In this document: piece by piece, positions 1 to 39,334 of the stretch
How the letters are laid out: each line of letters starts with the position of its first letter
Position numbering within the stretch: the first letter of the stretch is position 1
Virus record (IMG/VR): IMGVR_UViG_3300030119_000622
Span: 1 to 39,334 of that record
Source of the DNA: a virus
Length of the DNA stretch: 39,334 nt
Reading direction: 5' to 3' (one strand)
Made by a program: the position numbers and the translations under genes
Notes under the pieces: generated by a model
Seen by the model: only the letters and a program-made list of their open reading frames with translations
Databases searched by the model: none
Told to the model about the DNA's origin: nothing

Positions 1-167
1 CATCACCCGAACAAAAATATATGGTTCTTATCAATCACATCAAAGGAGAGACTGACGCTAAAGGTTTCACCCCAAAAAAAGACCGCACCATATTAGTTGA
101 TGGTGATGGTAATAGAACTACAGTTTATGATTATCGTAATTTAGAGGTGTTAGATAGTGGACAATAA
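1..167 (+). CDS. C-terminal fragment of an unrecognised protein
   Basis: An open frame enters from the left edge (first full codon at base 3) and ends with TAA at 165-167, giving the last 54 residues of a protein. The visible part is charged and soluble, with a KGETDAKGFTPKKDRTILVD segment and a DGDGNRTTVYDYRNLEVLDSGQ-like tail that looks like a small beta-rich fold. No signal peptide or membrane segment is visible. No family was recognised. It lies on the same strand as the next four small genes, about 70 bases upstream of the first, and the intervening bases are T-rich without a clear terminator. Confidence 0.6.
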   Translation, partial: SPEQKYMVLINHIKGETDAKGFTPKKDRTILVDGDGNRTTVYDYRNLEVLDSGQ

Positions 168-237
168 AAATATCGTCCATTTTTTCTTGATTTCTTCGTC
201 CTATCGTTTATTATTCTAATAACAACAAAACTTCGTT

Positions 238-495
238 ATGAACAACTCAAATTACGACACACCAATACTTTCGTTAGAGGGAGGTCATCAACTTGTTGCT
301 AGATTCAACTTAGATGATAGTTCAGTTGAAATTCTTGACCTCGAAACACTCGATATGGGTTGGACTTGTTACAGTCTTAGTCAGGGTGCATCAAGTGAAG
401 AACTCACTAAAATATGTGAATCCCTCTATGATAGATGCTTATTACAGGCATTAGAGGTAGGTAAGCAAAAATTAGAATGGGTAGATGTAGCATGA
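238..495 (+). CDS. Small acidic hypothetical protein (85 aa)
   Basis: An 85-residue soluble, acidic protein beginning MNNSNYDTPILSLEGG. It has a predicted beta-rich N-terminal half (FNLDDSSVEILDLETLD) and a helical C-terminal half (SSEELTKICESLYDRCLLQALE). No family was recognised. The ATG at 238 has no good Shine-Dalgarno sequence in front of it, which is common in this window. The stop overlaps the start of the next gene in an ATGA junction at 492-495, so the two are probably translationally coupled. Small genes like this are typical of early regions of T4-like cyanophages, but no function can be assigned. Confidence 0.6.
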   Translation: MNNSNYDTPILSLEGGHQLVARFNLDDSSVEILDLETLDMGWTCYSLSQGASSEELTKICESLYDRCLLQALEVGKQKLEWVDVA

Positions 496-620
496 ATTAT
501 GAACTTACTGAAGAATGTTATGATCTCTTATTAGATGATTATAATAATGGTTCTAACCTATACTATCAACTATTCGGATTAGATGGTTTATCAGGTGATG
601 AAATTAGCATGCCATTGTGA
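492..620 (+). CDS. Micro-protein (42 aa), coupled to the upstream gene
   Basis: The ATG at 492 overlaps the stop of the preceding gene (ATGA), and the frame runs 42 codons to TGA at 618-620. The product is acidic and rich in Tyr, Leu, Asp and Glu (MNYELTEECYDLLLDDYNNG at the N-terminus). No transmembrane segment is present. The coupling junction and the biased composition support it as a real gene. Its stop codon lies inside the first copy of a perfect hairpin repeat (617-638). Function unknown. Confidence 0.5.
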   Translation: MNYELTEECYDLLLDDYNNGSNLYYQLFGLDGLSGDEISMPL

Positions 621-644
621 CAGTTGAATTACTGTCACCAATTT
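617..644 (+). repeat. Hairpin repeat, copy 1
   Basis: GTGACAG (617-623), loop TTGAATTA, CTGTCAC (632-638), then CAATTT. This is a perfect 7-bp stem with an 8-base loop. The whole 28-base element recurs without mismatch at 993-1020. Each copy sits at the 3' end of one small gene and 50-65 bases before the start of the next. The T-tract is too weak for a convincing intrinsic terminator, so an RNA processing, stability or operator role is equally possible. Confidence 0.75.
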
Positions 645-694
645 TCCTATATTCTCTAAATTTCCTTTATTGTTATATCAGTTACATAAATCAA

Positions 695-985
695 ATGACT
701 TTTACAACAGTACAAGGCAAGGGAAACACAACACACCTTAGAGCAAAAAATACTTTCCAACCTTATGCAATTTTTGAAAACTTCAATGGTTACATTGAAA
801 AATTCATTTTTCTCAATGGTTGGGGGGCATCCGTAGCAAGGCATGACCATAGTTATGGAGGTTCAGAGGGTTTATATGAACTAGCAGAAGTAAACCCTAT
901 GGGTCATATCGTAGGAGAGTCTGTAAAGGGTTATCTTACATTTGCAGAAGTTGATACCTACCTAAGAGAAATAGCAGAGTATTGA
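695..985 (+). CDS. Hypothetical cyanophage-type small protein (96 aa)
   Basis: I take the ATG at 695 as the start, because the frame extended upstream to 617 would encode the hairpin repeat and a low-quality hydrophobic leader. The 96-residue product has a beta-rich core with an NGWGASVARHDHSYGGSEGLYELA segment (split here as NGWGASVARHDHSYGG and SEGLYELA) and a helical tail. This layout resembles small conserved proteins of unknown function in T4-like cyanophages; that resemblance is recalled, not searched. It is soluble, with no signal peptide. The second hairpin repeat begins 8 bases after its stop. Confidence 0.65.
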   Translation: MTFTTVQGKGNTTHLRAKNTFQPYAIFENFNGYIEKFIFLNGWGASVARHDHSYGGSEGLYELAEVNPMGHIVGESVKGYLTFAEVDTYLREIAEY

Positions 986-992
986 ACACTAT

Positions 993-1020
993 GTGACAGT
1001 TGAATTACTGTCACCAATTT
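993..1020 (+). repeat. Hairpin repeat, copy 2
   Basis: Exact second copy of the 28-base element at 617-644. GTGACAG (993-999) pairs with CTGTCAC (1008-1014), followed by CAATTT. It lies between the 96-aa and 114-aa genes, in the same relative position as copy 1. Confidence 0.75.
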
Positions 1021-1077
1021 ATAGATTTCCTTGAAATCCATAGTATATTTAAATCAAGTCAAACAACTTTCAAAATC

Positions 1078-1422
1078 ATGAGACAAATCGAAAAAAACAT
1101 GAACCGAGCAATTAGAACTCAGTCTAACTGGTCTGGTTCAAATACAACAGTATTCACTACTGATGATGGTTTAGAGTCAACAGTTTACTTACATGGTAAT
1201 CATATTGCTACTTACTGGCATGATACCAGACAATTACAACTCAAAGATGGCGGTAGGCAATCCAATACCACTAAATCAAGACTAAACGCCCTATTGTACG
1301 AATTTTTTACAGGCACTCGCATTTTTCAAAAGAATTGGAACTGGTTTATTACTGATTTTACAGGTAAAAACGTGCTAGATTTCGTATCTGGTCGGGTTGT
1401 TTCTAACGAAGGTATCATTTGA
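1078..1422 (+). CDS. Hypothetical conserved phage protein (114 aa)
   Basis: The start is placed at the ATG at 1078 (MRQIEKNMNRAIRTQSNW), since upstream codons in frame would again translate the hairpin repeat. The 114-residue product contains a beta-rich region with STVYLHGNHIATY, then TTKSRLNALLYEF and a C-terminal hydrophobic helix-rich part. The combination 'VYLHGN.IA...' and 'TTKSRLNA' recalls a family of small hypothetical proteins frequent in T4-like cyanophages, with unknown function; this was not verified by search. The TGA stop (1420-1422) is embedded in a perfect palindrome. Confidence 0.65.
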   Translation: MRQIEKNMNRAIRTQSNWSGSNTTVFTTDDGLESTVYLHGNHIATYWHDTRQLQLKDGGRQSNTTKSRLNALLYEFFTGTRIFQKNWNWFITDFTGKNVLDFVSGRVVSNEGII

Positions 1423-1428
1423 TACCTT
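1409..1428. promoter_or_regulatory. Perfect palindrome over a stop codon
   Basis: AAGGTATCA (1409-1417), TT, TGATACCTT (1420-1428): 9-bp arms with no mismatch. It contains the core GTATCA-WW-TGATAC that recurs at 1908-1921. It could act as a weak terminator for the 114-aa gene (followed by TCGTTTATTCG, not a clean T-run) or as a binding site for a dimeric regulator. Confidence 0.55.
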
Positions 1429-1511
1429 TCGTTTATTCGTCAATTATTCGTTTATTCGTCTAAAATCCGCACTTTATCCGCTTATTCGTTTATTATGTTC
1501 GTTTATTCGTC
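1428..1511 (+). repeat. 14-base direct repeats (TTCGTTTATTCGTC)
   Basis: Three exact copies at 1428-1441, 1447-1460 and 1498-1511, with a partial copy (TTCGTTTATT) at 1484-1493. They start immediately after the palindrome that ends the 114-aa gene. Related but degraded strings occur near 190-215. Iteron-like, with no known function. Confidence 0.7.
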
Positions 1512-1786
1512 AAAACTCAGTAATAGCAACGATTATCGTTATTACGTCCTAATGTACCATGAAAGTAAAATTTCGTCTTTATTTGCTGATAAATCGTTTA
1601 CAAGTGCATGTAAGCGGTTATTATATAAATGTATAAAAAAACATACATTGTTTCATTATACATTGCTTTACATTTACACTATGGAGGAATCTTTTATATA
1701 ATGGTCAATCTTGCTACTGTCTAAGGCGACAACCTATCAGAAAGTCAAGTACATATGATACAATGCCAGAAAATCCACACAGGGAG

Positions 1787-1818
1787 TTTTCCACAGGTTT
1801 TTCCACAGGTTTTCCACA
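1787..1818 (+). promoter_or_regulatory. Three tandem DnaA-box-like sites
   Basis: TTTTCCACA occurs exactly at 1787-1795, 1799-1807 and 1810-1818, i.e. at spacings of 12 and 11 bases, close to one helical turn. A degenerate AAATCCACA precedes them at 1771-1779. TTTTCCACA is the DnaA box reported for the Synechococcus origin and one base from the general TTATCCACA consensus. An alternative is that these are phage-specific repeats unrelated to DnaA. Confidence 0.6.
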
Positions 1819-1831
1819 GGCACATAGAGGT

Positions 1832-1873
1832 GTAGCATTTGATACATGCACAATTTGATGTATAATTTGTTAC
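1832..1873 (+). promoter_or_regulatory. Promoter embedded in an inverted repeat, copy 1
   Basis: The left arm GTAGCATTTGATACAT (1832-1847) and right arm ATGTATAATTTGTTAC (1858-1873) are imperfect inverted repeats separated by 10 bases. The arms carry a TTGATA (-35, 1839-1844) and a TATAAT (-10, 1861-1866) spaced by 16 bases. A regulator bound to the arms would cover both promoter elements. A second copy with identical geometry is at 2750-2793. Confidence 0.55.
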
Positions 1874-1907
1874 ATATATGGTAGCATGACATATAGCACC
1901 TGTCAAC

Positions 1908-1940
1908 GTATCAAATGATACCGATACACTCACTTGTATC
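1908..1940. promoter_or_regulatory. Paired GATAC palindromes
   Basis: GTATCA-AA-TGATAC is a perfect 14-base palindrome at 1908-1921. It is followed at once by GATACA (1923-1928), a 6-base spacer and TGTATC (1935-1940). The same half-site occurs in the palindrome at 1412-1425 and singly at several places in the region, as expected for sites of one sequence-specific protein. Confidence 0.5.
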
Positions 1941-2017
1941 ATTAATCACATGAACATGTACATGTATCATAATATACAGCATTTTTTTGAAATTTTTGCT
2001 AGACTTAGGAGGGTGGC

Positions 2018-2036
2018 AATTTTAAAAATTAAAATT
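2018..2036. repeat. AT-only inverted repeat
   Basis: AATTTTAA (2018-2025), AAA, TTAAAATT (2029-2036). This perfect all-AT palindrome lies about 200 bases from the DnaA-like boxes. It could be a DNA-unwinding element if this is an origin, or simply part of an AT-rich promoter region. Confidence 0.4.
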
Positions 2037-2062
2037 TCGCTGCTTGGGTGTCGAACATTTTC

Positions 2063-2091
2063 TTGAGAAGTCATACATCTGACTCTATAAT
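2063..2091 (+). promoter_or_regulatory. Sigma70-type promoter
   Basis: TTGAGA (2063-2068), 17-base spacer, perfect TATAAT (2086-2091). It points toward the 113-aa gene at 2325. Its near-consensus form suggests use by the unmodified host polymerase early in infection. Confidence 0.6.
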
Positions 2092-2142
2092 AGTAGTATG
2101 ACATATTTTTTTAGAAATTGTAAGTACATATGATACACTGTA

Positions 2143-2156
2143 ATGTACATGTACAT
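2143..2156. repeat. ATGTACATGTACAT palindrome
   Basis: A perfect 14-base palindrome. Shorter versions of the same alternating sequence occur at 1954-1965 (ACATGTACATGT) and 2233-2242 (CATGTACATG). Each lies next to a TGATACA or TGTATCA half-site, so the two motif types may form composite sites. Confidence 0.45.
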
Positions 2157-2270
2157 TTTATACATTGGCAAAAGGTTCTACCTTCATTCTAGCAAAAACC
2201 CCAGATTTTTGATGTAAAAAATGATACAAATTCATGTACATGTAGATTTCAACATATTTTGATTTTCTTG

Positions 2271-2299
2271 TTGACAGGTCAGAAAATACATGACATACT
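2271..2299 (+). promoter_or_regulatory. Sigma70-type promoter for the 113-aa gene
   Basis: Perfect TTGACA (2271-2276), 17-base spacer, CATACT (2294-2299, four of six consensus bases). Transcription would begin about 15-20 bases before the ATG at 2325, giving a very short leader. Confidence 0.6.
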
Positions 2300-2324
2300 A
2301 AGTATATGAATTTCAACAAATCAA

Positions 2325-2666
2325 ATGAATTTTTTCACACTTCCAAAAAAAGCAACAGCGTTTTCAATCCACACTAATACACAGTGGTTGGAAGTAAACA
2401 CAAGCACCGCTAAAATCCTAGAGGTTATCGAACAGCACCCTCAAGGCATTACACTCACAGAGTTAGCACCACTCGTTATAAAGGGTTTCACAGATAACAA
2501 TAAATCGTTATTGAAAGAAATGATTGACCCTTTACTCGTTGATGATCTAGTCAGAAAGTACACACCAGAGCATGACAAGAGACAGCGAGTCTACATTCCT
2601 ACAAGAATATCAAAGCGTTTCTTATTCAAGCAATTAGTCAAAGCATTTATTGACGCTAAGAACTAA
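2325..2666 (+). CDS. Possible winged-helix DNA-binding protein (113 aa)
   Basis: A 113-residue soluble basic protein. Residues about 20-80 alternate helices with a 'TAKILEVIEQHPQGITLTEL' segment, which looks like the helix-turn-helix part of a winged-helix domain (H1, then G-I-T-x-x-E-L before the recognition helix). A 'DLVRKYTPEHDKRQRVYIP' stretch follows that could be the wing. This is inference from pattern only; no catalytic motif is present. Directly upstream are a TTGACA promoter and a repeat-rich region full of palindromic sites, so an early regulator acting on those sites is plausible. It could equally be an unrelated small helical protein. Confidence 0.5.
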   Translation: MNFFTLPKKATAFSIHTNTQWLEVNTSTAKILEVIEQHPQGITLTELAPLVIKGFTDNNKSLLKEMIDPLLVDDLVRKYTPEHDKRQRVYIPTRISKRFLFKQLVKAFIDAKN

Positions 2667-2749
2667 ACAATCTGGCATCCCCTAATTAGACTGTCCAAAT
2701 GGCGTTAGGATGGGGAGTAAGTCCAGTTTGTTGAAACTCACACAATCTC

Positions 2750-2793
2750 GGTAGCATTTTATACACGAACATGACAGTGTATAATTTGTTACC
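2750..2793 (+). promoter_or_regulatory. Promoter embedded in an inverted repeat, copy 2
   Basis: The left arm GGTAGCATTTTATACAC (2750-2766) and right arm GTGTATAATTTGTTACC (2777-2793) pair at 14 of 17 positions around a 10-base spacer. TTTATA (2758-2763) and TATAAT (2780-2785) are spaced by 16, as in copy 1. The right arm runs into GATTTTTTTG, so the element could alternatively terminate transcription from the 113-aa gene. It precedes the accessory island, whose first gene starts at 2914. Confidence 0.5.
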
Positions 2794-2876
2794 GATTTTT
2801 TTGCCGTAACGTGGTGAAAAACGCTTACTTCCCTAACCTACAAAAGTATCCCAACGAGCGATATATAATAAAAATC

Positions 2877-2893
2877 CGAAAAAAAATTTTTCG
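2877..2893. repeat. A/T-tract inverted repeat before the island
   Basis: CGAAAAA, AAA, TTTTTCG: a perfect inverted repeat 20 bases upstream of the first island gene. It is followed by another A-run. It probably makes the DNA bent and may mark the 5' region of that gene. There is no recognisable Shine-Dalgarno sequence here. Confidence 0.35.
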
Positions 2894-2913
2894 CCCTATA
2901 AAAAAATTTGGCT

Positions 2914-3831
2914 ATGTTTGTATACTGGGGAGGTATGGATGGTGGGAAAGGTCATATCAGAAGTTTTGCCAGACTGAATGACAAGACACAGATACTTTGG
3001 TTGCCTCTACTCATCAAGAAGATAAAAACGGAAACTCACATAGATGGTGGTGACTGGAGAGATGAAACCTTTCATGAGATAATCTATCATAACATAGATA
3101 ACGAATTCCGTGAGTGTGAAAGAAAACAGGATAGAATTTGGCGACCTCATCGGTTTATGCATCCTAATAGTACTGTCAAGGCAAGACCTAATGGTTATAG
3201 TAAAAAAACAAAAAAGAAAATAAAGGATAAGGAGTATAGTATGGAGGATGTAATAAAATATACACAAAAAGAATATGTGGGCACCTGTGTGTATTATGAT
3301 ATTATAAGAAGACATAATGGAAGAGGAGGAAAAGGAATCTCTGTACCACTGACTTCAGAATTATTGAAGGATCATTATCATAAGATATTTGAAGGTGTTG
3401 ATATCATGAGTTATATCATACCAAGTTGGGCGATGAGGGATCTGGCAGAACTTCTCAGGAAATCTGTCAATGTCATACCATTCAAATCAGATCATCTTGA
3501 CTCATGTGTAAGTAAGTTGGATGGATTCTTGAATTTCAGAGACAGTGAGTATGGTAATGATTTACTTGAAGTCTACAATCAAGATAAGAATCGAGTGTGG
3601 AAGTGGTTGGATTCTTTTCGTGAGGATGATGAAAAGGTTAAAAGAAGATTGAAGAGTTATGACATACCCTATGTAATGTTTGATCTAGATCAGGATAGTT
3701 ATACAAATTTTTTTGGATGGGAGCGTGACATGGATAGGAAATACTCTCACCGTGGAAAAACATGGGAAGGTGAAAGGTATGAAAAGGTTGTAGAGATTGC
3801 TAAAGAATATATTCACTTACGTTCTCTATAA
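2914..3831 (+). CDS. 'YW...GK' family protein A (305 aa), unknown function
   Basis: The start is taken at ATG 2914 (MFVYWGGMDGGKGHIRSF), which aligns with the starts of two paralogues at 9279-9986 and 12940-14040. Three shared blocks are visible. The N-terminal one is YWGG..GGK.H...FARLN. A central one reads NVIPFKSDHLDSCVSKL. The C-terminal one reads YDIPYVMFDLDQDSYTNFFG. Between them the proteins diverge. No membrane segment, signal peptide or known catalytic motif was recognised. The C-terminal 'IP-x-x-x-F-D-L-D' strand is reminiscent of the last strand of P-loop transferases, but no P-loop is seen. It overlaps the SGNH-like gene on the opposite strand tail-to-tail by 32 bases. Confidence 0.7.
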   Translation: MFVYWGGMDGGKGHIRSFARLNDKTQILWLPLLIKKIKTETHIDGGDWRDETFHEIIYHNIDNEFRECERKQDRIWRPHRFMHPNSTVKARPNGYSKKTKKKIKDKEYSMEDVIKYTQKEYVGTCVYYDIIRRHNGRGGKGISVPLTSELLKDHYHKIFEGVDIMSYIIPSWAMRDLAELLRKSVNVIPFKSDHLDSCVSKLDGFLNFRDSEYGNDLLEVYNQDKNRVWKWLDSFREDDEKVKRRLKSYDIPYVMFDLDQDSYTNFFGWERDMDRKYSHRGKTWEGERYEKVVEIAKEYIHLRSL

Positions 3832-4462
3832 TAAAGTCTGCTATCTTACGATGACCCTTTTCACTTGGGTGACCACCTTTCTGAGGTATTCGATAGTAAT
3901 AGTTTGAAAGATCTCCCTGTAAAAGATTATAGAGACATGTTACTGGTTTTGAATCACTCATCAATTGCCATGAAGTTGGTGCACCAATTATCTTCATAGA
4001 CTTCCTACGATTCAGCGTCATGAAGAAGTATGGTATTTTTTTGACATTGAAATAGAATTCAAGTAAAAACTTATTCTTATAATAATTGGCAATATCGTCG
4101 TCATCACTTCTCAAATTTTTCAAGTAAGACAAAGATGCTCTATCAGTATTAGATCCTATAAGGCGAAAGTACCAGTTCCCATTAGGTTGTATGACACCTT
4201 TCTTACAGTTTAGTATTTCTCTCCGATTATTTTTTGTGAATTGTATGACTGCAAAATCTACCTTATGATTCTCACAGTATTCGATGGTTGTGCGAAGAAT
4301 ACCATCATTGGACTTACCGCCCTCTCCAAGATTCACATGGTCAGTCTTAAAGTGATCGGATACAAGTGTTGACCATCTTTCTCTTTCTCTTTTAGCGAGA
4401 TCCTTATCAGGTCCTTCAAGTTCACATCCCATAGTCCATGAACAACCATCGAATAACATCAT
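3800..4462 (-). CDS. SGNH-hydrolase-like protein 1 (220 aa)
   Basis: First of six paralogues. Block I is DGCSWTMG with the presumed nucleophile Ser8. Block II is GGKSNDG near residue 50. The third strand is FAVIQFTKNNRREI, where a classical SGNH enzyme has GxND. Block V is GGHPSEKGHRKIADF near the C-terminus, with the catalytic His but no Asp three residues before it. The length (220 aa) fits a single SGNH/GDSL domain. No signal peptide, so it acts in the cytoplasm. Expected chemistry is ester or acetyl transfer or hydrolysis; the substrate is unknown. The ATG at 4462 overlaps the stop of the sulfotransferase gene (ATGA), so the two are coupled. Confidence 0.75.
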   Translation of the reverse strand: MMLFDGCSWTMGCELEGPDKDLAKRERERWSTLVSDHFKTDHVNLGEGGKSNDGILRTTIEYCENHKVDFAVIQFTKNNRREILNCKKGVIQPNGNWYFRLIGSNTDRASLSYLKNLRSDDDDIANYYKNKFLLEFYFNVKKIPYFFMTLNRRKSMKIIGAPTSWQLMSDSKPVTCLYNLLQGDLSNYYYRIPQKGGHPSEKGHRKIADFIIENVSEYIL

Positions 4463-5574
4463 AGTTTTTGTGGTCCTGATAATGGATCAATTCGGATTCT
4501 CTCCTTATAGTATTCAGAATCAAACCCGTCTGTAAGAAGATCTGGCACCTCAACTCTCTGTAGTTTTGTCCATTGCTCTGGAATATAACCAAATACTTTC
4601 TGAAAGTTAGTATATGCTTTATCCATCAGTGCTCTGGCAGTATTCAGTTGTTCATCTGACAAGTCAACTTGGTCACTCATCCACTGATCTGAGAGGTATT
4701 TCAAATGTGGTGCTTTGGATCCCATCTCAGGTATATAGCAGTTCGGAAAGAGATCTGTGACATTATACTCTAGGAAGTTTGATAACTGAGCGAGTGTCTC
4801 TCTCGAACTCCATAACTCCTCCATGACTATATTATGGACACTCTCTTTGCCAAAGGCGTTTGACCAACGACGAAACCCCTCTGTATATAAAGAGATGATA
4901 TCAAGTTCATTTTTCAAATCATGATATCCCTTTTTTGGTTTATTCCATAACATTAATGATTGCCAGAACATATGATATGGGTCAACGCACCCTTGTCTTA
5001 CATTTTTTTGAAACCATCTAAATTGTAGGTGTGACCATGCTCTTCTAACAGGATCACGATATATCATCAATACCTTCACATTGAAATGAGGTTTCAACGC
5101 AGCAGCAACCTCATGAACAAAGTCCTCAGGAAAGTATATATTGTTTACAGTAAAGTCTGAAACTGCTGAATATGTGCCTTTGATTGCCTCCCAATGATTT
5201 TTGAAGTAAGCGATATATTTGTCAAATGTATGTGGTAGTGAAAAATAATCATTCTCAAATACCTTGTCCCAATGTTGATTATATTCACTCGTATACATTA
5301 CAGTGGGCGGTCTTTCTCTCTCACCAAATGGCATTGCCTTTGAATCGCCATCTCTATCTCTTCTGGCACCATTATAGAGTTGACGAAATCTTATTCTTTT
5401 CTTATTAAGAGTATCCTCACATCCATTGTTGTAATAGTAGATATGTTCTAGATATTTTCCTTCCTTATAATGTCCGCAATGACAATACTTATGATTGTGT
5501 GCCAATGTATAGTAAAGAGGACTGGTTGCTGACCAACCATGTCCTGGCAACATCAATAACGTAGGTTTAGTCAA
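4459..5574 (-). CDS. Sulfotransferase 1 (371 aa)
   Basis: Transfers sulfate from PAPS to a hydroxyl or amine; the acceptor is unknown. Seen in the sequence: an N-terminal strand followed by the 5'-phosphosulfate loop PGHGWSATSPL (residues 10-20), a central YSAVSDF segment (near 135-141) and the 3'-phosphate motif VLMIYRDPVRRAWSHL with Arg173 and Ser181. A C-terminal NCYIPEMGSKAPHLKYLSDQ block is shared with the paralogue at 11315-12229. It is soluble with no membrane anchor. The start codon is TTG at 5574, overlapping the stop of the 27-aa gene (TTGA), which supports this start. It is co-transcribed with the SGNH-like gene downstream. Confidence 0.8.
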   Translation of the reverse strand: MTKPTLLMLPGHGWSATSPLYYTLAHNHKYCHCGHYKEGKYLEHIYYYNNGCEDTLNKKRIRFRQLYNGARRDRDGDSKAMPFGERERPPTVMYTSEYNQHWDKVFENDYFSLPHTFDKYIAYFKNHWEAIKGTYSAVSDFTVNNIYFPEDFVHEVAAALKPHFNVKVLMIYRDPVRRAWSHLQFRWFQKNVRQGCVDPYHMFWQSLMLWNKPKKGYHDLKNELDIISLYTEGFRRWSNAFGKESVHNIVMEELWSSRETLAQLSNFLEYNVTDLFPNCYIPEMGSKAPHLKYLSDQWMSDQVDLSDEQLNTARALMDKAYTNFQKVFGYIPEQWTKLQRVEVPDLLTDGFDSEYYKERIRIDPLSGPQKL

Positions 5575-5654
5575 ACTTCATACTTTTTTATTATATAGAG
5601 AGCGATAGCAGCACCAATAGAAGAGGCACCAAGAACAATTAGAAATAAAGGCAT
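5571..5654 (-). CDS. Membrane micro-protein (27 aa)
   Basis: ATG at 5654, 27 codons, stop at 5571-5573. The sequence MPLFLIVLGASSIGAAIALY followed by IIKKYEV is one hydrophobic helix with a lysine-rich cytoplasmic end, i.e. a single-pass membrane peptide. It starts one base after the stop of the 47-aa gene, and its own stop overlaps the TTG start of the sulfotransferase. The chained junctions argue for real translation. It may help place the sulfotransferase at the membrane, but that is a guess. Confidence 0.55.
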   Translation of the reverse strand: MPLFLIVLGASSIGAAIALYIIKKYEV

Positions 5655-5655
5655 G

Positions 5656-5799
5656 TCAAGAATTGGGATCAAATTTATTAAGAAATACTATGAAGTAAGT
5701 CACTGCAACTATACAAATCAAGAAAAATAGTAGCATGAATACTCCATAGTATAGAAGAGAGGGAGGTTGGAATCCTGTATACCAACAAGAGACGGGCAT
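5656..5799 (-). CDS. Membrane micro-protein (47 aa)
   Basis: ATG at 5799, stop TGA at 5656-5658. The N-terminus is MPVSCWYTGFQPPSLLYYG, then a hydrophobic stretch of about 20 residues (roughly 20-40) and a polar tail NKFDPNS. It reads as a single-pass membrane protein. A gap of one base separates it from the next gene. It is the first complete gene of a leftward operon (47 aa, 27 aa, sulfotransferase 1, SGNH-like 1). I did not recognise it as any photosystem subunit. Confidence 0.55.
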   Translation of the reverse strand: MPVSCWYTGFQPPSLLYYGVFMLLFFLICIVAVTYFIVFLNKFDPNS

Positions 5800-5973
5800 T
5801 TCTACAGATTAGAAAAACGTCTCTGCCTAAGACCCGACTGGTAAGTCGATTCTTCCGAAGAAGCAGCACCACCTGTGTCTCATCACCTTAACCAGCTATA
5901 TGCCAGTAAGTTTATTCAGTCACTCCCGATGTAAGCGTCCTTACATAAATTATTATAATACATGTGAAATGAG
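5800..5973. other. Divergent intergenic region with three hairpins
   Basis: It lies between the leftward operon and the rightward oxygenase gene and is richer in G+C than its surroundings. Perfect stems are CGACT/AGTCG with loop GGTA (5835-5848), TTCTT/AAGAA (5850-5862; on the minus strand CTTC-UUCG-GAAG, a very stable tetraloop) and ATGTAAG/CTTACAT (5929-5946). TATAAT occurs on + at 5954-5959 and on - at 5952-5957, so divergent promoters are likely. On the minus strand an open frame without a start codon (5802-5879, ...GGAASSEESTYQSGLRQ...) ends two bases before the 47-aa gene and may be a remnant. Confidence 0.4.
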
Positions 5974-6492
5974 TTGTCAACCCCCACGATTGTAAAAAAC
6001 ATAATATCCACTAAACTCTGTGAGATATGTTTAGATGAAATAGATGGTATAAAAGATTGGCGAACAAGCACGGTTTGGGAAGCAGGTCTACAGGAAGGTT
6101 ACACTGGTGTATGTCACATAGCAGATGTGAGTGCAAATACCAAAATAAAAATTTTAGCATCTGTGCGAAAATACTTACCAAAAATATCAAATGATAATTA
6201 TGTCGTGCAATACCATGATTGGAAGATTGGATCAGGTATTCAGTGGCATACTGATGATGTTTATAAGTTTGGTGCAACCATATATCTAAATGAGTGGAAT
6301 CAAAGGTGGGGTGGTTTGTTTTTATATAAAGTCGGAGATATGATATTGGGATGTATGCCAGAACCAAGAAAGTTAGTGTGTATTGAGAATGTCCCTCACT
6401 CTGTCACTCCAATACTTTCACATGCACCAGTTTCAAGAAAAGCAGTGCAGATTTTCGGGTGCCATAGATATAGTTATGAAGATTTATTTTGA
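5974..6492 (+). CDS. 2OG-Fe(II) oxygenase 1 (172 aa)
   Basis: An Fe(II)- and 2-oxoglutarate-dependent dioxygenase of the prolyl-hydroxylase-like type, hydroxylating a protein or small-molecule substrate. The metal triad is visible: His92 and Asp94 in IQWHTDDVYKFGATIYLNEW and His142 in ENVPHSVTPI. Arg155 in SRKAVQIF is the expected 2-oxoglutarate carboxylate ligand. The 'GG.LFLY' strand lies between them. The length is that of a single jelly-roll domain. The start is probably TTG at 5974, since the frame is closed upstream at 5965 and no ATG is available near the N-terminus. The 3' end overlaps the next gene by 17 bases. Confidence 0.75.
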   Translation: MSTPTIVKNIISTKLCEICLDEIDGIKDWRTSTVWEAGLQEGYTGVCHIADVSANTKIKILASVRKYLPKISNDNYVVQYHDWKIGSGIQWHTDDVYKFGATIYLNEWNQRWGGLFLYKVGDMILGCMPEPRKLVCIENVPHSVTPILSHAPVSRKAVQIFGCHRYSYEDLF

Positions 6493-7063
6493 CGGTGATT
6501 CATTCACCAAAGGAACCGAATTGATTGACAGGGATAAAACCAGATTTAGTCGTTTGATATCTGATCATTATAAAACACAAGAATATAACTTTGCAGAGTC
6601 AGGGAGTTGTAACGGAGGTATCGTAAGAAGACTTGTAGTTGAAAATAATATAAAGGAATACGATTTAGCAGTTATACAGATGTCATTACCTGTAAGATGG
6701 GAGTATTACGATGGTGAAAAATATAAAACTCTTCGTCAACGAGATTTTATGGAGTTCAAACGGTTTTACTTGAAAAATGTGTATCATGATAAATTTGGAA
6801 ATGATTATGAGTATCTTTATTATCAAGCAATAAAAGATCACTGTAATGTTAATAATATACCCTTAGTCATAACTACAAATAGGTCGTATAAGTATTATCA
6901 CCACCCAATGAAGTTGAAACATAAACATGAACTTTCAGACAAAAGAATAAATTTTGATTTATACCTTGAAAAGTATCCTCGTGCAAATTTTGGTCATCCA
7001 AATGAAAAGGGTCACCGAATGATTGCAGATGATCTAATAGGTATTATAGATAACTTATTATGA
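6476..7063 (+). CDS. SGNH-hydrolase-like protein 2 (195 aa)
   Basis: The start at ATG 6476 (MKIYFDGDSFTKGTEL) aligns with its paralogues; upstream codons only translate the oxygenase gene in another frame. Block I is GDSFTKG with Ser9. Block II is SGSCNGGI, so here the usual S-N-D of the paralogues is C-N-G. The third strand is LAVIQMSLPVRWEYY. Block V is FGHPNEKGHRMIADDL. It is the most diverged at block II and may have altered activity. It begins a run of three adjacent SGNH-like genes that overlap by 4 and 19 bases, suggesting tandem duplication. Confidence 0.75.
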   Translation: MKIYFDGDSFTKGTELIDRDKTRFSRLISDHYKTQEYNFAESGSCNGGIVRRLVVENNIKEYDLAVIQMSLPVRWEYYDGEKYKTLRQRDFMEFKRFYLKNVYHDKFGNDYEYLYYQAIKDHCNVNNIPLVITTNRSYKYYHHPMKLKHKHELSDKRINFDLYLEKYPRANFGHPNEKGHRMIADDLIGIIDNLL

Positions 7064-7743
7064 AAATTTATTTTGACGGATGCTCTTGGACTTGGGGAGC
7101 AGAACTAAAGAACCCAGAAGAAGAAAGATTTTCCAAAATTGTTTGTGACAAGTTAGGTGCAGACGAATCAAATTTTAGTAAATGTGGTGGATCAAATGAT
7201 AGGATAGTTAGAAATCTACTAATAGAGAAGAAAGTAGAAGATTATGATTTAGCGGTAATACAGATGACATACCCTGCAAGAACAGAGTATTGGAACGCTG
7301 ATCATTGGAAATCATTAGGAGCAAAAAAGATAAGTGGTAAGGAAAATTATGATGATTACGTGAAAAGGAAAAGAGGAAAGTGGGAAAAGGTAAGTGGTAA
7401 GTATCACTACAACAGATGGTTATATGAACAGAAAGGTGATCTCAGCACTCTGAAAGATAAGTTTACTAATCATAAAGAGTTTTGGAAATATTATTATGTA
7501 AACGTAGCAAATGAAACATATTTTGTTGTCAAAGAAAAAATACAATATGAGACAATAAAAGCATATTGTAAAAGTAAAAATGTACCTTTGATTCTCTGCA
7601 CCATCAACAATTGGTCTAAATTAGATTTTGACGTGCGGATGGATAGTAAGGGTTTGAAAAAACATCCAAAGAGTCATCCAACAAAAGAAGGTCATCAAAG
7701 AATTGCTGCATCCATATTAGGTCAATGGCAAAGAATAAAGTAG
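7060..7743 (+). CDS. SGNH-hydrolase-like protein 3 (227 aa)
   Basis: Starts in an ATGA overlap with the previous gene. Block I is DGCSWTWGAEL with Ser9. Block II is KCGGSNDRI. The third strand is LAVIQMTYPARTEYW. Block V is KSHPTKEGHQRIAASIL. An insertion near residues 85-140, rich in Lys, Trp and Tyr, makes it longer than paralogue 2. Cytoplasmic, single domain. Its N-terminus is nearly identical in pattern to paralogue 2, which supports recent local duplication. The substrate is unknown. Confidence 0.75.
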   Translation: MKIYFDGCSWTWGAELKNPEEERFSKIVCDKLGADESNFSKCGGSNDRIVRNLLIEKKVEDYDLAVIQMTYPARTEYWNADHWKSLGAKKISGKENYDDYVKRKRGKWEKVSGKYHYNRWLYEQKGDLSTLKDKFTNHKEFWKYYYVNVANETYFVVKEKIQYETIKAYCKSKNVPLILCTINNWSKLDFDVRMDSKGLKKHPKSHPTKEGHQRIAASILGQWQRIK

Positions 7744-8441
7744 GATTATTTTTCTGTGGTGACAGTTTCACTTGGGGAGAGGAATTACAAGGTCCTGAGC
7801 AAAATCACGAGAGAAGAAAAAAAGAAAGATTCTCAGGTGTATTGTCAGATATGTTGGGTAAATCCCACGACAATATTTCAAAGAGTGGAACAAGTAATGA
7901 TTGGATTGTAAAAAAAACTATCGAGTGGTTTCAAGCAGGTAACAGTTGTGAAATTGCTGTCATACAATTTAGTCATCATAATAGATGGATGTGGTTTGAC
8001 AAAGATGGGAAACATCATCACATGCCTGCAAAATTAGGTAAAAATAATTCTCATGTAGAATTTAGTGAAAAATATGAGGCACAAAAAGCATACATGGAAA
8101 AAGTAATTAGTAGATATTTCACTGCTGAGAATTATTGGAAAAATATGTTTGTCTTACGTTATTTTCTCAAGAACAAATGTAAAGTTATTTTTCTATCCCT
8201 GACTACACCACCGTACGGATTTTGTGGTAAGGATTATAAAAAAAATTTTTGGTGCAGGTCAGTAGGTAAAGTAAATATATTAACATTGACTCCTATGTTA
8301 AATTCTGATGACGATTGGTGTCTAAATCTAAGGGACAATACTTTAGATAGTAATCTTAACAAAAGATTTGCTGGAAGTCATCCAAGTGCAAAAGGTCATA
8401 AAAAAATTGCAAAACGTATATTGGAGATGTTGAATGTATAA
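7725..8441 (+). CDS. SGNH-hydrolase-like protein 4 (238 aa)
   Basis: Starts at ATG 7725, overlapping the previous gene by 19 bases. Block I is FFCGDSFTWGEEL with Ser14, the closest of the six to a textbook GDS motif. Block II is SGTSNDWIV. The third strand is IAVIQFSHHNRWMWF. A YWKNMFVLRYFL helix follows, and block V is GSHPSAKGHKKIAKRIL. It carries a long central insertion with Cys residues. Its stop overlaps the start of the epimerase gene by 8 bases, so SGNH-like 2-4 and the epimerase form one operon. Confidence 0.75.
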   Translation: MAKNKVGLFFCGDSFTWGEELQGPEQNHERRKKERFSGVLSDMLGKSHDNISKSGTSNDWIVKKTIEWFQAGNSCEIAVIQFSHHNRWMWFDKDGKHHHMPAKLGKNNSHVEFSEKYEAQKAYMEKVISRYFTAENYWKNMFVLRYFLKNKCKVIFLSLTTPPYGFCGKDYKKNFWCRSVGKVNILTLTPMLNSDDDWCLNLRDNTLDSNLNKRFAGSHPSAKGHKKIAKRILEMLNV

Positions 8442-9282
8442 ACTTATAACAGGTGGGGCAGGTTTTATTGGATATAATCTTTGGAAAAAATATGGTGGAT
8501 ATAGAGTAGATGATTTTAGTAAGGGTATATTTGAATGTGATGAGCAAATAGATTGTTCATCTGAAAAATTTACTTCATGGGTAAAGTATCATAAACCACA
8601 ACATATAATACACTTATGCGGTCAGAGTTCTGGTGAACGTTCTGCAAAAGATCCTACAAATGATTTCATAAGAAATGTATTGACAACTCAAAGGTTGCTA
8701 AGTGCTTGCGAATATTATAATGTAAAAAGTATAACTCTTGCGAGCAGCATGACGGTTTATGGTAATAACGGTAAAGCAAAGGAGACTGATATCCCAAAAC
8801 CCCTTTCATGGTATGGAGTTCATAAATTACAAGCGGAACAAATACTTGAAGTTTTCTCAAAACGAAACCCATCAGTGGTTTGCAACACTTTGAGAATATA
8901 CAATTGTTATGGTGACAATCAAGATAAAAATGATATGCAACAGGGGATGATATCAATATACGAGGCGATGGCAGAGAGTGGTGAAATAATTGTCAGAGGA
9001 AAAGGTGATCGTATTCGCAACTTTATTCATGTAGATGATTTAGTAGAAGGTATTATGCTCGCTGTGAATCGCTATCAAGGAAATCCATACGAAATAATCA
9101 ATATGGGAACTGGTGTTCCTAGAACTGTTGATGAAATTGTAAAACAATTTAATTGCTCCTATAGATATACACGCCCCACACCAGACGATCTAGATGTGTG
9201 TAATGCTGATATGACAAAAGCATTTGTATTGCTAGGATATGTTGCTAAAGATAGAATATTGTCTTATATTTCTAAAACCTAG
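8434..9282 (+). CDS. NAD-dependent nucleotide-sugar epimerase/dehydratase (282 aa)
   Basis: An extended short-chain dehydrogenase acting on a nucleotide sugar. Seen: the Rossmann motif GGAGFIG (residues 7-13), the active-site region ASSMTVYG with Ser104/105, the catalytic YxxxK in SWYGVHKLQAE (Tyr127, Lys131) and a FIHVDDLVEGIMLA segment typical of the family. At 282 residues it is shorter than UDP-glucose epimerases (about 310-340), so the substrate pocket may be reduced. It probably supplies or interconverts a sugar for the island's pathway. Its last four bases overlap the convergent gene on the minus strand. Confidence 0.8.
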   Translation: MYKLITGGAGFIGYNLWKKYGGYRVDDFSKGIFECDEQIDCSSEKFTSWVKYHKPQHIIHLCGQSSGERSAKDPTNDFIRNVLTTQRLLSACEYYNVKSITLASSMTVYGNNGKAKETDIPKPLSWYGVHKLQAEQILEVFSKRNPSVVCNTLRIYNCYGDNQDKNDMQQGMISIYEAMAESGEIIVRGKGDRIRNFIHVDDLVEGIMLAVNRYQGNPYEIINMGTGVPRTVDEIVKQFNCSYRYTRPTPDDLDVCNADMTKAFVLLGYVAKDRILSYISKT

Positions 9283-9986
9283 TTTTGATCAAATAATTCC
9301 TTGGGTATAGATTTATCCAAACCAAATATTGAGTAATCTGGATTATCTAAATCAAACATTTCGTAAGGAATATCATATTCTGTTAGTAATTCTTTAGTCA
9401 AATCAATTAGATCCACGCTGTGTCTTTGCCTGTTTGAACATACTAAAGGATCTGGATTACATTTTGTAAATATGTAAGTTTCATGTAATTTGTTGCTTTT
9501 GTATGGTATGATATTACGTCTTTTCTTCAGCATACTGATTGAATAATCAAGATCAACAATCATATCTGGTTTTCTATTTTTTATCATGATGTTATACTCC
9601 TCACTCCCCATCTTACCATACTTGCTACCATAATATCCAAACAATAGATATGGAGATAAGATAAGATCTTGTTCAAATACTTTACAAAAGCATTGATAAA
9701 AAACTTGAGGGTCTGTTGACCAATTTTTATATTTTTCAACTCCATTTGTTTGAAAATTATTTGTGTAAATTCCATTTTCAAACACAGTGGGTTTACATAT
9801 TTTAGTTTTTATTTTTCCGTTTACTTCATGGTATATTTGCATATATTCTTTGCCATAAATGATCGCATATGCAGGCCATTTTTTCCCTGATTGTGGTAAG
9901 ACAGCAGTTTTTTTACCATTAATTTCAAACAATTGCCAAACTTGCATCTTTCCGCTTCTTACTCCACCCCAATACGCATACTTCAT
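9279..9986 (-). CDS. 'YW...GK' family protein B (235 aa), unknown function
   Basis: The shortest of three paralogues. The N-terminal block is MKYAYWGGVRSGKMQVWQLF followed by EINGKK. The central block is RRNIIPYKSNKLHETYIF, where the Cys and SKL found in the other two are lost. The C-terminal block is EYDIPYEMFDLDNPDYSIFG. It overlaps the stop of the epimerase gene by 4 bases tail-to-tail. The start ATG overlaps the stop of the aldolase gene (9983-9986), so it is the second gene of a leftward aldolase-YW...GK operon. No known fold assigned. Confidence 0.7.
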   Translation of the reverse strand: MKYAYWGGVRSGKMQVWQLFEINGKKTAVLPQSGKKWPAYAIIYGKEYMQIYHEVNGKIKTKICKPTVFENGIYTNNFQTNGVEKYKNWSTDPQVFYQCFCKVFEQDLILSPYLLFGYYGSKYGKMGSEEYNIMIKNRKPDMIVDLDYSISMLKKRRNIIPYKSNKLHETYIFTKCNPDPLVCSNRQRHSVDLIDLTKELLTEYDIPYEMFDLDNPDYSIFGLDKSIPKELFDQN

Positions 9987-10771
9987 GGTTTATGATTCGC
10001 TGTTACCTCTCCAACGTTTATACAATGAGAGAGCATTGTAACATCACCTGCGAAAGGAATAAATTTATATCCTTCATCAATTCTTTTCGCTAACTCGTGA
10101 GAATGAGGTTGAACTATATGATAACCAACTGCCATATTCCTTTCTTTACAAGTTTTTCTTATATGATTTATTGCCTCTTTGAATTCTGGATTGTCAAAAT
10201 CTCCAGTCATACCCATGTCAGCAGACAGATCATAAGGTCCTATCAGAATTGCATCAATACGATTATCTTCAAGTAAGTAACCTTGAAGTGTCATATCTAA
10301 GTACTCCACTCCTTTTTTTGTCTCAATAATTCCAACAATCAATGGTTCATCTACAAGTTCTGAATTAAAATTGACACCATAACAGTTTCCACGATTATAA
10401 CCAACTCCTCTTCTCCCTCTGGGTGGGTAATTTATACTCTGATATAATTCTTCTGCTTGACTAGCACACTCTAATTTGGGGAATATAACGCCACCTGCCC
10501 CTGCTTCTACAGCACGAACCGCTTGAGATGTATTATTTTCAGAAATTCTTACCAATGGGAGTGTATCATTGAGTTCTAAAGCACGAAATAGGTTAGGTAA
10601 ATCAGATATATCAATCGATCCATGCTCTAAATCTAAAACAACCCAATCAAAATTTGAGTTTCCAAATATTTCTGCGATTTCTGGCGATGGAATGAGCATC
10701 CAACCACCCATAGTCACCACACCACTAGATAGTAATGCTCTTATAATGTTTGTTTTCAAATTTTTGTCCAT
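9983..10771 (-). CDS. HpcH/HpaI-type aldolase (262 aa)
   Basis: A class II pyruvate-type aldolase, cleaving or forming C-C bonds of 2-keto-3-deoxy acids with a divalent metal. The family signatures are all visible: WVVLDLEHG with His50, LVRI with Arg75, GAGGVIFPKLE, PPRGRRGVGYNR, VGIIETKKGV with metal ligand Glu150, and IGPYDLSADMG with metal ligand Asp181. The length is normal for the family. In the island it may make a keto-deoxy sugar acid used as scaffold; this is inference. Its ATG (10769-10771) overlaps the ATG of the divergent SGNH-like gene in a CATG. Confidence 0.85.
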   Translation of the reverse strand: MDKNLKTNIIRALLSSGVVTMGGWMLIPSPEIAEIFGNSNFDWVVLDLEHGSIDISDLPNLFRALELNDTLPLVRISENNTSQAVRAVEAGAGGVIFPKLECASQAEELYQSINYPPRGRRGVGYNRGNCYGVNFNSELVDEPLIVGIIETKKGVEYLDMTLQGYLLEDNRIDAILIGPYDLSADMGMTGDFDNPEFKEAINHIRKTCKERNMAVGYHIVQPHSHELAKRIDEGYKFIPFAGDVTMLSHCINVGEVTANHKP

Positions 10772-11363
10772 GATTTTGTTCTCTGGTTGTAGTATAACGT
10801 GGGGTGATGAGTTAGAAAACCGTATAGCAGATAGGTTTTCTACAAAATTTTACAAGCAACATGTCAATATTGCTGAGTGTGGGTTGTCAAATGACATGAT
10901 TGTCATGAAAACTATAGAGTACATAGAGAAATACCCTGATGTTGACTACGTAATTACTCAATTTACTGTTCCAAGAAGGTCAACATACTATGAAAATGAG
11001 TGGAAGACCATAACACCATGGGCAAAAAACACTCAATCAAAGGTATTTTATAAGTATTTGGACTCACAAGAGATGAGAAATATGAATTTGTGGAAAAATG
11101 TGTATATTTTAGATCAATATTTGCGTGACATACCGCATTATTTTTGGAGATTGAGCGAAGGTTCTGAAAAAACATCAAAAAATGACGGTATTTTTAAAAA
11201 GTTGGTGCCTTGGAGCGACATGGTGACCTTATATGACCTGATCGGCAAACCAAAAACACACCCCAAAAATTATGTTATTGGTCACCCTAGCAAAGAAGGT
11301 CACAAATTGATCGCTCAACACCTCCAAGGCGTTGTCCCGAACTCAGTATACCACTCTTCATAG
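10770..11363 (+). CDS. SGNH-hydrolase-like protein 5 (197 aa)
   Basis: The start at ATG 10770 gives MILFSGCSITWGDEL, matching the paralogues; a longer frame to 10569 would only translate the antisense of the aldolase. Block I Ser8, block II CGLSNDMIV, third strand YVITQFTVPRRSTYY, block V IGHPSKEGHKLIAQHL. It is closest to paralogue 6 (SGCSIT.GDEL, GHPSKEGHK). The final 16 codons run into the 3' end of sulfotransferase 2 on the other strand, a 49-base tail-to-tail overlap, so this tail may be recently acquired. No Shine-Dalgarno sequence is visible. Confidence 0.75.
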   Translation: MILFSGCSITWGDELENRIADRFSTKFYKQHVNIAECGLSNDMIVMKTIEYIEKYPDVDYVITQFTVPRRSTYYENEWKTITPWAKNTQSKVFYKYLDSQEMRNMNLWKNVYILDQYLRDIPHYFWRLSEGSEKTSKNDGIFKKLVPWSDMVTLYDLIGKPKTHPKNYVIGHPSKEGHKLIAQHLQGVVPNSVYHSS

Positions 11364-12229
11364 TACTTTGCAAGGTATTTTCTACCAAAAACCATATCAT
11401 CATGAGTCAAATCTTCCAAATCTGAGTTATACTGGTCAGCGAGTCTATTATGACGAGGTGCTTTTGTTCCCATTTCAGGATAATAGCAGTTAGGCCATAG
11501 TTTTTTGATGTCAAACTGTAAAAAATTGCTAAGTTTTGCTAAAGCATCGTTTTTACCACCCCATAGATCTTCAGAAACGATAGTTGTGGTATCAAAAAGT
11601 GACTTATAATACTTTATCCTCTTGACATACTCGCAATTCATGCTATAATATCCCATCTTAAGATAACTCCAATAATAATCTTTAGAAGTCGGGTATTTTT
11701 TACGTATTTTTTCGTCAGTTTGGTATTTGTGAGATAATTCACTGTATAATCTACGAACTGGATCTCTAAAAATTATTAAAACCTTGATTTTAAAATGTTT
11801 TTTCAATTCTGGAGCAATTTTTTGCAAAAAATCAAGCGGTAGTTGTGCATTACTGTTTGAAAAATCACTTACATACGAATATTCGTGTTTTACACGGTAA
11901 TAGTGTCTCGTATAATAATTAATATACGTTTCTAAGGTTGGTTTTGTATAAAGTTCATGTATTTCATCTAAATTTTTGTGAAATGCGTATTTATTTTGTC
12001 TCCCCCAATCATATTTCCAAACTGGACTCATAGAATCTCTAATAAGTTTGTCATACCATGGTTTTCTCCACTGCCATGCATCATCACTAAATATATGGTA
12101 CAATAAATGGTCTTCTTTTAGCAAACCAGTGTGTGCACACTTGTTTGAGCACTGCAAAGTCATGTGAAGAGGACTTGTTGCACTCCAACCCGTCCCTGCA
12201 CCTATAATTAGTGGGACTCTTATCTTCAT
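11315..12229 (-). CDS. Sulfotransferase 2 (304 aa)
   Basis: A paralogue of the gene at 4459-5574. The 5'-phosphosulfate loop is GAGTGWSATSPL (residues 10-21). A YSYVSDFSNS segment follows near 118-126, and the PAPS 3'-phosphate motif is VLIIFRDPVRRLYSEL with Arg155 and Ser163. The C-terminal block is NCYYPEMGTKAPRHNRLADQ. It lacks about 65 residues found in the N-terminal third and C-terminus of sulfotransferase 1, so acceptors probably differ. Cytoplasmic. It stands alone on the minus strand between an SGNH-like gene and an oxygenase gene, 13 bases from the latter's start. Confidence 0.8.
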   Translation of the reverse strand: MKIRVPLIIGAGTGWSATSPLHMTLQCSNKCAHTGLLKEDHLLYHIFSDDAWQWRKPWYDKLIRDSMSPVWKYDWGRQNKYAFHKNLDEIHELYTKPTLETYINYYTRHYYRVKHEYSYVSDFSNSNAQLPLDFLQKIAPELKKHFKIKVLIIFRDPVRRLYSELSHKYQTDEKIRKKYPTSKDYYWSYLKMGYYSMNCEYVKRIKYYKSLFDTTTIVSEDLWGGKNDALAKLSNFLQFDIKKLWPNCYYPEMGTKAPRHNRLADQYNSDLEDLTHDDMVFGRKYLAKYYEEWYTEFGTTPWRC

Positions 12230-12242
12230 ATATTGATTTATA

Positions 12243-12839
12243 ATGAAATTGCAAATTTATAATGATCCTTGGCAATATGGAGTTATAGATAATTTTTTAT
12301 CACCAGAAAGATTTGAAATTATAAAAAATTTAGCAAAAATTGAATTTGAAAATTATAAAAAGGAAGGTATCAATACTCCTCGTGGAAAATATACAAAATA
12401 CGTAAAAGATGACTTGATTCCTGAAATTACAAAGGATATTATGAATTTTCAGGAACATAGGGAGTATAAAAGATTAGTCAAATTGAATCATTGGGCAATA
12501 GTTCCTCCACATGCGAAATATCCTTGTCATATTGATAATATATCAAGAATAAACACATCAATATTATATGTTAGTCCAGAAAAAAATAAAGGAACTATAT
12601 TATGTGATAATCCATCTACAAATGATAATGGTGACCATAATCAACCCGACAAACCTTCAAATAAAGAGATAGAGGTGGAGTGGAAAACAAATAGATTGTT
12701 TACTCATAATCCAAGACCAAAAACATGGCATAGATTCATGGCAGGTGGATGTGAGAGAATAAACTTGTCAATATTTTTCGCTGACCCCGATAAAATAAGA
12801 TCTCATAGAAATGATTTCGATTATTTCATCGATATATAA
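12243..12839 (+). CDS. 2OG-Fe(II) oxygenase 2 or cupin-fold hydroxylase (198 aa)
   Basis: A jelly-roll protein with a clear facial triad: His96 and Asp98 in YPCHIDNISRINTSIL and His163 in PKTWHRFMAGG. Arg172 in GCERINLSIFF is placed as the 2-oxoglutarate ligand. The spacing fits Fe(II)/2OG dioxygenases. It has little similarity to oxygenase 1 outside the triad, so it is a separate acquisition. It is strongly AT-rich with many AAA/AAT/ATA codons. The leader before its ATG is only 13 bases from the divergent sulfotransferase start. Substrate unknown. Confidence 0.65.
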   Translation: MKLQIYNDPWQYGVIDNFLSPERFEIIKNLAKIEFENYKKEGINTPRGKYTKYVKDDLIPEITKDIMNFQEHREYKRLVKLNHWAIVPPHAKYPCHIDNISRINTSILYVSPEKNKGTILCDNPSTNDNGDHNQPDKPSNKEIEVEWKTNRLFTHNPRPKTWHRFMAGGCERINLSIFFADPDKIRSHRNDFDYFIDI

Positions 12840-12857
12840 AATAGTTGCAAAATTATT

Positions 12858-12950
12858 ATGAAACGACTTTGGGAGTGGATAAAAGGCGAGTATAAGTTGT
12901 GGAAACTGCGTCGTCAAGATCCATACATCTATGAGGACGATGAAGATTAA
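12858..12950 (+). CDS. Micro-protein (30 aa), Trp- and charge-rich
   Basis: ATG at 12858, TAA at 12948-12950. The product MKRLWEWIKGEYKLWKLRRQ ending DPYIYEDDED has a basic amphipathic N-terminal helix and an acidic tail. It is higher in GC than the genes on either side, with ordinary codons. It overlaps the start of the following 'YW...GK' gene by 11 bases. I consider it a real small gene from its composition and position. The function is unknown; a membrane-surface or protein-binding helix is possible. Confidence 0.55.
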   Translation: MKRLWEWIKGEYKLWKLRRQDPYIYEDDED

Positions 12951-14040
12951 TTATTGGGCAACACCCAACATGGGAAAGATGCATATGATGCAACTTATTG
13001 AAGTTAACAAGAAATCGTACACAAAAATCAAATATCCGTACTATTTCTACAAACAATGGCATCATCCTACTGATTATGATAAAAGAATTGAAAAAACGTT
13101 CGTATTACGAAAAAATAACTTAAATATAGAAACACCAGTAAAAACTAAAACAACATTTGGTGAAATACCAAAAAATAAGTGTAATAATCAAGTACATGAA
13201 TATTTACGTGTTGTAAAAGAATTATCTGATAATAAATCCGATATTACAAAGATTCACTCAAATACGCTTGAGAAAGGCGGTGATTTGATGAAAAAATACT
13301 TTGGAGGAGTCAATGAAAGAAGACCTCCCGATATTTTAATGAAAGATAAAGATCCTGTAGATGTTTTCTTTACAGACAAGTATTATTGTGAATTGCAGCA
13401 ATATTTTCCAGTATCACCGTCCATAACATATCTTGATACCTTCTTAGTGCCATATCTCAAAAATAATACGAATAAATTGCACCCTAGTGCTAGACCTCTC
13501 GTAAATGACTTATGTGACGTAGATTTTATCTTTGATCCTTTCTCAATCATGGGAAGACACATGTTGGGTGCTCATCCAACAATAACTGAAGCAGATGAAG
13601 TGGAAAAACATGTTATTGCAATATATCGGTCTAGAAAAAATGTTATACCGTATAAAGAGGATTTGATCGATTGTTTTGCAAGTAAGTTGAAAAGATATAG
13701 TCATAAGTACGTATTGCAAAGATACAAGACTGAGAATGCCTCTGAATTGTACAAAATCGATAAAGGGTTACTATGGAAGTATCTTGATACTGTTGTAAAA
13801 CAAATAAGACGTATAGAGTCATATTTCAAGAAAAATGACATTGAACCGTTCTACTTCAACATGGATAGAGATGATTATGGAGAAACTTTTGGTTTTCACA
13901 AAAATAAGTTACCTCGCACTGCCACACATCCTGGCGACTATCCCGAAAAGGATGAGTATGAGAAAATGGCAAAAGAATATGTTATGATGAGAAAAATGAA
14001 AGACATGAGGAGGCGAGGTAGAATATATGATTGGCTTTAG
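12940..14040 (+). CDS. 'YW...GK' family protein C (366 aa), unknown function
   Basis: The largest of the three paralogues. ATG at 12940 (MKINYWATPNMGKMHMMQLI) is preferred over the in-frame ATG at 12931 because it aligns with the other two starts. The central block is RKNVIPYKEDLIDCFASKL near residue 230. The C-terminal block is NDIEPFYFNMDRDDYGETFG near 310, with the 'F-D-L-D' of the others changed to 'F-N-M-D'. A basic C-terminal tail (MMRKMKDMRRRGRIYDWL) follows. It contains an extra domain of about 100 residues before the central block. It overlaps the carbamoyltransferase gene by 14 bases and carries that gene's Shine-Dalgarno AGGAGG (14008-14013). Confidence 0.7.
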   Translation: MKINYWATPNMGKMHMMQLIEVNKKSYTKIKYPYYFYKQWHHPTDYDKRIEKTFVLRKNNLNIETPVKTKTTFGEIPKNKCNNQVHEYLRVVKELSDNKSDITKIHSNTLEKGGDLMKKYFGGVNERRPPDILMKDKDPVDVFFTDKYYCELQQYFPVSPSITYLDTFLVPYLKNNTNKLHPSARPLVNDLCDVDFIFDPFSIMGRHMLGAHPTITEADEVEKHVIAIYRSRKNVIPYKEDLIDCFASKLKRYSHKYVLQRYKTENASELYKIDKGLLWKYLDTVVKQIRRIESYFKKNDIEPFYFNMDRDDYGETFGFHKNKLPRTATHPGDYPEKDEYEKMAKEYVMMRKMKDMRRRGRIYDWL

Positions 14041-15403
14041 TGAAGGGTTTCATGATGCTGCTGTAGCAGTTGTAAACAATGGTAGAATACCGTACGCAGC
14101 ACATTCAGAAAGATATTCTGGAAGGAAGCATGATAAGCATTTAGATGTCACAGCAGCGTCTACAGCAAGACTTTTATCGACTGATGGTAAGATAGCGTTT
14201 TACGAAAGACCTTTTTATAAAAGAACCAGACAATTTTTTGCTGGACAGAAAGCATGGCGTAGAGAAAGACATCTCGCTCTCAAACCGACTGAGTACCACA
14301 GTCATCATAAATCACACGCAGCAGCAGCGTTTCAAACATCACCATATGAAGAAGCAGTGTGTGTGGTGGTCGATAGCATAGGAGAGTGGGATTGCACATC
14401 TATATGGACAGCAAAGTATGTCAAGGGACATGCATGTTATAAAAAAGTGTGGTCACGATGGTATCCGCAATCTATTGGATTATGGTACTCAGCATTGACA
14501 AAGTGGGCAGGTTTGCGTCCATTAGACGAAGAGTATATTTTTATGGGTATGGCAGCGTATGGTCATCCCGTTCACTTGAATGTGGTCGAGAGAGCATTAC
14601 GCAGAAATAATCATAAAGGAATTAGACTTGGTAATTACGATAGGTGTGATGTCGCCAAGAGTGCAGAAAGAATATTGCAATTAGAATTGAATGAGATATT
14701 CGACATAGCATCTCGATATAGTAAGAACATATGCTACGGGGGTGGTGTTGCCTTGAACTGCGTTGTAAATACAGGTCTAAGGGAAATGTATAACCTTTGG
14801 ATTATGCCTTGTCCTGGCGACGCAGGGGGTGCTCTAGGAGCAGCATGTCTAGCGTATGGTAAGAAGGTTGCCTTTAGTCCGTACCTTGGATATAATATAC
14901 AAAAGTTCTGTGATCCAAGGAGAGTTGTTGATGCACTCCTCGAAAAAAGAGTCGTGGGGGTTGCGAATGGCCGTGCTGAGTTTGGTCCTCGTGCTCTCGG
15001 TAATAGAAGTTTATTGGCGGATCCGAGGCAAGCTAGCACAAAAGACTTAGTAAATGAAATCAAACGAAGAGACAAATTCAGACCCTTTGCCCCTGCAATA
15101 TTGGAGGAGCATTGTCAGGACTACTTTGATATGCCTTCCAATTCGAGATACATGTCCTATGTCTATAAGTGTAAGCAACCTAAGGCGATACCTGCTTGTA
15201 TACACGTCGATAATAGTGCGAGGGTACAAACGGTACCGTTAGACTCTGAGAGCATACTGAGACCCATACTAGAGGCATGGTACGCACGTACGGGATGTCC
15301 AGTGTTATTGAATACATCTTTGAACATCAAAGGAAAACCCATGGTAAATACAGTACATGATGCAAAGTTATTTGAGGACAAATATGATGTCACTGTGTTT
15401 TAG
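14027..15403 (+). CDS. NodU/CmcH-type carbamoyltransferase (458 aa)
   Basis: O-carbamoylates a hydroxyl, typically on a sugar, using carbamoyl phosphate and ATP. Seen: the N-terminal Kae1-like start MIGFSEGFHDAAVAVV, the metal-binding EYHSHHKSHAAAAF (His91, 93, 94, 97), VVVDSIGEWD, GGGVALNCVVN, PCPGDAGGALGAA, then the C-terminal domain with RAEFGPRALGNRSLLADPR, DKFRPFAPAILEE and PVLLNTSLNIKGKP. At 458 residues it is shorter than most family members (about 550-600) but all motifs are present. Codons and GC are richer than in neighbouring island genes, suggesting separate origin. It overlaps the following SGNH-like gene by 20 bases. Confidence 0.9.
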   Translation: MIGFSEGFHDAAVAVVNNGRIPYAAHSERYSGRKHDKHLDVTAASTARLLSTDGKIAFYERPFYKRTRQFFAGQKAWRRERHLALKPTEYHSHHKSHAAAAFQTSPYEEAVCVVVDSIGEWDCTSIWTAKYVKGHACYKKVWSRWYPQSIGLWYSALTKWAGLRPLDEEYIFMGMAAYGHPVHLNVVERALRRNNHKGIRLGNYDRCDVAKSAERILQLELNEIFDIASRYSKNICYGGGVALNCVVNTGLREMYNLWIMPCPGDAGGALGAACLAYGKKVAFSPYLGYNIQKFCDPRRVVDALLEKRVVGVANGRAEFGPRALGNRSLLADPRQASTKDLVNEIKRRDKFRPFAPAILEEHCQDYFDMPSNSRYMSYVYKCKQPKAIPACIHVDNSARVQTVPLDSESILRPILEAWYARTGCPVLLNTSLNIKGKPMVNTVHDAKLFEDKYDVTVF

Positions 15404-16031
15404 TGGATGTAGTATCACCTATGGTGATGAACTAAATCGAAGATTGGATGAAAGGTACAGCACTCTTGTTTCTAATCATTATGGATGTAACCACGTCAAC
15501 ATATCACAATGTGGAATTAGTAATGATGCGATAGTAAGAAATACAATCAGACATCTACAAAATACCAGTTCTCCTGACGTAGTTGTTATACAATACACAG
15601 TTCATCCTAGAATAGAGTATTTCGACAATCAACTCATACAGAAGTGGACACCACAGAGGGCAAACGATACACAGAGGAGTAGAGCATACTATTTGTCTGT
15701 CTACAATGACATCTTTGCAGCAGAGAACATGTGGAAAAATATATTCTTATTTGACTCATATTGTAAGAGTGTAGGACAGAAATATGTGTCATTGATTGCC
15801 GATCATTTTGAACGTATTATTGTAAAACCTGAAAAATTCTATAAAGGAGACGTTGGATATTGGAGAAGTATGTGTAAAGACTACAATCCTGTATACATTC
15901 AAAAAGAATTACTGGGTACTGAGTTTGAGCATCCAGAAAACTATGCTCAAGGTAGAAATGGTGGGCACCCTAGTAAAGAAGGTCACAAGGAATTGGCAAA
16001 TAAAACCATTGAGTTGATAGACGCTATATAA
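15384..16031 (+). CDS. SGNH-hydrolase-like protein 6 (215 aa)
   Basis: The start is one of two adjacent ATGs (15384 or 15387), giving M(M)SLCFSGCSITYGDEL. Block I Ser10, block II CGISNDAIV, third strand VVVIQYTVHPRIEYF, a NMWKNIFLF helix, block V GGHPSKEGHKELANKTI. It is closest to paralogue 5 (SGCSIT). The 3' end contains a TTGATA -35 box for the next transcription unit. It is the last gene of the island and is coupled to the carbamoyltransferase, which suggests that the two act on the same product. Confidence 0.75.
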   Translation: MMSLCFSGCSITYGDELNRRLDERYSTLVSNHYGCNHVNISQCGISNDAIVRNTIRHLQNTSSPDVVVIQYTVHPRIEYFDNQLIQKWTPQRANDTQRSRAYYLSVYNDIFAAENMWKNIFLFDSYCKSVGQKYVSLIADHFERIIVKPEKFYKGDVGYWRSMCKDYNPVYIQKELLGTEFEHPENYAQGRNGGHPSKEGHKELANKTIELIDAI

Positions 16032-16042
16032 AGTGTTATAAT
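16014..16042 (+). promoter_or_regulatory. Sigma70-type promoter at the island boundary
   Basis: TTGATA (16014-16019), 17-base spacer, perfect TATAAT (16037-16042). It overlaps the end of SGNH-like 6 and lies 22 bases before the glycosyltransferase ATG. Confidence 0.6.
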
Positions 16043-16063
16043 GATTATGACTGAACTCTAATT

Positions 16064-16816
16064 ATGGCTAAAGGATTTAAGGTGGTATCCAAACCACCAT
16101 CTGAGAGCAAAAACGCTTTTGATATTGAAGCAGCAAAAAAATTACTTCAAGGTAAGAGTATCGTATTCTGCTTACCAGGCAGAGGTGTATCATACATCTT
16201 TCTAAAAAACTTTGTATCACTTTGTTTTGAGTTGGTGCAAAACGGAGCAAATATACAGATAGCACAAGACTACAGTTCCATGGTAAACTTTGCAAGATGT
16301 AAGTGTCTTGGTGCAAATGTGCTTCGAGGACCTGATCAATTACCTTGGGATGGTAAACTTGAATACGATTATCAATTATGGATTGATAGTGATATAGTAT
16401 TTTCAAATGAATCATTTTATCGTGTTCTTGCAATGCAAAAAGATATAGCAGGTGGATGGTATGCGACTGAGGATGGTAGGACTACATCATGTGCACATTG
16501 GTTAGAAGAAGATGATTTCAAAGAAAATGGTGGAGTTATGAATCATGAAATGGTTGAGAGTATCGTCAAAAGACGTAAACCATTTACTGTTGACTATTCT
16601 GGATTTGGTTGGTTGCTTATTAAAAAAGGTGTATTTGAACACACTGAAATGAAGTATCCATGGTTTGCACCACAGATGCAAGTATTTGATTCTGGTGAGG
16701 TGCAAGATATGTGTGGTGAGGATGTATCATTTTGTCTTGACGCAATCAAGGCAGGTTTTGAAATATGGATAGATCCCCAATGTCGTGTTGGTCATGAGAA
16801 AACAAGAATCATATAG
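16064..16816 (+). CDS. GT-A-fold glycosyltransferase (250 aa)
   Basis: Transfers a sugar from a nucleotide-sugar donor. Seen: KSIVFCLPGRGVSYIF at the start of the fold, a YDYQLWIDSDIVF strand with the metal-binding DSD (residues 108-110) and GFGWLLIKKGVF. The C-terminal CGEDVSFCLDAIKAGFEIWI followed by DPQCRVGHEK gives the acceptor-side Glu-Asp and the final His typical of family-2-like enzymes. A gene of this type next to gp25 is common in T4-like cyanophages. It has its own promoter, so it belongs to the conserved flank rather than the island. The target is unknown; tail or capsid glycosylation is possible. Confidence 0.75.
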   Translation: MAKGFKVVSKPPSESKNAFDIEAAKKLLQGKSIVFCLPGRGVSYIFLKNFVSLCFELVQNGANIQIAQDYSSMVNFARCKCLGANVLRGPDQLPWDGKLEYDYQLWIDSDIVFSNESFYRVLAMQKDIAGGWYATEDGRTTSCAHWLEEDDFKENGGVMNHEMVESIVKRRKPFTVDYSGFGWLLIKKGVFEHTEMKYPWFAPQMQVFDSGEVQDMCGEDVSFCLDAIKAGFEIWIDPQCRVGHEKTRII

Positions 16817-16825
16817 ATACTTGCG

Positions 16826-17014
16826 ATGATCAATGTAACAGATATGGAATTGTATGACATATACATCAAAGGATCGCTAGAGTTCAAGTCAATTTCAGAA
16901 GAAGAGATGGAGGATAAAATACAAGAATTGGCAGAGGATTATTACAGAGAAGGGTTCCCTCACCCCGATGAAATAGAGGTCAGATACCTCGGACATGAAG
17001 ACGACCCTCAGTAG
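16826..17014 (+). CDS. Small acidic helical protein (62 aa)
   Basis: ATG at 16826, nine bases after the glycosyltransferase stop, so co-transcribed. The product is very acidic and helical (ISEEEMEDKIQELAEDYYRE), ending GHEDDPQ. No domain recognised. Similar small acidic proteins occur at this position in related phages by recollection only. Its TAG stop forms part of the loop and stem of the downstream terminator. Confidence 0.65.
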   Translation: MINVTDMELYDIYIKGSLEFKSISEEEMEDKIQELAEDYYREGFPHPDEIEVRYLGHEDDPQ

Positions 17015-17027
17015 AGGGTCTTTTTTT
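17003..17027 (+). terminator. Intrinsic terminator
   Basis: GACCCTC (17003-17009), loop AGTA, GAGGGTC (17014-17020), then seven T (17021-17027). A perfect 7-bp GC-rich stem with a U-tract. It closes the glycosyltransferase unit just before the late structural operon. Confidence 0.9.
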
Positions 17028-17031
17028 GTCT

Positions 17032-17048
17032 CTAAATAATGATAAATA
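17032..17048 (+). promoter_or_regulatory. T4-type late promoter(s) for the structural operon
   Basis: CTAAATA (17032-17038) and GATAAATA (17041-17048) follow the terminator directly. NATAAATA is the late promoter element used by T4-like cyanophages, recognised by the gp55 sigma factor. It lies 22 bases before the gp25 start codon and would drive gp25 to at least gp7. Confidence 0.7.
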
Positions 17049-17069
17049 TACCCAGACTATAAAAAACGA

Positions 17070-17474
17070 GTGCCAGCACAGAAGTTTTCGCAAGGTTTCA
17101 AAGATATTTCTTTGTCCTTTAAAAAACATCCAGTAACAAGAGATGTCCTCACATTGAAAAATGAGGATGCTATCAAACGTTCTGTGCAAAATTTAGTTCG
17201 TATCGTACGAGGTGAGGTGTTCTTCAATGAACTCTTAGGCACAAGAATCAGTGGATCGCTTTTTGAGTTGGCAAATAGTGATTATATCGATCCCATGAAA
17301 ACAGAGATAGAGACTGTTATCAAAAATTTTGAACCAAGAGTGAAATTGACAGATGTAAATTTCAATTCTTTTCCTGATCAAAATGCTATAGAAGTAATCA
17401 TAAATTATGACATTATTGGACTCTCTGCTCCTACACAATCTGTCAACTTTATACTAGAACCAACAAGGTTATAA
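17070..17474 (+). CDS. 25: Baseplate wedge protein gp25 (134 aa)
   Basis: Sheath-nucleating baseplate wedge subunit of the GPW/gp25 family. The length matches T4 gp25 (132 aa). The fold signature is visible: an N-terminal 'FKDISLSFKKHPVTRDVL' segment, then IKRSVQNLVRIVRGEVFFN, GSLFELAN, and a C-terminal VIINYDIIG strand. The start codon is GTG at 17070, as no ATG is available near the conserved N-terminus. Its stop overlaps the gp6 start (TAATG), and it is the first gene after the late promoter. Confidence 0.88.
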   Translation: MPAQKFSQGFKDISLSFKKHPVTRDVLTLKNEDAIKRSVQNLVRIVRGEVFFNELLGTRISGSLFELANSDYIDPMKTEIETVIKNFEPRVKLTDVNFNSFPDQNAIEVIINYDIIGLSAPTQSVNFILEPTRL

Positions 17475-19636
17475 TGGCACTGCAACAATTCACCAATCTA
17501 AATTTTGAGGACATCAAAACTTCAATAAAAGATTATCTTAGACAAAACTCAAACTTCAGTGACATGGATTTTGAGGGGTCAAACCTTTCTGTAATTGTAA
17601 ATCTACTCGCATATAATTCATATACCACAGCATATAATACTAACGCAGTTGTAAACGAGACATTCATAGACAGTGCCACACTAAGAGAAAATGTTGTATC
17701 ATTAGCAAGAAACATTGGATATGTGCCTAGATCAAGAAGGGCAGCAAGAATGATAGTTGATTATAGTATAACTGGTATTACATCAAGCACTAACACCATC
17801 ACATTTCAACCAGGTTTGATAGGTAATGGTGTTGTGTCAAATGTTAATTTTTTATTCTCCATACCTGAGAAGGTAACTGGAACTGCTTTAGGAGGTGAGT
17901 CTGCAGGCACCTTGGAAGTATTTCAAGGACAGTATCTTGAATCTAGATATGTTGTAAATGACTCTTTACCAAATCAAAGATATATTTTACCTAATAATGG
18001 TATAGACACTTCAACTATTAGAATCAAAGTAAAGGAAAATAATTCAAGCACTACAGCGACTGAGTATAAATTAGTTGATAATATCATAGGTGTAACATCT
18101 ACATCAAATATCTACCTTATACAAGAGACGACAGATGAGAAGTATGAGGTATTGTTTGGTGATGGGATATTCGGACAAAAATTGAGTAATGGTAATATTA
18201 TACAGATATCTTATATCAAGACTGAAGGTAAAGAAGGTAATGGCGTTTCAAATTTATTATTTTCAGGCACAATAACAAATGAAAATCTTGCCACAGAAAC
18301 AGATATATCTGCATCTATAACACCTCAATTTCCCTCACAAAATGGTGATGAGATAGAAGATATTAGAAGTGTCAGGTATTATGCACCTAGATTATATTCC
18401 TCACAGCATAGAGCAGTTACAGCAAATGATTATGAGGCGATAGTACCATCTGTATATCCTAATATAGAATCAATAAGTGCTTTTGGTGGTGAGGAATTGA
18501 CACCTCCCAAGTATGGTCGAGTATATATCGCTGCCAAACCTAAAAATGGATCTTTCTTATCAGAATTTACCAAAAGACAAATACTATCATCTCTAAAGAA
18601 TTATTCTGTGGCAGGTATAGTGCCAGAGATCATTGATTTGAAGTTTTTGTATGTAGAATTAGATTCATACGTATATTACAATTCAAACTTTGTTGGTGAT
18701 ACTCAAAACCTAAGAACTGATGTCATAAATGCCATGAGTTTATTTGCAAGTGGCACTGAATTGAATAAATTTGGTGGTAGATTTAAGTATAGTAAAGTTT
18801 TATCACTAATCGACAGGGTGAGTGACTCTATAACATCAAACATAACCACTGTTAGAATAAGAAGAAATTTAGTAGCACAATTGAATGTGTTTAGTCAATA
18901 TGAGATATGTTTTGACAACACATTCCATAGAAATGAGTCATCTTATAATATAAAGTCCACTGGATTCAACGTGTCTGGTGTATCTGGCACAGTGTACTTT
19001 TCTGATCAGCATGTATCTGGTGATACAGGTAATCTTTTCTTATTCCAACTTGACTCCGACACAAATGTCAAGATATTATCTTCAACATTTGGGTCTGTTG
19101 ATTATAAGAAGGGTGAAGTCATAATTGACACAGTAAACATCACTGGCACAGTTTTATCGGATAATATTATTGAGATACAGGCGATACCACAGTCAAATGA
19201 CATACTAGCGAGGAAAGAATTATACCTACAGTTTGATGTATCAAATAGTAATTTCTTCATGAGAGAAGATCCAATATCTACAGGTGCAAACACATCTGGT
19301 ACAAGGTACAATCCACAATCTAGTTACAGTAATGGTGCAAAAGTTAGAGGTGCTATCATTACGAGCACTGCTAGTTCCTCAAATCTGGTTGGGTATGTGA
19401 ATGGTAATCCATATTACGGACCTTTCCACTTCCACCCCACGACTGGTAAGAAGATGGTTGGTGCTATCCATGTTTCTACTCCTCATGATACGATATACGC
19501 TACTAAGGCAGAGAGTTTAGGAATTTCTGCAGACAGTGCTGCTATAGATAGTTCGTCAACAACAATGACATCGACACCACCATCTTCGTCATCTTCATCA
19601 TCATCCTCAAGCAGTAGTAGTGGATACGGATACTAA
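17474..19636 (+). CDS. 6: Baseplate wedge protein gp6 with C-terminal extension (720 aa)
   Basis: Forms the ring that joins neighbouring baseplate wedges. Residues 1-120 carry the N-terminal pattern NFEDIKTSIKDYLRQNSNF and FEGSNLSVIVNLLAYNSY. Residues about 285-450 are a J-type core with the diagnostic VRYYAPRLYSSQHRAVTAND and YEAIVPSVYPNIESI. T4 gp6 is 660 aa. The extra C-terminus (about 600-720) holds a NGNPYYGPFHFHPTTGKKMV motif, also found in part in the gp7-like neighbour, and ends in a poly-Ser linker followed by GYGY. It overlaps gp25 and the gp7-like gene by one base each. Confidence 0.88.
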   Translation: MALQQFTNLNFEDIKTSIKDYLRQNSNFSDMDFEGSNLSVIVNLLAYNSYTTAYNTNAVVNETFIDSATLRENVVSLARNIGYVPRSRRAARMIVDYSITGITSSTNTITFQPGLIGNGVVSNVNFLFSIPEKVTGTALGGESAGTLEVFQGQYLESRYVVNDSLPNQRYILPNNGIDTSTIRIKVKENNSSTTATEYKLVDNIIGVTSTSNIYLIQETTDEKYEVLFGDGIFGQKLSNGNIIQISYIKTEGKEGNGVSNLLFSGTITNENLATETDISASITPQFPSQNGDEIEDIRSVRYYAPRLYSSQHRAVTANDYEAIVPSVYPNIESISAFGGEELTPPKYGRVYIAAKPKNGSFLSEFTKRQILSSLKNYSVAGIVPEIIDLKFLYVELDSYVYYNSNFVGDTQNLRTDVINAMSLFASGTELNKFGGRFKYSKVLSLIDRVSDSITSNITTVRIRRNLVAQLNVFSQYEICFDNTFHRNESSYNIKSTGFNVSGVSGTVYFSDQHVSGDTGNLFLFQLDSDTNVKILSSTFGSVDYKKGEVIIDTVNITGTVLSDNIIEIQAIPQSNDILARKELYLQFDVSNSNFFMREDPISTGANTSGTRYNPQSSYSNGAKVRGAIITSTASSSNLVGYVNGNPYYGPFHFHPTTGKKMVGAIHVSTPHDTIYATKAESLGISADSAAIDSSSTTMTSTPPSSSSSSSSSSSSSGYGY

Positions 19637-22600
19637 TGATACAGACATCATTAACAAAAGTCAAAATACATGAAATTATTGAAAGTCAAATACCAGAGGT
19701 AATTGACGAGGAGAATCCTCTTTTAGCTGATTTCCTAAAACAGTATTATATTTCTCAAGAGTATCAAGGTGGTGCCATAGACATCGCTGAAAACCTTGTT
19801 GAGTACAAGAGTTTAGATTTTTTAAACACCGAAAATCTTATTGGTTTTACATCACTAAGTCAATATACTAGAGCAAACGACGACACGATATACGTTGACT
19901 CTACAGATGGATGGCCAAATCAATTTGGTTTATTGAAGATTGATAATGAAGTTATTACGTACACAGGTATTGGTTCTACGTCATTTGAGGGATGTGTAAG
20001 AGGTTTCAGTGGCATAGAAAATAATAATAAAACTAATCAACCAGAATATCTAACATTTACCAATAGTGGAGTAGCAACTCACGGTGTGGACACTAGAGTT
20101 CACAACCTAAGTAACGTATTTCTACAAGAGTTTCTAAAGAAACTAAAAAAACAAGTATTGTCAGGGTTTGCAGAAAGAAAATTAGATGAGAATTTAGATC
20201 AATCAAACTTTATTAGACAATCAAAAGATTTCTACAAGTCAAAAGGTACTGAGGAAGCATTCAAGATATTATTTGGTGCATTGTATGGTGAAAAGGTTGA
20301 GATGATTCAACCATCAAAATATATCATAAGTCCGTCAGATGCAGATTATAGGGTAAACGAAGTTCTTATATGTGAATTGATTGATGGTAATCCACTCAAA
20401 ATAACAGGTGAAAGTATCATACAAAAGACCAGACCATTAGAAACAAGTGGTTCAATTACAGGTGTGGAGAAAGCGGTATTTGGAAATAAATCATATTATA
20501 AAATTGCTTTATCAAAAGGCACTATCATAGGTAAGTTTCAACAGATTGGTAAAACATTCATAACAAGGTCAGCACCTGTTGGATCCACTGTAATTGATGT
20601 AGATTCTACAGTCGGATTTGGTGCTACAGGGTTCATAGAGTTTGAAGATAGAAAAATATCATATCTTGGTAAATCACTCACACAATTTACAGGTATATCG
20701 ACTCTTACATCGCCATGTGGTATAGGATCTACAGTAAGATCTGGTCTTGTTGCTACATCATATGAGAATGGTGATCTTGGACTTCCAGTTAGATTCAATG
20801 TGTTAGGTGTGCTCAATAAATTCGTTGGTTCTGCAATCAATCAACAAGAAGATTCTGAGGTGAATATAAAACATCTCGGAAGAATAGAAAATGATTTGAG
20901 ATACACCACATGGATCTATAACACAGCATCCACATACGCTATCGAAAGGTATACACTCAAGAGCACAAACAGTTACAATTTCAAACTTGCATCATCAAAC
21001 TTCTCTCTCTACGTCGGTGATCAAATAGAGGTTATAGATCAAACTGATCCAGATAATAAGTTAGATGGTACTATAACTTTTGTATTTGATAAAAACCAAA
21101 GTGACTCTATATCAGTCAGTGTTCCTACTCTTGATACTACAAAGAGATATAAGATAAGAAGAAAATTAAAAATACAGAAAGATAGAACAGCTGACGTACA
21201 GAACACATACAATGATGGATTTGCTGTACATGTTGCGTCAAATAGTTTACCTCACTGGACTATTGATCCACAAAAAAGAATTAGACCATTCACTAATGCA
21301 GGTGTCAATACAACTACAGTTGAGATAAATGTACCAGATCATGATTTTTATGATGGTGATCTGGTAGCATACTCTTCCTCAGGGATAGGCACTCTAACTA
21401 ACTTGAATGACGGTGAGTCATATTATGTCAAGAGGGTTGATAGTAACACTGTAAAATTAGCATTCACGGGAGAGAACGTAAGAAGAGGTCAGTTCATAAC
21501 TGCATTCATAGGTAATGATATAGGAACATTAACGTCACATACACTTACACCAGACTCACTTTTTGGCACAGATCTCGGTGCACAAAAAATAGTAAGAAAA
21601 TTTGGTGTCCCTGAATATGGTGATGTAAAGGATAAGACGGTGCAAGGTGGTGTTGGTTTATTTGCTAATGGTGTAGAAGCATATTCATACAAATCATCTG
21701 ACATCGTATATTTCGGACCTTTACAAGGTGTAGAGGTATTGAACACAGGTTCTGGGTTTGATGTTGTAAATAGACCTAAGTTGACAGTCACACAAGACGG
21801 GCATGCAGGTACAGCAGCGTCTGTAATAGCACAAGTAGAAGGAGTTTTAGAAGAGATTCTTGTTGACACTGAAGGTTTTGACTACGAAGAGATACCCACA
21901 GTAAAAGTTATTGGTGGTAATAATAATACAGCCATAGCAAAAGCAAAGATGAAATTTGTCAATCAAACTGTAGAGTTTGATTCAACATCTACAGGTGGTG
22001 TTGTAAATACCGCTACAGATAGGTTTGTATTTTCCTCACCTCACGGATTCAAACATGGTGAGGAGATTATATATCAAACTAATGGTAGCACAGGCATAGG
22101 TATCGGTATTACACCAGGTGTTCTGGTAGACACAGCACCTTACTTTGTTGTAAAAATAGACGATTTTCAATTACACATTTCTGTGTCAAAAACAAAAGCA
22201 CTAGCTGGTATTGGCACAATCGATCTTACCACAAATGGTGGTGGGTTACAAAGTTTCAAATCAACTTCAAGAAGACAAAAAGTTGACAAAGTTTTAGTAG
22301 AGGATGTAGGTTTATTTAAGAATAGAGAGGTGCACACTAGCTCTGGTATCAATACATTTGTTGATACAATCGTGATTCCCTCTCATGGATTTAATAATTC
22401 AGAAATAATCAAGTACACATCTACTGAGTCTGCCATAGGTGGTCTTACAAATGGTGGTGAATATTTTGTTGAAAAGATAGATGATGATAGTTTTAGATTA
22501 TCTGACAACAAGGAATTACTGACGTTCATAAGTTTGAATGATAATGGATTGGGAACTCATGTATTTCAAGATCCTCCAATATCAGTGGACATTAGTGGTA

Positions 22601-25600
22601 GACAAGGTATATCAACAATCAACGCAACTGCCACACCGATAATAAGAGGAAATATTACTGCGGTGCATGTGAGTCAAAAAGGAAGTGATTTTGGATCTAC
22701 AGTTATAAATGACAATTTTAAACCAGTCATAGAACCCATTGTTGGTAAAAATGCATTCTTACAACCATTCATTGTAAATGGAGGTATAGATCAAATTATA
22801 ATCAAAGATGGTGGTGAAAACTTCTTTAGTGCAGATATTATTATAGATGGTGATGGCACAGGATGTAAAGCAAAAGCAAATATAACAGATGGCACCATAA
22901 CAAGCATTGATATTATAACAAAGGGTGCTGGATACACTCAAGCAAAAACAACCGCCACAGCAAAAACACCAGGCCAAGGTGCTATCTTCTCTAGTGAAGT
23001 CAAAAAATGGACTATCAACCAAGTAGAAAGATATGCTAAGTTTGGAGATGTAAAAGATGACGACGGATTCCTAGAAACACCAAGAGATTTTGATTTAGGT
23101 AATCCTTATGTAAACTATTATGTGCCTCGTAATCTTAGAAATTTTTTAGGTGATTTAGGACAAGATCACTCACCGATCCTTGGTTGGGCATATGATGGTA
23201 ATCCAATATACGGACCTTACGCTATTGTAGATGGTAAGAAAAAATATATTGAATCAAGTTATCGTAAGTTAGCGAGTTCTAGAGTTGACGGACCTAATAT
23301 CAATATTTACCCTGCTGGTTTCTTTGTAGAAGATTTTACTTATGTGGAGGGCACTGGTGATCTTGATGAACACAATGGTAGATTCGCACCCACTCCTGAA
23401 TATCCAAATGGTGTATATGCATACTATACCACAGTCGATGGTATTGAGGTAAACAACCCAAATAGTCCTTTCAATAACGCCAGAACACCAGTATTCCCAT
23501 ATATTGTAGGTGACACTTATAATTCCAAATTACAGACATTCAATAATTCATATGATTCCAATCAAGATTTAGATCTTCCTTCACTGGGTTTGGTAAGAAA
23601 TACTGAACCATACAATATATCTGAGTATGAGTATGTCGCACAAGCAAACAAAAATACACTTATAAATTCTAAAATCACTCAAACTAAGAGTGGTTTGATT
23701 GATAGAATTGACATAGTAACCTCTGGTAAAGATTATAACGTTGGTGACAAATTATTTTTTGATAATAGTCTGACGGGTGGATTTGGTGCCATAGGTAAAA
23801 TCAACTTTGTTGAAGGTCCTGATATAACAAATATAACATCATCAATCACCGAGATAGAAGATATAGTTTTAGTTACTAATGCAGGTGGTGTCACGGGTAT
23901 ACACACAGGACCTATCGCAGTTGCTGATAATTCCTTTGTAGAAATAATAGGCATATCAACAAGCACTCACTCAAACCTCGCTGTGCGTAATGCAAAAATT
24001 GACCTTAAAGAAGTGAGCACAGGTCTTGGCGTATCAATGGCAAGTGTAAACAATACAGGTCTTACCACAAGTGTGCTTATCTCGGATTGGATACCTGATG
24101 TGATCAGAGGGTACAAATTCAAAATAAATGACATTTTACAGATTGATAATGAACAGTTGAAGATAATAAATTTTGACGTAAAAAATAACAGGCTGGAATT
24201 ACTTAGAGCACAAAATGGCACAGCAGGTGCTGCACACACATTTGGATCTACAATTACAAGGTTGGAGAATGAATTTACATATCAATTATCAAAACCTGTC
24301 AATTTAAACACAGATGAAGATGTTGCATATTACTTCAATGCCGAAACAATGGTGGGTGCAGGTAGCACCTTTGGTGTGGGTATAGGCACCACAGTGACAG
24401 TATCTGGAAGAGGCGGTCATCAAATAGTGTCGTTCTTTGGTAATGAGACAAAAGATATATTCATACCTACAAGGACAATTTATATGCCAAGTCATCCATT
24501 TAGAAATGGTGATAAAGTGGAATATAGTCCTGGTGCAGGTACCTCGCTTACATATCAAACAGATGCAATGAAGAGACTTGCAGGTGCGTTCAAGAGACCA
24601 TTGCCACCTGAGGTATTTGTGCAGGTATTGGATAATAATTTAATAGGTATTGTTACATCTCAATCTGATTTGGGATCCGATGCCAATAGGGTAATGTTTA
24701 GTGGTAATACGGGTATTGGAAACACACATTTCTTCAAAACAAAAAAAGATGTGGTTACTGGCACACTTAGAATTATTAATGTAACAGCAACATCTAACAA
24801 TCATACATTTGAGAGAGGAGACACTCTTAATTTGACGGTTGTGTCTTCCGCAACCAGTTCTGTATCTGCAGTATATGATTCGGGATCAAGGTATGTAAGC
24901 ATAGGATCTTCAATCAATCCTCCAATCTCTCTCATTACAGGCGACACGTTAGAAATAGATACATCTGACATATCACTTGAAAATACAAAATTATCATTCT
25001 TTTTAGATCAAGACTATAAGAAACCTTTTGTGGGTACAGGTAAATCTGCGATAGAGGTTATAAACACTGGAATACCTGGCAATGAAGGATCAAAGACATC
25101 TATAAACTTTACTGATCGTGTACCTAATGTATTGTATTACAAATTCTTACCATTACAAAATACTAAAATCATAGAGGTAAACAAGGAGATACGGGACTAT
25201 TCTAAAATATTCGTAAACCAAAGTAAGTTTACAGGAAATCATACAATACTATCTAAAGATACAAACACGTTCAGTTGGAATCTATTCACTATACCTGAAA
25301 AGGTAGGGTATACAAGTGAATCACAAATTTCTTATATAACCAACTCACCAAGTGTTAGAGGTGGTGTTGCAAGTATCTTATTACAGGGTGGTGGGTCAAA
25401 TTACAAAGATATACCTCAAGTATCAATAGCATCTACAACTGGATCATCTGCTAATCTCAAAGCGTTTGGAAGAGACATAGGTAGATTAGATGAAGTTCAA
25501 TTAGTTGATACTGGATATGATTATCCATCTGATCTGACACTACAACCACAGGCAGCAGTGCCACAGGTATTGTTCTTGAAAGATAATTTTGCAGTGGATA

Positions 25601-27906
25601 GTGTAGCAATCACATCTACAGGAAGAAACTATCTTACACCACCCGATTTCGTAGTATACAATAGTAAAACAGATTCAATAAATCAAAATGCAGAATTTGA
25701 AGCAGAGATAAAAGGTGGATCTGTTTCAAATGTCAAAGTTATATTTGCTGGCGGTAATCTAAGTGCAGGTGATGTTGAATTATTTGCTGTAAATAATTCT
25801 AATGGTGTAGGTATTATAAGCTGCACATATTCTGAACCAAATGTCACACTCAGGTTACAAACACCACTTACAGGATTTACTACTGCAGTACCAATACCAT
25901 TTACAGTAGGAGATAAAGTATTTGTGGAGAATACAGGTGTATCTACTGGAAATGGATTTAACTCAGCTGACTATGGTTATAAATCATTCACTCTTATTGG
26001 CGTAAACACAGCATTTGGAAATGTAAATCAAGCTACGCTTACATATGAAGTTGACAGAGATCCTGGTGTGCATGATTTTGGGAAATACGGTGTAGTTGTC
26101 AAGGATAAAGATCTTGCAAAGTTCAAAGTCAATCTTATTGAAAGCACATTTTTGAACGGTGAACCAATTGTTTCATCATCAGGTGAAGAATCAAGAGTTA
26201 TTATAGGAAAAGGTAAAACAAGGAATACTTTGAGAATTGATTCTCTTGTAGGATTCAATGTTGGTGATGTAGTGACTGGTAAGTTTTCCAGAGCTGGTGG
26301 AACAATTGATTCATCTCAATCATATGAAGGATACTTTACTCTCGATACATCTTCTGAAAAAACTTTTGGTTGGGAGAGAGATACTGGTAAACTAAATGAG
26401 TTTTATCAAAGAGTTCAAGATAATGATTATTACCAATACTTTGCATACTCACTCAAGAGTTTTGTGGGTATTAATAGTTGGAGTGAACCAGTTGACTCTC
26501 TTGCTCACATAGCAGGTTTCAAGAAACACTCTGATCATCTTATCAATTCTGTGCCTATCACCAGTTCACAACCTGTTGGTATATCATCGGGTGCAGGTAA
26601 TGTTATTGTTATTGATGAACAAGCATCATTACTTGACACACATAATTTTGATCTTGTAAGTGAAAATACAAACCTTGATGAAAATATAAGCGATGAGGTT
26701 CAATTCTTATCTGGTAGATTTGGTGATGGTCTTATTTGTAAAACAAACCGTGTATTAGAATTAGATGACATAAGTCCACAATTTTACTCTGATCCTAACC
26801 TTATAAGATCTGTAGAATTAGATACATTTGACATGTTGACAGGAGGTCCTGCAGGTGATGGTATAAGTGCTATCAAATATTACGCTCAAGTAACTCTTGA
26901 TGTATCAGCAGGTATATCATTCAATGCAACTCAATATTCAGAATTTGTTGTATTTCATGATGGCACAAATGCTTATCTAAACACCTACTCAGAATTGTCT
27001 GATTCTGATGATCTTGGAGAGTTTAGTGCTGAGACAAACGGACCTCTTGCAAGTGTATTGTATATACCTAACAACTCAGCGTTAGAATATGATATCACAT
27101 TTCATAAAGAGATAATTACGAATGGTGTGGGTGTAGCATCCACCGCATTTGGATTAGTTGAATACAAAGGAATTACAAAATCTCTAGCAGTAAGTAATAC
27201 TTTACAAGATGTTGATGAAGTAGATGCGACCATGTATAAATCTGGTAGTATTTTAGTGTCAGCTAGAGGTCCTAGTGGCGAAAAGGAAATAGATGAATTT
27301 TTATGGTTGATTGATGGTTCAAACAATGTCATATTCACAAACACTGGTAAAATGGATGCTGATACAGACATCGGTACATTCTCTTTAGACAATACAAGTG
27401 ATGTATTGAAATTGCAACACACTCCTCCTGTGGGTATGGCAGTAACAGTATCTTCTCTTGTCAGGGCAGTGGGTGTGGCACAAACTCATGCAAACTCAGG
27501 CATAGTTGATGAGTATCATATAGGTGACACTATGCTAGACAGCACATTTATACAACTACCTGCTAATGGGTCTCCTAGTGATCAAATAATATCTGAGAAA
27601 TCATACGCCAATTACACCACATGCAGATTCCACGTTGAAATACACAATACAACTGATGATGAGTATTCAGTATTCATAGTTGGTTCAAATTCATTTGGTG
27701 GAAATGCCACATTCAATACCTATAATAATCTATTCACATCTGACAGTGAAAAACGTAATATGTCAAATACTAGCATACATATTACTAGCACAAATACGCA
27801 GTTGAAATTCTTACCTGTTGCTAACAAAGCGTATACTATAAGAACACATGAATTAAAGATTGATAAACCAGATTCTGTTGCAAGCAACACAACCGTAACG
27901 TACTAA
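19636..27906 (+). CDS. 7: Giant gp7-like baseplate wedge protein (2756 aa)
   Basis: Probable counterpart of T4 gp7, the wedge initiator, by position (between gp6 and gp8) and by DFYKSKGTEEAFKILFGALY near residues 198-217, which parallels the C-terminal region of T4 gp7. T4 gp7 has 1032 residues, so this protein is 2.7 times longer. Further parts: several 75-residue units built around 'HGF..GE.I.Y ... YFV..ID...F.L' (about 560-645, 790-875, 905-980, 1610-1690), repeated GxGY-type strands, a YHYH-like domain near 1175-1275 (AYDGNPIYGPYAIVDGKKKY ... LDEHNGRFAPTPEYPNGVYA) and three related beta domains at the C-terminus (about 2410-2740). The gp7 assignment is an inference of moderate strength; the structural role is near certain. 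Confidence 0.75.
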   Translation: MIQTSLTKVKIHEIIESQIPEVIDEENPLLADFLKQYYISQEYQGGAIDIAENLVEYKSLDFLNTENLIGFTSLSQYTRANDDTIYVDSTDGWPNQFGLLKIDNEVITYTGIGSTSFEGCVRGFSGIENNNKTNQPEYLTFTNSGVATHGVDTRVHNLSNVFLQEFLKKLKKQVLSGFAERKLDENLDQSNFIRQSKDFYKSKGTEEAFKILFGALYGEKVEMIQPSKYIISPSDADYRVNEVLICELIDGNPLKITGESIIQKTRPLETSGSITGVEKAVFGNKSYYKIALSKGTIIGKFQQIGKTFITRSAPVGSTVIDVDSTVGFGATGFIEFEDRKISYLGKSLTQFTGISTLTSPCGIGSTVRSGLVATSYENGDLGLPVRFNVLGVLNKFVGSAINQQEDSEVNIKHLGRIENDLRYTTWIYNTASTYAIERYTLKSTNSYNFKLASSNFSLYVGDQIEVIDQTDPDNKLDGTITFVFDKNQSDSISVSVPTLDTTKRYKIRRKLKIQKDRTADVQNTYNDGFAVHVASNSLPHWTIDPQKRIRPFTNAGVNTTTVEINVPDHDFYDGDLVAYSSSGIGTLTNLNDGESYYVKRVDSNTVKLAFTGENVRRGQFITAFIGNDIGTLTSHTLTPDSLFGTDLGAQKIVRKFGVPEYGDVKDKTVQGGVGLFANGVEAYSYKSSDIVYFGPLQGVEVLNTGSGFDVVNRPKLTVTQDGHAGTAASVIAQVEGVLEEILVDTEGFDYEEIPTVKVIGGNNNTAIAKAKMKFVNQTVEFDSTSTGGVVNTATDRFVFSSPHGFKHGEEIIYQTNGSTGIGIGITPGVLVDTAPYFVVKIDDFQLHISVSKTKALAGIGTIDLTTNGGGLQSFKSTSRRQKVDKVLVEDVGLFKNREVHTSSGINTFVDTIVIPSHGFNNSEIIKYTSTESAIGGLTNGGEYFVEKIDDDSFRLSDNKELLTFISLNDNGLGTHVFQDPPISVDISGRQGISTINATATPIIRGNITAVHVSQKGSDFGSTVINDNFKPVIEPIVGKNAFLQPFIVNGGIDQIIIKDGGENFFSADIIIDGDGTGCKAKANITDGTITSIDIITKGAGYTQAKTTATAKTPGQGAIFSSEVKKWTINQVERYAKFGDVKDDDGFLETPRDFDLGNPYVNYYVPRNLRNFLGDLGQDHSPILGWAYDGNPIYGPYAIVDGKKKYIESSYRKLASSRVDGPNINIYPAGFFVEDFTYVEGTGDLDEHNGRFAPTPEYPNGVYAYYTTVDGIEVNNPNSPFNNARTPVFPYIVGDTYNSKLQTFNNSYDSNQDLDLPSLGLVRNTEPYNISEYEYVAQANKNTLINSKITQTKSGLIDRIDIVTSGKDYNVGDKLFFDNSLTGGFGAIGKINFVEGPDITNITSSITEIEDIVLVTNAGGVTGIHTGPIAVADNSFVEIIGISTSTHSNLAVRNAKIDLKEVSTGLGVSMASVNNTGLTTSVLISDWIPDVIRGYKFKINDILQIDNEQLKIINFDVKNNRLELLRAQNGTAGAAHTFGSTITRLENEFTYQLSKPVNLNTDEDVAYYFNAETMVGAGSTFGVGIGTTVTVSGRGGHQIVSFFGNETKDIFIPTRTIYMPSHPFRNGDKVEYSPGAGTSLTYQTDAMKRLAGAFKRPLPPEVFVQVLDNNLIGIVTSQSDLGSDANRVMFSGNTGIGNTHFFKTKKDVVTGTLRIINVTATSNNHTFERGDTLNLTVVSSATSSVSAVYDSGSRYVSIGSSINPPISLITGDTLEIDTSDISLENTKLSFFLDQDYKKPFVGTGKSAIEVINTGIPGNEGSKTSINFTDRVPNVLYYKFLPLQNTKIIEVNKEIRDYSKIFVNQSKFTGNHTILSKDTNTFSWNLFTIPEKVGYTSESQISYITNSPSVRGGVASILLQGGGSNYKDIPQVSIASTTGSSANLKAFGRDIGRLDEVQLVDTGYDYPSDLTLQPQAAVPQVLFLKDNFAVDSVAITSTGRNYLTPPDFVVYNSKTDSINQNAEFEAEIKGGSVSNVKVIFAGGNLSAGDVELFAVNNSNGVGIISCTYSEPNVTLRLQTPLTGFTTAVPIPFTVGDKVFVENTGVSTGNGFNSADYGYKSFTLIGVNTAFGNVNQATLTYEVDRDPGVHDFGKYGVVVKDKDLAKFKVNLIESTFLNGEPIVSSSGEESRVIIGKGKTRNTLRIDSLVGFNVGDVVTGKFSRAGGTIDSSQSYEGYFTLDTSSEKTFGWERDTGKLNEFYQRVQDNDYYQYFAYSLKSFVGINSWSEPVDSLAHIAGFKKHSDHLINSVPITSSQPVGISSGAGNVIVIDEQASLLDTHNFDLVSENTNLDENISDEVQFLSGRFGDGLICKTNRVLELDDISPQFYSDPNLIRSVELDTFDMLTGGPAGDGISAIKYYAQVTLDVSAGISFNATQYSEFVVFHDGTNAYLNTYSELSDSDDLGEFSAETNGPLASVLYIPNNSALEYDITFHKEIITNGVGVASTAFGLVEYKGITKSLAVSNTLQDVDEVDATMYKSGSILVSARGPSGEKEIDEFLWLIDGSNNVIFTNTGKMDADTDIGTFSLDNTSDVLKLQHTPPVGMAVTVSSLVRAVGVAQTHANSGIVDEYHIGDTMLDSTFIQLPANGSPSDQIISEKSYANYTTCRFHVEIHNTTDDEYSVFIVGSNSFGGNATFNTYNNLFTSDSEKRNMSNTSIHITSTNTQLKFLPVANKAYTIRTHELKIDKPDSVASNTTVTY

Positions 27907-30900
27907 TGACATTTCAATTAGCATCAGTTAATAAACAATTCAATACTGCGACTGAAAGTTTTCAAACTTCTTTTAGACTGACACACAAAGGCAATGAATT
28001 ATTTTCTCATGAATTTGATGCTGGTGCAGCGGCTAATATTTTGATTGGTAAAGATACTTTTGTTATAAAGAATCATTTTTTTACCACTGGTGAAGAATTG
28101 ACATATGAAGCATTTGCTGGTAGACCTGTAGGAATTAATCATAATAGTCCTGGTGTAAGTGGTGCAACAACCTTACCATCAACCGTTTTTGTTATAAAAT
28201 TAGATGAAAATAAATTCAAGGTTGCTGCCTCTAGAGACTTAGCAATATCGAGTGATCCAATAGGTTTGACAACAGTTGGTGTTGGGACAACACAAAGTTT
28301 CACCACTCAAAAATTAGACACCAAATGTATTATCACTATTGATAATGTTATACAATCACCCCTTCTTGAAAATACAAACGTATCAACAACTTTAAAGAGC
28401 ACGATGTTCAATCGTGAAGCAAGATTTACAGACCCTAATAAGTTTAAAAATTATGATATTATAAAAATGGGTAATGAGATCATGCGTATCCAAGTAATTG
28501 GATTTGGTACGCATGCTGACAATGTATTGGTGGATCGTGCATGGATGGGTACCGCAGAAGAACCACATTTAGTCAATGATCCCGTTCAATTGGTGAGAGG
28601 TGATTACAATATAAGAAGAAACAAGATACACTTTGCTGATACACCCTTTGGTGGTACAAGACAAAAAATTGGAATACAATCAGGTGCGGTAAATGTATCT
28701 GCTAGTAGATTTACAGCACTTACAGAGATATTCAGCACTGGTACACAGGTAAAATTAAGATCAAGAACACCACCTGCTCCTCTTGTAGGTAATAATGACT
28801 ATTTCATTATCAAGAATGGTAATAATGATTTTTCATTCGCAGCAACTAAACCTGATGCATTGACAGGAGTGGGTATTACTTTGACTTCTGCAGGTATTGG
28901 CACACACAATCTACTCGTAGCTGACGTAGTGGATGGTAGTGAGTTTCAGGGTAGAGCGTTTATGAGATCTGATTACAGAGGTAACTTTGTGCTCGATGAT
29001 ATATCTAATGGGTTTACAGGTGTAGGTAAGACATTTACTCTGACAAGTGATGGTTCAAATATCAGTGGTATCAATACTGATTTTGGTGTAATATTGATCA
29101 ATAATGTATTTCAAAAACCAGATATAGATTATGGATATGATGAGAATTCAGGTATTACTTCAATTACATTTACTGGAAATGATATATCTGGTCAAACTGA
29201 AACTTATAGCACATCTGATGTAAATGCCAACAGACTACCTAGAAAAGGTATCATATCTGGTCTTGGTAATACTCAAGGATTTGGATATCAACAACTACAA
29301 ACTGGTTTTGGAACTGCAGTAGTATCAGGTTTTGGTACTATAACTGTAGCGATGGGATTCACTGGTGGTGGATATAGATCAGAGGGCACACAATTCAAGG
29401 TAAGAGTTATAGGTGGTAATCCTACAACTGCTGCTGCAGGTACGTTCTCAGTGCAAGATGGTAGAATAAAGAAAATCTTTATGGATGGAACGCCAGGTGC
29501 TGGTTATACATACACAAATGTTCCACTGTTAGAATTTGACTCACCATATGCTTATGATGATATAAAACTGATAAGTCAAGGTGTAGGTGTGGGTGCTTCT
29601 ATATCATTCAATATTGGTATAGGTGATAGTGTATCAGCACCAGTAATTACGAACACAGGATATGGTTATACAGCAGGTGAGGTTCTTACAATAGCAGGTA
29701 TACCTACAAACTTCAGTGCTGGCACTAATTTTCAACATGCCACATTTACTGTTACTGAGACAAGTGATGATAAGTTTTCAGGGTGGGTATTAGGTAAATT
29801 CCAGATACTTGATAATTTCTCCCACGAATTCAATAGTAGTAAAACTCAATTTACACTTACGGAGAATGGAGAACCTATTAGCATTGAGAAGACAGCAGGT
29901 AGTCCTATTAGTCTTGATGATGTTCTATTGATATTCATAAATGATGTGCTACAAAAACCTGGCAAAGCATATACATTTGAGGGTGGAACACAAATTAAGT
30001 TTACAGAACCACCACCTTTAGGTGCTACTTTACAAATTCTATTCTATAGAGGAACTGATGCTGACGTAATTGATGTCGAAGCAGTGGAGACAATACTGAA
30101 GGGTGATATAGTAACAATTGAAAGTCCATCAAAAGATAGATCTTTATTAAAACAAGACCCTAGGATTATTAGAGAGGTGGTATCAAGAGATACATTACAA
30201 ACTACAATCTATAAGGGACAAGGTATCACAGCATCTAAAGACATACTTAGACCTGTAACGTGGAGAAAACAAGAAGATGACAAGTTCGTTGATGGAGTCA
30301 AAGTAAGTAAGGCAAGAGGTTTATATGTCGGTAGAGTTCAACCTGCAACTAGACTCATAGCTGGTGTAGGCACAACATCTACTGTGATGTATGGACAATC
30401 AGGTATCATTGGATTCACAAAAACAGAAGATCCTAATATCACTGAATTTGACATCAAAATTGTTGATACTGATAAAGACAATACTGGTTTCGGTTCAACT
30501 GGATTTACTAACCCATATAGATCTATTGAACGTGTGACAATGGAGGGTGACGACGGAGTTATAGTTGGTGTCGGATCTACTGCCACTGGTTTACAGTTTG
30601 AATTTTCTATACCAACTAACTCAGTATTGAGAGATAATGCATTCGGTGGATTTACTGAGACTGGTATAGGAACAGGTGATTTCTTCCTTGTAAGTAGATC
30701 AAATATTGGAGATGGTGTTACTGCTATGTCAACTGATGGTTCAGGGACTGTTGGTGTAACTACAATTTGTGTTGATGGTGTATTCCAAGTCAGTAACATT
30801 GAGAGAGTGGGTGCAGGTTCAACAATCAGAGTATTCACTGAGATAGCAGCAGATCATGGAGTGAACGTAACTGGATTAAGTTCAGGTGCAGGTAACTTCT

Positions 30901-31040
30901 ATGGTGCCTATTCATACGCCAAATTTACAACTGGAGCTGTAGGTTTAGCGTTTACTGTCAATCCCATGAATGGTCTTACTGGATTATCAACTGCTCCTCA
31001 AATCCAAAGAACATCTAAATTGTCACTGGATTACACATAA
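27906..31040 (+). CDS. Virion structural protein, repeat-rich (1044 aa)
   Basis: Starts in a TAATG overlap with the gp7-like gene. No catalytic motif. It carries the same modules as its neighbour: 'FF.TGEELTY ... VFVIKLDENKFKVA ... GVGTTQSF' (about 50-135) and 'YFIIKNGNNDFSFA ... GIGTHNL' (about 290-337), plus GxGY strands at about 515-600. A NDVLQKPG motif appears at about 680. T4 has no direct equivalent between gp7 and gp8, so it is best called a baseplate-associated structural protein. It is rich in Thr, Gly and beta structure, with no transmembrane segment. The gene ends 33 bases before gp8, where a late promoter overlaps its stop codon. Confidence 0.8.
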   Translation: MTFQLASVNKQFNTATESFQTSFRLTHKGNELFSHEFDAGAAANILIGKDTFVIKNHFFTTGEELTYEAFAGRPVGINHNSPGVSGATTLPSTVFVIKLDENKFKVAASRDLAISSDPIGLTTVGVGTTQSFTTQKLDTKCIITIDNVIQSPLLENTNVSTTLKSTMFNREARFTDPNKFKNYDIIKMGNEIMRIQVIGFGTHADNVLVDRAWMGTAEEPHLVNDPVQLVRGDYNIRRNKIHFADTPFGGTRQKIGIQSGAVNVSASRFTALTEIFSTGTQVKLRSRTPPAPLVGNNDYFIIKNGNNDFSFAATKPDALTGVGITLTSAGIGTHNLLVADVVDGSEFQGRAFMRSDYRGNFVLDDISNGFTGVGKTFTLTSDGSNISGINTDFGVILINNVFQKPDIDYGYDENSGITSITFTGNDISGQTETYSTSDVNANRLPRKGIISGLGNTQGFGYQQLQTGFGTAVVSGFGTITVAMGFTGGGYRSEGTQFKVRVIGGNPTTAAAGTFSVQDGRIKKIFMDGTPGAGYTYTNVPLLEFDSPYAYDDIKLISQGVGVGASISFNIGIGDSVSAPVITNTGYGYTAGEVLTIAGIPTNFSAGTNFQHATFTVTETSDDKFSGWVLGKFQILDNFSHEFNSSKTQFTLTENGEPISIEKTAGSPISLDDVLLIFINDVLQKPGKAYTFEGGTQIKFTEPPPLGATLQILFYRGTDADVIDVEAVETILKGDIVTIESPSKDRSLLKQDPRIIREVVSRDTLQTTIYKGQGITASKDILRPVTWRKQEDDKFVDGVKVSKARGLYVGRVQPATRLIAGVGTTSTVMYGQSGIIGFTKTEDPNITEFDIKIVDTDKDNTGFGSTGFTNPYRSIERVTMEGDDGVIVGVGSTATGLQFEFSIPTNSVLRDNAFGGFTETGIGTGDFFLVSRSNIGDGVTAMSTDGSGTVGVTTICVDGVFQVSNIERVGAGSTIRVFTEIAADHGVNVTGLSSGAGNFYGAYSYAKFTTGAVGLAFTVNPMNGLTGLSTAPQIQRTSKLSLDYT

Positions 31041-31043
31041 ATA
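31036..31043 (+). promoter_or_regulatory. Internal T4-type late promoter before gp8
   Basis: CATAAATA is an exact match to NATAAATA. It overlaps the TAA stop of the 1044-aa gene and lies 30 bases before the gp8 ATG, in the largest gap (33 bases) of the structural block. Confidence 0.6.
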
Positions 31044-31073
31044 ACAATTACGAACTAATTTAGTTTCAAAATA

Positions 31074-32612
31074 ATGCCAGCGATCATCACTGATCAGATA
31101 AGAGTATTGAATGCTACGAATTTCGTTAGCGGAATTTCGACAACTGACAACAGTTATTATGTTTTCATAGGATTACCAAATGCAACTTCAGTTGCATCAG
31201 ATTGGAACACAGCGACTCCTTCTCCTATTGATAATTTTGACGAGCATGATAATGTATACGATTCTCTAATTTCTGCCAAAAAAATAACTTCAACCGACGT
31301 GTTGAGAGTAATCAAAAAGATTACATGGGAAACAGGAACGATATATGAGATGTATCGTCCAGATTATAGTATTGATAGATTGAGTCCACAGACGAATTCC
31401 TCTAGTTTGTATAAAGCAAACTTCTATGTCATGAACTCAGATTTCAGAGTATATGAGTGTATATACAATGGTGCTTCACCATCTAACAGTGGTGGTGGTG
31501 TTATATCTCTTGAAGAACCTACACATACAGATTTACAACCTAGATTAGAGAGTGATGGTTATGTTTGGAAATATCTTTATACTATAAAACCAAGTGATAT
31601 TATAAAATTTGATAGTGCAGAATTTATTCCAGTTCCTGCAGATTGGGGCACTAACACAGCAGTAGCAGATGTGAGAAATGCTGCTGTAGATGGTAAGATA
31701 GAAACTATTGTAATTGAAGATGTCACGAATGCGACATATCAGTTCAATGGTACAAAGAATGCTGTTCCTATAAGAGGGGATGGATCTGATGGTCTGGCAT
31801 CTGTCACATTCATCAACGGTAAACCATCTGCTGTTCAAGTAACTAACGGTGGTAGTGGATACTCTTTTGGAACTCTTGACCTTGATGATGTAGTGACAGG
31901 AAGTGGTGCTTCATTCTCTGTCATTGTGCCACCACCAGGCGGTCACGGTGCAGACATCTACAGAGAATTAGGTGCTAATAAGGTGCTTGTGTATTCTCGT
32001 ATAGAGAATAGTGATGTCACAAACCCTGATTTTCCTACTGGTAACCAGTTTGCAAGAATAGGTATTATAGAAAACCCACAACAATTTGGTAGCACAAATT
32101 TACTTACTGCCTCATCTGCATCGGGGGTATATGGATTGAGATTAGCAGGTGCAGCAACCACCAGTATGTCAGTCGCCATAGATGGTGAGATTACACAGAC
32201 TGTAGGAGTTGGTTCCACTGCTGTTGGTCAAATCATAGGATACGATCCAATCACAAAATCACTGCAATACTGGCAAGACAGATCCCTTGCTACAAACGAT
32301 TCCTCAGGTAATAAACCCACCTATGGATACAAACTAAATAGATTCACTGCTAACCCTGCAAGTGGAGGCAATACTAATATTATTGTTACCACCACAGGAG
32401 GAACAGAAACCTTGTCAATTGACACTGGTTTCACGGGAGTTTCAACTACAGTGAACTCAAGAACATATTATTTTGGACAAACGTACAACAGTGGATTAGC
32501 AAACCCAGAGATCAAAAAATACTCTGGAAATATAATCTACATTGACCAAAGACCTGAAGTAACTAGAGCAACAAACCAACGTGAAGATATTAAAATTATC
32601 TTAGAATTCTGA
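31074..32612 (+). CDS. 8: Baseplate wedge protein gp8 (512 aa)
   Basis: Wedge subunit that binds gp7. The N-terminal pattern SYYVFIGLPNATSVASDW, then YRPDYS...FYVMNSDFRVYECI and the DGYVWKYLYTIKPSDIIKFD strand, follow T4 gp8 (where the equivalent is GDGYVWEYLFEIPP). The C-terminus NIIYIDQRPEVTRATNQRED and the final IKIILEF match the T4 ending with a conserved 'E-x-RP'. It is longer than T4 gp8 (334 aa) because of a central insertion near residues 190-290 that includes a GGSGYSFGTL strand of the same type as in the gp7-like protein. Four bases separate it from the next gene. Confidence 0.85.
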   Translation: MPAIITDQIRVLNATNFVSGISTTDNSYYVFIGLPNATSVASDWNTATPSPIDNFDEHDNVYDSLISAKKITSTDVLRVIKKITWETGTIYEMYRPDYSIDRLSPQTNSSSLYKANFYVMNSDFRVYECIYNGASPSNSGGGVISLEEPTHTDLQPRLESDGYVWKYLYTIKPSDIIKFDSAEFIPVPADWGTNTAVADVRNAAVDGKIETIVIEDVTNATYQFNGTKNAVPIRGDGSDGLASVTFINGKPSAVQVTNGGSGYSFGTLDLDDVVTGSGASFSVIVPPPGGHGADIYRELGANKVLVYSRIENSDVTNPDFPTGNQFARIGIIENPQQFGSTNLLTASSASGVYGLRLAGAATTSMSVAIDGEITQTVGVGSTAVGQIIGYDPITKSLQYWQDRSLATNDSSGNKPTYGYKLNRFTANPASGGNTNIIVTTTGGTETLSIDTGFTGVSTTVNSRTYYFGQTYNSGLANPEIKKYSGNIIYIDQRPEVTRATNQREDIKIILEF

Positions 32613-32616
32613 TACG

Positions 32617-35600
32617 ATGCCACAGAACACCAACCTAAATGTCAGTCCATATTTTGATGATTTTGATTCATCAAAGAACTTCAACAAAGTTCTTTTCAAA
32701 CCTGGCAGTCCAATACAAGCAAGAGAATTAACGACTCTTCAATCTATCTTACAAGGACAGATAGAAAAATTTGGTAAACACTTCTTCAAAGAAGGATCGA
32801 TGATCATACCTGGTGTATTCAAGTATGATGGTCAATATACATCTGTCAAGGTTGAATCTACGTTTTTTGGTGTTCCTGTAGAATTATACTATGACAAACT
32901 TATTGGTCTAAGAATCAAAGGTAAGACCACTGGTGTCATTGCTCAAGTTGTAAAGGTGTTATCTGCTGCTGAATCAGAAACTAATCATACCACACTCTAT
33001 ATCAAATATGAAAAAGACTCTGATGATTATTTGGCAGGTAATTTTGTAGATGGTGAGACTCTTACAACACTTGAAGATTTCACTTATGGTTTGACTACCA
33101 TAACAAGTGGATCAGATTTTGCTACAGCAATTAATTCAAATGCAACAAATGTTGGATCTGCTTTTGCTATCACTAGAGGTGTGTGGTTTGTTCGTGGATC
33201 TTTTGTTGAAGTAAATCCAGAAACAATAATACTAAATCAATATGAACCATTCGCATCATTCAGAGTAGGTTTAAATGTTATTGAGGAAATTGTCACTGCT
33301 GTTGATGATAACAGTTTATACGATAATGCTGCTGGATTCTCCAACTACACTGCTCCTGGTGCTGATAGGTTCAAGCTTAGTGTTTCTCTTATTAAGAAAG
33401 AATTAGATGATTTTCAAGATGAGAATTTCATAGAATTACAACGTATACAAGAAGGTATCACCGTAAAAATTGTAGATACCACGATATACAGTGAGTTGGC
33501 TAAAGAATTTGCAAGAAGAACATTTGATGAGAGTGGTAATTATTATGTTGACAAATTTGATCTAGAAGCAAAAGAATGTCTGAATGATAGAGTGGACGTA
33601 TTTGGCACCTATTTTCCAGAACAGATAACAGATCAAGGTAATGTGCCTACAAAAGATTTGATGAATATCAGGATAGGACCTGGTAAAGCGTACGTAAAAG
33701 GATATGAAGTAAAAACACAAGGATCAAGACATATTGATGTAGATAAACCCAGAACAACTAGACTTGTTGAATCATCTGCTGTGCCATTTGAAGCAGGTAA
33801 CAAACTAAGAATTAATAATGTGCTCAATGGTGCACAGATAAAGTTGTCTGCTATAAATTCTGACTATGTATCTCTACAAAAAGAAAGATTGGGATCTACT
33901 AGATCATCAGCGTTGACCGAGATAGGAAGAGCAAGAATATATGATTTTAAATTACAAAATGCTGGTTATACAGGAGATGTCAGTGTTTTTGAATTGATGT
34001 TATTTGACATTCAAACAGATGTATCACTAACAATAAATCAATCACATACAATTGCTCTGCCTGCTGTTATAGAGGGAGCAAGTTCTGGTGCAAGAGGATT
34101 CTTAAAATCTGGTGTCTCAGGTTCTACAACTGTGGTGTTGAATCAAGTAGCAGGTAAGTTTCTTACTAATGAGCAACTAATTATAAACGGTGAAAGAAAT
34201 GGTAGAATAATTACAGCTATAACTGAGTTTGATTTAAGTGATGTAAAATCAGTCAGATCAACAGCAGCGTCTAGAACATTTGCTGCTGATGTTATATTGG
34301 AAACTAAAAAAGATCTTACAGGTAGATCATTCAGTATAACAAGTGGTGGTGTGGTTACAAGTGGTACAGCTGGATGGACAAAAAATTTCAAAGTTGGTGA
34401 TGTTATATCATACAAACTTGGTGGTATCACAGATGTGACATTCAACGTTGTTAGTGCTGTGAGTGCAACAAACAATAATGTAACCGTTGTAGCAGCACCT
34501 AACACAGTATCGGGTGTATGTCACAAGGCACTGCCTGGTTCAACTGTTACTGTAAGCGATCTAAAAATTGTATCAGGTAAGATAAGAAGTTCCAAGAGTG
34601 GATTCTTGTACGCTGAATTACCTAATAAAGGGATTGAATCGGTTGACCTTACTGATTCTCTCCTTCAAGTAAGAGTGGAGGATACTGGACTTAGCACCAA
34701 TGGTAATGGTCAATTGACTATGCCATCTTTGACAGGAACCGACTTTGTTTATGCACCTTTTGACGAGGAAAGATATACTGTCATATACAACGATGGATCT
34801 ATTGAATCTCTCACAACTGATCAAGTAACACTTACAACTGGTGCAAAAGGTGTGACTATATCAGGATTGACAGCTAGTCAAAGTAACAACGTTGTGGTTC
34901 ATAGCACACAACAAAAGTCAAAAGTAAAATCAAAAGTAAAAAATCTCACAAGGAGTGCTACTCTCATCGTCTCAGGGTCAAATAGATCAAATTCAGGAAT
35001 TACAACTGGTTTGCAAGATGGTCTTACATTTGCCTCTGCTTTTGGTAAACGTGTACAAGATAGAGAAATATCTTTAGATGTTCCAGACGTGGTTTCTGTG
35101 GCTGCTGTATTTGAGTCATCAGGAAACGCAGACCCCACGATTCCTCAACTTACACTTGGATCTTACAACGGACCTAACGCTAATAATAGTGATGTTATTT
35201 TAGGTGAGATTGGTATAGGTGTCAGTTCTGGTGGTGCTGCAATGGTTCTTGGTAGAAGTTCTACCACAAAAGTTGATATTATATTTAAGAATAATAAACC
35301 ATTTGTAGAAGGTGAAGAAGTTAAGTTTCAGGAAAGTGGAGTCAGAGCAATACTGTCAAATGTAAATCCTGGTGACAATAATATAAGGGCAAATTATAGA
35401 CTCGATAGTGGACAAAGATCAGAATTCTATGATTTCGGTAGACTTGTACGCAAACAAGGATTTCCAGAACCACAGGGTAGATTAAAAATATATTTTGATC
35501 ATTATGTTATAAATTCAGAAGATTCTGGAGATGTGATTACAGCGAGTAGTTACGATGCCAGTGAATATGACACCGTGCCCATATTTGATGGGATAAGAAA

Positions 35601-38600
35601 CACTGATGTTGTTGATTTTAGACCTAGAGTAGCTCCGTACAGTGGTAGTAGATCACCATTTGAATTTGATTCAAGAGATTTTTCAGGTGCTGGTCAAGCT
35701 GCAAGAGTTCTTGTTTCAGATGAAAACATAACGTTTGATTACAATCACTATCTTCCTAGAATAGATAGGTTGTATCTCCAAAGAAACGGGAACTTTATTA
35801 TAAAACAGGGTGAACCTGCTGTCAAACCCGTACAACCAGAATCTATACCAAATGCTTTTGAACTAGCTAGGATAGAGTATCCACCTTATGTCTTTGATGC
35901 AAAACGTGAAGTAAAAATTATATTCCGTGCAAATCAAAGATACACTATGAAAGATATTGGTGCTCTTGAAACTAGGATTGAAAAATTAGAAGATTCAACC
36001 ACACTATCATTACTCGAATCTAAAACTGAGAGTTTAGTTATTACTGACCCGACTACAGGTTTAGATAGATTTAAGAATGGTTTTGTTGTAGATCCTTTCA
36101 ACACATTTGATGTAGCCGATAAATCAGTTCCATTCCTAAAATACGATATTAATGAAGGAAAACTCGTCTCACGCAAATATTCAGATTCTATTGATTTGCT
36201 TGTTGGTTCTAATAGTGTTGTGGGTACGAACGGTGCACCAGATTTATCTGTTGACCCAAGGTATGTAACAGATTTTGGAAATCCAAATGTAAAGAAAACT
36301 GGAGACCTAATCACACTCAATTATGAAGAAGTTGTAGAAAGAACACAACCATTTGCGACAAGGGTAGAGAATGTAAACCCATACATGATAAGAAGTTGGG
36401 CAGGTAATCTTACACTCAATCCAGACTCTGATGTTTTTATTGTAAACGAAGCACAACAATTAGGTGACTTCCTATCTCTTTCTGACGGTACAGATCTCAT
36501 CGTCACTGAAAGAGATATACCAAACATGAGAGAGCAGAATATTGAGTTTGTTGGCACACGTTTAAAACCAGGCACAAATCATTATATTTCGTTCGCAGGC
36601 GTGGACATGATAGAGAATCGTAATAATGTTATACCTAAACTTCTAGAGGTGACACCTGTAACTGGTGCGTTTCAGATAGGTGAATCTGTCATAGGATTAA
36701 TTCCTGATACTAATGGTGGTACTCAACGTGTAGTGCTTAGATTTAGACTTGCAACACCTAATCATAAAGACGGTCCTTTCAATAGTCCTACAGTCGTATT
36801 CGATAACAATCCATACGAGGCAAATGTTGGATTGTCTTCATCATACTCTGAGACTTCTACAGTATTAAATATTGATACTAAATCTTTATCACAGATGTCT
36901 GATCCAAATTTCTTTGGATTTGTACAAGAAGATATGATATTGGTAGGTGAATCAAGTGGTGCAGGTGCTCAAATCAATCAACTTAGATTGATAAGTGATG
37001 ATAAAGGTGCTTTGGTAGGTTGTCTTCACATTGAGGAAGGGCAATTTATAAACGGTACAAACACCGCATTGGTTTCAAGTTTGAGACCAACTGATCCACA
37101 AACACCAGGCATAAACTTCAGTCGTGCTAGTGCGGATCATTTTTCAGAAGGTACATTAGTTACTGATAATACTCTTGTAAGAATTGAACCAGAACCAGTA
37201 ATACCTGTTATAAACTTCATAACAAATATTACACAAAATATAACTAATATCACAAATATACTTACTCAACAAGAAGAGGATGATGACCCCCTTGCACAGA
37301 CATTTCAAGTCGACCAAAGTGATGGTATCTTTATAACATCTGTTGATTTATTCTTTGCAACAAAATCAGAAACTATACCACTCGAATTACGTGTGGTTGA
37401 TGTGGTCAATGGTTATCCATCAAGAAATGTAAGAAAACATAGCATCGTAGTTAAAAATCCAAGTGAAGTGAATGTGTCATCAGATGCTTCTCTTCCAACT
37501 ACATTTACATTTAGATCTCCTGTTTATCTACCTCAGGGTGAATATGCTTTTGTCGTAATCACAGCGACATCAGATTACAACCAATGGATTTGTCAGATAG
37601 GAGAGGAGGACATCTCAACAGCAGATCAACCAGAATTAGGTAAGGTAATTGTCACAAAACAACCTACTCTTGGGTCATTATTCAAAGGTCAAACTGCTGG
37701 CACATGGACACCCTCTCAGTTAGAGGATATGAAATATACCCTTAGGAGAGCAAAGTTTACCACAAATCCTGGTGCAGTCAACTTCTATAATCCACCACTG
37801 AACATATTTGACACTAGAAGCAAATTACCCGAAAATCCTATAGAAACATTTGAAGGTGATAGTGATGTCAGAGTTCATTTTACTAACCATGGTTTACAAG
37901 TTGGAGATACTGTAACTATTTCTAATGCTACTGCTGTTGGTGGGTTTACGACAGGTCAACTTAATGGAGATCATACCATCACTGCAATAGATCTAACTGG
38001 GTATGAATTTAAAATAAATGGTCTTGCAGACTCCGATGGAGAGGGTGGAGGTGATCTAGTCACTTCAACCAAAAATATTCCATATTCATTAGTGTGGCCT
38101 AACATAGCAAATATAAAACCGTATGGAACTGAAATAATTGGATCATTCAAAGGAACTTCAGGAAAATCTTTTGCAGGTATAGAAACACCTTATTCTGTAG
38201 ATGCCGATTTTACTGGAGTTGATCTTAATGAAAATAACTTTGCATTAGATCATCCTTATGTTATTGCTGCAGACTCCATAGCAGATGTTGAAATATCAGT
38301 GGGAGCAAAAACTGCAGAAATGGAATTACTTATTTCATCTACTAATAGTTTCTTATCTCCTGTAATTGATCTTCAAAGATCCTCAATGACATTAGTAGAT
38401 AATATTATTGATAGACAAGACTCCGCTTCAACTAATGGGTTTAACATTCCGTTAAATTATATTTCAGAAACAAATAAATTTAGTGGTTCTTCAGCTGCTA
38501 AACATCTAACTTCTATAATAGAACTTGCACAAAGTGCTGTTGGTTTAAAAGTTATCTTATCAGCGAACAGACCTGAACCTGCAAGTTTTGATTTATATTG

Positions 38601-38841
38601 GCGTATTGGTAATGAGGGTGATGATTTAAATCTTATCGACTGGACTGAAATTGTGTCCGACACTAACAACCCCCCAGATCCTGTTGGACAAACTTTCAGA
38701 GACTACGAATATTTGATTGGTGGTTTGAATGGTAATCTTACTGCCTTTACTAGGTTTCAATTAAAGATTGTTATGCATTCTACCAATTCAGCACAAGTGC
38801 CCACGTTTAGAGATTTAAGAGTAATTGCATTGAGTGTATAA
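32617..38841 (+). CDS. Giant DUF4815-type structural protein (2074 aa)
   Basis: A peripheral baseplate or tail protein. The N-terminus (NVSPYFDDFDSSKNFNKVLF, KPGSPIQARELTTLQSILQG, FGKHFFKEGSMIIPG) is the signature I associate with DUF4815 proteins. Around 1534-1553 is a NITQNITNITNIL stretch, then DDPLAQTFQVDQSDGIFITS opening a beta domain (about 1557-1720) with PVYLPQGEYAFVV. At about 1743-1820 lies one copy of the 'NHGLQVGDTVTISN' module shared with the gp7-like protein. The C-terminus (about 1930-2074) is a further beta domain with LYWRIGNEGDDLNLIDW. It may carry fibres or receptor-contact functions; the exact role is inferred. Confidence 0.8.
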   Translation: MPQNTNLNVSPYFDDFDSSKNFNKVLFKPGSPIQARELTTLQSILQGQIEKFGKHFFKEGSMIIPGVFKYDGQYTSVKVESTFFGVPVELYYDKLIGLRIKGKTTGVIAQVVKVLSAAESETNHTTLYIKYEKDSDDYLAGNFVDGETLTTLEDFTYGLTTITSGSDFATAINSNATNVGSAFAITRGVWFVRGSFVEVNPETIILNQYEPFASFRVGLNVIEEIVTAVDDNSLYDNAAGFSNYTAPGADRFKLSVSLIKKELDDFQDENFIELQRIQEGITVKIVDTTIYSELAKEFARRTFDESGNYYVDKFDLEAKECLNDRVDVFGTYFPEQITDQGNVPTKDLMNIRIGPGKAYVKGYEVKTQGSRHIDVDKPRTTRLVESSAVPFEAGNKLRINNVLNGAQIKLSAINSDYVSLQKERLGSTRSSALTEIGRARIYDFKLQNAGYTGDVSVFELMLFDIQTDVSLTINQSHTIALPAVIEGASSGARGFLKSGVSGSTTVVLNQVAGKFLTNEQLIINGERNGRIITAITEFDLSDVKSVRSTAASRTFAADVILETKKDLTGRSFSITSGGVVTSGTAGWTKNFKVGDVISYKLGGITDVTFNVVSAVSATNNNVTVVAAPNTVSGVCHKALPGSTVTVSDLKIVSGKIRSSKSGFLYAELPNKGIESVDLTDSLLQVRVEDTGLSTNGNGQLTMPSLTGTDFVYAPFDEERYTVIYNDGSIESLTTDQVTLTTGAKGVTISGLTASQSNNVVVHSTQQKSKVKSKVKNLTRSATLIVSGSNRSNSGITTGLQDGLTFASAFGKRVQDREISLDVPDVVSVAAVFESSGNADPTIPQLTLGSYNGPNANNSDVILGEIGIGVSSGGAAMVLGRSSTTKVDIIFKNNKPFVEGEEVKFQESGVRAILSNVNPGDNNIRANYRLDSGQRSEFYDFGRLVRKQGFPEPQGRLKIYFDHYVINSEDSGDVITASSYDASEYDTVPIFDGIRNTDVVDFRPRVAPYSGSRSPFEFDSRDFSGAGQAARVLVSDENITFDYNHYLPRIDRLYLQRNGNFIIKQGEPAVKPVQPESIPNAFELARIEYPPYVFDAKREVKIIFRANQRYTMKDIGALETRIEKLEDSTTLSLLESKTESLVITDPTTGLDRFKNGFVVDPFNTFDVADKSVPFLKYDINEGKLVSRKYSDSIDLLVGSNSVVGTNGAPDLSVDPRYVTDFGNPNVKKTGDLITLNYEEVVERTQPFATRVENVNPYMIRSWAGNLTLNPDSDVFIVNEAQQLGDFLSLSDGTDLIVTERDIPNMREQNIEFVGTRLKPGTNHYISFAGVDMIENRNNVIPKLLEVTPVTGAFQIGESVIGLIPDTNGGTQRVVLRFRLATPNHKDGPFNSPTVVFDNNPYEANVGLSSSYSETSTVLNIDTKSLSQMSDPNFFGFVQEDMILVGESSGAGAQINQLRLISDDKGALVGCLHIEEGQFINGTNTALVSSLRPTDPQTPGINFSRASADHFSEGTLVTDNTLVRIEPEPVIPVINFITNITQNITNITNILTQQEEDDDPLAQTFQVDQSDGIFITSVDLFFATKSETIPLELRVVDVVNGYPSRNVRKHSIVVKNPSEVNVSSDASLPTTFTFRSPVYLPQGEYAFVVITATSDYNQWICQIGEEDISTADQPELGKVIVTKQPTLGSLFKGQTAGTWTPSQLEDMKYTLRRAKFTTNPGAVNFYNPPLNIFDTRSKLPENPIETFEGDSDVRVHFTNHGLQVGDTVTISNATAVGGFTTGQLNGDHTITAIDLTGYEFKINGLADSDGEGGGDLVTSTKNIPYSLVWPNIANIKPYGTEIIGSFKGTSGKSFAGIETPYSVDADFTGVDLNENNFALDHPYVIAADSIADVEISVGAKTAEMELLISSTNSFLSPVIDLQRSSMTLVDNIIDRQDSASTNGFNIPLNYISETNKFSGSSAAKHLTSIIELAQSAVGLKVILSANRPEPASFDLYWRIGNEGDDLNLIDWTEIVSDTNNPPDPVGQTFRDYEYLIGGLNGNLTAFTRFQLKIVMHSTNSAQVPTFRDLRVIALSV

Positions 38842-39041
38842 TGAGTTATGTAAAAGTTGAAGGTCACGATAACCTAGTAAGAGATGAAAACGGTGTCATA
38901 CTAAACACTAATAATGATGAAGTAAAAGCGGCAAGAGCACGTAAGAAGGCGAGAATCAAAAAAGACAGAGAGTTTGAGGATCTAAAACAAGATGTTTCTG
39001 ATCTCAAAGGTATGATGAAACAAATTTTAGAGAAGTTGTGA
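38841..39041 (+). CDS. Small coiled-coil protein (66 aa)
   Basis: Starts in a TAATG overlap with the 2074-aa gene. The N-terminal part MSYVKVEGHDNLVRDENGVI is followed by a highly charged basic stretch (ARARKKARIKKDREF) and a C-terminal heptad-patterned helix (LKQDVSDLKGMMKQILEKL), so a short coiled coil is likely. Small proteins of this form occur among the structural genes of T4-like cyanophages. It may be a minor virion component or assembly factor. Ends by overlapping the next start (TGATG). Confidence 0.7.
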   Translation: MSYVKVEGHDNLVRDENGVILNTNNDEVKAARARKKARIKKDREFEDLKQDVSDLKGMMKQILEKL

Positions 39042-39334
39042 TGGCACGTAAGGTTACCGTACAAAATACAAATACCATAGGAACTTGGAAAACCAAGACT
39101 CAACAGATGTCCGACTTCATTGGAGATCTGGATGATCTAGGCCCTGTATTTGATTCAAACCCATTCTTTCCACCACCTGATACTAAACAAGACTCTAGTC
39201 TCGTTGCAGCTCTTAATTCTATGGGTGGTCTTAGAGACGAAATACATGAATTGTTTTTCGAAGCAAAGAGAGTTATGCCTAAACCAGTCACTGCAATCTT
39301 TCATGTAGACTCTGGTAGTTTTAGAAATATATTT
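39041..39334 (+). CDS. N-terminal part of a structural-region protein (98 aa visible)
   Basis: ATG at 39041, one base overlap with the stop of the 66-aa gene; open to the right edge. The visible 98 residues begin MARKVTVQNTNTIGTWKTKT and continue with a polar linker and a PVFDSNPFFPPPDTKQDSSL segment. After that comes a helix (LRDEIHELFFEAKRVMP) and the start of a domain (AIFHVDSGSF). No motif allows naming. Position and strand make it part of the late operon, probably another tail or baseplate component. Confidence 0.6.
   Translation, partial: MARKVTVQNTNTIGTWKTKTQQMSDFIGDLDDLGPVFDSNPFFPPPDTKQDSSLVAALNSMGGLRDEIHELFFEAKRVMPKPVTAIFHVDSGSFRNIF

Follow-up and report, generated by a model that had tools for sequence, protein, structure and literature searches.

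Why should a T4-like phage carry, outside its genes, an ordered array of sequences that match the binding box of the host initiator DnaA? The question is raised by a viral DNA stretch of 39,334 nucleotides (hereafter the window, the whole stretch that was analysed), which its genes identify as part (39.3 kb) of the genome of a T4-like cyanophage, a virus that infects marine cyanobacteria. The T4-like assignment in the first-pass annotation was borne out by the gp6 and gp8 baseplate proteins and by a Kyanoviridae Gp96. A family search placed a carbamoyltransferase gene between the array and the baseplate genes, and reading of the sequences points to sulfotransferase-like and GDSL-like genes in the same island. 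A manA RNA, a known cis-regulatory RNA, was also found in this carbohydrate gene island (Rfam RF01745, 183.5 bits, window 5756-5945, minus strand). The features around the array are the following.

1081-1422, plus strand: Kyanoviridae Gp96 family protein (T4-GC 637 in isolate annotation), the syntenic marker left of the boxes
1680-2320, no strand assigned: conserved noncoding region of the window clade, with the boxes, TGTATCAWWTGATACA-like palindromes and a ~110-bp stretch
1719-1748, minus strand: leftward sigma70-like promoter, TTGACT (1748-1743) N18 TTAGAC (1724-1719), recognised by consensus match and alignment
1771-1779, plus strand: degenerate box-like AAATCCACA, doubtful
1787-1795, plus strand: DnaA box 1, TTTTCCACA(GG), invariant in 5/5 clade members
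1799-1807, plus strand: DnaA box 2, TTTTCCACA(GG), invariant in 5/5 clade members
1810-1818, plus strand: DnaA box 3, TTTTCCACA(GG), kept in 4/5 clade members and missing from L032
1878-1906, minus strand: second leftward promoter, TTGACA N17 TACCAT with TG, the same sequence in L032
2271-2299, plus strand: rightward sigma70-like promoter, TTGACA N17 CATACT, 5' of the 113-aa ORF
2325-2666, plus strand: 113-aa winged-helix protein, kept in L027, L126, L032 and L330

The three exact TTTTCCACA sites noticed in the first pass were confirmed on the plus strand, with start-to-start distances of 12 and 11 bp (starts at 1787, 1799 and 1810), head-to-tail and with gaps of 2-3 bp. GG directly follows all three on the 3' side, and TTTTCCACAGG is absent from the rest of the window. 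Together with two lone copies, at 11089 and at 15730 (minus strand), TTTTCCACA occurs five times in the window against 0.88 expected, a count reached in none of 100 shuffles. Apart from versions of it shifted by one or two bases, TTTTCCACA was the sole 9-mer of the window to occur three times in 50 bp, and complex 9-mer triples within 50 bp appeared in none of 60 dinucleotide-preserving shuffles. The three-box array is non-random, far beyond chance. The array had further been described as gene-free, AT-rich and preceded by a degenerate fourth site. It is indeed crossed by nothing but a mechanical 65-aa minus-strand ORF, which is no real gene, and an Rfam search of the array region returned nothing credible at the array. 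The AT-richness is slight, with 32% GC against 33-40% in the surroundings. The fourth site is present as AAATCCACA, but it matches the box at 6/9 bases only; its CCACACA part is kept in 4/5 relatives, never as a full box.

Conservation among close relatives was proposed in the first pass as a check, with loss of the sites as the refuting outcome. No such loss was seen in uncultivated viruses with the same context: each of the four that were fetched (L027, L032, L126 and L330) has at least two of the boxes and at most three. All five clade sequences, the window included, share boxes 1 and 2, and box 3 is missing from L032 alone. In an independent sample of 34 uncultivated loci, picked by gp96 only, a box cluster was present in 10, compared with a mean of 0.02 for 300 anagrams. 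Exact consensus, at least three clustered noncoding boxes beyond chance and retention at the locus, three marks of a cyanobacterial DnaA-box cluster, were found here. Other elements in and next to this noncoding region are also shared. A fold model of the 113-aa protein had a mean pLDDT of 70, with MarR-type matches, and this MarR-like winged-helix protein and the adjacent TGTATCAWWTGATACA-like palindromes are possibly a phage regulator with its operators. The ~110-bp noncoding element (TAGACTTAGGAGGGTGGC...GTGTCGAACATTTTCT) lies at about 1995-2100 in the window and in two copies in L330 (12545-12655 and 13112-13225); its core motif was absent from other viral contigs in an exact scan, and a conserved RNA fold for it was dropped as weak, with 1/10 pairs covarying. 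Farther right, a conserved CCCTAACCTACAAARGTWYCCC element, perhaps a late promoter of the baseplate operon, was found at 2836-2870 of the window, at about 53.7 kb in P-RSM4, at about 46.55 kb in P-SSM7, and in P-SSM4.

The match to a Synechococcus-type box, noted in the first pass, is well supported: TTTTCCACA is the published cyanobacterial DnaA box consensus, and such boxes were used with DnaA domain IV of Cyanothece in a DNA-binding study (PMC4674748). When one genome per prokaryotic species was scanned for three phased TTTTCCACA, 94 places were found, 16 of them cyanobacterial by title. The usual neighbour of cyanobacterial oriC is dnaN, and DnaN was the neighbouring protein at 6/10 of the cyanobacterial triples scanned, so that the same phased arrays stand beside dnaN; at L216, L255, L257 and L275, where dnaN was considered as a neighbour, the proteins proved not to be DnaN. 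A phased pair was present in 54/194 cyanobacterial genomes, mostly at one place each, and the reversed control gave 0. This comparison covers the oriC of cyanobacteria generally. The reading of the window sites as host-type DnaA boxes is well supported by their sequence, by the published consensus and by the arrays next to dnaN.

The first-pass annotation had regarded the array as something unusual in this phage, which turned out to be wrong: it belongs to a trait of the whole family. A search of annotated phages with the array sequence matched 108 records, 90 of them cyanophages, while the reversed sequence matched none; when the whole intergenic region was used, the isolates matched at the array alone. 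Whole-record scans of 19 T4-like cyanophages found 1-12 copies of TTTTCCACA per genome, and in 14/19 at least two copies lie within 60 bp, in clusters of 2-5 boxes. Tandem triples occur in S-RIM44, Sf-FR1 and Syn1, three boxes of mixed orientation in S-PM2, tandem pairs in S-CAM1 and S-SM2, and inverted pairs, with boxes 23-31 bp apart, in Syn9, Syn19, Syn33, S-SM1, S-ShM2, S-SSM5, P-SSM7 and Syn30. The cluster is absent from five of the 19, mostly Prochlorococcus phages (P-SSM4, P-HM1, P-RSM4, S-SSM7 and P-SSM2). When all 9-mers of 14 genomes were ranked blindly, according to how many genomes contain them as a close pair, TTTTCCACA came first with 11, and the runner-up had 6. All 11 fully mapped clusters sit 1.6-7.6 kb upstream of gp25-gp6, near gp96; those of S-PM2 and S-CAM1, whose records start elsewhere, are among them. 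Three of the clusters are located as follows.

Syn9, 52565-52597: cluster, inverted pair
S-PM2, 19231-19264: cluster of three boxes in mixed orientation
S-SSM5, 49313-49352: cluster, inverted pair

Arrangement and flanks differ between phages while the boxes persist; owing to shared ancestry, the cluster counts across phages are not independent events. A spurious protein motif behind the inverted pair was rejected, because the spacings (23, 24 and 31) do not all fit whole codons and because different phages have different small ORFs annotated at the pair. The cluster in T4-like cyanophages is not described in the open-licence papers searched, and it may have been noticed earlier elsewhere. Beyond this family, TTTTCCACAGG-N0-3-TTTTCCACAGG was found in at least 120 IMG/VR viral stretches (including loci L003-L122), compared with 3 for the reversed pattern; these stretches have very different GC contents, and AG mostly precedes the pair. 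Phased DnaA-box pairs therefore look widespread in uncultivated viruses, some gut microviruses included.

The boxes are accompanied by promoters. In the isolates, a conserved sigma70-like promoter, TTGACA-N17-TAAGAC/G, faces against the neighbouring genes, that is, in antisense, and its -10 is followed by the boxes after 43-84 bp in most of them and after about 100 bp in S-SM2; a rightward TTGACA-TATAAT promoter is nearby in many. No conserved ORF follows the antisense promoter, and a leftward protein-coding gene was therefore rejected. In the window, the promoter at 1748-1719 aligns with a TTGACT-N17-TAAGAG promoter of L126 and L330, which resembles that of the isolates. It stands left of the boxes, so that in the window clade they are upstream of the homologous promoter; relative to the second leftward promoter (1906-1878), the same boxes are downstream, 59 bp from its -10. 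P-RSM4 (53196-53224, minus strand) and P-SSM4 (51060-51088, minus strand) keep the antisense promoter without a box cluster, suggesting that the antisense transcript may have a role without DnaA.

What, then, might the boxes do? Origin, titrating site and regulated promoter had all been offered in the first pass, and the evidence leans to an origin or a promoter over titration. We tentatively favour, as the likeliest single reading, that the locus, of which T4-like cyanophages conserve one per genome, is a host-DnaA binding site and would serve as one of their replication initiation sites or the only one. This reading is preferred because there is one locus per genome, the boxes stand head-to-tail with gaps of 2-3 bp, an antisense promoter is adjacent, and the boxes are free in their position relative to that promoter. 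Its main rival, to which we give a lower and rather doubtful standing, is that no origin is present and that host DnaA acts on the antisense promoter or its divergent rightward counterpart, as activator or as block, which would couple early transcription of the phage to the DnaA state of its host. The downstream placing of the boxes at 43-84 bp in most isolates, the divergent promoters nearby in many and the two phages that keep the promoter alone agree with such control, and there are reports from E. coli and lambda that DnaA affects transcription, or is bound, where its boxes follow a promoter (PMC4674748, PMC3985674). However, the boxes vary in where and how they stand to the promoter (tandem or inverted, and in the window clade upstream), the antisense promoter is followed by no conserved ORF, and each genome has a single cluster. 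A box side that changes between clades would be less expected of a fixed promoter operator than of an origin.

A decoy that titrates free host DnaA and lowers host initiation could draw on the clustering of consensus boxes and on the many copies of the phage genome present late in infection. We consider it improbable, because the boxes are few (2-5 in a cluster, 1-12 per genome) and strictly placed, and neither the syntenic position nor the promoter association is required for titration. No larger datA-like array was seen; a datA-like locus is a large high-affinity box cluster with an IHF site, and three exact boxes stand here. Equally improbable is that some other protein, of host or phage, binds the motif, or that it is a functionless relic of shared sequence. 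DnaA binding is predicted here from the sequence match, and the array has a winged-helix gene and palindromes as neighbours in the window clade; against this, the exact 9-bp match recurs in divergent phages whose flanks and arrangements differ, and also at cyanobacterial oriC, and the palindromes differ in sequence from the boxes.

If the locus is an origin, host RNA polymerase would transcribe or load beside the boxes early in infection, host DnaA would bind them as a small oligomer, the AT-rich DNA nearby would open, and a phage or host helicase would be loaded there; replication might later switch to the recombination-dependent mode for which T4-like cyanophages carry genes. Against the origin reading, Syn9 encodes its own gp59 helicase loader, and the array region is only mildly AT-rich. 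The boxes are also not universally needed, since five phages have no cluster and P-RSM4 and P-SSM4 keep the promoter alone. Cumulative GC skew did not turn at the array in S-RIM44, P-SSM7 and S-CAM1, nor at the Syn9 pair; as the skew follows gene direction, it is uninformative as an origin test. The replication start of the abundant T4-like cyanophages is not established, and the only prediction that we found is a single theta origin in the cyanomyovirus Syn9 (PMC2984593). The cluster offers a concrete, conserved coordinate in cultured phages that is directly testable. It suggests that T4-like cyanophages depend on, or sense, the host initiator DnaA, and it marks a putative replication start site or host-controlled switch.

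The locus resembles three known systems in different respects. With the cyanobacterial oriC of S. elongatus PCC 7942, Anabaena PCC 7120 and Cyanothece 51142 it shares the identical 9-bp TTTTCCACA and direct repeats at 11-12 bp, noncoding and usually at one place per genome, but it lies in a lytic T4-like phage among phage genes, with no adjacent dnaN or dnaA, and many phages have the inverted-pair version. A direct parallel exists in lambda, whose antisense promoter pO at ori-lambda is followed by DnaA sites that were footprinted in vitro; when pO is lost, lambda replicates less (PMC3985674). By consensus match, the isolates and the second leftward promoter of the window (1906-1878) have the same layout, an antisense promoter with DnaA boxes downstream. 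Unlike lambda, which has a dedicated initiator O and iterons, the cyanophage locus has no recognised counterpart (the annotations of the isolates seen show no lambda-O-type initiator next to the site, and the window clade has the winged-helix ORF and palindromes nearby), and its boxes are exact consensus and multiple. With T4, whose origins (oriF, oriG and others) are promoter-linked, the cyanophages share the T4-like replication and recombination gene set and the association with a promoter. T4 has several origins, and use of DnaA is not known for it; in phage T2, TTTTCCACA occurs only once. More tentatively than for the origin reading itself, we propose that T4-like cyanophages, unlike T4, may start replication at one conserved origin that recruits host DnaA and is paired with an antisense noncoding early transcript, and that some Prochlorococcus phages may have lost the DnaA part and kept the promoter.
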